This document shows, piece after piece, positions 1 to 64,000 of a DNA stretch of 64,000 nucleotides. The DNA comes from Scheffersomyces stipitis CBS 6054 (Eukaryota > Ascomycota > Pichiomycetes > Serinales > Debaryomycetaceae), in assembly GCF_000209165.1 (NCBI RefSeq), contig NC_009042.1, positions 1,364,001 to 1,428,000 of the forward strand. Reading direction: 5' to 3'. Positions within the stretch are counted from its first letter, which is position 1. Every line of letters starts with the position of its first letter. Below the pieces are notes generated by a model. The model had not been told where the DNA came from, did no database searches, and worked only from the letters and a program-made list of their open reading frames with translations. A program made the position numbers and the translations under genes.

Positions 1-2
1 TG

Positions 3-707
3 CACGAAGTAGAAACCGTGGACCAAGTGGCCATCCCTTCGACTTTGTCTATCAAATACGTCTTTGTTCCTTCCTATGTCAAGGAAGCTTACTTAAACAG
101 CATTCTCCGCTTGCCTCAGTACGAAAAGTCGACAGCGGTGATCTTTGTAAATAGAACCACCACGGCCGAAGTGTTGAGAAGAACACTCCGGAAGTTGGAG
201 TTCCGAGTAGCTTCGTTGCACTCGGAGATGCCGCAGAGTGAAAGAACGAATTCTGTGCAACGTTTTAAAGCTGGTGCAGCCAGAATCTTGATTGCTACCG
301 ATGTGGCTTCTAGAGGGTTGGATATACCGTCTGTTGAATTAGTAGTAAACTTCGATATTCCAGCTGATCCCGACGATTTCATTCATAGGGTCGGTAGAAC
401 TGCCAGAGCAGGAAGAAGTGGTGATGCCGTTACTATAATCGCGGAAAAAGATATCGACAGAATCGCTTCTATCGAAGAGAGAATAAATAAGAAAATGGAG
501 TTATTGGAAGAAGTCACTGACGATAGTGTGATCACAGACTCGTTGACGGCAACTAGTGTGGCCAAAAGAGAGTCACTCATGGAGATGGACAAGGAGAATT
601 TTGGAGAGAAGAGAAAGATTAATAGAAAAAAGCGTGGTCTTGAGACTGAAAAGATCAGGGTGGTGAAGAGCAAGAAGGAGAAATCCAAGAAGTCTCTTAG
701 GCAATAG
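3..707 (+). CDS. DBP8: DEAD-box RNA helicase Dbp8, C-terminal part (5' end outside window)
   Basis: The reading frame is open from the first bases of the window, so this is the 3' portion of a gene that begins upstream; no start is visible. The visible part is the RecA-like helicase domain 2 of a DEAD-box ATPase. It carries the AVIFVNRT segment (motif IV), ATDVASRGLDIP (motif V) and HRVGRTARAGR (motif VI with its arginine finger), followed by a lysine/arginine-rich tail. The wording of motifs IV-V and the tail segment RESLMEMDKENFGE match Dbp8 better than other yeast helicases as I recall them. Dbp8 is a nucleolar RNA helicase of the small-subunit processome, where it works with Esf2 in early 18S rRNA maturation. 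The frame ends in TAG at 705-707. Family membership is certain; the Dbp8 assignment is from recognition of the sequence and is strong. Confidence 0.93.
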   Translation, partial: HEVETVDQVAIPSTLSIKYVFVPSYVKEAYLNSILRLPQYEKSTAVIFVNRTTTAEVLRRTLRKLEFRVASLHSEMPQSERTNSVQRFKAGAARILIATDVASRGLDIPSVELVVNFDIPADPDDFIHRVGRTARAGRSGDAVTIIAEKDIDRIASIEERINKKMELLEEVTDDSVITDSLTATSVAKRESLMEMDKENFGEKRKINRKKRGLETEKIRVVKSKKEKSKKSLRQ

Positions 708-877
708 AATAAAGTGTACATAGATGTATATTAGCTCTGAAAGAAGAATATTAATATGATAAAACTGTAGATATTATTATTGTACTATTCATCCTTGTTT
801 ATTCTTATTCAGTTTTCTTCTACACAATCCAGCAATCTTCAAAGTTATATATTCATTATTCATTCCATTCATTATTA

Positions 878-1498
878 TCATGATTCTTCCAAATATCCCT
901 GTACGATCAAACTTATACTAATGACCATCAAGGTGATGATTATACAGGTGACACATATCACAGTGGTGATGTTATTGAAACTGTATACCTGTATCTTGTG
1001 GTTGGCGTATCTTTGGATGGTGATAAAGTAGTTGATTCCGCTTATGACCAATGTTGCTAACGCAAGTATAAGCAAGATATATGACACTATTGTTGAATAC
1101 GTGGACACGTTGAAGTGGCCATGCCGATGTTCTGGAGTCCCCAGACCAGGATCATCTGAATCTACACCTGAAGAATTGAGCTTGAAATTAAGAATAATCC
1201 CCAATGCTGTGAAGAATAGAGAGGTTGCGAATCTGATGAAAGTAAGAGTGGTTCTTTCCAGCTGGAGGACATCACGTGGCTCAGAAGTCGACACCTTCAT
1301 AACCAAACTGTACGGGAACCTTCCCAATAGCAGCAGCAGTTCTGTAATGGACGCATAAATCGTATCTGGACCTGGATGGGTGTGGTACCTTAGTTGAGTT
1401 GTGGAGTTAGAAGTGTGGAGCTGATTTCCCAGCGCAGATTCCTGGAAAACGGGACGAAAAAGTCGTACCTGGTCCTCAATATCGTTAGCATCGGCCAT
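878..1498 (-). CDS. DUF202-family integral membrane protein
   Basis: This is a 206-residue protein with a polar N-terminal half and three predicted membrane segments (about 88-105, 133-158 and 177-201). The stretch around residues 80-105 (LQLERTTLTFIRFATSLFF...LGIILNF) has the hallmark of the DUF202 fold: an ER/R-T-xLxxxR signature leading straight into the first helix. This fold is also found in the Vtc1 subunit of the vacuolar polyphosphate polymerase and in bacterial YidH proteins. It is longer than Vtc1 (about 130 residues) and has an extra glycine/histidine-rich loop between helices 1 and 2, so it is probably a separate fungal DUF202 protein rather than VTC1. It starts with ATG and is divergent from BRF1. 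Its function is not known to me; a vacuolar or plasma membrane location is inference only. Confidence 0.72.
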   Translation of the reverse strand: MADANDIEDQVRLFRPVFQESALGNQLHTSNSTTQLRYHTHPGPDTIYASITELLLLLGRFPYSLVMKVSTSEPRDVLQLERTTLTFIRFATSLFFTALGIILNFKLNSSGVDSDDPGLGTPEHRHGHFNVSTYSTIVSYILLILALATLVISGINYFITIQRYANHKIQVYSFNNITTVICVTCIIITLMVISISLIVQGYLEES

Positions 1499-1876
1499 GT
1501 TGATATAGTGGTAACAATTCTGGACGAATTAGACGGTTTTCAAAACAATATAGAAGTATACTAGAAACCAAAATGAACTATGGCAAACAGACTATTCTTC
1601 AATTTGTGATAAAAGATGTCGGATAGTGTGCATGTCGCACACATTTTTGACGACATTTCTCCTACTACTTCTCGCACTCGCGATTACAGACCTGCACCAA
1701 AAGTCAGATTTTCAGTTCTGTTTACACTCAGAATTTTTTCTCATCTTTCTTTTGCTCTAAGCCAGAATTTCCAGACACAAACAACGCTAAAACAGCTATA
1801 TTCAAACTATACACAACAAAGTTATAAATCACATTTATAGTCACCAACTCTATTAACATCACACAACGATCATATC
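1499..1876. promoter_or_regulatory. Divergent intergenic region, DUF202 gene / BRF1
   Basis: This 378-bp region serves both divergent genes. It contains pyrimidine-rich tracts and a 74-codon open frame (1616-1840) with no recognisable protein features, which I treat as leader or chance. I saw no convincing named regulatory motif. Confidence 0.4.
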
Positions 1877-3589
1877 ATGAGTTCCAAGGTCAAGAAATGT
1901 GCCAACTGCGGTCACACTGCCTTCACACGTGACCGGTTCACTAATGCCGGTGATATATCGTGCTTGCGATGCGGGACGGTGATGGAGGAGAATCCTATCG
2001 TGAGTGAGGTTCAATTCGGCGAATCATCCTCTGGTGCTGCCATGGTTCAAGGTGCAATGGTTGGCGCCGACCAGGCAAGAGCTTCGTACGGGGGAAGACA
2101 GAATGCGATGGAAAGTCGTGAACAGACATTGTCTAACGGGAAGAGAAAAATCAGAAAGATCGCTCATGCCTTGAAGATTGCAGACTATATTGCGGAATCG
2201 GCTGGAGGTTGGTTCAAATTGGCTCTTACCCAGAATTTTGTGCAAGGAAGAAGGTCACAGAATGTGCTAGCAGCCTGTTTGTATGTTGCTTGTAGAAAAG
2301 AGCGTACTCACCATATGTTGATAGATTTCAGTTCAAGATTACAGATCTCCGTGTATTCCTTAGGAGCGACGTTCTTGAAGTTGGTGAAGGCTCTCAACAT
2401 TGTAAAATTGCCGTTAGCAGATCCTTCTATATTCATCCAGCATTTTGCCGAAAAGCTTGACTTCAAGGAAAAAGCCACCAAAGTGGTCAAAGATGCAGTA
2501 AAGTTGGCTCACCAGATGTCGAGCGATTGGATTGACGCTGGTCGTAGACCTGCTGGTATCGCAGGAGCGTGTGTTCTTTTGGCTGCGAGAATGAACAACT
2601 TCAGACGAACCCACTCGGAGATTGTAGCGGTAGCTCATGTTGCTGAAGAGACATTGCAGAAACGGTTGAATGAATTCAAGAAGACTGCTTCAGGTGTTTT
2701 GACTGTTAGTCAGTTCCGAGAATCTGAAGGAACCATATCGTCGCAGCCTCCTTCCTTTACTAGCAATCGTGATCGCGAGGACAAGTTGCGAATCGAAGTG
2801 GCAGTCAAAGAAGCCACGTTAAAGCGATTCAAAGAATATGCTGAAGATAACCGGTTCAGTGATGAGCCTCCAGACTTCTCCAAAATCCCCGCAGATCCAG
2901 AACATAACAACGCTTCCAAGATGCAAAGACAGCAGCGGTTGTTGCGTCGGGACCAGTTAGAAAAGGATACGTTGTTGCGGACGATCTTGAGCGATTGTAG
3001 TTTCACAGTAGATACACTCACTGAAGAGTTGGAAAGAATCATCAGCAAGAAGAAGGACGAATTGACAGGAGCCTTGTATATAACTCCTAGTGACTCTAAG
3101 GGTGTTGGTCAGAGCGAATTTGCTGAGAAGTGTGAGATGAATAAACCTCGAAATCTCGTGAAAAACTTACCCAAGACCCAAGACATTTTGGCAAAAGTAT
3201 CGTCTTCTACTGAGTTGAATCTGGATGACGACGACGAAGTGGTCTTGGAGAGTGAATTGACTCCAGAAGAAGCCTCTATTAAGGAAAGAATATGGACAGG
3301 TTTAAACCACGACTTTATGGTAGCTCAGGAGAGAAAGAGATTGAAACAGGAGGCTGATGAGTTGACAGGGAACACATCAGGAACTACAAGAAAAAAGAGA
3401 GCTCGAACAGCACCAGAAGTTGTTCAAGAGTACGGAGTCAAGGATGCGTTATCTGTAATTGGAGTCGATGAAAGAACAGGCGAAGCACTTACAGCTGCTG
3501 AAAGTGCCAAGATCATGTTACTGAAGAAGTCGTTTTCTAAGAAGATCAACTACGATCGTATTGATGACTTGTTTTCGAATAGCATGTAA
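1877..3589 (+). CDS. BRF1: TFIIIB subunit Brf1 (RNA polymerase III initiation factor)
   Basis: Brf1 is the TFIIB-related subunit of TFIIIB. It recruits RNA polymerase III to tRNA and 5S genes by bridging TBP, TFIIIC and the polymerase. The 570-residue product begins with a zinc ribbon (Cys8, Cys11, Cys29, Cys32), followed by two cyclin-like repeats (about 85-270; note GRRSQNVLAACLYVACRKERT and RRPAGIAGACVLLAARMNNFRRT). A charged C-terminal half holds the homology blocks that bind TBP, and the protein ends in a conserved SKKINYDRIDDLF-type segment. Length fits the family (596 in S. cerevisiae). The start is the ATG before the zinc ribbon. The gene is followed by SDA1 on the same strand after 496 bp. 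The identification is secure. Confidence 0.97.
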   Translation: MSSKVKKCANCGHTAFTRDRFTNAGDISCLRCGTVMEENPIVSEVQFGESSSGAAMVQGAMVGADQARASYGGRQNAMESREQTLSNGKRKIRKIAHALKIADYIAESAGGWFKLALTQNFVQGRRSQNVLAACLYVACRKERTHHMLIDFSSRLQISVYSLGATFLKLVKALNIVKLPLADPSIFIQHFAEKLDFKEKATKVVKDAVKLAHQMSSDWIDAGRRPAGIAGACVLLAARMNNFRRTHSEIVAVAHVAEETLQKRLNEFKKTASGVLTVSQFRESEGTISSQPPSFTSNRDREDKLRIEVAVKEATLKRFKEYAEDNRFSDEPPDFSKIPADPEHNNASKMQRQQRLLRRDQLEKDTLLRTILSDCSFTVDTLTEELERIISKKKDELTGALYITPSDSKGVGQSEFAEKCEMNKPRNLVKNLPKTQDILAKVSSSTELNLDDDDEVVLESELTPEEASIKERIWTGLNHDFMVAQERKRLKQEADELTGNTSGTTRKKRARTAPEVVQEYGVKDALSVIGVDERTGEALTAAESAKIMLLKKSFSKKINYDRIDDLFSNSM

Positions 3590-4085
3590 GGATGGGTATA
3601 GGTATGGACATTTAGAACTATAATTTGTAATAATAATTAACGAAAGGAAACCTAAAGCAATAAGACTGACAATACTCTTTAAGAATAGTAGAAATAACTT
3701 TATAAGTATAACTAGGTCTTCGAGAAAGCCATTCGTCTATTCTTCAATCCTGTGAACACTACAGAGTAATGCAGTGTTTTACTAGTTACAGAAATTTTCA
3801 ACAAATTCAAACCAAAATTTGTAAATTTCATATTTATGATTCCAATACCAAATAGCAACATTCTACACCACTCGCAATATCAGTACCATATATATTCATA
3901 TAGAAATGCTCTATTATCTCTCCAATGTAAGCACATTAGTGCTCCATAGTTAAGCTTAATTCTGCTGATAAAAAATTATGCAGGAAAGATTTTTGGGATG
4001 AGCTCCAAAAAAATCTACAATAACTGAAAAATACTTAGTCAACTAATTCCAGTACTCTTTCAACTTCAACAAAGCAGATTTTATA
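3590..4085. other. Intergenic region BRF1-SDA1 (SDA1 promoter)
   Basis: This 496-bp AT-rich region holds the BRF1 3' flank and the SDA1 promoter. A PAC-like element lies near its right end (entered separately), next to A-rich and T-rich tracts. No gene is seen. Confidence 0.5.
3997..4004 (+). promoter_or_regulatory. PAC-like element upstream of SDA1
   Basis: GATGAGCT lies about 82 bp before the SDA1 ATG. The PAC core GATGAG is typical of ribosome-biogenesis promoters in yeasts, where it is read by Dot6/Tod6-type repressors. A short T-run precedes it and an A-run follows, resembling an RRPE neighbour. The site is seen; the role is inferred from gene class and distance. Confidence 0.5.
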
Positions 4086-6368
4086 ATGGGTAAAAAGAGA
4101 AGAGCTGCAATCTTGCCGACCAACATTATCCTTCTCCAGAATGTCGTTCGTAGAGATCCAGAATCGTACTATGAAGAGTTTCTCCAGCAGTACTCTCACT
4201 ATGAATCGCTCAGAGATATCTTTTTGATGAACCCCAGTGTCGCTGATAAAGGCACTGAATTCGGCGAGTTGATTGGTTTTGTTTCGGCCGTATGTGGCTG
4301 TTATCCCAAAGAAACGGCTGGCTTTCCAGACGAGCTCAAGACGATTTTACTTAACAACCATCGTGAGCTTTCTCCAGATTTAAGAGAAAAGATCATCCAG
4401 TGCTTGACGATGTTGCGTAACAAAGATGTCATTTCCGCCGAGTCATTAATTCAGACCATTTTCCCACTCTTGACTGCATACTCCAGAGCAAATTCCACCA
4501 GTGGACAGCATGTCAAGGCTCTCAGACATCAGATCTATTCTACTTTGATAGCACTTCTTAAGTCTGTGAATACAGGCGCAAAGAACCAGAAGATCAACCG
4601 TTCGACCCAGGCTTTGCTTTTCAATTTGCTTGAACAGAGAGATTCTCAAGGTTTGTGGGCAACCAAGTTGACCCGTGAGTTGTGGCGTAGAGGTATCTGG
4701 GACGATCCTCGTACTGTAGAAATCATGACCCAGGCTGCTTTGCATCCAGATGTCAAGGTCGCTGTGGCAGGAGCCAAATTCTTCTTAGGTGCCGACAAGG
4801 AAAGAGACGAAAACTTTGAAGAGAACTCTTCTGACGAAGAGGGTTTCGATATGAGCGCTTTGAGACACAAAATGCTGATTAACAAGAAGACTTCAAAAAG
4901 AGGTAAGAAGTTGGAAGCTGCTGTCAAGGCTGTCAAGAAGAAGAGTAACAACCCCAAACATTCAGCCACGTACTTGAATTTTTCTGCTATCCACTTATTG
5001 AGAGATCCACAAGGGTTTGCCGAGCTGCTTTTCACCAACCATTTAAGTAGTAAGAACTCTAACCGTTTTGATTTGGACCAGAAGATCATGTTCATGAACT
5101 TGATCTCTCGTTTGATCGGTACCCACAAGTTGACCGTCTTAGGTATCTACTCGTTCTTCTTGAAGTACTTGACGCCGAAGCAACGTAATGTGACCCAGAT
5201 CATGGCATCGGCAGCACAGGCTTCGCATGACTTGGTACCCCCAGAATCCATATCCGTTGTTATTCGTAAGATTGCTGACGAGTTCGTCAGTGATGGTGTG
5301 GCTGCCGAGGTTGCTTCTGCTGGTATCAACACCATAAGAGAGATCTTATCGAGAGCTCCGTTGGCAATCGATGCTGCTCTTTTGCAGGATTTGACAGAGT
5401 ACAAGGGCTCTAAGTCTAAAGCAGTGATGATGGCTGCAAGATCGTTGATCTCGTTGTATAGAGAAGTAGCACCTGAGATGTTACAGCGTAAGGACAGAGG
5501 TAAGACTGCCAGTATTGAATTGCAACACGGTGATAGATCTGGCGCTCCTCAGTTTGGTGTGGAAAGTCAAATTGTCACTTCTATTCCTGGCTTAGAGTTA
5601 TTAGCCAAGTGGAGAAAGGAACAAGGATTAGAAGGCAATGATGGTGAAGATGATGATGCCAACTGGGAAGTTGCTTCAGACGATGACGCTAGTGACATAG
5701 AAGGTGAATGGGTGACTGTAGAATCTGACAAAGAGTATAATGTCAGTGACTCAGAAGACGAAGAAGAAAAGAATGAAGACAAAGAAGAAGAAGAAGATGA
5801 TGATGATGGAGAAGAAGCCGAAGACGGAGTTTCAGATTTGGAATTGTCAGATGACGAAGCTGAGGATGCCGTTGATGTAGAAGAATCATCCAGACCCAAG
5901 AAGAAGGCCAAGATTGCAGTTGCTGAAAAAGCCGTTGTTGCTGAAGCTGTTGATGCTGAAAAGGCTATGGCCGAATTGCTTTCTAGTAGAATTTTGACTC
6001 CAGCCGATTTCGCCAAGTTGGACGAGTTACGTACGCAGGCTGGTGTAGAAAAGATCATGGGAGTGACACAGACCAACGAAGAAGTGGTTGATTCTACATC
6101 TTTGGTTGGTAAGGTCAAGTACAAGCAATTACGTGAAGAAAGAATTGCTCAAGCTAAGGAAGGTAAGGAAGATAGAGAAAAGTTTGGTTCAAGAAAGGGT
6201 AAGAGAGATGCCCCTCATTCGACCACCAACAAGGATAAGGCCAGAAAGAAGAATTTCGTCATGATGATCCACAAGAAATCGGTTCAAGGCAAGCAGAAGT
6301 TGTCGTTGAGAGACAGACAGAAGGTTTTGAGAGCACACATCGGCAAGCAGAAAAAGAAGGGATATTGA
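4086..6368 (+). CDS. SDA1: 60S ribosome biogenesis factor Sda1
   Basis: Sda1 is an essential nucleolar/nuclear protein needed for pre-60S export and for actin organisation and passage through Start. The 760-residue product opens with the nearly invariant N-terminus [14 protein letters not shown], followed by the alpha-helical SDA1 domain. A long acidic stretch (about 515-605) rich in Asp/Glu follows, then a lysine-rich C-terminus with [20 protein letters not shown] close to the end, ending in lysines. Length is close to the S. cerevisiae protein (767). The ATG directly precedes the conserved N-terminus, so the start is clear. The neighbouring genes DBP8 and HMO1 also serve ribosome production. 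Confidence 0.97.
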
Positions 6369-6800
6369 TTGCATTTGTATAGTAGCATTTAAAGAATTGC
6401 ATACGGTAGAAACAGTTGTATAGTAGATATAATTTACATATTGATAGAAACAGCTGTAGGGCATGGTAGATACAAGAATTTTAAAACTGATAGAAACAGT
6501 TGTACATTTAGAGGAGAGTGGGTAATAATACACTATATATCTAGCTGGACCATCGAGGCAGAAGTGAAGGTTGCATTCGGTAAATGCTATTAGCAATAAA
6601 TAGAAAGATAATCATGAAGATCATTATCAAATCTTCTATATGAATAATAATCTTTTTCAAGACCGATTCATGATAATAATTGATACAATGATATAATTAT
6701 ATTTTCATACAATTATATCATTTTGGATGGCGATTTTAAGATAGCAATTACAGGAGAATTCTTAAAACAATTCATGTCATAATCATGATCGACGTCTTCT
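6369..6800. other. Convergent intergenic region SDA1 / HMO1
   Basis: This 432-bp AT-rich region lies between two convergent genes. The phrase GATAGAAACAG(C/T)TGTA recurs near 6405-6505, a weak local duplication. It should hold two 3' ends; I see no gene. Confidence 0.4.
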
Positions 6801-7607
6801 TTAATGCTGCAATTGGATAGGCTGGACAATCTTATCCTTCTTCGACTTCTTTTCGATCTTCTTGTCAGATTTTTCAGACTTTCTCTTCTTCTCCTTCTTC
6901 TTAGGAGCATCCACCAGAGACAAGAGAGGAATGTCCACTGTAGGTTCAAAAGCACGGGCAACTTCTGCTGCAACAGCTGCTACTTGATTTGGTTTGTCTT
7001 CTTTGGAGAGTCTGTATTTTTCCTTTTCCTTTTGGTATTCATTCAACTCATTGGCGTACTTCTTTTGCCAGATTTCCTTTTCTTCTGGAGTAATGGATTC
7101 CCATTTCTGCTTGACAATTTCGTTCATGTCGATAGCAGACAAAGCTGGCAAGCCTTTTCTTTCTCTGTCATCCTTGATCAGTTTTCTTGTATGGAAGGAA
7201 AAGGCAAAGTAGATAGTCAAAGGCTTCTTTGGAGCATTGGGGTCTTTTTCCACCTTCTTCTTTCTGGGCTTTTCAGCCTTGGTGACCTTAGCCTTTCCGA
7301 CTGAGGGAACGGTGGGGATCTCTACCGAGGAAACTGCGGCAGCAGCAGCGGCAGCAGTAGCGATGAGATCGTCGTCGACTTTAGAGCCATTGACCTTAGA
7401 ACCGTTTCCGTTGGAATTGGTGGGATCGGTAGCGAACGCGACAGATTTCCAGGTCTCACTCAACAGCTTGAGGGTTTCGGCGTCACCCTCTTCGCTGGCG
7501 AGCTTGTAGAAGTTGACGGTAGCATTGGCGGCATCTTGGGCAGATTTGGACAACTCGAATAATGAGGCTACGAGCAGGTCCTTGGCGTTCTTGAAGGATT
7601 CAGACAT
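6801..7607 (-). CDS. HMO1: HMG-box protein Hmo1
   Basis: Hmo1 is an abundant HMGB-type chromatin protein that coats rDNA and ribosomal protein promoters and links Pol I and Pol II output. The 268-residue protein has the Hmo1 N-terminal region (about 1-55, starting FKNAKDLLVASLFELSKSA, the divergent box A). An alanine-rich linker follows, with seven alanines in a row at about 85-91. The canonical HMG box lies at about 122-198 (DPNAPKKPLTIYFAF...). The C-terminus carries two lysine-rich clusters, the feature that gives Hmo1 its DNA-bending activity. Length fits (246 in S. cerevisiae). The start ATG is unambiguous. Confidence 0.93.
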   Translation of the reverse strand: MSESFKNAKDLLVASLFELSKSAQDAANATVNFYKLASEEGDAETLKLLSETWKSVAFATDPTNSNGNGSKVNGSKVDDDLIATAAAAAAAVSSVEIPTVPSVGKAKVTKAEKPRKKKVEKDPNAPKKPLTIYFAFSFHTRKLIKDDRERKGLPALSAIDMNEIVKQKWESITPEEKEIWQKKYANELNEYQKEKEKYRLSKEDKPNQVAAVAAEVARAFEPTVDIPLLSLVDAPKKKEKKRKSEKSDKKIEKKSKKDKIVQPIQLQH

Positions 7608-9064
7608 TGTGGTGGTGAGGTACCGGTAAAGTAGTAGTGGTAGTTTTGTTGGTGCGGTAGCAGTTAGTGGTGCGAACAGCTGGCTGGATTCTGTGGTGAT
7701 GGATTATCGCTAGTGGTGATACTAGGAATAAACGACGCCGACGAGGTTTATAAGGGCTGTTTATTACGGTTATTGCTTGTGTAGTGTGACAATCTCGTTC
7801 ACCAGGTGTATCTAGTGGAGGTTGTTGTTGTAGTGGGAGGTGGTGTGCTAGAGGTAGTTACCGAGAGCTAGTGAGACGGTAGTGGTGAAGGTCTCGTGGT
7901 GGTGGTGAAGAAAAAAAACAGTGGTGGGAATTTCCCAGGGGAGTCCAGCGAGATGATGCCGTGGTGCTGCGAGTCAGGGGCGGCCCACAGGGGGTCCTGT
8001 GCTGGTGGTGGCACGATTTTCTCAGTAATCATACTGCCGAATAGGGAAGGTGCGCCAAAAAACAACAAAAATAGCGAGCCACGGTATATACAGGCACGCC
8101 GTATTGCTATGATTCGGAATCTGGCGGTCAGTAAGTCATCGGCTAGTGAAACTAGACCATTCGGTAGCGAGAACACTCGGTACAGTACTACAGTAAAGTG
8201 CGCCACTTCCTTATTTTATTGAGACGGCGCCAAATAATGAGCGGTACAATATACGGAGACTTCTGAAACACTGGCAGGGACACTACTGAGATTGGCGATC
8301 CAAGAAATTTGGTTACCACCACTGGTGGTGAGGTTTGGGATTTAGCGAGAGATCGAATCACGCTGATGTACCATAATGCACGCCTTAACATATGGTACAA
8401 TAGTGCTGATTCTCCTGTGAAAAGAGACGTGGAAACCGAAGGCTTTTTTGGAGTCTTTTCTCGCGTCGCTTTGGATTTACTGAGCTAAAATCTGAATGTG
8501 GTCTGTTATCGTGTCTGTCGGCTAGACTAGCGCTCTCTGTGCCTGTCACTTTCTTGCTCTCACTATGAGTGAATTCTCGCTGTTCTCGCTATGACCCGCC
8601 TATCACAAACGGTAGTGTATGTTGAGCTACTTTCTCCCTACAACCGTCAGACCTTCCCCACCCAGCAGAATTCGGGGCGACAACTAGCGAGCTCTGTGTA
8701 TCCAGGGAGAATCCCGTGCCAGTCTACCCGATTCTTGTATCGTTAGGCACCACCAAACGGTAACGTCCAAAGTATGATAACGGCCCAAAGAGAAGGCTTT
8801 GCGTGAGAAGAGCAACATCCTACTGGTTGAAGGGTTATTACTGTGCCTATTTTATGTCGTTTTCACAGCCACCTTGTCTCCCACTATTTTTTATTGTTGC
8901 TCCATTTTTGTAGGGGAGTCTCCCGTGCGGTATTTCACAGAACGGCCATTTGATCTGGGGATACTGACGCTAGCGAACGAGATGAGTTTTGCACTTCTCC
9001 AGAGTTATTCAAACTCACTATCACAAATTGAATCTGTTTCCAATTGCATCACTTCTACAGCAGG
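7608..9064. other. Long divergent intergenic region HMO1 / MCT1
   Basis: This 1.46-kb region separates two divergent genes. The HMO1-proximal part (about 7615-8020) is rich in GTGGT/TAGTGG triplet-like runs, giving a purine/pyrimidine-skewed strand. Further right are several copies of the motif TTCTCGCTA / TAGCGAG (for example at 8573-8590 and near 8687). Open frames here (such as 7896-8222) have no protein-like features. It is long for a compact yeast genome and may hold an untranslated RNA, but none can be named from the sequence. Confidence 0.4.
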
Positions 9065-10132
9065 ATGTCGCTATCATTTCGTCGTGGAGTCCATACTCGC
9101 AAATTTGCCCTCGCCTTGCCCGGCCAAGGAATCGTCAGAAGCGGGTTTCTTGCTCCCTACAAAAAGTACCAGCACCATTTCCAACAGCATTTAGAGATTG
9201 TTGATGAGGCTCTTGGAGAAAAGTTTAGTGAGAATCTCTTTAACGAGTCAGAGAGCTTCTCGCGCCAATGGCTTCTTAAAACATCCAACGCCCAGCCGGC
9301 GATCCTCACAACGACTTATGCCATCCTTGAGATCATCAAACGAGAGTTGTACATTGATCTTGCTGCTAGAGCCAGCTTTTTATTGGGCCATTCTCTCGGC
9401 GAGTACACTGCATTAGCTGTAGCGGGAATTATTGATTTGCCCACAGCAGTGAGGTTAGTGCGGAAAAGAGCTTTGCTAATGGAAGAAGTAGTCGCTAGCG
9501 AGCGCGAAAAAAATATCGCGAAACACACCGACAGTATCAGCGACAAAGACAGCATTAGCGACAATGACAGCATTAGCGATGGCTACGGAATGCTAGCATT
9601 GATGATCCGCCCAACTCTGTTTGATACTGTAATTGTGCGGGCTCGTCAGAAGGGAATTCTCGCGAACGTCAATTCTCGCCAGCAGATTGTGGTGTCTGGC
9701 CAGTTGCAACTTTTGCAACTGTTTGTAGCGGAAATTAATAGCGATACGAAATTAGTACTACGGGCAGTCAAATTGCCCGTAGAGATCCCCTTTCACAACG
9801 AGTTACTCCAGCCGGTGGTGCAGCCGCTTCGAGATGAGATCTATAGCCACAAAGTGCGGGAGCAGCGTGTTCCCATAATACTGAATCTAACGGGAAAGCC
9901 GTCGTACGACCATCACGGGACCATAGCCAATACGCTAGAAGCAAATTACAGACCCGTTCAATGGGTGGACTCGCTAGAATATTTAGTGGGCGCTGGTGTC
10001 TCTACAGTGGTAAATGTGGGGCCGGGTGAGGTTCTCCAGGGACTCAATCTGAAGTTTGCGGTGGACAATATTAGCGTAGATATGCCTGAGAGTTTCGAGA
10101 AGGTGCGAGAGTTCTTCAGCATTCAAGAGTAA
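9065..10132 (+). CDS. MCT1: Mitochondrial malonyl-CoA:ACP transferase Mct1
   Basis: Mct1 loads malonate from malonyl-CoA onto mitochondrial acyl carrier protein for type II fatty acid synthesis, the pathway that makes the octanoyl precursor of lipoate. The 355-residue protein starts with a short basic presequence (MSLSFRRGVHTRKFA) and then ALPGQG, the oxyanion-hole loop. The nucleophile elbow GHSLGEYTAL (Ser about 110) and the C-terminal VVNVGPGEVLQG segment follow. The frame is open further upstream but only through a TTG at 9044; the ATG at 9065 is the natural start. Just before the conserved YGMLAL segment the protein carries an insertion, DSISDKDSISDNDSISDG (about residues 156-173), encoded by three near-identical 18-nt units. 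The insertion lies in a surface loop of the family, so activity is probably kept. Confidence 0.9.
   Translation: MSLSFRRGVHTRKFALALPGQGIVRSGFLAPYKKYQHHFQQHLEIVDEALGEKFSENLFNESESFSRQWLLKTSNAQPAILTTTYAILEIIKRELYIDLAARASFLLGHSLGEYTALAVAGIIDLPTAVRLVRKRALLMEEVVASEREKNIAKHTDSISDKDSISDNDSISDGYGMLALMIRPTLFDTVIVRARQKGILANVNSRQQIVVSGQLQLLQLFVAEINSDTKLVLRAVKLPVEIPFHNELLQPVVQPLRDEIYSHKVREQRVPIILNLTGKPSYDHHGTIANTLEANYRPVQWVDSLEYLVGAGVSTVVNVGPGEVLQGLNLKFAVDNISVDMPESFEKVREFFSIQE
9530..9583 (+). repeat. Three in-frame 18-nt tandem repeats inside MCT1
   Basis: Three units of the form GACAGCATTAGCGACAAT (with small changes) follow each other without gaps and encode D-S-I-S-D-(K/N/G). The core TTAGCGA also recurs in the surrounding intergenic DNA. 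Confidence 0.9.
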
Positions 10133-10133
10133 G

Positions 10134-10192
10134 TAGTGACGACTGGTGACAAATAGTGACAAATAGTGACGAATATAGTGACGAATAGTGGA
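10134..10192 (+). repeat. Direct repeats of (A/G)AATAGTGAC after MCT1
   Basis: Directly after the MCT1 stop, about five copies of TAGTGAC / GGTGAC occur at roughly 10-12-nt spacing, including two perfect AAATAGTGAC units at 10151-10170. TTTAGCGACAAAT follows near 10236. Confidence 0.75.
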
Positions 10193-10476
10193 ATATACAG
10201 TAGAGAATTTGTGCGCTGGGAATAGTAGACTCCATTTAGCGACAAATGTGAATACAGAGAACAATTATTCTAGGGAGACACTCTGCCTACACTGAGAGCT
10301 CGCTATTTAGCGTATCTACGCGTGCCCGTGGCGCACAACTCTTTAGTGGCACATTTCACGGTAGAGCCATAGCCAAAAATGGCGCGTTTGGGCCTCCAAA
10401 TCTACTTACCTCTACCAAGGCAGTTTAATTCATATTTTCAAGGTTCCCCTTCGCGGCGGAAACACCAATCTCCAAT

Positions 10477-10483
10477 TGACTCA
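10477..10483 (+). promoter_or_regulatory. Gcn4/Bas1-type site upstream of ADE3
   Basis: TGACTCA lies about 285 bp before the ADE3 ATG. In S. cerevisiae Bas1/Bas2 and Gcn4 act through TGACTC(A) at purine and one-carbon genes, which fits the target here. The match is exact; the function is inferred. Confidence 0.6.
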
Positions 10484-10550
10484 TAGCTCTGATGTCATCT
10501 CATCGCCGTCCGCTGCTCTCAAGCTAATAAATATTGATCTCATCTTATCG

Positions 10551-10556
10551 CACGTG
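10551..10556 (+). promoter_or_regulatory. E-box (Cbf1-type) upstream of ADE3
   Basis: GCACGTGAC, with the CACGTG core, lies about 212 bp before the ADE3 ATG and close to the TGACTCA site. Cbf1 or another bHLH protein is the likely reader, which would suit a gene linked to methionine and one-carbon metabolism. Confidence 0.5.
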
Positions 10557-10767
10557 ACCCCGTCAGTCGTAACGAAATCCGGCCCTAACAACGATACGAG
10601 TCAAAAATCAGAGGAAAATTAACTCGTTCCGCGTCAAAGAAAATCTCGATAGCTGCATACTTTGAAAAATGTGAAAAATCCAAACCTACATTAATTAGAC
10701 TCTTCTTCTTTTTCTTCTCCTTTCTTCTCCATCCTTTTCTTCTTTCTTCTCTATAATTGAAGTCAAT

Positions 10768-13608
10768 ATGGTCGCCCAATTGATCGACGGAAAGGCAATC
10801 GCTCTCCAGTTGCGTACTGGCATCCACGATGAAATCGCCCAGATCCAGCAGAAACACTCCGACTTCAAGCCCAACTTGACTATTATCCAGGTGGGTGACA
10901 GACAAGACTCCTCGACTTATGTCAGAATGAAGTTGAAGGCCGCTGAAGAGGCCAGCATCGACTGCCATATCATCAAGTTGGCAGCCGACATCTCCGAGTT
11001 TGAGCTTCTCAACGAAATCACCAGACTCAACAACAGTCTCGATGTTGATGGGATCTTGGTCCAGTTACCCTTGCCAGCCCATATCGACGAAACAAAGGTC
11101 ACCAACGCCGTTTTGGCCGACAAAGATGTCGACGGCTTTGGTCCCTTCAATGTAGGCGAATTGTCCAAGAAGGGAGGTCAGCCATTATTCTTGCCATGTA
11201 CTCCCAAGGGTATCATGGAATTGTTGGACGTCTCTGGTGTCACTGTAGAAGGAGCCAACGCTGTAGTCCTCGGCAGATCCGATATCGTCGGCAAGCCTAT
11301 TGCCAGATTGTTGACTAAGGCCAACGCTACCGTTACCACGTTGCACTCCAAGACTCCTCAAGCCCAGATCGAGTTGTTCTTGTCGCAAGCCGATATCGTA
11401 ATCGCTGCCATCGGCCAGCCCCAGTTCGTACAGGGCCTGTGGTTGAAGGAAGGTGCCGTTGTTATTGACGTCGGCACTAACTTTATTCCTGATGCCACTA
11501 AAAAGTCTGGCTCCAGAATGGTCGGTGACGTAGACTTCGAGTCCGCTTCCCAGAAAGCATCCTTGATCACTCCTGTTCCAGGCGGTGTTGGCCCAATGAC
11601 TGTTGCCACATTGTTGGAAAACGTCATTCTTGCTGCCAGACGTCACTATGCCAAAAACAACGAAACTCCCAAGTTCACTGAACCTTTGACGTTGCACTTG
11701 CAAAAGCCAGTTCCTTCGGATTTTGAGATCTCCAGAGCTCAACAGCCCAAGAAGATCACGCAGGTCGCTGACGAAGCCGGAATCTTAGAAAGCGAAGTTG
11801 AACCATTTGGTGCCTACAAAGCTAAGGTGTCTTTAGATATCTTGAAACGTTTGCACAACAAGGTCAACGGTAAATATGTCTTGGTCACTGGTATCACTCC
11901 TACACCTTTGGGTGAAGGTAAGTCTACCACCACTGTAGGTTTGGCTCAAGCTTTAGGTGCACATTTGAAGAAGAACGTCTTTGCTAACGTCAGACAGCCA
12001 TCTATGGGACCTACTTTTGGTATCAAGGGTGGAGCTGCTGGTGGAGGGTACTCCCAGGTGATTCCTATGGACGAATTCAACATGCACGTGACTGGAGATA
12101 TTCATGCTATCACCATGGCTAACAACTTGTTGGCAGCTGCTATTGACACGAGAATGTTCCATGAATCCACTCAGAAGGACGGACCCTTGTACAAGAGACT
12201 TGTTCCTGCTAAGAAGGGTGTGAGAAAGTTCACCAATTCCATGTTGAGAAGATTGAACAAATTGGGCATCGACAAGACCGATCCAGACTCGCTTACACCT
12301 GAAGAGGTTACCCGTTTCGCCAGATTGGATATTGATCCAGAAACTATCACCTGGAGAAGAGTTGTGGACTGTAACGACAGATTCTTAAGAGGAATTACTA
12401 TTGGTCAGGCTCCTACAGAGAAAGGTTTCACTAGAGAAACTGGTTTCGACATCACTGTTGCATCTGAGTGTATGGCTATTTTGGCCTTGTCTAACTCCTT
12501 GGAAGACATGCGTGAAAGATTGGGGAAGATGGTAATTGCTTCCAACAGAGCTGGTGAGCCAGTTACAGCTGAAGATATTGGATGTGCTGGTGCCCTTACT
12601 GCTTTGTTGAAGGATGCTATTAAGCCCAACATCATGCAAACCTTGGAAGGAACACCAGTGTTTGTTCATGCTGGTCCTTTTGCCAACATCTCCATTGGTG
12701 CCTCTTCTATTCTTGCTGACAAGATGGCGCTCAAGTTGGCTGGAACGTCCCCTGATTTGTCTGCTGAAGAAAGACAGCAGCAGGAAGGGTATGTTGTAAC
12801 AGAAGCTGGTTTTGACTTCACTATGGGTGGAGAAAGATTCATCAACATCAAGTGTCGTTCTTCCGGCTTGGTTCCTGACGTCATCGTCATTGTAGCCACT
12901 GTTCGTGCCTTGAAGGTTCACGGTGGTGGCCCAGAAGTCAAGGCTGGAGCACCTTTGGCTGCTGAGTACACCCAGGAAAACACTGAGTTGTTGAGAGCCG
13001 GTTGTTCCAATTTAGGCAAGCACATCAGCAACGCTCGTTCGTATGGTCTTCCTGTCGTTGTAGCAATTAACAAGATGTCTTCAGACTCAGAAGCTGAACA
13101 TGCCATCATCAGAGAAGAAGCCCTCAAGGCAGGCGCTGTTGATGCCATTGTTTCTAACCACTGGGAAGAAGGTGGTCAGGGAGCTGTAGATCTCGCCAAC
13201 GGTGTTATTTCTGCTGCCAACTTGCCTGAGAGAAACTTCAAGTTCCTCTACGACACCGAGCCTTCTGTGGAAGAAAAAATCGCCACCATTGCCAGGGAAA
13301 TGTACGGTGCTGGAGAAGTCGAGTTCCTGCCCGAAGCCCAAAAGAAGATTGACTTATACACCAAGCAGGGCTTCGGCAACTTACCAATCTGTATTGCCAA
13401 GACCCAGTACTCGTTATCGCACGATGCTGCACTCAAGGGTGTTCCTACTGGATTCACGTTCCCTATTCGTGACGTGAGAGCCTCTATCGGTGCCGGCTAC
13501 TTGTATGCCTTGGCTGCTGAAATCCAGACCATTCCAGGTTTGCCAACCCACTGTGGGTTCATGAATGTGGAAGTCAACGAAGACGGCGAGATTGACGGTT
13601 TGTTCTAA
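10768..13608 (+). CDS. ADE3: Cytosolic trifunctional C1-tetrahydrofolate synthase
   Basis: This enzyme interconverts methylene-, methenyl-, formyl-THF and formate, supplying one-carbon units for purines and methionine. The 946-residue product (same length as S. cerevisiae Ade3) has the methylene-THF dehydrogenase/cyclohydrolase domain at about 1-300, with the family landmarks YVRMKLKAAEE (catalytic Lys), GILVQLPLP and PVPGGVGPMTVATL. The 10-formyl-THF synthetase domain occupies about 330-946, with the ATP loop GITPTPLGEGKST starting near residue 375. There is no mitochondrial presequence before MVAQLIDGKAIA, so the cytosolic Ade3 rather than the mitochondrial Mis1 is meant. A strong pyrimidine-rich leader and very biased codons suggest high expression. 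Confidence 0.97.
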   Translation: MVAQLIDGKAIALQLRTGIHDEIAQIQQKHSDFKPNLTIIQVGDRQDSSTYVRMKLKAAEEASIDCHIIKLAADISEFELLNEITRLNNSLDVDGILVQLPLPAHIDETKVTNAVLADKDVDGFGPFNVGELSKKGGQPLFLPCTPKGIMELLDVSGVTVEGANAVVLGRSDIVGKPIARLLTKANATVTTLHSKTPQAQIELFLSQADIVIAAIGQPQFVQGLWLKEGAVVIDVGTNFIPDATKKSGSRMVGDVDFESASQKASLITPVPGGVGPMTVATLLENVILAARRHYAKNNETPKFTEPLTLHLQKPVPSDFEISRAQQPKKITQVADEAGILESEVEPFGAYKAKVSLDILKRLHNKVNGKYVLVTGITPTPLGEGKSTTTVGLAQALGAHLKKNVFANVRQPSMGPTFGIKGGAAGGGYSQVIPMDEFNMHVTGDIHAITMANNLLAAAIDTRMFHESTQKDGPLYKRLVPAKKGVRKFTNSMLRRLNKLGIDKTDPDSLTPEEVTRFARLDIDPETITWRRVVDCNDRFLRGITIGQAPTEKGFTRETGFDITVASECMAILALSNSLEDMRERLGKMVIASNRAGEPVTAEDIGCAGALTALLKDAIKPNIMQTLEGTPVFVHAGPFANISIGASSILADKMALKLAGTSPDLSAEERQQQEGYVVTEAGFDFTMGGERFINIKCRSSGLVPDVIVIVATVRALKVHGGGPEVKAGAPLAAEYTQENTELLRAGCSNLGKHISNARSYGLPVVVAINKMSSDSEAEHAIIREEALKAGAVDAIVSNHWEEGGQGAVDLANGVISAANLPERNFKFLYDTEPSVEEKIATIAREMYGAGEVEFLPEAQKKIDLYTKQGFGNLPICIAKTQYSLSHDAALKGVPTGFTFPIRDVRASIGAGYLYALAAEIQTIPGLPTHCGFMNVEVNEDGEIDGLF

Positions 13609-14681
13609 ACAAACTAAACTAAAGTTCAACACTTACGACTCACGATAAAAATTCATACACAATAATACATTTATTTCCCACTGCCCCATGGGGTTGTTTG
13701 CCATCATCGAATAGCTAGTGATAGCGATTAGTTGTCCTGGCTTGTTTATACTATATTTTGTCTGTACAGTAAATAAAGTTTCAACACGTTAGAAATTGTA
13801 ATTCCAGTATAGTGAAGAGCGATTATTTCGCAGCCATAGTCTGAATGAGAATATGATTTCGCAGCCAGTGAGAGGATGAGAACAATGGGTGAAAGTATTG
13901 AAGACAAAGATAAGTTCCATCAGAAGAGACATATTATCATCTGATCGTATATGTGATGACTATTACCTAAAGTTTGTATGTTCTGTAGTGTTCAATAGCT
14001 CAAAGGCTCTGTCTCTGGGCCCTTGCTATTTCGCACCCGGTCTCGCTAACTGTCTAGCCCAATTGCAAGGCAACTACCATGCAATTTACTATTGGCAATT
14101 ACACACAAATCGTTCCTAACTAAAGCTTATATTAGGTTATTCAAATTTCCCATCTTTGCAATCGCTTTCCCACTCTTCCTGATCTCTTGATAGCACCTCT
14201 GTAGCCCGTTCTCCCTCATCCCTTATCTTGCACCCGGTCCCCCGGCGTGCATACAGTACCGAAAAAACTTCGAGACATTTTACCAAAACCAAGATAACAA
14301 CCACAGAGAAATCTGCTTTCTTTCTGTTCCACGTCGTTCCTCTAGTCGCCCTGAATAGTCCAGTTTTGCATCTTACTCGCCTATTGCAACCTCAGCATTA
14401 CCACACACACACTGACACTACCCTCAATCCGTCAGTATCAACAAGCATCGATCCATACCCAGTCATTCTGTTCCGATCCAGTTTTGACTCATCTGCTCTT
14501 GTAGATTCATATTACACTCCATATCTTTGTCACACTGCTAGTACCGTTAATTGAGCTTCGACGTTGCTTCAGAAGTTTACTTACAGCAAATTTACAACAA
14601 TTCCAGCACTTTCCAACTTTTCTACGAATTGGCCATAGAAAGATCCCAGATCACTCCATATTCGTCTGATTCTACAAAACA
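13609..14681. other. Intergenic region ADE3-RDL2-like
   Basis: This 1.07-kb region contains a degenerate 31-nt tandem repeat (entered separately) and a pyrimidine-rich stretch of promoter character before the downstream gene. The open frames within it (13889-14119, 14228-14554, 14551-14742) are short and lack protein-like composition or homology that I recognise. Confidence 0.4.
13825..13886 (+). repeat. Two-copy degenerate 31-nt tandem repeat
   Basis: ATTTCGCAGCCA followed by a (G)AATGAGAA / GGATGAGAA-type segment occurs twice, starting at 13825 and 13856. The copies share the first 12 nt and diverge afterwards. Confidence 0.6.
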
Positions 14682-15248
14682 ATGTCTGCTTTCAGAATTG
14701 CCAGAACTTCGGTTCTTTCTGCCGCCAGAAGTGCCACGCTAAGAAACTTCTCTGCCGTGAGAATAAATGCTTCCTCACCATTGGTCCGTTCTGCTTTTGT
14801 CTACCGTGGAAATGCTATCACAGCTTCTCGCCAAACCAGAGCCTACTCGGTTTTGACAGAAACTCCCGTGGCCAAGTTGTACAACTATAAGGACGTAAAG
14901 GAAATTGCATCAAATCCTCAGAGCTACCCAGGTAGTGTCTTGGTTGATGTCAGAGAACCAGTTGAATTCAACGACGGTCACATCCCTGGAGCTCTCAACA
15001 TTCCGTTCAAGTCTTCTCCCGGAGCTTTGGACTTATCGGCTGAAGAATTCCGTGAAAACTTCGGCTTCGATAAGCCTTCTCCCGAAAAGGAACTTGTGTT
15101 CTACTGTCTTGGTGGTGTCAGATCCACAGCTGCTGAAGAATTGGCCAACACTTTCGGCTACACCAAAAGAGGCAACTACGTTGGTTCCTGGGAAGACTGG
15201 GTCGCAAACGAAAATGCTGCTGAGGCTGCCTTAAAGAAGAAGCAATAG
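14682..15248 (+). CDS. Mitochondrial single-domain rhodanese (thiosulfate sulfurtransferase, Rdl2/Aim42-like)
   Basis: Rhodaneses move a sulfane sulfur from thiosulfate to an acceptor through a cysteine persulfide. The 188-residue protein has an Arg/Ser-rich, acid-free N-terminus (about 1-58, several RS/AR pairs) typical of a mitochondrial presequence. One rhodanese domain follows (about 68-180) with VLVDVREPVEF, GHIPGALNIPF and the active-site loop CLGGVRS (catalytic Cys142). In S. cerevisiae the mitochondrial Rdl2 (Aim42) is the closest counterpart by architecture; Rdl1 is the alternative. The start ATG is the only one giving the presequence. I leave the symbol blank because Rdl1/Rdl2 orthology cannot be settled by eye. 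Confidence 0.85.
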   Translation: MSAFRIARTSVLSAARSATLRNFSAVRINASSPLVRSAFVYRGNAITASRQTRAYSVLTETPVAKLYNYKDVKEIASNPQSYPGSVLVDVREPVEFNDGHIPGALNIPFKSSPGALDLSAEEFRENFGFDKPSPEKELVFYCLGGVRSTAAEELANTFGYTKRGNYVGSWEDWVANENAAEAALKKKQ

Positions 15249-15585
15249 GTCTGTGCCAACCAGACACTCAGCCACCCACATTGTGAAACTTTTGCCGTTG
15301 TTTCTTGTAAAGATAGTCATCCAGATCGTCTCCCAGAGGTCCAATCCTGTTCATAGTATGTTATATATAGGTTTTTCTGTTCGATGATCTCGTCATCTGT
15401 TGTTGTTTATCTCATCATGTTTATCATCATGTTTAATCGTAATTCTTCTATTATCGTATGTGATACTAACTGTAATGGTAACTGTATGATGCTAACTACT
15501 TTAAGATTAAATCTAGTAATAGCACAAAAGCAATTCTGAAAATGATAAAAGAACTCTTCAATGCGTTTAATGCTAATGACCAAGT
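15249..15585. other. Convergent intergenic region RDL2-like / RRP36
   Basis: This 337-bp AT-rich region holds two converging 3' ends. GTGATACTAACTG near 15460 resembles a branch point but lacks any coding context, so it is not called an intron. Confidence 0.4.
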
Positions 15586-16485
15586 CTAGTGACGTGGCTG
15601 GTTGAACTCCAATTGCCTGAACTCCTTTCCCAATCTCTTCTTTCTCTTTCTCTCCATCACCTTCTCTCTCTGTGAAGCCTTCATGGAGTCGAATTTGGCC
15701 TTCTGGATCAACTTTCTCTTGTCGCTTCTCTTCAAAAAGTAAGGGTTGTTCTGCTGACCGTCTTTGAAGCCCTTTATCTGGTTTCGTTTGTGATCAGCCA
15801 AGATCTTCTCCTCTAAGTCTCTATTCTTCATGGTGTCCAATCTTGATTTCAAAGACTGCAACTGCAATTGTATTTCTTCTCTGTCTCTGTTTGAAAGCAT
15901 TTGTCCAGACTTCTTGTCCTTCAACATCGTCTCCATTGACTTCACCTCCAGCTGTCTGTACTCATCCAAAAAGGCATAATCTTTTCTGGTTTTCCTTAGA
16001 TCGGCCTTTCCGTATGCTGGATCAAACCGTATATCAGTGTACAATGTACTTTCCTTACTGGACTTTAACCCCGGAATCTCTCGTATGCGTGAAACAGGTT
16101 TCTTGGACGAAGTCTCAGCCGGTGCGTGTTTGCTTCTTTTCTTCTTTTCTCCATTTTTCTGAAATCTAGAAGTTTTTCCTCTGCTAGAGTTCTCCTGTGG
16201 AGGTGCATCGCTGTCTGAATCAGACTCTTCTTCTGAATCTTCTGAATCTTCTTCTGATTCCGATTCGGAATATTTGCGCTTTTTGGATTCTGTTTGTATA
16301 CTCTTCTTCTTCTTTTTCTTACCAAGAAGTTCATTTTGTGCAGAGTTAAGTGCTCCAAATGTCATGCTCTCTAAACTGTCGTCCTGCTCATCTCGTTTTG
16401 TAAGTATAGAATTGGTGAATTCGTCATCCGAAAAACCGTCGTCATTATACGAAGGTCTCATCGACTTTCTTTGTTTTCCTGTCAT
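15586..16485 (-). CDS. RRP36: rRNA processing protein Rrp36
   Basis: Rrp36 is a nucleolar SSU-processome component needed for early cleavages of pre-rRNA leading to 18S. The 299-residue protein has a Ser/Glu/Asp-rich N-terminal half with an acidic serine run. The conserved C-terminal Rrp36 domain starts around 140, with SRIREIPGLKSSK, DIRFDPAYGKAD and KDYAFLDEYR, and ends in the family hallmark ERKRKKRLGKEFRQLEF. Length matches the yeast protein (300). The ATG is clear. The upstream region contains an A/T-tract RRPE-like block and an E-box, in keeping with a ribosome-biogenesis gene. Confidence 0.94.
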   Translation of the reverse strand: MTGKQRKSMRPSYNDDGFSDDEFTNSILTKRDEQDDSLESMTFGALNSAQNELLGKKKKKKSIQTESKKRKYSESESEEDSEDSEEESDSDSDAPPQENSSRGKTSRFQKNGEKKKRSKHAPAETSSKKPVSRIREIPGLKSSKESTLYTDIRFDPAYGKADLRKTRKDYAFLDEYRQLEVKSMETMLKDKKSGQMLSNRDREEIQLQLQSLKSRLDTMKNRDLEEKILADHKRNQIKGFKDGQQNNPYFLKRSDKRKLIQKAKFDSMKASQREKVMERKRKKRLGKEFRQLEFNQPRH

Positions 16486-17658
16486 CCTTTCCCTATTAAT
16501 ATAAAGCTGCAGAAACAGAAAATTTCAGATGGAATAGAACGGTTGCAATTCATTTTCTACAAGAAGGTTTGAAATTTTTTGATTATGCAGATGGTCTTCC
16601 GTCACGTGCACGATCGCGTGACTTCTTCTTTTAATTAAAGCACATATATGTTCAAATAATTACTGTAGCGAAGGTACTCATAGATTAAGTTGTTTCAAAG
16701 CCTCCTTTAATAAGAGATTGCTGGAAGCAAGGCTTAAGTTCATCATTGAAAGTGAAATTGTTCTGGTTTATTTAGACTATACCGACGTGGATAAGTTTCT
16801 GAAAAATTTGCAAAGGCTACAGGAGAACCCAACAATTATGTGAACTACAGTGTGATAAAGACCTCAAAGTACGAAGCCAAAATTACATCTCTTTCTTGTT
16901 GAATTGTGGTCCCACTTGTTCAGCCACTAGAAATTAATCCAATTGAAGATTTATTCCCAATTATCACTCACTCCTGCTAAGCTTTTTCCAAGCCACAGAA
17001 ATCAGAAATACCTTCACCCTTAAACGAATGCAGGTTCCAACTTGGCTTGCTTAACTGGGAACGACAAGTCCTGCAAGAAAGTTGCATTTCGTATTTTTAT
17101 TTCGTTGTTGTAACCTAACTTGCCTCTCCAGCCGGTGGTATATTGTCTTGACAACTTCTTTCATGTTTCGACAATATTGCCCCTAGGCAAAATAGAAAAA
17201 CCTGAAGAATACAGCCAATCAAAAATTTTTTTGATCTATCCCGAGTTTTGAAAATAAAGTAATTAATCGAAGTTAATTTGGCATTTCATTCAATTCATTC
17301 TGGTTTGTGACAGATTTTTGTATTACTCGTTCCGCTCCGATTTCGGTAACTGCAGATGAAATAGATAAATCCTGATACGAGAGGTGACAAGGACTACAGC
17401 CGAACGACTTTGTGGAGGACTCACATGGGAAATCACTTATTGATGTGGCTTGAGATTTTCATTCTGGAACTTTTCAAATCTCAGCGAAGCACTAATGTGA
17501 AACTCGGTTCAAAAAATGTAACCAAGAGTCCCACTTTGGTTCACGTATTTGTTAATTACAACTTCAAATAAATGTATATGCACTAAATATAAGAATAGTG
17601 AGCAACTTGACTTAGGAGTTTGAAAAAGTTCAACATCATATATATATATATAAATAAA
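16486..17658. other. Intergenic region RRP36-FRE
   Basis: This 1.17-kb region lies between the RRP36 start and the 3' end of the FRE gene. Only the first 150 bp look like promoter. The rest is AT-rich sequence with no open frame of note, no tRNA and no obvious repeat. Confidence 0.4.
16571..16608 (-). promoter_or_regulatory. RRPE-like A/T tract and CACGTG box upstream of RRP36
   Basis: GAAATTTTTTG at 16571-16581 resembles the rRNA-processing element (RRPE), and CACGTG lies at 16603-16608, about 90-120 bp upstream of the RRP36 ATG. Both are common in yeast ribosome-biogenesis promoters. The sites are seen; their use is inferred. Confidence 0.5.
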
Positions 17659-19845
17659 TTAGGCCCATACTTGTAACTGTTCAAAGAATTCAATACGTTT
17701 CTTTTCCTTGTTGTCTAAGTTCTTGACAACTGAAGAACGAAGGTCGTCAAGCATAATTGGATGACCACATGCAACGAAAGCAACAGATCCAGTTGACTCT
17801 TTAATTTCTTCACCAACAAGCTCCTCCATTGTGGGTCTTCCCATCTTGAAATTGATATGGTCAAGCTCCTCATGAATTGTGTTGATGATATCTGTGGTAG
17901 AGCTAGCTTCATCTTCGTTCTCACTATTGCTTTCGACCTTGACACTGGTATGATCTTTCTTTTCTTCTGATTCTTTGTAGATTTTGTCTGAATTGTAGTT
18001 TTCAAAGTCCTTCTGCTTGAAGTCATCTAAGTGTCTTTGAGAATCAGGTTTAGTTATGAAAATTGTTGTTTGAATCTTGGAATTCTTCAATTGGCGTAGT
18101 TCATCATAGAACCAAAGTAGGGATTTGTATTCTCTAACAATCCAAAACAACTTAATGGTCTGCTTAGTGTTTTCTCTAGATCTGCTGGCAATGCTTACAG
18201 CTTCGGAGAAAATACCTGGAATACCATTTCCACCAGCAATGAATATAGCAGAGTCATATCTATATGCTGCGGTAGGTTCACCATATGGACCTTCAACAGC
18301 AACTCTAATTTGTGTAGTCTTCCCTGGGTGTGTAGCAAGGTATTGGTAAAGGCCGTGCGTGACACCTCCCTTGACTTTACAATAGAGAGTAATAGTGTCC
18401 TTCTGTTCATAAGACTCAGTGAATGTAAATGGATGGGACTGCCAGAAACAACTTGGTCTTAAGAAGTGAATAAAGGCGTGTCCGCCAGGGACAGATTTCC
18501 AATGTGCTGGTTTTGGAATATCAACCTTTAAAGTCTCGTCAGCCAACAAGGAAACCGTTGATCTTGGAAATCCGAAGACGATTAATCTTCCAATTCTGAC
18601 TGCTCTGTCAAAAACCCAAACGGCAGCGGCGGCGTAGAACCAGTGTATATAACCCAAATCAACAACATGTAACCAGCCTCCAGCAATCCAAAGTACAGCC
18701 AACACAATATGAGTGAGCAAGAAAAACTCGTACCAGGATCTTCTCAAATAAAGAAGACCTTGGAAGAGAATTATGCCACCACCCACAGTGGCAACAATAC
18801 CCATTATTAAGTACAAATCTTTGACATCTTCAGAATAGTATGATCCAAGATCGATAGTAAAGCCAACGGCGTGGATTAATACCAAAATGAAAGTTATTCT
18901 TGCCACCCATTTATGGTAGGTAATGAAGGTTGCAAAATTCCATCTGGTGACCCATTGCAAGAAGTTATTACGTCCAGCAAATAAAATCAACAAAGGGGTT
19001 AAATTTGTTGCAAGAATTCCGGTACGATCAGCAATATAACGCAGAATTGCAATCTTCCTCGATTCAAACAAGGGATCACCTTCGATATAGTAAATTCTTG
19101 TAGCGCTAAGAGCAATTGTAAGGATTACGAATCCACTAATTATCAATGTTTCGAGTCTCGAAGGAATCAAAATTTGGAAGAATTTCAAGAAAGTAAATTC
19201 ATGAGTTTTCCTGTTGTTGAAGGTAGCTGGCATTGTGATATGCTTTCTAACCAAGGTTGAAAATGGACCAGTTAATGACTTAAATAAGCCAGGAAATAAT
19301 ATCTTTGACCAGTTGCAAATGGCAGCAAGAACGAAAACAAGACACCAATATCCAAGTAAGCCAGATCCATAGTAGAGAGAAAAATCATAGTTGTCCAAGA
19401 ACACATCATATGCTCTCATATAAAGATCAGTGACATTATCTTGTAACTTAATTGGCACCTCGACTACTTCAGTGGCATTGAAACCTTCAATATCAGCTGG
19501 AGATTTGGCATTCTTGGTGTAGTTAACATAGGCTTGTTCCAATTGATCCATAGTGAGAGTGACATTAACTTCCAGGCATGCTTCAATGAGAACTTTATAA
19601 TTCTTGGTGGTATTTCTACCGGCATAACTGTAACATCCTGCAACACTACTCAATGCATAAGGGTTTGAACAATAACAAGTTGTTTGATCAATATCAGCAG
19701 AGCACCAAGTGGCAGTCGAAGAAAGTTGATAATTGCAGGCATACATCGCTTTCTTTGGAGCACCATACTTTTCATAAGGAGCTGCTGTTCCAGCAGCTAC
19801 AGATAACAAAGAACCAATAGTGAGGTAGAAGATACCCGACTTCAT
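17659..19845 (-). CDS. Ferric/cupric reductase, FRE family
   Basis: Fre proteins are plasma-membrane flavocytochromes that move electrons from cytosolic NADPH through FAD and two hemes to reduce extracellular Fe(III)/Cu(II). The 728-residue protein has a signal peptide (about 1-21, ending AAGTAAP). A cysteine-rich ectodomain follows (about 30-135). The ferric-reductase transmembrane core (about 230-420) contains the paired histidines in HKWVARITFILVLIHAVGF and LLTHIVLAVLWIAGGWLHV expected to bind two hemes. The FAD motif HPFTF lies near 471, with an NADPH domain ending in a GHPIMLDDLR segment and the family C-terminus FFEQLQVWA. It lies on the same strand as FTR1, 1.43 kb downstream of it. 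The FRE family is expanded in these yeasts, so no individual number is given. Confidence 0.93.
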   Translation of the reverse strand: MKSGIFYLTIGSLLSVAAGTAAPYEKYGAPKKAMYACNYQLSSTATWCSADIDQTTCYCSNPYALSSVAGCYSYAGRNTTKNYKVLIEACLEVNVTLTMDQLEQAYVNYTKNAKSPADIEGFNATEVVEVPIKLQDNVTDLYMRAYDVFLDNYDFSLYYGSGLLGYWCLVFVLAAICNWSKILFPGLFKSLTGPFSTLVRKHITMPATFNNRKTHEFTFLKFFQILIPSRLETLIISGFVILTIALSATRIYYIEGDPLFESRKIAILRYIADRTGILATNLTPLLILFAGRNNFLQWVTRWNFATFITYHKWVARITFILVLIHAVGFTIDLGSYYSEDVKDLYLIMGIVATVGGGIILFQGLLYLRRSWYEFFLLTHIVLAVLWIAGGWLHVVDLGYIHWFYAAAAVWVFDRAVRIGRLIVFGFPRSTVSLLADETLKVDIPKPAHWKSVPGGHAFIHFLRPSCFWQSHPFTFTESYEQKDTITLYCKVKGGVTHGLYQYLATHPGKTTQIRVAVEGPYGEPTAAYRYDSAIFIAGGNGIPGIFSEAVSIASRSRENTKQTIKLFWIVREYKSLLWFYDELRQLKNSKIQTTIFITKPDSQRHLDDFKQKDFENYNSDKIYKESEEKKDHTSVKVESNSENEDEASSTTDIINTIHEELDHINFKMGRPTMEELVGEEIKESTGSVAFVACGHPIMLDDLRSSVVKNLDNKEKKRIEFFEQLQVWA

Positions 19846-21276
19846 TTTATTTCCGTTTGGTCTTTTTGCAAATGATTTGTTACGAATATAGTAAGATTTG
19901 ATTTTCGAGATTACTGGAATTTGGTATAGTTAAATAGTAGAGGGCCAATCATCTCACAAAGAGCTAAGGCAAAAATTATGGCACTTCAGTTAGCAAGCAT
20001 ACTGAATTGGATCAACGGCACCTTCCATGATTGGCCAAATATCAAAGACTTCTGAATATTAAAAGAAAATTACCATCTATTGTCCATAAATGGGTCGCCT
20101 TGCAGCAGAACGATTTTGCATTCATTTATTTATTTTTTGCTCTTCTTTATGCACCTCTGCAAAATGGATATTTTTGCTGTGGTTTCCAAGCTTTTATTTA
20201 ATTGCGTTTCCAAATTAACAAGAAACAAAGACTTGGCTATGAGTTGTCTCTTTTCATTATTGTGAAGATGTACTAGATAAGGAGCAAGGAGAACAAAAAT
20301 TCCGGTGGGCCATTATTTCATGTGAAAGTGTTCCCGATGCCGATCTATAATTATCAATTCGATCTTCAGTCTCTCGTAGATTATCTTGAGAAAAGCTTTT
20401 TTACTTCATCGTCTACAATTCCTTCTATTTATTCAACAAAAGACTAATGAAGTACTCGTACTGAATCAGTTCCCCAACCCCAAGCAAAATCTTGGGTACA
20501 ATTTGACATTTGACCCCTTCTTGGCTCTCTCTCGTTATGCAACGTTCTTATTATGTATTGTCGTTAAATCAGTTTCCTAGTTCACAAATTGCAAATTATT
20601 TTTTCTTCGAGTTTCCAAATGGTCTAGTCTGGGGCTGTCCTTCGTAGCCCATGGTCTGGAATTAGGAGTCAGTAGACCCGAAGGTGATTGGCCCTGTAGA
20701 GAAATTTTGAGCGTCGAATCCCGGCTAAAGAAACTAATTTTTCCCAATGAAATGACAATTTTAGTTGCCACCCCTTCCTATCAGGAATTGAACTACACAA
20801 GGCATTTATTAAAGTACTTATTTTCATAATTCGGCAAGATTTCAAGACTGTTCCCCTGACTTTTTGCAGGCGCTGCGTTTTTACTAGTTTGGAGCCATTT
20901 TGAATATGAACAAACGGAAGCCCATACGTAGACTTTAACATTACGTCGGCTACATTATCTCTCCTCCCGACCATGGTTATGAACTGTTACGGGTTATTGT
21001 ACCTGGTTGTTATGAGTGTGTAAAAAAACTTATCTTTTTGATCAAACAATAGGGTGGTTAGTCCGTAGGATATTTTTTAATATTATCCGCCTTGCATTAT
21101 TTTTGAAATGAATAAAGCTTTCTCTCTGCAGAGCCGTATGCTACAATTACAATGCTGGTAAAGTTTAACATTTACCCAAGGAACAAGAAGTGGGATCTGA
21201 AAATTAAGATATTATTCGTAATTATTTAGCTAGTGAAATTTTTGCGACACAACGTCCTCGCTCCAAACGGGTATTT
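19846..21276. promoter_or_regulatory. FTR1-FRE intergenic region, FRE promoter with CCAAT boxes
   Basis: This 1.43-kb region contains the FRE promoter. Three CCAAT/ATTGG pentamers occur 100-190 bp upstream of the FRE ATG: CCAAT 19945-19949, ATTGG 20006-20010 and ATTGG 20030-20034. An AGATAAG-type GATA site lies near 20275. Iron genes in Candida relatives are controlled by the CCAAT-binding Hap complex with Hap43 and by the GATA factor Sfu1, so these are plausible sites. No gene is seen in the remainder. Confidence 0.5.
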
Positions 21277-22578
21277 CTACTGGTTCAAGGGAGTTTCGGA
21301 GCTAACGCTGTCAAGGCTTTCCCGGATGGTATCAAGAACTGCGGCTTCAGGGACGGTTAATGGCTGGTATGCGCTTAACCTCTTGTTTATTCTCCTCTGC
21401 TGCCATTCTACCGGGATCAACGGTAATCTTCCGTACTTCTCTTCGAACAATAATGAAGTGAAGGTAATTATGACTACTAACCAGTACAAATTGTATCCAA
21501 TGACGCTTCCGTAAGTGGCTGAGTTAGTCCATCCAAAAACGGCTGTGAACATCATCCAAAATGCGCCATCATCTTGCAATTCTCCGTTGCAGCAGTTGAC
21601 ATGCCAAACGCTGGTAGCTATATCATACGAACCAGGACCATGTCCAGTTTCGCTGACATCAAATCCATCACAAAGATTGATGAAGTGTTGTAATTCGAAA
21701 TTCCAGATTCCCTTGGAGAACAAGCCTGCTGCCACCAAGTACAAAAAGCATGTCGAAGTGATCAAGAACCATTGCAAAGACAAGGTGTTTCCTGATCTGT
21801 ATAATAACACACCAATGAAACTTCCAATGATGATAGCAAGAACAACTGAGTTTACAAGTGCTACCAAGGAAGTGTTTTCGTTGATACCAATACCACCAAT
21901 AAAGACGATGGCTTCCATACCTTCTCTCAAGGTGGTGACGAAGGGCAAGATAAACATGGAGTACTTTTCGGACCATAATGCCAACTTGGAAGACCAGGTT
22001 TGGTTCTCTATGTTCAAGTTGTTCCTTTCCCTATGTCCCCTCACAGCCTTGTTTAAGTAGTCTGAGTTATGAATCAATGTTGACAACTTATACTTCCATT
22101 TCTCTTGCATCTTGTTGATACGAAGGATCTTGATTCCCATGATTGAAATGATGATACTAGCCAAAATGGAAAATGTACCCTCCCAGTAATGCTCTGCTAC
22201 TGCCCAAAGATCTTGTCCCAAGATGTAGAAGACTCCCAAGATTACAGTTCCCACTAGTAAGCATACTACAAGACCCAAGAATCCACCTACCCATATCTGG
22301 AGCTTCAAATAACGGTATATGCTATCAGTATCTACTTCTTGTTGCTCTTCTTCGGCACTAGAAGAGGAACCTTCTGGTACAAGTAAGGCTTCAGACGTAC
22401 TTCTGTATGATCCATTACGATGTTTCTTTTTGTCTGGCGTGGAGGTAAAGTTTCCGCTCTTGAAACTTTGGTGGAGAAAGGCAAGCAATACCGAGATAAT
22501 GATTGCCAGTTCCAAAGTTTCTCTCAAGACGATGAGAAACGCCTGAATAGAGAAGTAATCCTCGAAAGTTTGGGCCAT
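21277..22578 (-). CDS. FTR1: High-affinity iron permease Ftr1
   Basis: Ftr1 is the plasma-membrane permease that takes Fe(III) directly from its multicopper oxidase partner (Fet3-type). The 433-residue protein has about seven membrane segments and both iron-passage motifs, RETLE in the first helix (residues 19-23) and REGME (about 218-222). The sequence is open upstream to a TTG at 22602, but the first ATG is at 22578, close to the first helix as in other Ftr1 proteins. The loop after helix 1 carries a Ser/Glu-rich stretch. No oxidase gene lies in this window, but a ferric reductase is the next gene downstream on the same strand. Confidence 0.95.
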   Translation of the reverse strand: MAQTFEDYFSIQAFLIVLRETLELAIIISVLLAFLHQSFKSGNFTSTPDKKKHRNGSYRSTSEALLVPEGSSSSAEEEQQEVDTDSIYRYLKLQIWVGGFLGLVVCLLVGTVILGVFYILGQDLWAVAEHYWEGTFSILASIIISIMGIKILRINKMQEKWKYKLSTLIHNSDYLNKAVRGHRERNNLNIENQTWSSKLALWSEKYSMFILPFVTTLREGMEAIVFIGGIGINENTSLVALVNSVVLAIIIGSFIGVLLYRSGNTLSLQWFLITSTCFLYLVAAGLFSKGIWNFELQHFINLCDGFDVSETGHGPGSYDIATSVWHVNCCNGELQDDGAFWMMFTAVFGWTNSATYGSVIGYNLYWLVVIITFTSLLFEEKYGRLPLIPVEWQQRRINKRLSAYQPLTVPEAAVLDTIRESLDSVSSETPLNQ

Positions 22579-22944
22579 TTTATAAATTTTTTGTATGAGC
22601 AAATTTAGTTTCCACTTTCAATATCACTATTTCACTGGATCAATCTGACGGCAGCTTGGATTACTTATGTGATATGGAAGCTGTCAGCACTAAGAAAAAG
22701 ATGGATTAGGCGATTTCCTAACTGGGGTCGCTTAGAAACGTTAGTCCTAAACACGAATGCACAATCCACAGCTTTCTACTGTGAGGCACCTTGATTTGTA
22801 ATTGAATGTGAACGGCCATTTTCCAAATCAAATCACAAATTATCTTTTTCATCTATATAATTTCCTGCAGGCAGACTCGAGTTGACGTCGAAATCGGAAC
22901 ACTTCCGCAGCAGGATCCCGAGATCGGGATTCTCGTAAGTCTGT

Positions 22945-22963
22945 ACCAATTGGTCAGACCAAT
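22945..22963. promoter_or_regulatory. Palindromic CCAAT/ATTGG cluster upstream of FTR1
   Basis: ACCAATTGGT (22945-22954) is a perfect 10-bp palindrome carrying overlapping CCAAT and ATTGG. A second CCAAT follows at 22959-22963. The cluster lies about 370 bp upstream of the FTR1 ATG. Three CCAAT pentamers within 19 bp suggest binding of a Hap2/3/5-type complex, the known anchor of iron regulation by Hap43/HapX proteins in fungi. Confidence 0.55.
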
Positions 22964-24681
22964 TGATTAGACGAAGACAAAAAGTGCAGGAGTTATAGAC
23001 TACTAAAATTGGTATTATGGGATAACGACAAAGCAGAGCCGAAAGAGAAGTGCTACAGCTGAAGACAAGCCGAGAAATTGGCGGAGGAGCCGTTTGATCA
23101 GCATGCTAAAAGTGGCACTAACGCCGATTTCAGTCAGATTTTGCATCCAATTTTCATTCCTAAGTTATCTTTTTTTCAAGGGAAACACCTAAGTGGATTT
23201 TCATTTCGCCAACCGGGAATAAATACAATTTTTCCATTTATGGTGTTATTCTAGTCTTGAAAATTGAGTATTCGAAATGTTTTTGAATTAGGTGCAAAAA
23301 GTTGGCTATTTTAACTGAGAATTAGACAATCCAGTAGACGTATTTTTAATGAGAACTATTGAACCTCAAGATCAGAATTACGCATATTAAGCTTAGTGAG
23401 CCGACTGAAATCTCTTGGATCTCGATTTTGCTCCCTCGTAGACAGCTTCTTCGAGCTCGGAAGACCAAGGAGAGTTGTCTAGTAGGCGTTTTCAAGGTAT
23501 TCACTAGATTTGAACGGTTAAAGCTGTTCGATGCTTGAGAGACTGTCCAGGGTGGAACTGTGCTAATCCAAGCTGAAAAATATCAAGATTAAGATACGTC
23601 TTGACGATAAACGACAGAGGAGTATTTAGGAAGGGGCCCGTAGAGCTGAGTACAAAGAGTGTGGAAGAGTGGTGCTGAAGCTACTTTCCTACAACATTAC
23701 TCTAGTTATGGCTGAGAAACGAAATCTACTGGTGCTTCTGGTCATTCTATACTAGATTTAGAAAATAGGGTGCTAGAAGGTGTTCCTAAAGCTGGAGTCC
23801 CGGAGATACCCCACTTGGATGTACCGCAGAAGTTTTTCCGGCAGCACAGCGAACATGGAGAGAAGCTAGGGAGAGCTAGCAACATCAAGAAGAGAAATCT
23901 CGCTAGAAGTATGACTGAAAAGAGAAATGTACTGTCTGGCAAGAAAAACATTAAGTAGGAGCTGAGAATTATTCGGTTTGTAGTGTGTTGCTGTGAATGA
24001 GTTCGTCTTAGTGGTGCTCGTCTGGCTGGTCGAGAATAGCGAGAAAACGGAAATAGAGAGCACTCCAGAATGAACAAGAGAATAAGAAAAAGAGAGTAAA
24101 TGTAGCAGTTAGATAAGTAGTAAAAATTACAGAGACAGAGACTTGGAAGTGAATCTACAGTTTTACCGACGTAAAGTAAGTTGCAGTCACAGTCATAGAG
24201 GATATCCCTAATTATGTCCCTATGTGTTGGCCAGTTTGGGCTCCTTCTCAGTAGTGAGATTGGCGTGGTTTTGTGCTTGTGAGCATTTGACTCAACGGTT
24301 TCATGTGCTGAAAACGGGAGAATTCACACCAGGCGTCAGTAGCTATGAACTATGGAAGATACAGAAATTGAAAAACACTTCAGAATAACACAAGTGTAAG
24401 GCATTGTGGACGTCAGCATGAGCGTGCCTATCTATTCTTAGCGAGCTGCTTACACTAGTCTTGTGTTCCCGTATTCTTGTTCTCGCTATTTTTCCAGTAT
24501 TTCTCTCCCTGTAAAGCCGTGCGCTCGTCGCTGTGTCTCTCACACTTCCCCTATCGACAGTGCAACCAACCAACCATACACTATTAAGGACGAATTTGAA
24601 CAGACGCCAGTGCAAATCATACGACTACCTGCAAAACGAGCAACTCCAGACTTCCACCTGATTTAAGCTCCACAAGTCTGG

Positions 24682-24706
24682 TTTCTCGCTAATTGTTTCT
24701 CGCTAA
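24682..24706 (+). repeat. Direct repeat of TTTCTCGCTAA
   Basis: Two exact copies of the 11-mer, starting 14 nt apart (24682 and 24696), lie about 290 bp upstream of the LSC2 start codon. The reverse complement core TTAGCGAG recurs elsewhere in the window. Confidence 0.8.
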
Positions 24707-24989
24707 CTCTCCCAACTCCCCAACTCTCCACCGTCCCTACAACCTGTCCCTACAACCTTCCCCCCACTCCCGGTGCACCAGTGTCCGAGGGCCAAGGTCG
24801 GGTGCACGCTTCGGGTGCAATCTGCAGGACGCGGCCCTTTTTCTGTGCCTTACCTGCTTTGCACAATCCAGGCTACATCGGCAATAGTGAAATCCAACAA
24901 TATTAGAGGCAGAAATGTTCAAAATAGAATCTTTTTCTTTTCCTTTCCTCTGTGAATCCAGTCACTACTGTCTAATCATATACGCCCCA

Positions 24990-26940
24990 ATGTTGTCTAG
25001 AACCATTGCCCGTGCCTCCAGAGTATGTATCGTGTTCCCTTGCGAGACCTCGGCTCGTATACATCCGAGACCCAGCGATGAGGTCGGCTGGTGTCCCGAA
25101 ACACGGTCCAGCGATTCGATTTCAAGAAGCTGATGAATCCAAGAGGTCAGATAAAGAGAAGTGTAGGAAGATCCACCGCAGCAGCTGATGTAGTGTTGAT
25201 CAGGGACCACCCTTTGATCGCTGTTGCTAGAAACGGTGTCTACTGACGTGAAATCGCGGTATCTGTGAGAATCGAGAATCGAGAATCAACCTGTTACAGA
25301 CATCCACCATGAGAACTTTGGAAACCCAATGAAATCAACGAAAACAAATTGTAACAACTATCATGTGATCTTTTATGACCCCATATTGACATTGTCGACC
25401 ATCACATTGGTTGACGTCGTAGTTTGCCGAGTCGACACATATATTCACCGTCTGTCGATTTCAAATCTCGCGATTGTCAATTCTCATTTCCCAGACTTGA
25501 GTTCGCATTCCTTAGTGCTGATTTTTCACCCCATTGTGCATTCCGTCAGCTCACATTCACAGTGATAGCAGCCACTATTTAGACGATATTAGATTGCACT
25601 CACAACATTGACTCACTAAAATTACATCTCGTATCTCATTTGTCAAGAACCCATTTCTCGTCTCAGAGCTCAATTCTGAGGTTATCTGATTTCGCATTTT
25701 TCATACGCATTTAATACTAACAATTCAGGCTGTTGCTCAACAGAAAAGATTCTTGTCTTTGCACGAATACCGTTCCGCTGCCTTGCTTGAGCAATACGGC
25801 GTCGGTGTTCCTAAAGGTTACGCCGCTACCACGGCTGAAGGCGCCTTTGACGCTGCTAAGAAGCTCGGAACCACTGAGTTGGTCATCAAGGCCCAAGCCT
25901 TGACCGGTGGCCGTGGTAAGGGTCACTTCGACTCTGGTTTACAAGGAGGTGTCAAATTGATTTCGTCTCCAGAAGAAGCCAAGGACTTGGCTGCTCAGAT
26001 GTTGGGCCACAAGTTGATCACAAAGCAGACCGGAGCTGCCGGAAAAGAAGTCACTGCCGTATACATTGTAGAAAGAAGAGATGCCTTGACTGAAGCTTAC
26101 GTAGCCATCTTGAACGACAGAGCCGCCCAGACTCCAATCATTGTCGCTTCTTCCCAGGGTGGTATGGACATCGAAGGTGTTGCTGCCGAGACCCCAGAAG
26201 CCATCCACACTTTCAAGGTTGACTTGAAGGAAGGTGTCACTGACAAATTAGCTACAGAAGTAGCTTCCGTATTGGGCTACACCGACGCTGCCATCCCAGA
26301 AGCAGCCAAGGCTGTCCAGAACTTGTACAAGGTGTTTGAAGAAAAGGACTGCACCCAAGTTGAAATCAACCCTTTGTCTGAAACTCCAGACCACAAGGTA
26401 TTGGCCATGGACGCCAAGTTGGGCTTTGATGACAATGCTTCGTTCCGTCAAGAAGAAGTATTCAACTGGAGAGACCCAACCCAGGAAGACCCTGAAGAAG
26501 TCGAAGCTTCCAAGTACGGCTTGAACTTCATCAAGTTGGACGGTAACATCGCCAACATCGTCAACGGTGCCGGTTTGGCCATGGCCACTATGGACATCAT
26601 CAAGTTGTACGGAGGTAAGCCTGCCAACTTCTTGGACTGTGGTGGTACTGCCACCCCTGCCACTATCGAGAAGGCTTTCGAATTGATCTTGTCTGACAAG
26701 AAGGTCAACGGTATCTTTGTCAACATCTTCGGTGGTATCGTCAGATGTGACTACGTTGCCGAAGGTTTGATTGCTGCCACCAAGAACTTCAACTTGGACA
26801 TTCCAGTTGTCGTCAGATTACAGGGTACCAACATGCAACAGGCCAAGGAGTTGATTGATAACTCGGGCTTGAAGTTGTTTGCCTTTGAAGACTTGGACCC
26901 TGCCGCCGAAAAGATCGTCGAATTGGCTCCAGCCAACTAG
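24990..26940 (+). CDS. LSC2: Succinyl-CoA ligase (ADP/GDP-forming) beta subunit, mitochondrial; one intron (25023-25728)
   Basis: Lsc2 is the beta subunit of the TCA-cycle enzyme that converts succinyl-CoA to succinate with substrate-level phosphorylation. The coding sequence is join(24990..25022, 25729..26940). Exon 1 encodes MLSRTIARASR and ends at GTATGT. The branch point TACTAAC is at 25715-25721 and the acceptor CAG at 25726-25728; phase is 0. Exon 2 continues AVAQQKRFLSLHEYRSA. The 414-residue protein (427 in S. cerevisiae) thus gains a classic Arg-rich mitochondrial presequence that the long open frame alone lacks, since that frame has no ATG at its beginning. The ATP-grasp domain carries GGRGKGHFDSGLQGG, and the CoA-ligase domain carries LDCGGTATPATIEKAF and NIFGGIVRCD. 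Codon bias is strong, with no CTG seen, suggesting high expression. Confidence 0.95.
25023..25728 (+). other. Spliceosomal intron of LSC2 (706 nt)
   Basis: The 5' splice site GTATGT, branch point TACTAAC and acceptor TTCAG are all perfect yeast consensus. The branch-point C lies only 7 nt before the end of the intron. Within the intron a short GAGAATC triplication occurs near 25267-25287. It removes the sequence exactly between presequence exon and mature protein. Confidence 0.92.
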
Positions 26941-27967
26941 ATAGATTTATATAGCTAATCCATAGAGTGAGAGAAAAGAGTAGAAGATATGGTAATGAAG
27001 TAGTACGCAAGTAATTCAGCATCAAGTTGTACAAATCGTTCAATTATATAGCTATGTAGTTGTTCAACTTCTAGCTCCGCAGTGTGGGGTTGAAAATCGA
27101 GCCATATTTGATGGCAGACCTTGTCAAATTCTCAATACGGAAGCGATATTGACAGGAAATACTGGCAGTGTGGTTATTGGCTACAAGAGAACTGCAAATC
27201 TCGTTGATTTCTTCGGAATGGTAGCAGAAACTTGGCTTGTGTACGTCCTTTTCGGACGGTTTTTGTCTTCTATTTGCACGTTAATCTGGTTCTTCTCATA
27301 CTGATGGCCCTTAATATCAGACTATCAATACTAATTTCGTTTATAAACTTACACTTTGGCTATGAAATTTCTCCATATCTATACGATATAAACCACTCTC
27401 TAGTTGTATGTTTGTTGCAGCAAATTCTACAGAATCTATTTGCTTCTCGCTAAGAGCCTGTCACTAAATTCTTCCTCAATAAATATTTCCTCACTAAATA
27501 TTTCCTCACTAAATCTTTCACTCTCACTAAATCTCACTACAGGTAGTGTTTGAACCGCTCCCGCCACTACGAAAATTAAGTACGCCACCAATAATTGCTA
27601 CTACTCCCATTATCGATTGTCAATTGATATTAGAATTGTTGAATTCTGCATTTCTTTCACTGAAGCCAATCCTTACTGTCGAGATTCAGTGATTTTTCAG
27701 CATCTTCTATACGAAAATATCGGAGCTTTTCATCGAGAAGCTTACATTTTATAAGAGTCTTGGAATTGTCAATACACCTTATTTTGGATCTTTAATTGAA
27801 TCATAACTGGTCCAAATTGAATTGCAATTCAATCTTCAGTAGCGCTTCATTACAATTGATCTTCCACACACATAATTGAAAGATCTACATTCGAAATCTC
27901 AATCTTCAATTGCAATCGTAGATCTGCAATCCATTTCACTTTCAGTACATCATAAACTTCATTTAAC
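26941..27967. other. Intergenic region LSC2-PUP2
   Basis: This 1.03-kb AT-rich region has a tandem 15-nt repeat in its middle (entered separately) and the PUP2 promoter at the right. No convincing gene is seen. Confidence 0.45.
27474..27518 (+). repeat. Tandem 15-nt repeat CCTCACTAAATATTT (3 copies)
   Basis: Units begin at 27474, 27489 and 27504 and differ at one position each. TCTCGCTAAGAG and TCACTAAATT precede them, and CTCACTAAATCTCACTA follows, so the CACTAAAT core extends as a degenerate array from about 27445 to 27540. Confidence 0.85.
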
Positions 27968-28741
27968 ATGTTCTTGACAAGATCCGAATACGACCGTGGT
28001 GTTTCTACATTCTCTCCTGAAGGAAGATTGTTCCAGGTCGAATATTCCTTAGAAGCCATCAAGCTTGGCTCCACTGCCATCGGTATTTCAACCTCCGAGG
28101 GTGTCATATTGGGTGTAGAAAAGAGAGTCTCGTCGTCGTTATTGGAACATACCAGTATTGAAAAAATCGTCGAAATTGACAAACACATTGGTTGTGCTAT
28201 GTCCGGATTGACAGCCGATGCCAGATCCATGATCGACCATGCCCGTGTATCGTCGTTGACTCACAACTTGTACTATGACGAAGACATTCAGGTCGAAAGT
28301 TTGACACAGTCGGTCTGTGATTTGGCGTTAAGATTTGGGGAAGGCGCCGGTGGTGAAAAGAGATTGATGTCAAGACCATTTGGTGTAGCTCTTTTGATTG
28401 CTGGGATCGACAAGGATAAGGGTCCTCAGTTGTACCATGCTGAACCCTCTGGTACTTTCTACAGGTACGAAGCTAAAGCTATTGGATCAGGTTCCGAAGG
28501 TGCACAATCGGAATTGCAGAACGAATACCACAAGTCAATGACTTTGAAGGAAGCAGAATTATTGGCGTTGAAGACCTTGAAACAAGTCATGGAAGAGAAA
28601 TTGGACTGTAAGAATGCCCAATTGGCCAGTGTTACAGCTGAAGGAGGCTTCCAGATCTACAGTGACGAAAAGACAGATGAAATCATCAAGGCCTTGATTG
28701 AACTGCAAGTTGACGAAGATCCAGCCCTTTCGGGTAATTAG
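27968..28741 (+). CDS. PUP2: 20S proteasome subunit alpha 5
   Basis: Pup2 is one of the seven alpha subunits forming the outer, gate-bearing rings of the 20S proteasome. The 257-residue protein shows the alpha-subunit N-terminal signature [33 protein letters not shown], the loop [15 protein letters not shown], and alpha5-specific [25 protein letters not shown]. As expected for alpha subunits there is no processed catalytic threonine. Length fits (260 in S. cerevisiae). The start ATG directly precedes the conserved N-terminus. Confidence 0.97.
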
Positions 28742-28945
28742 ATGTACCATAAATTAAAGAAAATAGTCATAAGAAAATGTAGAAGATACACTAGTACTTT
28801 TTGTACAACTTATCGTAGATGTATCTTACACTTGAAGCTCTAAATTGAAGCTACATAATAGAAACAGTAAGATCCACAAGCCTCCATTTCATTGCAGACA
28901 CGATATGGAGTAGAGCTATTATTGTATATTGTAACTTACATAGAG

Positions 28946-31507
28946 CTATTCAGGGAAACATCTTTCCAATGATTCACTCAAAATCAAGATCAGCTTATTC
29001 TCAGATTCACCGTATGTCCTCAACACTGCAATAAAATCTGACAACGACGCGGTAAATGTGTCAAAATGCCCATGCAACGAATTGTCCATATTTACATATC
29101 TGTTGTTTATCAGGCTGGCATCCATGGTCTTGTCCTTAAACATCTCAGGATAGTTTGTTGAGTATTTCTCAAACAATTCTACATCACAAGTTATAAGTAC
29201 CTTCTTAAGACGGCTTAAGTAGTGGTTGAACAGGATTACAATGTCAAACATCTTCTTGAGAGCAAGGAGCAAATGCGGTTTGGTGATTAATGAATCGTTG
29301 ATAAGCGTATTCAAGAATTCACTGAGATTCAGAATCAACGTGTCTACATTAGCAAGTTCCCTTTCACGATTTCTTGAAGATGTTCTCACTTTATTCATCC
29401 TACTGTTATGGATCTTGTCGTCAAATATGGTGTTGTTGCTGTTATAATTGTTGAAGGTGTTGAACTTGGAATTGAAATGGGCTTCGATGTTATTATTGTT
29501 ATTGACATCTGAGCCAAGCACTTTCTCCTTTAATATCTCTTCAGTTCTGGCCAAACTCTCTTGAAACACTTTGAAACGAGATTCTACAACGTCGTAGTTC
29601 AAGTAGATCTGCAATTCGTTGACAAACTCTCGAACTCTACTGTGCAATACTCTGCATCTGAGAATCCACTTCCTGATACGAGGATCGAACGAAGCGTGCT
29701 TCCACACCTCTGAATGGTTAATGTCCCTCCAAGTATTGTCATTGAACTTGGAAATGAACTTTAAGATAATTAGAATCTTGAACATGAGCTCGTAGTGATA
29801 TGATAACTCTCTGATTACTATGAGGTTGAGTGGAAATGGTAAGCTTACAGACAAGTCTATACTTGTAATAGCGTACTCATCAGAATGGTTCGGGTCATGG
29901 CCCGTCTTCTCAGCATCTGTAGGCAGAGCATTTCTCTTGAATGTCTTGTTCAAAAGTGAACGTAAGTTCGCCCCATCTTCGTCTTCGGAATCAAAAGCTT
30001 CTACTTCCATGATTTCTTTAGCTACTTGATAGAAGTTAGATGACGTTATGGAAAATTTTTGGTTCTGTCTCACAATGGCTGAGATAGATGTCATTTTCTC
30101 CTGCTGAGGTATGTCAGAGAAACTGTTGCCCTTTATTTCAAAAGTGTCTAGATAATTTTTTTCGAGTCTTGATACAGAGACATTGTATCTATTTCTTTTC
30201 AAATCCGAAAATGACTTTTCAAGAAAGTTGTCAATCTTGAATGAATCCCTAAAGAGAAAAACTGACTGGAACTCATTGATCAAGCCACGGAACTGCATTC
30301 CTTCAAAGAGAAGTTTCATAAGGAGCTTGTTGGCTCTGTTGTAGAAGGCCTCTATCTTCAACTCGAGGTCGTGGGTGTATATTCCTGTGATCGGCTCAAT
30401 TATCTCTTTGAGATTGTTGAAGTTATTCAAACCAGTACATAGTTTAAATACATTCAAGAACTTACCCGTGTTGAGAATCTTCATTTGGATGTCGACATTA
30501 GAAAACTGGTCAATAAGTCCATCTGATTTGACTATAAATAACTCGTTCCAGTAGTGTTCGCTTCTGGCATGGAAGATATCGATAAGACTGTCGGGAACAG
30601 GCTTCTCCCGGATTACAAACTCATCGTAGGGATCATCAATATCTCCATTGATTAACCATTTGTTGAGCATCTCTACGTAGTCTTCACTGATAACCTCGAA
30701 AAGCTGGGTCAAAAAGCTCAGCGAATCAGAATCACCTTTGAACAAGTTGATACGGTCTTGTACTACGCGCAAAGCCAATCCGCCTTTACAAACAGCAAAC
30801 TTGCCGTTGTTGGCAAGACTTTCTAGTATGCCCGCCTGGTTTATTGAGCTTTTTACGTTGGCAATAATGTCTTGGAATCGTAAATCAGGTTGTTCAGCAG
30901 CCTGGGAACGCTCTACGGTTACCAGATGTATTTGCAACGAGATTTCGTAGATATGTTTCAATTTGTTCAGAATATCGCGATCTAGAATTGTCTTTAAAAC
31001 ATTCATGTTGAAGTTGGCATTAAACTTGAACTCGTTCTCGATCTCCACAACTACATTTTGGTACTGGTCCAATAGCAGATGTACATAGCAGCAGAACCGC
31101 TGGAGTACCTTGCCATATTTGGGCTGGTTATAGAGTTGGTAGAAGGCCGTGAGACCGCCATAGTATTTGCCGTACCATACGAGCTTTTTCGCGATGCTCT
31201 TTAGAGAGATATCCAAGTTTTTGGCGATTTTGAAATCGGGGCCGACAAGCTGATTGTGAATATTTGTTGAATCGTATTTTTCACTGTAGCGGATATAGCA
31301 GCCTTCGTAGCCCAATAAAGCAAAGAGGAGATCCTTGATGATGAGTCCCAGTTGGATCTTGAGATCGTTGACCTTGCTGAGCATATATGGCCTTATTCTT
31401 GTAGGCTTAGCCGGTGCTGCTTCAATAGTGGAGTTGACTATGGAAGCTGAGGAGGAATCGCGAAGTCGCACTTTATTGGATTCGTCTATCGACATGAAGC
31501 TTGTCAT
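28946..31507 (-). CDS. SPC97: Gamma-tubulin complex component Spc97 (GCP2 type)
   Basis: Spc97 forms the gamma-tubulin small complex with Spc98 and Tub4, which nucleates microtubules at the spindle pole body. The 853-residue protein has the GCP N-terminal (Grip1) region (about 50-350) and C-terminal Grip2 region (about 350-850). The segment LNKWLINGDIDDPYDEF, followed by the YWNELF and KILNTGKFLNVF blocks, resembles GCP2 more than GCP3, so I favour Spc97 over Spc98. A stretch near 685-715 is asparagine-rich (NNNN and repeated Asn), an insertion between conserved blocks. Two ATGs (codons 1 and 5) could serve; the first is taken. Convergent with PUP2. Confidence 0.85.
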   Translation of the reverse strand: MTSFMSIDESNKVRLRDSSSASIVNSTIEAAPAKPTRIRPYMLSKVNDLKIQLGLIIKDLLFALLGYEGCYIRYSEKYDSTNIHNQLVGPDFKIAKNLDISLKSIAKKLVWYGKYYGGLTAFYQLYNQPKYGKVLQRFCCYVHLLLDQYQNVVVEIENEFKFNANFNMNVLKTILDRDILNKLKHIYEISLQIHLVTVERSQAAEQPDLRFQDIIANVKSSINQAGILESLANNGKFAVCKGGLALRVVQDRINLFKGDSDSLSFLTQLFEVISEDYVEMLNKWLINGDIDDPYDEFVIREKPVPDSLIDIFHARSEHYWNELFIVKSDGLIDQFSNVDIQMKILNTGKFLNVFKLCTGLNNFNNLKEIIEPITGIYTHDLELKIEAFYNRANKLLMKLLFEGMQFRGLINEFQSVFLFRDSFKIDNFLEKSFSDLKRNRYNVSVSRLEKNYLDTFEIKGNSFSDIPQQEKMTSISAIVRQNQKFSITSSNFYQVAKEIMEVEAFDSEDEDGANLRSLLNKTFKRNALPTDAEKTGHDPNHSDEYAITSIDLSVSLPFPLNLIVIRELSYHYELMFKILIILKFISKFNDNTWRDINHSEVWKHASFDPRIRKWILRCRVLHSRVREFVNELQIYLNYDVVESRFKVFQESLARTEEILKEKVLGSDVNNNNNIEAHFNSKFNTFNNYNSNNTIFDDKIHNSRMNKVRTSSRNRERELANVDTLILNLSEFLNTLINDSLITKPHLLLALKKMFDIVILFNHYLSRLKKVLITCDVELFEKYSTNYPEMFKDKTMDASLINNRYVNMDNSLHGHFDTFTASLSDFIAVLRTYGESENKLILILSESLERCFPE

Positions 31508-31894
31508 CGTGGATATGATTCATGTATTAATGAAGAAATAAAATGATGTTGACTATGAAGATGAAGATGACAATGACGGTATGGTCTATGGTGGTGCTAG
31601 TGAAACTGAGATATACTACAATTAATGATATATGAATACTTTTATAAAAAGAAGAGATATGAAATCTTTTGTTTATATGTTTTGATTTGTTTGGATTTGT
31701 GCGCGCTTTCTTGATGGCTGCGAAAAAGATTCATTCTGGTTATTCGTGTCTCCACGGAAGGCTTCAGAGGAATTGATGAATGATACATGATAGTAAATGT
31801 ATGTTGCTACAATTATGTGCTACTAGGCCGTGTTGATGTTGGATGTACTTTGTTTTTATATTATAGTTACATTAATACAATTATATACTATACA
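31508..31894. other. Intergenic region ATG7-SPC97 (SPC97 promoter)
   Basis: This 387-bp AT-rich region lies between the ATG7 3' end and the SPC97 start. It contains a GATGAAGATGA run directly upstream of SPC97. No gene or clear site is seen. Confidence 0.4.
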
Positions 31895-33853
31895 CTAGTC
31901 CAACCACTCAGAATCTTCATCGTCTAAGTCCATATCCTTCATCAAATCCTCCGTAGCCTTCTCGGCCTCTTCCTGGACCTGTTTCAACCCACAAATTTCC
32001 TCCAAGTATCCCGAGTCGTTCAAACACTTCTTGACAAACTCCCAGCCCTCTTCTTCGAACTTACTGATCACCGTGTGTGAACAAGCTGAACAGTGCTTGT
32101 AGTTAGGAGCATAAAGCTTTGTCTGCTGGAAGTTGTGCAAGAAGCCTCTAATTTGGTGAGGAACACCACCAAACTTGGTGCTCTCATCCTGAGCAGCTTT
32201 GCTTCCATCAGGATGTTGTAGGATGGAAACAAGCAACTCTACAGCCAAAGCAGAAGCCATAAGGGCAACTCCGGGTCTGGTTACGGTACACATCTGGTCC
32301 AACGTTCTGTCGGTAAGACTGTCGTTGGGTGCAACAACATCATTACAATAATAACAACCAAGCCTGGACTCTTCTGGTTGGCTTAAATTCCCGTGTCTCA
32401 TCACCAAATAACTATCAAACCCCAATGCAGCGTTGATGACAATCTTGTTTTTAGCATAGCCAAGAACCGTGGGAAGCCAGCGCGATTCACGCGAGTCCAT
32501 CAATAAGTAGATGATGTCATGGTCGTCAAACAATTGTGAAAGCGTTCCGAAATTACTCTTCAGTTTGGCTTCGTCGCTCACCGGATGCCCAATCATGGGT
32601 ACTTCCAAACTAATACCCTCAGAACTTACACCAGGAAATATCTCCTTAAGGGCTTCAGCAGCTCGTGCAGCCTTCATTTCACCTTGTCCATTATCGCTGA
32701 AACAATCCTTAAAACTGAACAAAGGTTGCCGTACAGGGTTAGAATATGAGATACGCCCATTATCGACAAACGTAATCTTTCTCACGCCCCAGCCCATTAA
32801 CGCCCTTGCCACATAACTTCCCAAAGTACCTGCGCCAAGAAGAAGTACCCGCTGTTCCTTGACGATGTCTAGGTTGAGTTCCGGAGCAATACGCCATTTC
32901 ATCAACTTCAAATTGAGATCCACAGCCTGATCAGCTAATTGGTGCGGGTTGATCAACGAGCCAAGATCTGCCAATTTTGGCCCAAGCTTACCCTGACTCG
33001 TTCTCTCCCAGCCGGTTATCTTTGGCTGGACGTTCTTGTTGAAGGAATCAGTGTCTAGCTCGTAATGAACCTGAAAACTGGACCCGTCGTTTCTATATAC
33101 GATCACATCGACGTCTTCAAAGCCTTTGTAGGCCAAGAAGTAGAGGTAGTTCTTCAACTGGACCGAGGGTTTGGTTTCTTTGTTCAAACAGCCATCGAGA
33201 AACACAAACACACCGTTACGACTACTACGAATAGAATTCAAATCTAAGTAAGACTCTCCTACTACTTGGTACAATTGGGAGAACGCAAGATTTTCGGAAT
33301 CTCCATCATTCTCTAGGAGTCTAGTGATGTTTTTAGTATGTTTTTCTACCAAGGAATCATCTCTGGTCGAAGTCACAAACCACGGAGCATTCAATGTGGG
33401 GAAGGCAACCCAGTAATAGAACTTGTACTTCTTCAAGTCAGAAAAAGTTAAGATGAAAAACCAATTGAACGCCTTGTAATCCAACGACTCTGTCTGTATA
33501 AGGCGTGTGTACACCTCTTTGCCCCAGTCGTTGAGCAAGTCCAGCTTGTTGATGTTTTTGAACTCTTCTATGGTGTTCACATTGTAGAGCTCTCCGCTTA
33601 TATGAAGGTTGTTAGCTTCCTTTTCTGCAATATCAAAGCTTTGCAAGTCCAAATTCAAAGTGGGCTGGTCATTGAACTTATTGAGCCGTCTGGGGGAGGT
33701 GATAAACCCGTGGATGTCTCTTTTGGACGAATCAAGCTTGAACTCGTTAAGCTTGAGTTCAGATAATTTGGTAAAGAAAGACAGTTCTACAAACGACAGA
33801 ATGGGCACATATTTTGGTGCGACTCTTGCGGCCGTCTTATCGCTATCAGACAT
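31895..33853 (-). CDS. ATG7: Autophagy E1-like enzyme Atg7
   Basis: Atg7 activates the ubiquitin-like proteins Atg8 and Atg12 and passes them to Atg3 and Atg10, driving autophagosome growth. The 652-residue protein has the Atg7 N-terminal domain (about 1-300, starting with the conserved [21 protein letters not shown]). The E1 adenylation domain has [30 protein letters not shown] and its crossover region [10 protein letters not shown] with catalytic Cys522. The acidic C-terminal tail ends in EDSEWLD. A zinc site is indicated by CYYC and CSAC pairs. Length fits (630 in S. cerevisiae). The start is supported by the early conserved block. Confidence 0.96.
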
Positions 33854-34052
33854 TGTGAGATTTATACTGATAAGACGATGAAACTGGTATCAATAAATAG
33901 TCCAAGTGAAATTAGAAAAATCAGAATGAGTTACAAATGAATTCTACAATTGTAAGCGTTTCTCGATATAGTGTATGATTACATGCAGGCTAGTATACAT
34001 AGATAAGGACGGCTATCGGCGGAAACGAGCTAGCCATCTACAGCTTCAGCAA

Positions 34053-35606
34053 CTATTCCATAGGATGGTCTTCCAAGGTCATATCGTCCAATTCGTCCAA
34101 CAACTCGTCAATTCCAATTTGAGGAGCTTCTTCATCTTCTTCTTCCAATTCTTCAATGTCACCATGAGAGGGTGGAGGAGGAGGTGCAGCTCCAGCCTTG
34201 TACAAGTTAATGGTTTGTCTCAACTCTTCATCCTCTTCTAATTCTTGCAAGAAGATCTCGTAGTCACGTTCTGCTCTCTCCTGTTCTTGTCTGGCTTGTC
34301 TAGAATCGTCGTTAGCAACAATGTCGCTATGTTCCTTGGCCATTCTCTTCAACTTCCATTGTCTGTACTTGTTCTTCTTGTTCTTTCTTGCGTAGTGCTT
34401 CTTGATCAAAACTACTTCCGGAGTATTGTCAGTATCTAATGTGTCCCACAAGTCGGAATTGAAATTGGTGTTGGTCAAGAAGTAGCCCAAACATGAGTCT
34501 CCTGGATGCAAGATAGCACCTAGGTGGGTTCTGATGTAGTAAGTGTGATCGTTGACTCCCATGTCTTTGGCACGGCATACCTCGATGTCTGCCAACACAT
34601 TTTTACCTCTTACATCACCTGTAGGCTCCACATCTAACACTACAAACTCTACCAACTGCGTAACATCCAACAAGGATGCAAATGGGTTTCTCCAGTAGAC
34701 AGAAGCAGCTAAGTCAGCTGTTTGCAAAGTGAGAGGATCCAAAAATTGCACTGCATTGGTAATCTTAGAACAGATTACCAAACGAGAGATGTTGCCTAGC
34801 GAGTGGGCCAACTTCTTGGGCAAAACTACCAAGTCGTCACGACATATAGGTACGATCTCCACAGAGTACGAGAACTTGTACTGCGAGTTTCCAGACTGGG
34901 TATCGACGGAAATCAACTCTTCCGACTTCTTGGCCTTGACAGGAGCAACGGCACTCAAGAAGTCCAACATTTTTGCGGCGTGGTTCTTTTGGGAATAGAA
35001 GAAATCCAAACCATCTTTGGCTTCTTTGATGGATACGGTGTCTACATGGGCATTGTGTTTCAAGATCAACTGTTCGAGATACAAGAACGTTCTCTTGTGA
35101 GGAACCTTCTGTCTGATCTGAACAGTGGCTTTCCAGGTGTTGGTGGTGTACGACTTGGCACAGTCAGGACATTGCATGGCTATAACAACATACTCTACTT
35201 CAAACGTCTGCTGAACAATAGTGTTGGCCATAGCTTCACCTTGTACGGTTAACTTGACTCGGATACGACGGGAATGTGGTTCCGTCCATATAAATGAAGC
35301 GTCGACTAATCTAACTTTGTTCAAGCCCTTCAACTTTCTCAAACAGAGTGCCAAAAGCTCTCGTGATTCCAACTCGGCTCTGATCCATTGCTGGGGAGGC
35401 TGTAAGAAACGCTCGCAATTTCTACAGAACGACACATTTGCTTCACGTGGAATTCCTTCGGTGATATCCACAGTCAACTTGATACAGTCGTAACACATTA
35501 CAAGTCCCTGGGATCCATCCATGGGCACACCACAGTTACAACACAAGACTGTAGCTATAGGCTGAGAGCCTATCTGGCTCTGTTCCATTTGGGAGTAATT
35601 CGACAT
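34053..35606 (-). CDS. NMD3: 60S export adaptor Nmd3
   Basis: Nmd3 binds the joining face of pre-60S subunits and links them to the exportin Crm1. The 517-residue protein has N-terminal Cys pairs (CCNC at 22-25, MCYDC at 37-41, CRNC at 61-64, and QCPDC near 145) forming zinc sites. A central region with SAVAPVKAKKSEELISVDTQSG follows, then a basic stretch KKHYARKNKKNKYRQWKLKR (likely nuclear localisation). The acidic C-terminus has a proline run and leucine-rich end (IDELLDELDDMTL), the position of the export signal. Length fits (518 in S. cerevisiae). The ATG is clear. Confidence 0.97.
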   Translation of the reverse strand: MSNYSQMEQSQIGSQPIATVLCCNCGVPMDGSQGLVMCYDCIKLTVDITEGIPREANVSFCRNCERFLQPPQQWIRAELESRELLALCLRKLKGLNKVRLVDASFIWTEPHSRRIRVKLTVQGEAMANTIVQQTFEVEYVVIAMQCPDCAKSYTTNTWKATVQIRQKVPHKRTFLYLEQLILKHNAHVDTVSIKEAKDGLDFFYSQKNHAAKMLDFLSAVAPVKAKKSEELISVDTQSGNSQYKFSYSVEIVPICRDDLVVLPKKLAHSLGNISRLVICSKITNAVQFLDPLTLQTADLAASVYWRNPFASLLDVTQLVEFVVLDVEPTGDVRGKNVLADIEVCRAKDMGVNDHTYYIRTHLGAILHPGDSCLGYFLTNTNFNSDLWDTLDTDNTPEVVLIKKHYARKNKKNKYRQWKLKRMAKEHSDIVANDDSRQARQEQERAERDYEIFLQELEEDEELRQTINLYKAGAAPPPPPSHGDIEELEEEDEEAPQIGIDELLDELDDMTLEDHPME

Positions 35607-36418
35607 GGCGGATACTCGTTATAAGAAACAGTGTGTTTATACAGAAATATACAATATCTCAGTCTTGTTTAACGAAATTCGACGAGATTTGTTAGTAGGA
35701 GGCAAAAGAATACGGCTGCTGAATAATGGTGAAAAGTTAGTAATATAGTATACTCATCGTAAAAAATTATAGATCATGTGTTTAGTCATGTGACCTGGGA
35801 GATGAGCAGGAAAGATGGAGTGAGCAGAGAATGTGAGAGAATGTGAGGGAGGAGAATCGGAAGATCAAGTCGCGCTATATGTTGTTGGAAATTCAATACA
35901 AATGTCGTATAATGTCGCTGTGGTACGACATTGATCCTACATTATATTCCATCAACTTCAAGAATGTTTAACGAAGTTGAAGGCTTAGCCATATGATGTA
36001 ACTGCGATGGTTGGTCCTACTTGGTATGGGTCTAGATGTACATTTCCCGACCAAGTTGATCCCATTTTGGGCAGTTGGAATCTCGTGAAAATTTTTCACA
36101 TTCTCGCCTCGAGAATTTGTCTATATATTTAGCTAACAGAATTTCCTAAGGAACCTAGAAGCCTCCTAGGAAGTGAGTCAAATCTGAGCTTTCATAGCAA
36201 GCTGTTAATGCAAGGGATTTCAGTAGAAACAACTTCGACGTAGCCAGCTTAAATATTAAGCCTAAAAGACTTAAGGATTCAATATACAGTATCGAGATCC
36301 AAACATATGTATTTCTATCATGTGCATTTAGTCACGTGTATACTCTCCAATTATTCATTGATAACAGAATATCTTCAACTAACATTCCACGAGCTTCTTT
36401 AAGTCATAGAATCAGAAC
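35607..36418. promoter_or_regulatory. Divergent promoter region NMD3 / GCN5 with PAC- and RRPE-like elements
   Basis: This 812-bp region holds a GATGAG PAC core at 35801-35806, about 195 bp upstream of NMD3, and the RRPE-type sequence TGAAAATTTTTCA at 36086-36098, an imperfect palindrome. TGAGTCA (Gcn4/AP-1 type) lies at 36174-36180 and a CACGTG box near 36342, on the GCN5 side. No gene is seen. Confidence 0.5.
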
Positions 36419-37948
36419 ATGGTTGATAGGAAAAGGGCCGCTGCGGTGGTCAAATCTGAAGATGAGGACAATGATGATGTTCCTTTGAACAAGAAGGTCA
36501 AGATGGAGGCTAAACAGGAAAGTTCCAGCGAGGACGAAGAAGACGACGACGACGAAGACGAAGACGAGAGAAAGGAACCTGATTCCGAGTATAATGAATT
36601 TGAAGAAAATGAAAACGAAGAAGAAAACGAGAATGAAAACGAGAATGAAGAAGAAAATGAAGAAAACCACGAAAATGGAAATGAGGATGAAAATGATAAT
36701 GAAAATGACAATCAGAATGAAATCGAAAATGAAAATCCAAATCATGAAAGTGACGATAAGAAAGATGTAAAAGATGAGGGAGATGAAGATGAAGATGAGA
36801 ATGACGATGGAGAAGACGACGACGAAGCTGAGGAAGAAAGAAAGAGAATTACTACTTTCAACTTTGACGGGGAATCGTACTCGTTCAAAGAAAGACCTTC
36901 CGTGATAGAAGAGAAGGAAGGCAAGATAGAGTTTCGTGTAGTCAACAACGACAACACACGTGAAAACCTAATTGTACTCACGGGGTTGAAAAACATTTTC
37001 CAGAAACAATTGCCCAAGATGCCGAGAGAGTATATCTCAAGATTGGTGTATGACAGATCCCATTTATCGATGGCTGTAGTCCGTAAGCCGTTGACTGTTG
37101 TAGGTGGTATAACGTACCGTCCGTTTAACAACCGTGAGTTCGCCGAAATTGTGTTCTGTGCCATTTCGCTGACGGAACAAGTTCGGGGTTATGGTGCACA
37201 CTTGATGAACCACTTGAAGGATTACGTTAGAGCCACATCGCCCATCAAGTACTTTCTTACTTATGCCGATAACTATGCTATAGGTTATTTCAAGAAGCAG
37301 GGATTCACCAAAGAAATCACCTTGGACAAGTCTGTGTGGATGGGGTACATCAAAGATTATGAGGGAGGAACACTTATGCAGTGTTCGATGCTACCTTCCA
37401 TTCTCCGATATTTGGATCTGGGCAAGATCCTCTTGCTCCAGAAAGCTGCAATCGAAAAGAAAATCAAAATGAGATCAAAGTCTCACGTGGTCAGACCCGG
37501 ACTTCAAGTCTTCAAAACGAACAAGAACATAACAGTAGACCCCAAGGATATTCCAGGACTCTTGGAGAGTGGCTGGCTGGAGGAAATGGACAAGTTGGCG
37601 CAGAAGCCAAAAAGAGGTCCTCACTACAATTTTATGGTGACGTTGTTCTCAGAAATGACCAACCATCCACTGGCTTGGCCATTTGCTGTTCCGGTTAATA
37701 AGGAAGAAGTTCAAGACTACTACGAAGTCATAAAGGAACCGATGGACTTGTCTACTATGGAACTGAAATTAGAAAACGACAAGTACGATTCGTTTGACCA
37801 GTTTTTGTACGATTGTCGTCTTATCTTCAAAAACTGTAGATCTTACAATGGCGAGTCCACCACGTACTTTAAGAACGCCAACAAATTGGAGAAGTTCCTT
37901 AACAATAAGATCAAGGATAGTGCTGAGTATGCCCATTTCTTGGATTGA
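36419..37948 (+). CDS. GCN5: Histone acetyltransferase Gcn5
   Basis: Gcn5 is the catalytic subunit of SAGA/ADA and acetylates histone H3. The 509-residue protein has a very acidic, low-complexity N-terminus (about 35-140) dominated by Glu, Asn and Asp. The GNAT domain (about 160-320) has the catalytic Glu243 in FAEIVFCAI, the acetyl-CoA loop QVRGYG (254-259) and [19 protein letters not shown]-terminal bromodomain (about 400-505) has [16 protein letters not shown], the MDLSTM motif and the NCRSYN acetyl-lysine pocket. It is about 70 residues longer than the S. cerevisiae protein (439) because of the acidic tract. Codon 251 is CTG where yeast and human Gcn5 have Ser, which supports CUG=Ser. Confidence 0.97.
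36560..36830 (+). repeat. Low-complexity GAA/AAT/GAT-rich tract in the GCN5 N-terminus
   Basis: The stretch is built from GAAAAT/GAAAAC/GATGAA-like hexamers encoding E-N and D-E pairs. It also opens long frames on the opposite strand, which are only shadows of the repeat. Confidence 0.8.
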
Positions 37949-38242
37949 TGTAATATATGTATTATAGAGAGTAAACTAAAGAAAAATAAAATAAAGAAAT
38001 ATCCCTTTATAACCTACATTAGTGCTATTATACCACTGTCGTCGTATTACTGCTGTCATTTTGAAGGGAGGGGGCACTAGTGTTTTCTTAACTTTCAGTT
38101 ATACTCTTCACAATGGTCCAGCCTCGACGCGCTACCATATGAAATTTCCCATTCAAGCCCGACCGCACCACAGTAGTCCTAGTGGAAGATCTTCTAATCC
38201 AACTCACTTTTCTTTCTCTTCAACTTCATAGTATCCATCAAC

Positions 38243-39025
38243 ATGTGTGCCAAAGTATACTCGTTTGCCGAGTCGGTCGAGGTGGCGAATTCCGTGGGAA
38301 AGCACATCTTGAAGCTCCAAAAATCGGCTATCGCCAGTTCCGACTCGTTCAAGATTGCACTTTCCGGAGGCTCACTTGGCAATGTTTTGAAGAAAGCTTT
38401 GATTGACAACACATCTATTGCTTCTGAAGTTCAATGGGACAAATGGGAAGTGTACTTCAGCGACGAGAGGTTGGTGCCGTTGGATCATCCCGACTCCAAC
38501 TACGGTTTGTTCAACGAGTTGGTGTTGAAGAACTTGCCTTCTGGCACCAAGCATCCATCGTTGCACGTGATTGACGAATCACTTTTGACCGGTAAAGATG
38601 GGCAAGCCGCAGGTGCAGATCTGGACAAGGACAAGCAGATTGCCGAAGCCTACGCAGCCAGCTTGCCACAGGATGCAAAATTTGACTTGATCTTGTTGGG
38701 ATGTGGTCCAGACGGCCATACCTGCTCTCTTTTCCCTGGCCACAAGTTGTTGAATGAACGTGATCAGCTCATTGCTTACATCAGCGACTCGCCCAAACTT
38801 CCACCAAGAAGGATCACCTTCACCTTCCCAGTGTTGGAGAGAGCTACAGCCATTGCTTTTGTGGCAGAAGGTGCCGGAAAGGCTGCGATTTTGAAAGACA
38901 TTTTTGGCGACGAGCTGTCCAAGTTGCCTTCTAAGTTAGTCAACGACATATCTGGGGTTGAGGTGTCGTGGTTCGTAGACAACAGTGCTGTCGAGGGAGT
39001 AAGAGTAATCACTTCCAAGTACTAA
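38243..39025 (+). CDS. 6-phosphogluconolactonase (Sol family)
   Basis: The enzyme hydrolyses 6-phosphogluconolactone, the second step of the oxidative pentose phosphate pathway, in the cytosol. The 260-residue protein has the SOL/DevB fold with KIALSGGSLGNVL near the N-terminus, the VYFSDERLVPLDHPDSNYGL block and DLILLGCGPDGHTCSLFPGH containing the phosphate-binding and catalytic region. PRRITFTFPVLERA lies near the end. It resembles S. cerevisiae Sol3/Sol4 (249-255 residues) in length and motifs. As several SOL paralogs exist in S. cerevisiae, I give no number. Confidence 0.93.
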   Translation: MCAKVYSFAESVEVANSVGKHILKLQKSAIASSDSFKIALSGGSLGNVLKKALIDNTSIASEVQWDKWEVYFSDERLVPLDHPDSNYGLFNELVLKNLPSGTKHPSLHVIDESLLTGKDGQAAGADLDKDKQIAEAYAASLPQDAKFDLILLGCGPDGHTCSLFPGHKLLNERDQLIAYISDSPKLPPRRITFTFPVLERATAIAFVAEGAGKAAILKDIFGDELSKLPSKLVNDISGVEVSWFVDNSAVEGVRVITSKY

Positions 39026-39461
39026 AGGTATACGGTAATGCTTGAACGAGGATTGCCGGGTATGGGTGGTTGAAATCCATAACTATATATAAGTGTATCG
39101 TAGCTGTCATGGCTATCATGGCAATTCAAGCTGTCGTATACGTATACATTTGTAGTTCATCTCAGTGTGAACCAGATATTCATATATAACTAAATGTCTT
39201 ATATATACAATATATGAATAGAAAAAAATGTGTTGGCTGTAGATATGGATATAGAAATAGATATGGGAATGTTATATATGTATACTGTCGGCAGCAAAGA
39301 GTAAGCTGTATTAATTCTTACAAAAGAAGGAATCAGTTCTTGCAATTTTGCTAGATACTTCAAGATAGGACTATTTTATTTTGGTAGCGCGGCTACTCCT
39401 ATCAAACAAAGTGTAGATCCAATTTATTTATCAATCGTCATTCTTCTCCACAAACACAACA
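39026..39461. other. Intergenic region SOL-CPD1
   Basis: This 436-bp region is very AT-rich with many ATATA runs (39090-39280). It holds the lactonase 3' end and the CPD1 promoter. No gene is seen. Confidence 0.4.
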
Positions 39462-40333
39462 ATGGGTACGTACGGGCATCTCAATGCCAATTGGTCCATA
39501 GAAACACCGCTAACATTTCGCAAGCATTAGGCGTTGCATTATGGCTTTGTCCACGTCAAAACACACCTTTATACGACAAGTTGGAGACATTGATGGGATC
39601 GTTGAATACGCTCTTCCCCGGACTGCCTCCTCGGTTCGAACCGCACATTACGATCTCAACCAATGTAGCTGTAGATCTAGAAGACGCTGACCAGACGCGA
39701 AAAGACGTAGACAAGATTCTTTCCGCGTCAGCTGTTGCTCTCAACTCGTTGCCGAAGAACCATCTGAATTTGGTTACTTTAGGCAAAATCGACAGCCAGA
39801 GGAAATTTTTCAAAAAGCTCTACTTTGAGGTGTCTCATGATCCTAATTTGATGTCACTTGCTCGGATTTTACGAGAGTTATTCGTGATATTGCCGGCTGA
39901 TATCGAGGCCGAGAACAAGAAGCAAAACCCTCAGTTGTATACTAGCGATGGCAATGGAGGAACCGTGCGGAGGAAAAAGCTGAAAAAGTCCCGGGCTAGA
40001 AGCAGTTCTAGTTCTGATTCTGAGGTACCTCCGAAAGAGTTTGACACAACGGCTATCCAACAAGAAGCAGCACGCAAGGCAGCTCACTGGTCTGCCGTAG
40101 AATATGATCCACATCTCTCACTCGTGTACAGCGATATCTATCCTATAGACAAAGCGTTGTGGAGAACCATCAAAACCCGAGTTCAGGACTACTTGAATAT
40201 CGACAATTGTGACAGCGACGAATTGGTAGACAACGGCCTCGGTTGGGATGGAGGCGTATTCAAGCTTGTTCTCTGTGAGGGCGATGTCAGAGACTGGATT
40301 GTCTTGGGAAGTGTGGATGTACATCTGAATTAA
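39462..40333 (+). CDS. CPD1: 2',3'-cyclic nucleotide 3'-phosphodiesterase Cpd1, with intron 39466-39530
   Basis: Cpd1 opens ADP-ribose 1'',2''-cyclic phosphate, a by-product of tRNA splicing. The two signature motifs of the 2H phosphoesterase fold are present: PHITIS (in FEPHITIST) and PHLSLV. I call join(39462..39465, 39531..40333). Exon 1 is just ATGG, the donor GTACGT starts at 39466, the branch GCTAAC is at 39509-39514, and the acceptor TAG ends at 39530. Splicing creates MGVALWLCPRQN, which fits the short N-terminus of the family (S. cerevisiae MAIALWYCP); the protein is 268 residues. Without splicing the ATG reads 22 codons and stops at the TAG of the acceptor, and the main frame has no ATG until well inside the domain. 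A Ser/Arg/Lys-rich insertion (RKKLKKSRARSSSSSDSE) lies between the two motifs. Confidence 0.9.
39466..39530 (+). other. Spliceosomal intron of CPD1 (65 nt)
   Basis: GTACGT donor, GCTAAC branch point 16 nt before the acceptor TTAG, phase 1. The first coding exon is only 4 nt long. Confidence 0.85.
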
Positions 40334-40515
40334 CTATTCACTGAAGTAAGTGTGCTGTTTTTAATTACTTAACTTAATTGCTTTGATTTGATGGAGTTAT
40401 TTCCACAATATTGTACTTATATATATAGACATTGATTCGAAAAATGAGACAATTGTACATACAAAGTAACTTAAGTTGCGATTGCAAAAAGCGTACTCAC
40501 TTATCAAAAAAATAA

Positions 40516-40598
40516 TGAAGGATGCGAGGTTCGAACTCGCGCGGACATCGTCCAGCAGATCTTAAGTCTGCCGCCTTAGACCACTCGGCCAACCCTCC
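40516..40598 (-). tRNA. tRNA-Leu (anticodon UAA)
   Basis: This 83-nt gene reads on the minus strand from GGAGGGT. The acceptor stem is GGAGGGT/ATCCTTC with two G-T pairs. The D-arm holds the box A GGCCGAGTGG-type sequence. The anticodon arm GCAGA-CTTAAGA-TCTGC places TAA in the loop. A long variable arm (type II tRNA) is followed by the T arm GCGAG-TTCGAAC-CTCGC, discriminator A. A T-run follows the 3' end (Pol III terminator, A-run on the + strand at 40505-40512). No intron. Confidence 0.95.
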
Positions 40599-40653
40599 AC
40601 TGTTAATGCACCTCAAGAGTTCCCATCTACAGCTAGTTGTATAATCACGCTTT

Positions 40654-40673
40654 CACGTGATCTATCGCACGTG
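40654..40673. promoter_or_regulatory. Pair of CACGTG boxes upstream of tRNA-Leu
   Basis: CACGTG at 40654-40659 and again at 40668-40673, both extended to CACGTGAT, lie 56-75 bp upstream of the tRNA 5' end. This is the Cbf1 consensus. Confidence 0.6.
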
Positions 40674-41170
40674 ATTAATTTCTAATACAAAGGTTTATTC
40701 ATTAGTTATGGTGTATAATGTTTGTATTTAGCATATCCATGGGTTCTAATGTGATTTAATTACGGCTGTAAGTATTTTTCTTTCCTTAATTTCAAAATAT
40801 TGTCAGCTTTATCTGTTAGAATTCTCAGGTACAAGTGATAAAGAGGCAGATATGCTTGAGCCAGAACATATAGTATACGCTGCTTTTCTGTTTTACAATA
40901 CACATCCAGCTTCTCTATATTCTGAGTCTCTTGATACTCCATATCTCTTTGGCTGTTATTCACCACTCTGTTCACTCATTTCTGGTATTGGAACTAATTC
41001 TCATTTCGCACCTCATGTTTTGGCTGTGAAAAATCGCGGTATCTGAAAAAAATTTCTGCAACCGTTTCCCAAACCAGAAGATTAGATAACCCTTCTTTCC
41101 AGCTTTTCTTGCCTAAATAAACCACATAGACTCATTGCTAGTTATCAAATTACGGTTTTTTATCATAGAA

Positions 41171-44100
41171 ATGTCGTACACTTGCCTAACTTGTTCTGAA
41201 AAGTTTGACGAGACATCCATCTCAAAACATCTCACGGCTACACGACACAAGTCTGTGAGATCTGAAAAACAAGATGAAACGATAGAATGTGATGAGTGTG
41301 GAGATTCCAACATCCACCAGTTGGCAATTTCGAGGTACGGCCTTTCTTACATGTCACTTTTATGTCAAGTTTGTTTTGACAAGGAAAGGGCTGAAGATGA
41401 CGACAAACCTTCTACCCAATATACTTTATCCAACGGGGCCTTCTTTTCCAAGCTCGATTCCTTCTATACATACAGAGATATAGATTGTGACATATGTCAG
41501 TCTGATACTAATCTCTTTGTCCAAGTTAATGGAAAGATGATCTTGTGCAAAAAGTGTTTGGCAGCTTCAGGTGCTACCGGTAAGTTTTGTAGCGAGAATG
41601 ATGATGACTTCCTCTTTGCCTTGTTGGGTATAAAGGAGACCACGCCAGGTAAAAAGTCAACAAAGACAAGAGGCCGCAAGGCAGGTAGATTTGGGGGAAG
41701 GCAAAGAAAGCCGAAGATCGTTACTCCTGAATTAGAAGCTAGAAGAGCCCACTATAAGGCATCTAAAGAAAGTGCTTCTGCTATCAAGTCTGGGACAACG
41801 GTAAGAGCTATAGGGTCAACAGTTCCCACGTCCATAAAGAAGGTTTCACTGTCTAAATCTTTCTCGGATAGAGAATCTCATAAACACACTCCCAAATCGT
41901 CGTTGAACTCCTCTAGAAGATCTACGCCTACCTCATCTCACAACAGCTCCGCTACTCCGACACCAAGAGCTTCTTCGCCTGCCATGTCTTCAAAGGCTGG
42001 AGGCAAATCGTCCAATGATAAGAAGTCGAATGATAATAATAAATCCAAAGATAAATCTAAGAAGGATCCTAGGAGTGGTACACCACCATCCAGCAAAAGT
42101 GATGACTCCCTTCCAAAAGATAGAAGCACCAGGTTTGTGAAACCAGAAACAGGAAAACAATCCAAGAGGGACTACAAGAGAGCAGGTGATTTAACGCAAA
42201 GTAAAACAGATAAACCAAAGGGCAAAACAGATAAATCTAATGGTAAGGCTGAAAAAACTAGTGGTAAAGCTGAAAGACCAAATGGTAAGTCTGATGTGCA
42301 GATTAGTAAGAATAGCGGTGTTAAACCAGGTAAGGAAAAGAAGTCTAAGACAAATGATCAGCCACTAAAGGAATCTTCAAGACCTACCAAGGACAATAAG
42401 GAAAGATCTTCCAAGAAGACTATCCAATCAACATCAGCAAAAGAGGCTACTAGAGATGGAAAGAGAAATGAAACAAAGAATTTCAATCTGAAGGAGAAAA
42501 ATAATCAGACCGTAGTTGCTGAGAATCTGACTGTGGATGCTGGAGATAATCCGTCGGCTCTTCCACTGGAAGTTTCTAAGTTCCATCCTGCTCTGAATGC
42601 AAGACTCAAGTTCGACAACTTGCCCCAATATTTCAGAGAAGTAAGTTTCAACATGTTCTTGGAAGAACAGTTAACAAATGATGATAACTATCTCACATCT
42701 GAAGATATTCTCATTGAATGGTATGCTGACCAAGACAAAAAGAATATTCAGTATAAGTTGTCAATGCCACTTGATGATAGCATTACCAAAAGGTTCATTT
42801 CGGATAAGTTGAAGGCAGTCAAGAAAACACCTTTTTCTTTGGGACTGTCAATGTTCTTAATTCTCAATGACGAAATTCCATGGTATGGTACTGTAGCAAC
42901 TTTAGACACTGTCAAAGCTGGACCCCATAAAAAGGGTAGAGGTAGAGGTAGACAAGGACCACCTAAAGATCAGATTCTCGAAATGGTTGTTAAGTTGTAT
43001 GATTGGAATGATCATCCTTTACCAAAGAATGCAAATATTACCCAATTGAAAGTTCTACCAGCCTCTGTTCCAGTTAGTAGAGTTTTCAACGCTATGACAA
43101 GACTCTCTAACGAGAGTTTCAAGAAGATGCTTCTTGGAAATGATCCTATTAAACAAATTGTCTTCAGAAACTACTTGAAGTTTACTAAAGATACTTTTAA
43201 TGATTCACAAAAAGTTGCTATCCAGTCGGTTTTGAATAATGCAATCACTGTCTTGCAAGGTCCTCCTGGTACTGGTAAAACATCGACGATTTTCGAGATT
43301 ATCCTACAACTTCTTGATTCATTAAATACATACCCAATTCTAGTCGTTGCGGCATCCAACATTGCCATTGATAACATCGCTGAGAAGTTGAAGCCAAAGC
43401 ATGAGAAGAACATCTTGAGAATAGTAGCTAACGAGAAGGAAAGAGAATACAACCGTTCGCATCCTTTGGCTTCTATTTGTTTGCATCACAAAGTGTATGA
43501 CGGACTACCTTCAAGATACCAAATGGTAATCGACGAATTGAAACGTGGACCTCCTACTATTGGTGCCACAGCTTTTAAGAAGTTTCAATCCGATCAGTTT
43601 GAGCTTACTAAAACTTTGGTAGCCCAGGCTAAAGTCATTTTCACCACTACAGTTGTTGCAGGAGGCAACCAGTTGAAGTCCGTAGTTAAATGCCCTGTGG
43701 TTATTATGGATGAAGCAACCCAGTCGTCGGAGCCTACAACTTTGATTCCTCTTTCTATGCCTGGTGTTGAGAAGTTTGTATTTGTAGGTGATCAAAGACA
43801 ATTAAGTTGCTTCTCGTTGATTCCTTCACTTTCTCTTTCGTTGTTTGAGAGAGTCTTGTTGAATGAGACGTACAAGAATCCTCATATGTTGGATACCCAG
43901 TACCGTATGCATCCAGCTATCAGCGAGTTCCCTAGAAATACATTCTATGGTGGGTTGTTAAAGGACGGTATTGGAGAAGTGGATAGATCTCTTCCTGGAA
44001 TCCCCAAGGATCCAGTGTACTTCTGGGACACGAATGGAAGAGCTCCTGAACAGTCTGTTCGTAACAGATTCCGTGAAGACCACGGATATACGTATACTAA

Positions 44101-44599
44101 CAGAGCTGAAATTGAGTACGTCAAACAAGTTCTCAGGGTATTGATATACGACAAGAATATAGATAGATCTAATATTGGTATTATTACTCCATATAGTGGG
44201 CAGAGAGATTTGATCTCGTCTACGTTGGTGAAGGACGACTTGATCAACCCTCGAGGTGAGCAAGTTCAGATTGAAATTGATATCGATGATATCCGTAATG
44301 AGTCCAAACCAGTCACCATTCACTTGGTCTCTGGAATAATGATAGCTTCCATTGATGCATTCCAGGGAAGAGAAAAGGACTTCTTGATTATGTCGTGTGT
44401 CAGATCAAATACAGAAGGAAAGATCGGTTTCTTGAAAGATGAGAGAAGATTAAATGTCGCCTTGACGAGATCCAAGTACGGTTTGGTGATGATTGGAGAT
44501 GTAGATTGTTTGAAGAGAGGAGATCCACTATGGAAGGAATATATGAAATACTTGGAGAAGAAGAAGTTTATTCATAATGATAGTGAGTTTAAGTATTAG
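41171..44599 (+). CDS. ECM32: Upf1-like superfamily 1 helicase Ecm32/Mtt1
   Basis: Ecm32 (Mtt1/Hel1) is a cytoplasmic ATP-dependent 5'-3' helicase that binds release factors and affects translation termination. The 1142-residue protein begins with zinc-finger-like Cys pairs (CLTCSEKF, CDECGDSNIHQL, LLCQVC, CDICQ, LCKKC). A long Lys/Ser/Asn-rich, low-complexity linker follows (about 160-450). The SF1 helicase core (about 670-1142) has QGPPGTGKTS (Walker A), VVIMDEATQSSEP (Walker B), FVGDQRQL, DTQYRMHP, GIITPYSGQ, DAFQGREKD and LNVALTRSKYG. The frame opens upstream to a TTG at 41135, but the first ATG is 41171, which puts the first Cys pair at residues 4-7 as in the yeast protein. Length fits (1121 in S. 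cerevisiae). Confidence 0.93.
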   Translation: MSYTCLTCSEKFDETSISKHLTATRHKSVRSEKQDETIECDECGDSNIHQLAISRYGLSYMSLLCQVCFDKERAEDDDKPSTQYTLSNGAFFSKLDSFYTYRDIDCDICQSDTNLFVQVNGKMILCKKCLAASGATGKFCSENDDDFLFALLGIKETTPGKKSTKTRGRKAGRFGGRQRKPKIVTPELEARRAHYKASKESASAIKSGTTVRAIGSTVPTSIKKVSLSKSFSDRESHKHTPKSSLNSSRRSTPTSSHNSSATPTPRASSPAMSSKAGGKSSNDKKSNDNNKSKDKSKKDPRSGTPPSSKSDDSLPKDRSTRFVKPETGKQSKRDYKRAGDLTQSKTDKPKGKTDKSNGKAEKTSGKAERPNGKSDVQISKNSGVKPGKEKKSKTNDQPLKESSRPTKDNKERSSKKTIQSTSAKEATRDGKRNETKNFNLKEKNNQTVVAENLTVDAGDNPSALPLEVSKFHPALNARLKFDNLPQYFREVSFNMFLEEQLTNDDNYLTSEDILIEWYADQDKKNIQYKLSMPLDDSITKRFISDKLKAVKKTPFSLGLSMFLILNDEIPWYGTVATLDTVKAGPHKKGRGRGRQGPPKDQILEMVVKLYDWNDHPLPKNANITQLKVLPASVPVSRVFNAMTRLSNESFKKMLLGNDPIKQIVFRNYLKFTKDTFNDSQKVAIQSVLNNAITVLQGPPGTGKTSTIFEIILQLLDSLNTYPILVVAASNIAIDNIAEKLKPKHEKNILRIVANEKEREYNRSHPLASICLHHKVYDGLPSRYQMVIDELKRGPPTIGATAFKKFQSDQFELTKTLVAQAKVIFTTTVVAGGNQLKSVVKCPVVIMDEATQSSEPTTLIPLSMPGVEKFVFVGDQRQLSCFSLIPSLSLSLFERVLLNETYKNPHMLDTQYRMHPAISEFPRNTFYGGLLKDGIGEVDRSLPGIPKDPVYFWDTNGRAPEQSVRNRFREDHGYTYTNRAEIEYVKQVLRVLIYDKNIDRSNIGIITPYSGQRDLISSTLVKDDLINPRGEQVQIEIDIDDIRNESKPVTIHLVSGIMIASIDAFQGREKDFLIMSCVRSNTEGKIGFLKDERRLNVALTRSKYGLVMIGDVDCLKRGDPLWKEYMKYLEKKKFIHNDSEFKY

Positions 44600-44727
44600 A
44601 AGTAAGGAATAAAAGTCATAATAGAGTAAAAAAATCTGAATTGAATGGCAAACAAAAGAGTAAGGCATAGGAAAATAAATTATGGGTGCAAAATACTAAG
44701 TGTGGAGAAAATGGGTGCAAAAAATAA

Positions 44728-44809
44728 CGACAACTGCAGGACTCGAACCTGCGCGGGCAAAGCCCAAAAGATTTCTAATCTTTCTCCTTAACCACTCGGA
44801 CAAGTTGCC
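44728..44809 (-). tRNA. tRNA-Ser (anticodon AGA)
   Basis: This 82-nt gene reads on the minus strand from GGCAACT. The acceptor stem is GGCAACT/AGTTGTC. The D-arm contains TGTCCGAGTGGTTAAGG. The anticodon arm AAAGA-TTAGAAA-TCTTT puts AGA (read as IGA) in the loop. A long type II variable arm is followed by the T arm GCAGG-TTCGAGT-CCTGC and discriminator G, the usual serine identity element. It decodes UCU/UCC. This is not the CAG-anticodon tRNA that reads CUG as Ser in this clade. Confidence 0.95.
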
Positions 44810-44858
44810 AATTGGTTGCTACATTTTATAATGTGTTTCTTTGTGTCTTCATTTATGT

Positions 44859-44878
44859 CACGTGATATAAATCACGTT
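44859..44878. promoter_or_regulatory. CACGTG box plus CACGT half-copy upstream of tRNA-Ser
   Basis: GTCACGTGAT (core 44859-44864) and ATCACGTT (44871-44878) lie 50-70 bp upstream of the tRNA 5' end. The arrangement is similar to that of the tRNA-Leu gene. Confidence 0.55.
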
Positions 44879-45540
44879 TTACAGTTTTCTAAGGATATCA
44901 CCTAGTTTTTAGGTCATATCACCAGGAGGTTTTTATCCTAGGATTTCCTCCATCATTCGGTATGGATTAGAGGATGATTTATATACTTTGTAGTAGATAG
45001 GTGGGACTTTAGTCGTAATACATGCCATTTCGTAAAAAAAAAAGCGTGTTTGATTTTTCTTGTTTCTTTCGTAATAATATGTATATTTAAAGTGATCTTT
45101 TTTTGTTTATTCTTATTCTGAAATGTAAAAACTCCTAAGGAATTGAATTTAATGCAGGATCTTCTTTTAACAATGTTCTTTGGTAGGTTTTGGCTGGTTT
45201 TGGGAGAATTCTTCATAAATTTGAGATATATTTTCCAAAATAGTACAGAACTCCAGAATAAAGATATAATACCTGGAAAAAGGAACCGGGTAACTTCATT
45301 CATTCTTTCTTTAACTCATAAAGTTGAACTTGTTCTTTACTAATCTATATATTTTCTAAACAAATAGCTTTGTTAGTGTCTCATATTTTGCACCTATTTG
45401 AATCTCCAGAAGCCGTCTCAAAATGCGCACTATGAAAAATTCAATTTTCACTAATAACGAATTACGACGGTTAGATATTTCAGTTCACAATAATACTTTT
45501 TCTTTATATTAGTTCATATTTACCATTGACTCCTAAAACC

Positions 45541-47100
45541 ATGGCAAAGACTAAGAAGAAGGCCAAGGGCTCCGGTAGCCAGTCCAGCACTCATCACCAC
45601 CATCAAGATTCGTCTACTTCACATTCCATCTTTAAAAACTCACCCGTTCATGACCTTTTGCACAACTTTGAAAAGGCTCCAGACCAATGGGCTGCCAGAT
45701 ACGTGTTGGTTATGACAGCCATATTGCTCCGTGCCGCTATAGGACTCGGTGGCTATTCCGGAAAGGCCACTCCGCCGATGTTTGGAGATTTTGAAGCTCA
45801 AAGACACTGGATGGAGTTGACGATTCATCTTCCAATTTCACAGTGGTACTGGTTTGACTTACAATACTGGGGTTTGGACTATCCGCCTTTGACAGCTTAC
45901 CATCTGTATATAATCGGGAAGATAGGGAGCTTCATCAATCCTGACTGGTTTCTGTTGAATGCTTCACGTGGAATAGAAGGAAGCGACATCAAGTTCTTCA
46001 TGAGATTCATGAGTTTGGTCAGCGAACTCGTTCTCTACATCCCAGCAGTTTTAACGTTAGCCAATTTGATGGGTAAGAAGTTCAACTTGAGCCGAATGGA
46101 CCAGATCATTATCTCGTTATTGACAATTAACCAGGCCCATCTTGTGTTGATAGATCATGGTCATTTCCAGTTCAACTCGGTGATGTTGGGTTTCTTCATC
46201 TACGCCATGATAGAGCTTATAAATTCGAGCTATGTTATCGCCAGTGTATGGTTCATTGGTTGCATCAACTTTAAGCAGATGGGCTTGTACTACTCGACAT
46301 TTATTTTCGTGTTCATCCTAAGCCAACTCAAGAGCTTTGGCCAACTTGTAGGAGTAGGTGTAACTGTGATTCTTTCACAAGCTGTCGTATTATCACCATT
46401 CATCTCTGACCCTAAACAAGCACTCCAGATCCTTTACAGAGTGTTTCCCTTTAACAGGGGCTTGTTTGAAGACAAGGTCGCCAACTTCTGGTGTACCACC
46501 AATGTCCTAGTCAAGTACAGAGAGATCGTAGCTCCCCAGACATTGTCCAAAATGGCCCTCATTACAACTGTGCTATCGATTTTGCCAATGAACATCTTGT
46601 TGTTCATCAAGTTGAGAAAGACCAAAAACGTTATTCCTGGCTTGATCTACGGATTCGCCGGCAATTCGTTAGCATTCTACTTATTTTCGTTCCAAGTTCA
46701 CGAAAAGAGTATCTTGATTCCATTGGTTCCATCTACGTTGTTGCTACTTGTCGATCCTTCGCTCATAGACATCGTGCAATGGATCAACAACGTCGGGACG
46801 TTCAGTCTCTATCCGTTGTTGAAGAAGGACGACTTGGTTCTACAGTACTTTGTCAGCAACTTCTTGATCAACTGGTTGATTGGCCGCAAGTTGCTTATGA
46901 AGAGTAGAAGTATGGTGTGGGACTTGATTATCAAGGGCAGTTACTTGCTGTTAGTCGTATATCATATCATCGACTATACTTCAGATCCGCCCGCACGTTA
47001 TCCCGATTTGTGGGTGATTCTTAACATCAGCATTTCATTCGCAGCCTTTGCCTTGTTCTGGTTGTGGTTGAACTTCCGCATCTACAAGTTGAAGGTCTAG
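45541..47100 (+). CDS. ALG6: Dolichyl-P-Glc:Man9GlcNAc2-PP-dolichol alpha-1,3-glucosyltransferase Alg6
   Basis: Alg6 adds the first glucose to the lipid-linked N-glycan precursor in the ER lumen. The 519-residue polytopic protein has a short polar N-terminus with a His run (HHHH) and about ten membrane helices. The luminal signature FGDFEAQRHWMELTIHLPISQWY...YWGLDYPPLTAYH is characteristic of the ALG6/ALG8 family, and NPDWF...SRG and DHGHFQFN(S/C) follow. SRGIEGSD and the first-loop wording favour Alg6 over Alg8. The frame opens upstream at a TTG (45526) but the first ATG is 45541. Length fits (544 in S. cerevisiae). A CTG codon at 45952-45954 falls where human ALG6 has Ala, so Ser fits better than Leu. 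Confidence 0.93.
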   Translation: MAKTKKKAKGSGSQSSTHHHHQDSSTSHSIFKNSPVHDLLHNFEKAPDQWAARYVLVMTAILLRAAIGLGGYSGKATPPMFGDFEAQRHWMELTIHLPISQWYWFDLQYWGLDYPPLTAYHLYIIGKIGSFINPDWFLLNASRGIEGSDIKFFMRFMSLVSELVLYIPAVLTLANLMGKKFNLSRMDQIIISLLTINQAHLVLIDHGHFQFNSVMLGFFIYAMIELINSSYVIASVWFIGCINFKQMGLYYSTFIFVFILSQLKSFGQLVGVGVTVILSQAVVLSPFISDPKQALQILYRVFPFNRGLFEDKVANFWCTTNVLVKYREIVAPQTLSKMALITTVLSILPMNILLFIKLRKTKNVIPGLIYGFAGNSLAFYLFSFQVHEKSILIPLVPSTLLLLVDPSLIDIVQWINNVGTFSLYPLLKKDDLVLQYFVSNFLINWLIGRKLLMKSRSMVWDLIIKGSYLLLVVYHIIDYTSDPPARYPDLWVILNISISFAAFALFWLWLNFRIYKLKV

Positions 47101-48784
47101 GCATGTACTATATGTAACGAGAATAAAAGTTGAAGTAGAACGAGAAATTTACGGCTACCGAGAAGCACGTCCGTGCCATGGCCACTTAGATTGCCTGATC
47201 GAAAATGTAGGTACCATATCACCTACCAAGTTTAGAGGCATTGCCCTCAATTGGAAGTGATATAACACTGATCTGCTGTGAGATATCGCCCGGAGGGCTG
47301 GCTATAGAGCATAGGCTACAACTTGGCTGCAACTGGGCTATAAGCTACATAGAGACCATAAGTAGATATGATGCCATTTCAGAGTATCCAGAAAGTTGCC
47401 CTTTCTGTAGATGTAGAAGTCAGAGAGTCTAACACTGTATTTGGTAACTACGAAACACTTCATAACAATGCTGTGATTCAGATCAATGAAACGAGAAAAG
47501 CGGATATCCCCACCATGCACGAACTCACCTTGACTGGTAGTCCTGGAAACGGCTATGATGTCTAAGGTACAAAAGTTACACCGTGATTTTTGCACTATAG
47601 GACTAGTACAAGCTACGGCCACCCATTTAATCCATATTCTACTTTTCCATCTGTTTCACAGAGCACCGGTGGACTACCTTGTATGCTGATAGTCTCTTCT
47701 GTCGTGACGATTTCAGGAACTGTTATTGATTATGGAGACTGGCTTTAGCTGTTTCACCCGAGAACGCGTCGCTCCCTTGCAGGGCACAGGCAGAGGGTAG
47801 ATGCCACAAACCGGTTTAGATTCGCGTCGTACGCGTCGGAGCCAGTTCTTGAGGCAGATGGGCAATGTGAAATGGGAGACAGTATGGGGTTGAACCGATT
47901 GTTATTATCATGCTGAGGTGACGTTATTATGACGTTGCTACCTGAAAATATCCATTTGCAAGCAGCCGTGTTCGCTTCGTGGCTTTCTTCTGGTGTATTT
48001 TATTGTAGCTTATCAAGATGTGAAAGCTGAATTTTTCACTCACATGCTGGTATTGAAATGATCCCAGTAAGCTAATATCCACAGTAACCAGCCCATAGTG
48101 TCCTCAGCTCATGGGCCATTGTTCAGTAGAGCACTCATGGATCATGAGATCATAATGGCTCTCACCATTTCGCATTATTCTCTTGACCATTTGCTCGTGT
48201 ACTGCTATTTATTCGCGTTCGCATTGTTCCTCTGTATACACCCTGTAATTTTTTGGTTAAATTTTATTCTGTGATTTCTGCCTTGTCTGTATTTTCGTCA
48301 TTATTATTATTACCATTATTTTGCTGGCATTGGTGATTATTCTCCTTTGGTCGAGCTTAATTTTAGATTAGGCTGACAGTAACGGTTTCTTTGCTGTTTT
48401 TCTTTCTGGTGACACTTTCTTCCGCAGAGAAATCTGGTGTATTTTGTCTATTCAGCCTACCAGACTCTAGACGAGCAATATAATAAGGCAGCATAGCCAG
48501 AATTCAAGCTATACAAATCTCCGAAGTGAGGCGACGAACAACAAAAGAACACAAACCACAGACTATTCAAGACATTCAAGACTCTCTGAGACCAAAAGAA
48601 CTCAGCATTAAAAGCTTTCAGTGCTATCAGAATTTTTCATACCTGAATCAACAAATCTAAGATCTGTTTTTTTCCGTCTATTCTTCGTCCTTGAACATCA
48701 CTAGACTACCATAACAACACACTGTTCACTACATTCTGCTCCAAGATAATCCTGATATAACTAACCAATAGGTGAATTACTATC
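47101..48784. other. Long intergenic region ALG6-RasGEF
   Basis: This 1.68-kb region has small open frames (such as 47368-47565, 65 codons) without recognisable features. Two ACGCGT (MCB) boxes lie at 47764-47769 and 47831-47836. The last 300 bp are A/C-rich leader-like sequence. Its length suits a highly regulated downstream gene. Confidence 0.45.
47764..47836. promoter_or_regulatory. Two MCB (ACGCGT) boxes
   Basis: ACGCGT at 47764-47769 and 47831-47836, each followed by CG(C/G)-rich sequence. In yeasts, paired MCB boxes bind the G1/S factor MBF. They lie about 1 kb from the RasGEF start, so the link is weak. Confidence 0.35.
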
Positions 48785-51700
48785 ATGACTAGTCGTGCCA
48801 CTCAGATCAGCACGTCGTCTAGCGTGTATTCGCCTGTAGAATCAGAGTATGCATTCAAGAACAACCAGACCTATGCTCCGATCGAAGAAGAATACGAAGA
48901 AAACGGCAACGACCACAATAGTAACGAAAATGTACCCAACACCAGCTACGCTGAAGAAAACGGGTTCAACCTTGTCTACGGCAATAACGCCACTCATGAC
49001 ACTCACGACACTCGTAGTATATCTCTGTCTACGTCTAGCTTTGACATAGACCAGCCCATAATCAGACGCAACGGCAATATGGCCACGGACTTCTCGTCCC
49101 AGACATTCCAGACATTCCACACAGCTCAGGGAAACTACTCTGACTCCGATTTGGAGTTGGATAGGGAACCAAGTCTCAGTCGTGAACCTAGCTTTACTTC
49201 TATCAACGAGTCAATAATGCATAGTAATGTAAACGACAGCAGTCTTGTTCAGCCTGAGCTTCCTGGTTCGTACGACAACGATGAAACACCTAAGTTGGAC
49301 AGCGCAGCGCGAATGCCGTCCGACGGTTTGGACGATAAAACTCCCATCTTGGGCAACACCATGACGTTTGAATCCAGACCCACTGACCCTAGAAACAGTC
49401 TTGGGATCAGCATCCAGCCACTTAACTTCGGTGCTAACAATAGACGAAGCCAGTTAACTCCTCTTCTTCCACAGCAGGAGCTTAGTACAAAATTCCAGCG
49501 TCTTTCTGTAACCCTTCAGCTGAAAACCCCGTCCGGTGACTCATACGACTTCATGAACTCTTTCCAACAGAACGTCCAGCAGGCCAACAACGATGCTGAC
49601 TCCAACAGATGGTCCAAGACGAGAACCAGCTTGTACTACAAGAAGATACACGAGGCACAACCCAAAGACGATAATGTAGATGACGCTGTGGACGATACCG
49701 ATAACTGGACTCAAGACACATCTGACGAGGCCAAAGTCGACAATGTAGAGAAGTTAGTCAGACGCGCGGACCAGGCTTCCGTAGACAGCACGATCAGTAA
49801 CCGATCCAGCATTATCAGTCAGAGCAGCGAGTTCCCACAAGACACCACTAGAATGACTGCTGGTGGAGCAGATGTAGACGACAAGAAGTTTCTCAGCCAG
49901 ACGTCAAGTGGCAACAGCTCGACCAGCTTCAACTTCGACGTTAGCAGTAGCCAGATTCCTTCTTCTTATGCTATCGATAAGAACTTGCGGGTGTCGAGAG
50001 TGTCGCCCACGAAGGTATTGAAGAAATCTGCTGTGGAAGACATTCCCATCAGGAAGGATCTTGTCCAGCGTTTCGAACGGATGTCGTCTAATATGGACAT
50101 GTCAGATCAGGAACGGAACGATCTCTATATTGCCAACTCTTGGTCAGGCTCAAAAATGGACTTGTCAAACAGATACAACGACTCAAATCCAACAGAGTCG
50201 ATGCTTGATCCCAAGAATGGACTTGTGGAATCTACCCAGCTTGATCTGACCCACGACATTCTTCAACTCAAGGAAGAGTCTAGACCCCTGACGATGTCCC
50301 AGGGACCTTCTTTCTTCGAAGATGACGAAGACTTGTCCGCCTTGTTCATCAGAGCTATGCATCCATTTGATTCTTCAACATTGCAATCTGAATCAGATGT
50401 TTCAATCTGTTTGTCGTTTGATAAAGACGAAATTGCATTTGTCCACACCATCGACGATTCTGGCTGGGGGGAAGTCACGTTGGTAGATAGCTTGCTGAGA
50501 GGCTGGATTCCCATGAACTACTTCACTATATCCATTTCGGAAGACGACGACTTGATCGAAGAAGAGGGCAGCGACTCTCGTATTCCAAATAGCAAGTACT
50601 TGAAGCCACTCTTCCATGCCTGTGGGAAATTCCTCATGAATCCATTGAGTCACAAGAACCGTCGTGGAAAATATACTTTCTCTATCAGAGTGATCAACTC
50701 CATCAGAGATGGTGTGCGCTTGCTCTTGCAGCAGACCGATTGTTTATCTAGATCGAACGAAATCGTCACCAAGAGACCCGTAGTAAGAAAAGCACGTAAA
50801 TCCTTGCTTGCTGATTGGTACAATCTCATGGTGAAAGCCAACGAGTTCAAAGGTACTTCCAACTTCAACAAGATCGAAATATTGACCTTGATGATCTACC
50901 AGGTGACCAGAAAGGCGTGCAAGTTCTTGCAGGTATGGTCAGTAGAAAGTAAGCAAATCATCAAGAGAGAGAACGAGAAAAGGCTCCAAGAAGATATGAG
51001 TGCCTATCCTTTGTTGAATGCTCCTCCTTTGGCCAAGTACAGAGTTACAGAAATCAATAGTATCTTGTACTCGTACTTAGGGATAATCATCGGTAGATTG
51101 GACTTAATCGAACACAACTCTGTTGGATGTAGTCTTTTGGAAACTATTGCTCATCAGATTATCTTATTGTTAAGGGAATTACTCTTTATTTCCAAGACTG
51201 GTTCAGATTTCTCATCTGAGAAGCCGGCAGATTTGGACAGTTCGTTGGACTCATTATTATCTTTAGTGAGTGATTTAGTGTCTAGCGTGAAAAACTTGGT
51301 CGTCAAGACTTTGAACGAGACCGAAGCGGACAGAAAGAGTGCATTCAACCCACGTAGTGCAGCTGGAAATGACTACTACTACACTCAAGAAGGTGGTGAT
51401 TTGATTCAAATTGGTTCCAAGATGGTTAGAGCAATTAGTACTACCGTTGCTTCCATCAGAAAGTTGTTGGAAGTTACTGGAGACTTCAGGTTGAATGCTG
51501 AAAGATCTTATCCTGACTATTCCAAGATGAGAATTGAGCCTGAAGAGTTCATAAGAAAGTGCTCAATAGGTATCACAAGACCTTTGGCGTTCGATAAGAA
51601 TACTTTGAGAGTCGACAAGTCTAGAGCTCGATCCAACAGATACTCTATGATCAGATCTGGAAAGACCGGTGAATTAGGATTGACTTCTAGTGGTGCAAAC

Positions 51701-53536
51701 TTGTTATACGATGCCATGAATAGTGATAGCGATGGCTCATTCTCCTTATCTGATTCAGCATTTGAACCGTTTACTCACACGGAAGGTGAGTCTAGCATCA
51801 GTGATGAATTGTTGGTAGACTCTAATGGTAACTTACTTGGTGCTTCTTTCAAGGGTTTGGTTCACACCTTGACAAATGAAATAACCCCACCAGAATACTT
51901 TTTTGTTTCTACTTTCTTTATTTGTTTCAGAAGCTTTGCTAATGGTATCGATTTGTTGGAGGAGTTGATCACGCGATTTGATATTGAAAACAAGTCAATC
52001 AAGGATCAAACCAAGGCTGATGTCACTGCAGAACTTAAACTCAAGAAGAGAAGAAGATTAATTGTCAAGATGTTCCAGTTGTGGATGGAATCTTACTGGA
52101 ACCAGGAATTAGACTACAGCTTGTTGACCACTTTAATTAACTTTTTCAATGAGGGTATTTCCATTTACTTGCCTTTGGATGCTATGAAACTTATTGAAAT
52201 TGGTGCAAAACTTTCAACAAGACCATTGATCGAGAATAAGGTTGCTAAGAAATCTGTATCAAGCATGCAATTGGTGGAAAGAAGTATTACCATTACTAGA
52301 ATTAAGAGAAAGAATCTTGTTTCCAGTGCAGACAACACTATTAACAACAGGTACTCTATGGTTGATGGTTACGAACTTTCAAAAATCAATACCAATTCTT
52401 CAACAGCAAGTTCATTGAAATCAATTTCATTACCAATGCCATTAGGAGTTGGAAACCAAACTTCCTCATCCAATTCGTTGTTGAGCAAGAACCAGATTTC
52501 CACTATTGAAAAGGTAAATTTAACTTACAGAGCCATCTTGGGTAGTAGCTGGTGTGCTCAAAAGTACATAAGCGATAAGGAGTACATTCCCTTGAGCTTG
52601 AACACAATTCTTCCAAATTGGTTCAGCATTTTTGACCAAAGCTGGGTATTGTCAAACTACAGGCCCAATCTTTTGGATTTCAATGGGTTGGAATTAGCCA
52701 AACAATTAACAATTATTGAGTCTCACATTTTCTGCGCCATCAAGCCTGACGAACTTTTGAATGATAATTACTCTACAAAGAGAGCCCACTTGAAGTTGGC
52801 ACCAAATGTGAGACAATCCTTGCTTTTCACTAACTGCTTATCGGAATATGTACTTGAATCCATTTTGCAACCGAAGATCAACCAGAAACTCAGAGTTAAC
52901 ATAGTGAAGACTTGGTTGAAGGTGGCTATTTCTTGTTTGTACTTGAGAAACTTCAACTCGTTGGCAGCCATTGTGACTGCTTTGCAATCTCACTTAATCA
53001 CCAGATTATCCAAAGTGTGGAGCGATCTCTCCGAGAAGTACACCGAATTGTACGACTACTTATCAACCATTGTCCGTCCAGAAAAGAACTACAATATCTA
53101 CAGACCAAAATTGAGGAACTTCTTGGTATCCAACGATTATAATATTCCAATTGTTCCTTACTTTTCGTTGTTCTTACAGGATCTTACGTTTGTCAGCGAT
53201 GGTAATTCCAACCATAGAATGGCCAACACTTTCTTGAATCAAAAGTTGATTAATATTGACAAATATTTGAAGATTTCCAGGATTATTGCTGACATTGAAA
53301 GTCTACAGACCCCATATGTAGACTACAAGAGTGGCCATAGAGACGACAGGAGACACAGTTTGGCATTCTTGAATAATCAAAGAGTCAGTGATGTTGAGGA
53401 CTACAGTATTATTCCTGTTCCAGCATTGCAAGAACTTATTTTATTGGAGTTATGGAAGGTCAACCAATTGAACAAGACCGAAGAAGACAGAGCCTGGAAA
53501 TTGAGTTGTTTGATACAACCCAGAGAGGCAGTATAA
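48785..53536 (+). CDS. SH3-domain Ras-family guanine nucleotide exchange factor (Cdc25/Bud5 type)
   Basis: This 1583-residue protein is a Ras/Rap GEF. The first ~500 residues are Ser/Asn/Asp-rich and probably disordered. An SH3-like domain follows at about 515-575 (FIRAMHPFD...GDW-type core DSGWGEVT...RGWIPMNYF), then a helical middle region. The RasGEF N-terminal module is at about 1018-1150 (LVHTLTNEITPPEYFFVSTFFICFRSF), and the catalytic CDC25 domain is at about 1290-1545 (LDFNGLELAKQLTIIE, RNFNSLAAIVTALQS, VPYFSLFLQDLTF). Total length resembles S. cerevisiae Cdc25 (1589), but Cdc25 has its SH3 domain near the N-terminus, while here it is central. It could be the Cdc25 Ras activator or the Bud5-type Rsr1 activator, so no symbol is given. 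The domain call is firm. Confidence 0.85.
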   Translation: MTSRATQISTSSSVYSPVESEYAFKNNQTYAPIEEEYEENGNDHNSNENVPNTSYAEENGFNLVYGNNATHDTHDTRSISLSTSSFDIDQPIIRRNGNMATDFSSQTFQTFHTAQGNYSDSDLELDREPSLSREPSFTSINESIMHSNVNDSSLVQPELPGSYDNDETPKLDSAARMPSDGLDDKTPILGNTMTFESRPTDPRNSLGISIQPLNFGANNRRSQLTPLLPQQELSTKFQRLSVTLQLKTPSGDSYDFMNSFQQNVQQANNDADSNRWSKTRTSLYYKKIHEAQPKDDNVDDAVDDTDNWTQDTSDEAKVDNVEKLVRRADQASVDSTISNRSSIISQSSEFPQDTTRMTAGGADVDDKKFLSQTSSGNSSTSFNFDVSSSQIPSSYAIDKNLRVSRVSPTKVLKKSAVEDIPIRKDLVQRFERMSSNMDMSDQERNDLYIANSWSGSKMDLSNRYNDSNPTESMLDPKNGLVESTQLDLTHDILQLKEESRPLTMSQGPSFFEDDEDLSALFIRAMHPFDSSTLQSESDVSICLSFDKDEIAFVHTIDDSGWGEVTLVDSLLRGWIPMNYFTISISEDDDLIEEEGSDSRIPNSKYLKPLFHACGKFLMNPLSHKNRRGKYTFSIRVINSIRDGVRLLLQQTDCLSRSNEIVTKRPVVRKARKSLLADWYNLMVKANEFKGTSNFNKIEILTLMIYQVTRKACKFLQVWSVESKQIIKRENEKRLQEDMSAYPLLNAPPLAKYRVTEINSILYSYLGIIIGRLDLIEHNSVGCSLLETIAHQIILLLRELLFISKTGSDFSSEKPADLDSSLDSLLSLVSDLVSSVKNLVVKTLNETEADRKSAFNPRSAAGNDYYYTQEGGDLIQIGSKMVRAISTTVASIRKLLEVTGDFRLNAERSYPDYSKMRIEPEEFIRKCSIGITRPLAFDKNTLRVDKSRARSNRYSMIRSGKTGELGLTSSGANLLYDAMNSDSDGSFSLSDSAFEPFTHTEGESSISDELLVDSNGNLLGASFKGLVHTLTNEITPPEYFFVSTFFICFRSFANGIDLLEELITRFDIENKSIKDQTKADVTAELKLKKRRRLIVKMFQLWMESYWNQELDYSLLTTLINFFNEGISIYLPLDAMKLIEIGAKLSTRPLIENKVAKKSVSSMQLVERSITITRIKRKNLVSSADNTINNRYSMVDGYELSKINTNSSTASSLKSISLPMPLGVGNQTSSSNSLLSKNQISTIEKVNLTYRAILGSSWCAQKYISDKEYIPLSLNTILPNWFSIFDQSWVLSNYRPNLLDFNGLELAKQLTIIESHIFCAIKPDELLNDNYSTKRAHLKLAPNVRQSLLFTNCLSEYVLESILQPKINQKLRVNIVKTWLKVAISCLYLRNFNSLAAIVTALQSHLITRLSKVWSDLSEKYTELYDYLSTIVRPEKNYNIYRPKLRNFLVSNDYNIPIVPYFSLFLQDLTFVSDGNSNHRMANTFLNQKLINIDKYLKISRIIADIESLQTPYVDYKSGHRDDRRHSLAFLNNQRVSDVEDYSIIPVPALQELILLELWKVNQLNKTEEDRAWKLSCLIQPREAV

Positions 53537-53659
53537 AACTTTTACTAAAGGTTTGTTATTTGTTATTTGTACTATATTGTTTAATAGATGAAAATATCTA
53601 AAACTAAGACTGAAGTTAGCGCCAAACTGGAAATAGATAAGGCTTGTCATACTGGACTG

Positions 53660-54118
53660 CTAATAAACAGCATGGTAGACGGCTGAGCACCCAATGGCGA
53701 AGATGGCACAGATTACATAGATGCCAAGGGCAACTAGCAAGACTTGACTGAATTTGAAGGTGCCGAGGCTCGACTCTTCATCCGCAGTATCTTCTTGGAG
53801 GATGGCAGCTAGATGCCTTCTTTCACGTTGACTGTAATCATTACGAATGTTGAGTGCAACTCTTGTGTCTGTCCACGGATGTCTTGCTACGGAGCTAGCA
53901 ACAACATCTCTGAGAACTGCGGGAGTAGGAAATTCACCGTCTTTGCTATAGAGCGTTGCACTACCATCGGAGACATTCTCTTCTATGTAGCTTTCTTCAG
54001 TATTATCCAATCCGGCAACAGATGCTCGAATCGAAATCACTTCCTCATCCAGGGAGAAAAACGAGAGCGAGATGCTCTCGTTTTCTTCACGTTGGAAGTT
54101 CAGAATCTCTCGAGGCAT
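53660..54118 (-). CDS. Small single-pass (tail-anchor-like) membrane protein, unknown function
   Basis: This 152-residue protein starts MPREILNF. The frame is open further upstream only to a TTG (54157). It is acidic and polar through about residue 118, with one hydrophobic segment at the extreme C-terminus (about 121-150, SQVLLVALGIYVICAIFAIGCSAVYHAVY). It has no signal peptide, so topology resembles a tail-anchored protein. The segment PTPAVLRDVVASSVARHPWTDTR looks structured. I do not recognise a family. It is convergent with the RasGEF gene (123 bp between stops) and divergent from the Sos7-like gene. Coding status rests on length, the ATG and a sensible composition with a TM helix. Confidence 0.6.
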   Translation of the reverse strand: MPREILNFQREENESISLSFFSLDEEVISIRASVAGLDNTEESYIEENVSDGSATLYSKDGEFPTPAVLRDVVASSVARHPWTDTRVALNIRNDYSQRERRHLAAILQEDTADEESSLGTFKFSQVLLVALGIYVICAIFAIGCSAVYHAVY

Positions 54119-54483
54119 TGTAACTGTTACTTGGGTGCAAAAGCGAAGCAAAAGCAAAGTGAAAAGTAAAGCAAAACCAATTTTCTGAAAGAGAATCTAA
54201 TAGTCGAGCAGAAAATGAAATAGTAGTGAATGAAGTGGTGGCAGCTTTTTTATATGGATACTCTACAATTATTTTAGTCTCCCAACCACCTTAAGGAAAC
54301 ACTGCTTAGAGCTTCTCTTCTGCTTAGAGATTCTCATTTTGCAACTAAAATCTGCGTCGCGCAGAAATGCAACAGCAACAAGCTCCTGCATATAATATAT
54401 TATAATCTCTAATTTTTCAAAATATGTAAACAGAACAATTCTGTTTATTTATTATTCTTATTTCTCAACAGTTGCCAATTACA
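54119..54483. other. Divergent intergenic region, TM orphan / Sos7-like
   Basis: This 365-bp region contains the short inverted repeat CTGCG-TCG-CGCAG near 54353-54365 and AT-rich promoter-like sequence. No gene is seen. Confidence 0.4.
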
Positions 54484-55536
54484 ATGAGTTTAGAAGTAAA
54501 TAGTGCGAAACTAGAAGAGGAGATAAATGGTATTGTGAACTCAGCTTCCTATTCCATCCTAAATGCCCAGAAAGACTTTGACGCGTCTTCCTTAAAGTTA
54601 CTGAACCCTCAGAACATCCATGAAGAAATAGTGTACCAAAAGGAGATTTTTTCCAAGTTGAAGTTTCTCTACTTGGAGCAGGAGACTCGTGATAAGTTCC
54701 TTCGAAAGGTTTCCGAAGTTTCAGCAGAAGAAATCGACGGCGCAGACTTGGAAAAGGCCGAAGATGCCGCTGTTGTCAGTAAGAAAAATCTCCATGACTT
54801 GAAAGCTAGGATGTACCAACAGATTGAAGTCTTGGACACGGTAGCTACAGATAATACTCGCCTATATGACACCTACACGCGCAAGGTAGAAGTGGCAAAT
54901 GAGCTTGTTGCCGAAATTCGCGGTTTGGAAGCTGACCTTGACGAACTCATGAAGGACTCAGTTTTTGAAAATCCCCAGATCGTAGCAAAGATCGCCTCTG
55001 ATCATGGAAATTCTGTAGAAGATGTAGACCAGCTTGTTCGCCGTAACGAGACGGAGCTAGAGGAGCATAGTAGTGAGCTACAAAGGCTCATAGATGACAT
55101 CGAGCTGAAAAAGTTGTTGAATGTGAAACAACTTCAACACATCCACAGCTCAAAATCAAAGCTTGAGGAGTTGAAACTGCTCGTGTCAAACCAAGAGAAT
55201 CCTGTTGTAAATCCTGCGGACGACAAATTGCAAAATTACGCAAAATGGTGTCACGAGATGAACGGAATCATTATCAGATTCACTAATATCAAGTCTCTCA
55301 AGTTAAGGTTGGCTCAGGACAGCAATTTTGTTCTTTCAATGAAACATAAAGATGAAGAAGTCCAGATAGTATACGACGAACTTTTCCACGTCGTAGATGT
55401 GACTGGAATCGTAGATACAGACAAGGTAGAACAGTTCAAGAGAATCACCAATAGCCATTCCACAATCAGTGAAGAAACATTTTTAACGGAAACCGTCAAA
55501 TTCCTCAACTCCACAATTTTACAAAAGTCCTCATAG
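54484..55536 (+). CDS. Kinetochore coiled-coil protein, Sos7/Kre28-like
   Basis: The 350-residue protein is mostly predicted coiled coil (heptad-rich stretches about 85-245, e.g. repeated L/I with E/K/D around AEIRGLEADLDELMKD). The block YQKEIFSKLKFLYLEQETRDKFLR (about 51-74) resembles the conserved N-terminal segment of the Sos7 family. Sos7 is the S. pombe counterpart of S. cerevisiae Kre28, which partners the Spc105/KNL1 kinetochore protein. The frame begins upstream at a TTG (54472), but the ATG at 54484 is the first. The assignment is by recognition of one block plus the coiled-coil pattern, so moderate. Other kinetochore or motor-associated coiled-coil proteins are possible. Confidence 0.6.
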   Translation: MSLEVNSAKLEEEINGIVNSASYSILNAQKDFDASSLKLLNPQNIHEEIVYQKEIFSKLKFLYLEQETRDKFLRKVSEVSAEEIDGADLEKAEDAAVVSKKNLHDLKARMYQQIEVLDTVATDNTRLYDTYTRKVEVANELVAEIRGLEADLDELMKDSVFENPQIVAKIASDHGNSVEDVDQLVRRNETELEEHSSELQRLIDDIELKKLLNVKQLQHIHSSKSKLEELKLLVSNQENPVVNPADDKLQNYAKWCHEMNGIIIRFTNIKSLKLRLAQDSNFVLSMKHKDEEVQIVYDELFHVVDVTGIVDTDKVEQFKRITNSHSTISEETFLTETVKFLNSTILQKSS

Positions 55537-55801
55537 ATATTACAATGCGAAATAGCTATAGTATCAGTCTATTGCAGTTCTTTTGGAAATGCAATTAGTG
55601 GGTGCCAAATACCATTTTTGGGAAACGGAAATTTAGATCACTCAGTCACGTGATATTTTTTTCTATTACCTCGGTAGATGCACATGAAAATTATATGATA
55701 GCACGTCTGGAGAATTTGACAAAAAGATAAACACATTCTTTATTGGTACCACCGTTTTATAGATTTTTCAGGTAACACCCAAGTCTGACAACAGATTCGG
55801 T

Positions 55802-56707
55802 ATGGTGACTAGTATTACGACCTTATCCAGTTCGTACTCTACGCATCTCCCTTCAAGTGCCAAGCAGCAGGAAATCATCGACAACTTAATCCGGTTGGCC
55901 AAAGAAGAACAGCAACGAGGTAATACTTCAGTGACTCTGGATAAAATTGCCCAGCTTACAACTTTCCTATCCCAACAAGCAGCTGCATCCACATCTGAAA
56001 AGAGTGAAGAAACTTCCAAGTATTCTAAATTCAAGAAACTCCCGGAGCTTCCCAAACCTAAGTTTTCTCCGCTTTTCGATAAGTTTGATCTTTCAAAGTC
56101 TGTCGAGCTTGTAAATCAATCGAAGATCAACACAGGAGATTCCGAGGCCAAAACACCCAAGAAGAAGGTCTATCGTGGTAGTCAGCGATTTTCATTCAAG
56201 CGATTTGAGAATATATTTGTAGAAGTATTAGAGACGCTAGCCAATATTCTTGACAATTTGCACTTGTTATCGAGTTTACCCATGTTTCCGAAAGTCTTGA
56301 CCAATATCTTGAAGCACACCAATAAGTTGTGGGTGCTTATTCTTGTCTTCTTGATACGTAAGACGATTTCGCAGTTGATGAATGTGATCAAAAAAGAGAG
56401 AAAAGTCAACATCGAATTGGAAATCGTCAACTGCAGGTCGGGGAAGTCTTCGCAGTACATCAACGAAGATATCAACAAAAAGTACAACAAGGTGTTGAAG
56501 GACTTGAGATTCGACAAGATGATGTTGATGATCGAGTTGGTGGGGAACTTCCTCGACTTTACGTTTAACTTTGTAGAGCTCTATGGCGTTCCAGTGCCTG
56601 ACTGGTTCATGAGCACGTTGAATGTTGCCAGCATGGCAATGACAATCTACAGAATGAACAAGGACGACGAATACATCGATGATGACATCACTGAAGATTT
56701 GATATAA
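55802..56707 (+). CDS. Putative peroxisomal membrane protein of the Pex11 family
   Basis: This 301-residue protein has a polar N-terminus (about 1-115). It is followed by an amphipathic/hydrophobic half with segments near 145-200 (LANILDNLHLLSSLPMFP...KLWVLILVFLIRKTI) and 235-290 (DKMMLMIELVGNFLDFTFNFVELYGVPVPDWFMSTLNVASMAMTIYRM). The layout of a W-containing helix, then a charged loop, then a final helix ending in a G/S-x-x-x-Y/R pattern resembles Pex11/Pex25-type peroxisome proliferators. The match is of pattern only, not of a diagnostic motif. Gene coding status is good (ATG, length, no competing frame). A CACGTG box lies upstream near 55648. Confidence 0.45.
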   Translation: MVTSITTLSSSYSTHLPSSAKQQEIIDNLIRLAKEEQQRGNTSVTLDKIAQLTTFLSQQAAASTSEKSEETSKYSKFKKLPELPKPKFSPLFDKFDLSKSVELVNQSKINTGDSEAKTPKKKVYRGSQRFSFKRFENIFVEVLETLANILDNLHLLSSLPMFPKVLTNILKHTNKLWVLILVFLIRKTISQLMNVIKKERKVNIELEIVNCRSGKSSQYINEDINKKYNKVLKDLRFDKMMLMIELVGNFLDFTFNFVELYGVPVPDWFMSTLNVASMAMTIYRMNKDDEYIDDDITEDLI

Positions 56708-57084
56708 TGATATAATGAAATGATAGTATATAGCTAGAGTCTTCTGACGATTAGATAGCAATTTAAATGATAGCAATCTTAAATGACGAAATTAAGAAGC
56801 GTTTTGTAGATTTATGGGGTTACATGAAGTAAGATGGGAGGATTTGTATTGATTTTAGACACAAGGTGTAGCTGGATAGAATAGAGAGAAGTTACCTACA
56901 ATAGCAGAATTAGGGAGAGATTAGTGACACTAGTTGAAAATTAGTGAGAAGAACTTGAAAAATAGTGAGAGCTCTCGCGGAAGAATTAGCGACAGTTCAT
57001 GCAGAATAAGCAAACTTTACGAAAGACTAAACAAAAGATCAAGAAATTGCACTACTACAATTTGCTTTCTTTTTTACAATTATC
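56708..57084. other. Intergenic region Pex11-like-DSL1 with TTAGTGA motifs
   Basis: In 377 bp there are several copies of (A)TTAGTGA(G/C)A, TAGTGAGAG and TTAGCGACAG between 56930 and 57000, directly upstream of DSL1. No gene is seen. Confidence 0.5.
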
Positions 57085-59196
57085 ATGTCTATAGAGAGTT
57101 TAATAGCTTCGTACCAGAGGCGGTACGATGAGCTCGACGAAAATATAGCTTCCATAGCTCGTGGTGTCAACTTTGCCTCTCTTTCTAACAATCCCAGATT
57201 GGTTCAACAATTTCACGGCCCTAGCAATACTGAGAGCGAGAATGAAGAGCAAGAGGCCGACCTTTCAAAGCTCAGCATTGCGCAATTGAACCGGAAATAT
57301 GACGATGTCGACAATTACATTGTAGAATTGCAGAAAATAGAGTTGCTAAGCCGTAAACTCGACGAGATCAACGTGCTTCTTTCCAAAAAGAAATCTGTTA
57401 GTGACTTACTTGATTTTCAGCAACTTTTCACTCTCTTCAGGAGCGCAAAAGAGACTACCACAGCTGCAGCTTCGGCGAATGTTAACATAGTAATCTATAA
57501 GCATATCGCCAAATCAGTGGAGACGGCGTTTGCGCTATTTGTAGAACAATTGGAGGAATATTTGCGTTTTCTTTTGCCAGACGAATACACCATTGAAAAC
57601 ATCTCGATCTTGAATGAGTTCAATGCTCTTCTAGACAAGAATGCCACGAAGCTCGAATCGTATTCGAAATTGCGCTCCCAATGGGACTCCCTTGTCGACA
57701 AGTTGCTTTCACCCAAACATACAAAGTTCAAATTGACTCTTGTTGACGATAAATTTGCTGATTACGATTCGATTTCGCTTGTGTTGACAGAAGATGAAAC
57801 CAGTGTCACGGGATTCATTAAATCTGTACGGAACTTGCTCGAGTTTATCAATTTTCTTCAATTGGATACATTAAAGCATTACTTGAATTCGAAGATTTCG
57901 CTTTTGCTCATAAACAAGATTTCGGTCAATATCGATGGAATTGTCAATAATAAAGAAAGCATCGATGGCTTGAAGATTTTGGTCGACTACAGCACTTCAA
58001 CAAACTGGAATGTACTCGCTGGTTTACACAGCACAGATACAAAACTGATAGAGGAGAAGCTCAACAAGTTGCATTTAGACTGGATCATCGACAACTTCAT
58101 AAATGATATCAGAAAAGCGTTCAACTCCGAGTTGATAGAAAAGACTAAAGAATGGACCCATTCAATCGATACTTCCATCCAGTCAAAAGAATCGCAGAAT
58201 AAGAAATTCAAGGATACTCAAAAGGAATCACAAACAGATCCACAAAATGAAAAAGTAGAAGATGATGACGATGCATGGAACGAAGACTGGGACGATGCTT
58301 GGGATGAAGACGAACCCAAGACTGAAATAGCGACTGAGACAAAACCACAAGCTGGAACTGCAGCTGAAAGCAATGCTGAACAAGATTCAAATAAGAGCAT
58401 TATTGTAATCACTGAGTTACCAACTGAAGTGGAATCAATAGTAGAAAAGTACAGACAGCATTCACTGGATGTTTCGTATTTGATAAGTTCTGTCAAGGCT
58501 TTATCACTTCTGAAATATCCGCCTTTGTCCAGATCGTTTTTGCTTTTGAACGATATGACGTATTTGGCAAGTAGACTTGATTCACCAGAGTTGGTACGTT
58601 TTGCTGAATCCAACTGGAACCAGTATTTAGTCACATTTTACCAGGGACTCAAGAGTATATTGGGTTCGTTAAACTTGAGCGACTCCGATTCCAACGACGC
58701 TCAGGAAGACGATACTTATGGAGAACTTGACGACTACAATCTTAACCAGTTAAGTTTGATATATTCGTGGTTTGACACTCTTGTCCTGGAGACAGATTTG
58801 CAGCAGACCAACAACGAGCGGTTCAAGCAACTCATTATCCAGCTCGTAGAATTTGTAAACGCATGGTTGATACACAAGATATTGAGCTTTTTTGAGATCA
58901 CTGAAGGGCAATCAACGAAGATTGCCAACATCATCGACTCGCTCAACAACGTCACTGTTCCGTATGTAATGCAAATCGGCGAGAGCCAGGCCAACATCAA
59001 GTCGTACAACAAATTGAACAACTACAAGTTCTTGCTCAACAACCATTTGAAGGATATCATGGACCGGTTTTACCAGGGCGAGTTGTTTGATATGGAAACC
59101 GACGAGTTGATTAAGGTGATCAAGAGTGTGTTCATCCACAGCGAGCTACGTGATAACTACATCAACGAGATTATCGAGTTCAGAAACATGACTTAA
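57085..59196 (+). CDS. DSL1: Vesicle tethering factor Dsl1
   Basis: Dsl1 is the core subunit of the ER-resident Dsl1 tethering complex (with Tip20 and Sec39) that captures COPI vesicles. The 703-residue protein has an N-terminal coiled region (about 1-120) and helical tether domains. A Trp-bearing acidic loop follows at about 388-410, with Trp398, Trp402 and Trp406 spaced every four residues between Asp/Glu. This is the lasso that binds COPI coatomer subunits. The C-terminal domain has YVMQIGESQANIKSYNKLNNYKFLLNN. Length fits (754 in S. cerevisiae). The ATG gives a natural start. The acidic Trp motif plus length and C-terminus make the call good. Confidence 0.87.
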   Translation: MSIESLIASYQRRYDELDENIASIARGVNFASLSNNPRLVQQFHGPSNTESENEEQEADLSKLSIAQLNRKYDDVDNYIVELQKIELLSRKLDEINVLLSKKKSVSDLLDFQQLFTLFRSAKETTTAAASANVNIVIYKHIAKSVETAFALFVEQLEEYLRFLLPDEYTIENISILNEFNALLDKNATKLESYSKLRSQWDSLVDKLLSPKHTKFKLTLVDDKFADYDSISLVLTEDETSVTGFIKSVRNLLEFINFLQLDTLKHYLNSKISLLLINKISVNIDGIVNNKESIDGLKILVDYSTSTNWNVLAGLHSTDTKLIEEKLNKLHLDWIIDNFINDIRKAFNSELIEKTKEWTHSIDTSIQSKESQNKKFKDTQKESQTDPQNEKVEDDDDAWNEDWDDAWDEDEPKTEIATETKPQAGTAAESNAEQDSNKSIIVITELPTEVESIVEKYRQHSLDVSYLISSVKALSLLKYPPLSRSFLLLNDMTYLASRLDSPELVRFAESNWNQYLVTFYQGLKSILGSLNLSDSDSNDAQEDDTYGELDDYNLNQLSLIYSWFDTLVLETDLQQTNNERFKQLIIQLVEFVNAWLIHKILSFFEITEGQSTKIANIIDSLNNVTVPYVMQIGESQANIKSYNKLNNYKFLLNNHLKDIMDRFYQGELFDMETDELIKVIKSVFIHSELRDNYINEIIEFRNMT

Positions 59197-59411
59197 CATA
59201 TAAATTAGTAGTTCTATATGATCGGTATTCATTTACATTATTTATTCATTCTAGATATGCTTTTAGGAAGATTAACAGCTTCGAACAGTTGTAACAGTCC
59301 TAGATCGCTACAGTATAATTTGGTCATAATTGTAGTTTGGTCATAACTGTTTGACTATTACTAATACCATAAATGTCGTTTTGAGTCAAAGTGATGGCCA
59401 ATTCCTCTAGT

Positions 59412-59636
59412 CTACTGGATGACCTTTCCGTCGTTGATCTTCTTTCCTGTCTTGGCGATAGTGTTGTAGACGGTATCGAAGTCGAGGGCGTCTGTAGTTG
59501 TTACGTCGACAGTCTGCTTCTCCAACGAAATGTCAATGTCAGAAACACCGTCCAATTTTTTCAATACTCTGTCAACAGCTCCGGAACAGCCGGAGCAGGA
59601 CATGGAAACGTCAAAGTGGTACTTGTGGCCAGACAT
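59412..59636 (-). CDS. ATX1: Copper metallochaperone Atx1
   Basis: Atx1 ferries Cu(I) from the cytosol to the Ccc2 P-type ATPase in the Golgi, which loads multicopper oxidases such as Fet3. The 74-residue protein has one HMA domain, a beta-alpha-beta fold around the copper motif MSCSGC (MxCxxC), and the conserved C-terminal KTGKK lysines that contact Ccc2. The longer upstream frame (to 59753) lacks similarity; the ATG at 59636 gives the expected length (73 in S. cerevisiae). Confidence 0.96.
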   Translation of the reverse strand: MSGHKYHFDVSMSCSGCSGAVDRVLKKLDGVSDIDISLEKQTVDVTTTDALDFDTVYNTIAKTGKKINDGKVIQ

Positions 59637-60149
59637 TGTGTGTGGGAATAAATTGAGATGGTTATAATAAAACTGGTGAGAGCTGACAGAAAAGACGCTT
59701 ATGAATCCTTTTATATAGAATTTCAAAGCAGATTGAATAGATAAAAAGTTCAAAATTAAGGCAAGTCTTTACGCAGCGAAAATAGCGCACGACATTTTAC
59801 CGCCACACCTGAAACTACAGCGCAAATACCGCAGATGATTTACAAGCTTTGCATTACATGATATAATAATTATAAGGTTGTATAATAAAGCTTACTGTAC
59901 CTTAAGTAGTGTTTAGTCGCCTATGCACGCGATTTATGCTATGTCGAATCGTGTATGTTGGACCTGGCGTCCAAGCTGGTGACACCGTTCTGACTTTTTG
60001 CAGCCATCGTGAGGACTGCATCATTTTGAGGCACGAGGGTTTAACCTCCAGCTATTTTATACTCTATCTAGGTCTAATTGGGTCTAATTACCTTAATTCG
60101 AACGGAACTTGACAACTCAATTTTCCTTCAACTAACTGTACTATTAGCA
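59637..60149. other. Intergenic region between the recombinase-derived gene and ATX1
   Basis: This 513-bp region holds the ATX1 promoter and the 3' end of the next gene, which is on the same strand. No gene or repeat is seen. Confidence 0.4.
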
Positions 60150-62261
60150 TCACCTTTGGCTTAGGATGCGGACAAATTCGCGTTTCGAATGCGTAGGATA
60201 GTTTTGGATCTTACTGATGAAATCGTGTAAACTCAATTTCTGGCGGCTAATGTAATCATCGATCACTAGCCCGATCTCAAATCTCCCACTGTCATAAATG
60301 GTGGATCCAGCTTGTGAAGAAGTAGCCCCACTTTCAGCCACTAAGTCATTCAAAAAGTCACTCACAACTTTTCTACTTGCATATAATTCATGATCACCAC
60401 TGTCTTGGATCCAGTCTAATCCCCATTTACGAACTCTTTCTTCTATTAATTGCCATTCTTCAATTATTTCAATTATAGTCGTGATCGCTCGGTTAATATG
60501 GAATTTGGGTGCAACCCTGGGTCTGGCATTTTCAATAGTACCATCTATAATGTCTGCCAATTTTGGTCCTTTTCTGAAAGTCTCTCGTGCAGAAGACTTC
60601 CTTTGACCAATTTCACCTTCGGTACTAGAAACTTCAACTATTTGATGCAAAACATCCAGCTTACGAATGATTGCATCATTATTGCGTTTTTGTGATTTTC
60701 CTCGTGTAGAATCATTCTCAATAACACTTTTGTTAGATTCATAACTTTCCAAAAATTCTTTAAGAACAGAGATATTTGGAATCTCTCGAGGATGGTTAAC
60801 ATCATGCTCACCATTAATCTGATGCAACCGGTTCAACCGGCTCAATATTTCTCTCATTTTCTTTACTGTAATGTTAGGATTATTAGGAATGATATCTTCA
60901 ATAAAAAATCTTTTTAGTATTTCCCCTCGAACATGGAAACTATCAAGTGATATTTTTGCACAGAATCGAACATATCTAGCTATTTCGGAACAGTACAACC
61001 TCTTGCTAGCCTCTGTAAGACCGTTTAGCAAAGTTGTATCTTCAAACAATATGTTCAATTTTGCCAATAGCTTACCTTCCAACTTGCTTTGAGGGGTATT
61101 AATCAATCCTTTTGAAACTGGATCATGATCTGATTCTGGACTTGGATCAGAGTTATTTCTCTTTCTTTTTAATGGCGAGAGTGTAGCTGACTCATTTTCT
61201 CCACCTGGTTCATTCTTCTCAACTTCTGCCAAAAATTCATTCATGACATCAACAAGATCACTTTCATGATAGGTATCATTGTAAGCAATGGCATTGAGTT
61301 GATTTAATTTAAGCAAGCTGCTTCTAAGATTTTTCAACCTTGCTAAGGCATATCCTGAGTTTTTATTTTGGACCTCATTAATGAGGTAGGATCTTAATAT
61401 GTCATTATTTAAAAGAAAGTTGTTCAACCCTTGACTAGCACAATATCTGATGAAGCGTCTTATGTCTGTGGAATAAGCCTTGAAGGTTTTTGCAGTCAAA
61501 CTGTTCAATATGTGACGGGTTTTATCTGAATTTGTTATTTCGTTGCTAAACTTCAGTATCAATTTAACTTCATTTTCTGACGTTTTCTTCTTTGTAGTTT
61601 CGCCTATCTTAACAATCTTGTCTTTTTTGACTTCCAAACTTTTTTGCTCTTCATTGGTTTCTACTGTGGACAGGGAAGCTTTCTCCTTCTCCTGGTTGTA
61701 ACTCTGAATCAATTCCTCAATTAAGTCATCACTTAAGAGCTCAAATGGCTGATCCAAAGGATAGACTATTCTGTTCATATGATAGAGTTTGTTCAAAGGC
61801 GATCTTATACTTTTGATGGTATTTTCACTGATTTGACCACGGCGACTGATTTCTGCTTGGATCAATTCTTTGGCCAATGCCTTGGTTACAAAGAAGTTAT
61901 CCAACCCCTTATTAGCGCAATGGCGTATATATCTTCTAATCTGGTAAAGGTACTTTTCCTGGGTTTCATTTCTTAGGTAGCTTAGGGTCTTCATTGCGGC
62001 TTCAGAGGACAACACCTCCTTGTCAAATTTAGAAAGAAGCTCTTTTTCTGCATCAGATCGCTTGCCAAATCTCGACAGAGTAGCCGGAATCGTGAACATA
62101 TGTTTTGCCAACTTTTCAACCATTGGGGTATTTGAAGCGGAGGCCGAAGTAGTTTTCTTAGGCGGCTGTTCTAGTGAGTTGGGTTGTCTAGCAACCTCGG
62201 ACGCCGGGGTAGAAGCTGGCATGCCTTCGGAGCTGGGATTGCTCTGCCTGTTTCTGGCCAT
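60150..62261 (-). CDS. Crypton/tyrosine-recombinase-derived DNA-binding protein with three tandem core-binding-like repeats and a Gcr1-like C-terminus
   Basis: The 703-residue protein (start ATG at 62261; an in-frame GTG at 62288 gives 9 more) contains three homologous ~100-residue repeats at about 89-190, 249-347 and 409-509. Each has the pattern Y-x-x-(Q/D/E)-I-x-R-(Y/F)-(I/V)-R-x-C-A-x-x-x-L-(D/N)-x-F. Each is followed by a helix ending LxxL(N/R)(K/Q/R)L. This layout matches the N-terminal helical core-binding domain of tyrosine recombinases (also in Crypton elements and Ndc10-like proteins). The catalytic R-H-R-Y domain is not seen. The C-terminus (about 579-681) looks like the GCR1_C/Hot1/Msn1 DNA-binding domain (IIEIIEEW...GLDWIQD...ELYASRKVVSDFL). 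Fungal Cryptons pair a recombinase with such a GCR1_C domain. A transcriptional or chromosomal role is inferred. Confidence 0.7.
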   Translation of the reverse strand: MARNRQSNPSSEGMPASTPASEVARQPNSLEQPPKKTTSASASNTPMVEKLAKHMFTIPATLSRFGKRSDAEKELLSKFDKEVLSSEAAMKTLSYLRNETQEKYLYQIRRYIRHCANKGLDNFFVTKALAKELIQAEISRRGQISENTIKSIRSPLNKLYHMNRIVYPLDQPFELLSDDLIEELIQSYNQEKEKASLSTVETNEEQKSLEVKKDKIVKIGETTKKKTSENEVKLILKFSNEITNSDKTRHILNSLTAKTFKAYSTDIRRFIRYCASQGLNNFLLNNDILRSYLINEVQNKNSGYALARLKNLRSSLLKLNQLNAIAYNDTYHESDLVDVMNEFLAEVEKNEPGGENESATLSPLKRKRNNSDPSPESDHDPVSKGLINTPQSKLEGKLLAKLNILFEDTTLLNGLTEASKRLYCSEIARYVRFCAKISLDSFHVRGEILKRFFIEDIIPNNPNITVKKMREILSRLNRLHQINGEHDVNHPREIPNISVLKEFLESYESNKSVIENDSTRGKSQKRNNDAIIRKLDVLHQIVEVSSTEGEIGQRKSSARETFRKGPKLADIIDGTIENARPRVAPKFHINRAITTIIEIIEEWQLIEERVRKWGLDWIQDSGDHELYASRKVVSDFLNDLVAESGATSSQAGSTIYDSGRFEIGLVIDDYISRQKLSLHDFISKIQNYPTHSKREFVRILSQR

Positions 62262-63564
62262 TGTCGACAGTGGCGACCAGCAGAACACTGTAAGGGAACT
62301 TCTTCAACGAATTTCTATATAAATGTCTCCACCACCCCACAGAAATTTCATAGAATTTCAGTTGTGAAGATCTTCCAAGATCAGAATTCAACAGAGAATT
62401 TTCACTTTTGTGACGGAACCTTAAAAAAATTCTTTAGTGACTTGGAACACCGAAGGAAGTTTTGAAAGAACCTATCGAGATGGAAAGAACAATTCAGAAA
62501 GTAATGGTTTCCAAATACTCCATTCCCTCGTCAATTGTTCGTCCACCTTCGAAATGAATTTAACCGTGGGAACGGATTTGTGGCCGACATGGGAAAAAAA
62601 ATGAGTTAATAAATTCAGCAGCTGCAAGCTTGCATTGGAAGGTCAAGTAGCAAACCGAACAGGATTTCTCTCGTTTCAGCGGCTAGGCCATTATTGTTAT
62701 CAGCGGCCATGCCGGTCCAATGCGATAGTTGTGGTGGAATTGCCTGGACTAGGGTCGGGGTTTTGTGTATTCCAAGACAAAGAAATTTCGTATATCGCAA
62801 TAAAAAATTAGATCCCTGTAAGTGACAGATTTTGTCTACCACCGTCAGTCCAGACCGGGCTTCAGGAGCGTCTGGAGACTACAAAAAATTATGAAAAAAA
62901 TACCATTCGGAGGACCTTGAAAATAATTACTGTAATGTATATGTAGGTCTCTTTTGAAAATCCTGTTAACTGAAACTCAGATCGTCATTCTATTCTTATC
63001 GAGAGGACTTTTTTTCATTTGACTCTTAAACCTGGTCCATAATGTAAGAATATGAGCAGACAGGATTTCTGTATTTGTGAGAGGTACATACACAACTGCA
63101 TGTGTGGCATGCTCATAGCCTCTAAACCATGCAGGAGACAATGTCGTAACTCCTTCCATTTTCAGCTTCTTTCGTATAGCAAATTTCTTTGGTGTCAATT
63201 CCGAAGTATCTGACAGCCGTATCGAGTTTCTACATTCAAACATACATACTGTACAGTTGTGCCTAGCCCTGATCGACGTTGCTGTCGTCGTAATTAGCAG
63301 ACTTGCCCCAAAACAATTTTCTTCCTGCAGCGCGGCTGCAGAAGCTTGATTCCAAATAAGCCATAGCTTATGTCTTATCGGCATCTCGGGTTCTTACACT
63401 CACGCTAAGCAGGCGTACTGGCACATAAACAAGCAGAATTTATTTTTGGCCGTGCATTGTATTATCCATTTTTGTAATTAAATCTCGGGAAAAAAACATT
63501 TATATTGAACAAATTTAAGTCTCTAACTAAATTTCGGGATAAACGTATAGATAAAAAGAAAATT
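62262..63564. other. Intergenic region YOR1-like / recombinase-derived gene
   Basis: This 1.3-kb region lies upstream of the recombinase-derived gene and downstream of the transporter. It holds one ATG-started 135-codon frame (entered at low confidence) and otherwise AT-rich sequence with several A-runs. I see no repeats or tRNA. Confidence 0.4.
62977..63384 (-). CDS. Doubtful 135-codon open reading frame
   Basis: An ATG-started frame of 135 codons in an otherwise gene-free stretch. It encodes a basic protein with several Cys and a segment near 78-118 (SPAWFRGYEHATHAVVYVP) that is not obviously random. I recognise no family, and there is no leader or promoter evidence. It may be chance or the remnant of a lost gene. 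Confidence 0.2.
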   Translation of the reverse strand: MPIRHKLWLIWNQASAAALQEENCFGASLLITTTATSIRARHNCTVCMFECRNSIRLSDTSELTPKKFAIRKKLKMEGVTTLSPAWFRGYEHATHAVVYVPLTNTEILSAHILTLWTRFKSQMKKSPLDKNRMTI

Positions 63565-64000
63565 CTAAAGGACGAAATCGGAAATGCCGATGTTTGACTT
63601 GTCGCACATCTGCCTGAATATACCTCCGTCGGAGTTAAAAAGTTCCACGGGCGTACCAAATTCCTTAATTTCGCCTTTATCCAAGGTAAGGATTCTATCG
63701 TAGCTGAGAATTGTCTTCAACCTATGGGCAATACACAAAATCGTACAGTCAGCAAACTCCTTGGCGATTATGCTCTGGATCTTGCTATCCGTCTCGTAAT
63801 CCACGGATGATGTGGCTTCGTCTAAAATTAGAATCTTAGTATCTCTAACAAGTGCTCTAGCAAACGCGAGTAATTGTCTCTCACCCAAAGAGAAATTTGC
63901 GCCGTCGTCCTCCACATTCTGATATAAGTGAAATTTGGACAATTCCGCTCCCGAATTCTCTTCCTTGTTATATTCTGCCGCTTGGGCTATTTCTTCGTCA
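63565..64000 (-). CDS. YOR1: ABC transporter of the YOR1 type (ABCC), C-terminal fragment; start outside window
   Basis: The frame runs to the window end, so only the last ~144 residues are present. They cover the second nucleotide-binding domain: the ABC signature FSLGERQLL, Walker B ILILDEATSSVD, and the His-switch IAHRLKTI. The C-terminus with FGTPVELFNSDGGIFRQMCDKS resembles S. cerevisiae Yor1, a plasma-membrane multidrug (oligomycin) exporter, more than Ycf1 or Ste6. The symbol is by best recognition; family membership is certain. The gene is on the minus strand. Confidence 0.8.
   Translation of the reverse strand, partial: DEEIAQAAEYNKEENSGAELSKFHLYQNVEDDGANFSLGERQLLAFARALVRDTKILILDEATSSVDYETDSKIQSIIAKEFADCTILCIAHRLKTILSYDRILTLDKGEIKEFGTPVELFNSDGGIFRQMCDKSNIGISDFVL

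What the first reader, a model, noticed from the sequence alone, without database searches (positions are those of the whole stretch)
60150..62261. Protein with three tandem recombinase-type DNA-binding domains and a Gcr1-type C-terminus, no visible catalytic domain
Seen: three ~100-residue repeats share the block Y-x-x-(Q/D/E)-I-x-R-(Y/F)-(I/V)-R-x-C-A near residues 104-117, 263-276 and 423-436, and each continues with a matching helical tail. Known: core-binding domains of tyrosine recombinases, and fungal Crypton transposons, carry this fold, with Cryptons ending in a GCR1_C domain; both are DNA-binding. Inference: this is a domesticated mobile-element protein in which the DNA-binding part was triplicated after loss of the R-H-R-Y catalytic domain. 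It might read long or repeated target sites as a transcription factor or chromosome-structure protein.
Basis: partly seen in the sequence, partly recalled or inferred. Interest (0 to 1): 0.75.

Follow-up and report, generated by a model that had tools for sequence, protein, structure and literature searches.

The report
Yeast gene with tripled recombinase-derived domains
This yeast gene encodes a protein built from three copies of a domain that jumping-gene recombinases use to grip DNA, plus the DNA-binding tail of a known family of yeast regulators, and it has no detectable recombinase catalytic domain, so it is probably a tamed mobile-element protein now serving the cell.

Summary
Window 60150-62261 (minus) is one 703-residue frame (CTG=Ser; the yeast is Scheffersomyces stipitis). 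It holds three diverged repeats (residues 72-188, 231-345, 395-518), homologous far beyond chance, and a C-terminal GCR1_C domain. AlphaFold2 models of all three repeats match tyrosine-recombinase core-binding (CB) domains, Cre best; Pfam agrees (Phage_int_SAM_4 33.2 bits, cut-off 27; GCR1_C 30.6, cut-off 23). No catalytic domain is detectable: 65 mostly low-confidence residues separate the last CB from GCR1_C. Of 19 family members found, this one included, 17 have three CBs and two have two. A paralogous family (28 proteins, one in this genome) has one CB plus GCR1_C. Domains are conserved, linkers are not. Kojima and Jurka (2011) already report a Crypton-derived gene, Cdg1, in this species group; whether it is this gene or its paralogue I could not establish, and the passages I saw describe no CB array. 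Best reading: a host-fixed, non-catalytic DNA-binding regulator reading a composite site with several non-equivalent CB clamps plus GCR1_C. DNA binding and the Crypton origin of the CB part are inferred. New variant of a known kind.

The parts
60150..62261 (-). Complete ORF, 703 aa (P0001), CTG read as Ser at residues 62, 197, 236 and 535
   Evidence: homologues
61698..62048 (-). R1, first core-binding-type domain (residues 72-188); the most conserved part of the protein
61227..61571 (-). R2, second core-binding-type domain (residues 231-345)
60708..61079 (-). R3, third core-binding-type domain (residues 395-518); least conserved repeat
60513..60707 (-). Linker of 65 residues (519-583) where a recombinase would carry its catalytic domain; nearly all pLDDT under 50, poorly conserved
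60153..60512 (-). GCR1_C-type C-terminal domain (family profile 584-703; Pfam match 587-651), five predicted helices
   Evidence: PF12550 E 4.3e-07, 30.6 bits against cut-off 23

Best explanation
A single host gene encodes a non-catalytic, probably nuclear DNA-binding regulator assembled from pieces of a tyrosine-recombinase (most likely CryptonF) protein: three core-binding (CB) domains in tandem on flexible linkers and a GCR1_C tail, with the R-H-R-Y catalytic domain gone. Shown here: three repeats with predicted CB folds, the GCR1_C match, no detectable catalytic domain, conservation in related yeasts, and a one-CB paralogue family. Inferred: each CB lays two helices (the equivalents of Cre's B and D) on DNA as in Cre; because the three repeats differ from one another at those positions they are not interchangeable and read different pieces of one composite or long site; GCR1_C adds contacts; flexible linkers let the clamps wrap or bridge DNA; the output is transcriptional control, as for Gcr1, Hot1 and Msn1.
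Against: No DNA binding, localisation or expression is shown. No solved recombinase is matched by sequence alone: the repeat-profile search of the PDB gave Ndc10 (6gsa) last of 12 rows at E 1.7, below unrelated hits. Foldseek E-values are weak (0.046 at best for R1; 0.86 for the full model). R1 alone matches Pfam below the curated cut-off (19.2 bits), and the CB of the one-CB paralogue P0010 has no Pfam match at E up to 1: it is seen only with the family's own profile (3e-19). Profile alignment to the Cre N-domain is poor for R1, R2 and the pan-repeat profile, and R1 scored no better with Cre (0.2%) than with the unrelated phage protein Ref (0.7%). Net charge of the repeats is low (basic/acidic 18/17, 15/11, 18/18). 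R2 residues at the Cre-aligned positions vary between species. GCR1_C has no Pfam match in P0006 (family profile 9e-13).
Confidence: 0.66

Rival explanations
1. An architectural or chromosome-structure protein, Ndc10-like: the CB array bends, loops or coats DNA with little sequence preference, for example at centromeres or other repeats, rather than controlling particular promoters.
For: Ndc10 is itself named a Crypton-derived protein with a C-terminal region like CryptonF proteins (PMC3212892 passages) and is credited with non-specific DNA binding and a part in bending DNA in CBF3 (PMC6077249 passages). Several clamps on flexible linkers suit wrapping. Weak Ndc10_N matches (E 0.069 in P0001; 0.0012 in P0014).
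Against: No NDC10_II domain here, whereas a separate gene of this genome carries it (P0011). Ndc10_N scores stay below the curated cut-off. R1 is more conserved than a generic DNA-coating domain would seem to need (inference).
Confidence: 0.15
2. The CB repeats no longer bind DNA but act as protein-protein (oligomerisation) modules, with GCR1_C as the only DNA reader.
For: CB domains of recombinases also form subunit contacts (established knowledge); net charge of the repeats is low.
Against: Helices B and D of every repeat of P0001 keep 4-5 basic against 0-2 acidic residues. GCR1_C is less conserved than R1 and R2 (40% against 67% and 51%; R3 is equal at 40%) and has no Pfam match in P0006 while its three CBs are kept.
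Confidence: 0.13
3. A decaying mobile-element remnant (pseudogene or partial Crypton) with no host function.
For: The catalytic domain is absent and only one full-length copy was found.
Against: Open frame kept in Scheffersomyces, Candida, Lodderomyces and Spathaspora homologues with domains conserved and linkers not; ordinary gene neighbourhood.
Confidence: 0.02
4. A chance helical-bundle resemblance: the repeats are real but unrelated to recombinases.
Against: Independent sequence signal from Pfam, an unmixed top list of recombinase folds with a gap to unrelated ones, and the fusion with GCR1_C, the partner of the recombinase domain in CryptonF (PMC3212892).
Confidence: 0.04

Closest known systems
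Cdg1 (Crypton-derived gene 1; Kojima and Jurka 2011, PMC3212892)
   Same: A GCR1_C gene of the same species group, reported there in C. tropicalis, C. albicans, P. stipitis and P. guilliermondii.
   Different: [quoted passage not shown] none describes a CB array in Cdg1. Its Figure 3A (structures) was not visible to me. Which of the two S. stipitis CB + GCR1_C genes (or neither) is Cdg1 could not be established (the accession list is in a supplement that I could not open).
One-CB + GCR1_C paralogue family (P0010 in this genome, 'zonadhesin-like protein'; 28 proteins)
   Same: CB-type domain, long middle stretch, GCR1_C tail.
   Different: One CB instead of three; the CB of P0010 is not recognised by Pfam.
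Ndc10/Cbf2 and Gcr1
   Same: Fungal host proteins with recombinase-derived parts and a GCR1_C-type region (PMC3212892 passages).
   Different: Per those passages they retain a YR-like central portion with the catalytic site not preserved; no second or third CB is known to me (recalled).
ALOG domain proteins of plants (PMC3537659, start of abstract and passages)
   Same: DNA-binding domain of a tyrosine-recombinase element recruited as a regulator.
   Different: DIRS1-type source, plants; the word 'tandem' does not occur in the main text.
Cre recombinase N-terminal CB domain
   Same: Best solved fold match for R1, R2 (as its variant Tre) and R3.
   Different: Cre has one CB and an active catalytic domain (established knowledge).

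Membership tests
Tyrosine-recombinase core-binding (SAM-like) domain | Sequence match to a CB family over the curated cut-off | tested here: met
   PF13495 33.2 bits against 27 for the whole protein, 3 stretches; R1 alone 19.2 bits, below the cut-off
Tyrosine-recombinase core-binding (SAM-like) domain | CB helical fold | tested here: met
   [not shown]
Tyrosine-recombinase core-binding (SAM-like) domain | Binds DNA | not testable with these tools
   needs a binding assay
Active tyrosine recombinase / Crypton element | R-H-R-Y catalytic domain | tested here: not met
   No match to Phage_integrase, NDC10_II or DUF3504 in the protein at E up to 10 (filters drop most matches above 0.1); only 65 residues between R3 and GCR1_C
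Active tyrosine recombinase / Crypton element | Terminal direct repeats and several copies | tested here: inconclusive
   One full-length copy found in the genome; flanking repeats were not searched
GCR1_C (Gcr1/Hot1/Msn1-type) proteins | C-terminal GCR1_C domain over the cut-off | tested here: met
   PF12550 30.6 bits against 23
GCR1_C (Gcr1/Hot1/Msn1-type) proteins | Descent from a CryptonF protein | not tested
   No CryptonF sequence was at hand; in print for the GCR1_C domain in general (PMC3212892 passages)
Ndc10/Cbf2 | NDC10_II domain | tested here: not met
   no match in P0001; present in another gene, P0011
Ndc10/Cbf2 | Ndc10_N domain over the cut-off | tested here: not met
   13.8 bits against 23.8
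Cdg1 | Orthology to C. tropicalis XP_002548716 | tested here: inconclusive
   The accession could not be matched to any row; two candidate paralogues with CB + GCR1_C

The most novel reading that the evidence does not exclude
A tandem array of recombinase CB domains has become a modular DNA-reading unit, in the manner of zinc-finger arrays: each of the three clamps has its own specificity, together they recognise one long composite target, and the copy number (one, two, three) has varied in these yeasts.
Probability: 0.4. Interest if true: 0.75.

Novelty: new variant of a known kind. Interest (0 to 1): 0.5.

Why it matters
Domesticated recombinases are known to me as single units (Gcr1, Ndc10, ALOG; recalled). 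A conserved protein that keeps only the DNA-gripping part and multiplies it would show that the CB domain can be reused as a repeatable DNA-reading module. The series of one-, two- and three-CB relatives in yeasts makes the order of steps and the change in DNA specificity directly testable.

Tried and rejected
Chance repeats or a chance motif: rejected. Decayed catalytic domain hidden in the linker: rejected for P0001 (65 residues, low pLDDT). In the one-CB paralogue P0010 the 193-residue gap has no Pfam match at E up to 1 and reads as largely low-complexity by eye; it was not folded.

Sequence search of solved structures: nothing useful. Query alone, one row at E 0.05, a ciliary protein; repeat profile best E 0.063 to a helicase, Ndc10 last of 12 at 1.7. 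hhalign to the Cre N-domain: R1 0.2%, R2 1.3%, pan-repeat 0.8%, R3 38.1%; negative controls (Cre C-domain, Ref) 0.0 to 0.7%. 200 shuffled N-domains against the pan-repeat profile reached up to 4.1%, so that match is not above shuffles; R3 had no shuffle control. PHROGs gave only weak hits of unknown function (best E 0.01) and NCBIfam none.

Genome scan for PF13495, PF00589, PF21400 and DUF3504 in the own genome: 0 matches each. These are weak negatives: PF13495 missed the window's own protein, which hmmscan finds, and the DUF3504 search rang in no control. So I do not claim that the genome lacks active recombinases.

Which repeat is closest to the single CB of the paralogues: the full tree (79 repeats) puts R1 with them (97/87). 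After leaving out P0006 and P0007 as well and keeping 9 of 27 one-CB rows, support falls to 89/72 and neither R1+R2 (p-AU 0.284) nor R1+R3 (p-AU 0.297) is rejected. Unresolved. P0017 and P0050 were left out of both repeat trees because their hits were split.

Literature, seen as search listings unless said otherwise: no paper for CPAR2_205450. A search for GCR1_C alone gave two papers, PMC3212892 and one on neurons; searches gave no other paper on GCR1_C genes that I recognised among the rows listed. One search listed six papers on Ndc10 and recombinases; beyond PMC3212892 I looked at passages of two of them. One search (13 papers, 12 listed) showed none whose title or abstract start describes tandem CB domains; two searches gave none. 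Perriches and Singleton 2012 is not held. Absence is for these searches in the open-licence library only.

Full report
What is there. The frame 60150-62261 (minus) is a complete 703-residue ORF under the CTG=Ser code. The window lies in a 15.44 Mb genome of 8 contigs. The paralogue read from that genome, P0010, is 100% identical to a record named from Scheffersomyces stipitis CBS 6054 (Debaryomycetaceae), so the window is that yeast. The neighbours scanned are ordinary: a PEX11-type gene (55802-56707 +), a Dsl1-type trafficking gene (57085-59196 +), a small heavy-metal-associated-domain protein (59415-59636 -) and an ABC transporter running off the end (63565-63999 -).

The repeats are real. 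Pairwise repeat scores of 150, 119 and 152 stand against shuffle maxima of 60, 55 and 62. Profile-profile probabilities are 99.6, 97.9 and 98.4% against at most 1.3% for the GCR1_C control.

The tail and the missing part. GCR1_C matches at 30.6 bits, cut-off 23, and is over the cut-off in 18 of 19 family members. It is diverged compared with two other GCR1_C genes of the same genome (P0012 90.7 and P0013 85.9 bits), which I call Hot1/Msn1-type by inference; no call compared them with Hot1 or Msn1. Between R3 and the tail lie 65 residues, nearly all of pLDDT under 50. No catalytic-domain family matches the protein at E up to 10.

Relatives. Two homologue searches (about 8000 candidates scored each) gave 19 proteins of this family, the window's own included. 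Scanned with R1, R2, R3 and tail profiles built from nine of them, 17 of 19 have three CBs (P0017 counts as three: its R2 is split in two pieces) and P0008 and P0009 have two (R1 and R2). Eight other named members come from Scheffersomyces xylosifermentans, Lodderomyces beijingensis, Candida parapsilosis, C. maltosa, C. metapsilosis, C. viswanathii, C. verbasci and Spathaspora passalidarum; the other ten bear no species name. A search with the second S. stipitis gene (contig 7; P0010) gave 28 proteins, itself included, with one CB plus GCR1_C (P0050 counts as one, its weak hit is split). Public names already speak of a core-binding domain in P0003 ('Core-binding (CB) dom...') and probably P0023 ('Core-bi...'), both cut off in the output.

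History. R1, R2 and R3 each form one clade across species, so the three copies predate the sampled species. P0008 and P0009 sit inside the R1 and R2 clades next to P0006, with weak support (91/54 and 88/47), suggesting loss of R3. GCR1_C domains of the 19 family members form one clade (91/100), and those of one- and three-CB proteins together are separated from the two Hot1/Msn1-type domains by a strong branch (100/99); but the one-CB rows are not one clade there, the Ndc10-type gene lies on an unreliable branch (length 6.3) and the bootstrap had not settled. Whether three came from one or the paralogues lost two is unresolved.

Constraint and mechanism. Identity of P0001 to P0002-P0007 (P0006 left out for the tail) averages 67% in R1, 51% in R2, 40% in R3 and 40% in the tail; in the N-terminal tail and linkers the values run from 4 to 38%. 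All four domains are thus more constrained than the linkers, and R1 most. Positions aligned with Cre's DNA contacts (list recalled; alignment A3, with the hhalign register) differ between repeats in the five species compared: at Cre M44, R1 has K (5 of 5), R2 A (4 of 5, S in one) and R3 L (4 of 4); at Cre Q90, R1 has S (4 of 5, R in one), R2 N or S, R3 E (4 of 4); R2 also varies at K86 and T87, and R3 at R50. This suggests, without proving, that the three clamps are not equivalent. Helices B and D keep 4-5 basic against 0-2 acidic residues in each repeat of P0001. Hence the proposal of a composite-site DNA reader without catalysis. A working precedent is the phage protein YopR, a recombinase-fold repressor (function recalled; the fold match is row 25).

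Relation to the literature. Kojima and Jurka 2011 (PMC3212892, passages seen) report that Gcr1, Hot1/Msn1, Cbf2/Ndc10 and Cdg1 are CryptonF-derived, Cdg1 being present in P. stipitis and relatives, and that they found no Crypton insertion in Saccharomycotina. The supplement with accessions and the figures were not available to me, so Cdg1 may be this gene or its one-CB paralogue. The CB array and its variation in number were not found in the searches listed under Tried and rejected.

Verdict. A real, conserved, probably host-serving derivative of a recombinase; the architecture is a new variant of the known Crypton-derived gene class. Function is inferred.

Noticed in passing
G000:C7, L008:968-2752 (+): One-CB + GCR1_C paralogue (P0010), annotated 'zonadhesin-like protein' in public records; the name looks wrong.
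   Followed up: partly
G000:C5, L013:2316-4163 (+): P0011: an NDC10_II (recombinase-catalytic-like) protein with a sub-threshold GCR1_C-like tail and no CB match in Pfam: the complementary half of the split architecture, in a yeast family not known (recalled) for point centromeres.
   Followed up: partly
L009:1526-3244 and L010:1588-2781 (+): Two further GCR1_C genes of the same genome without a CB match in Pfam (Hot1/Msn1-type by inference).
   Followed up: partly
P0003, P0004, P0005, P0007: linker between R3 and GCR1_C: A conserved Ser/Gly-rich stretch (about GAxTxSGxSxSxSS, then VPPLFF in P0004 and P0007 or LPQL(N/H)F in P0003 and P0005) recurs in these homologues but not in S. stipitis; possible interaction or activation motif.
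   Followed up: no
P0006: Homologue that keeps three CBs while its GCR1_C is no longer recognised by Pfam (family profile still 9e-13).
   Followed up: no
G000: The genome scan with PF13495 found nothing although hmmscan finds this family in the window's own protein: six-frame scans by family can miss diverged members.
   Followed up: partly
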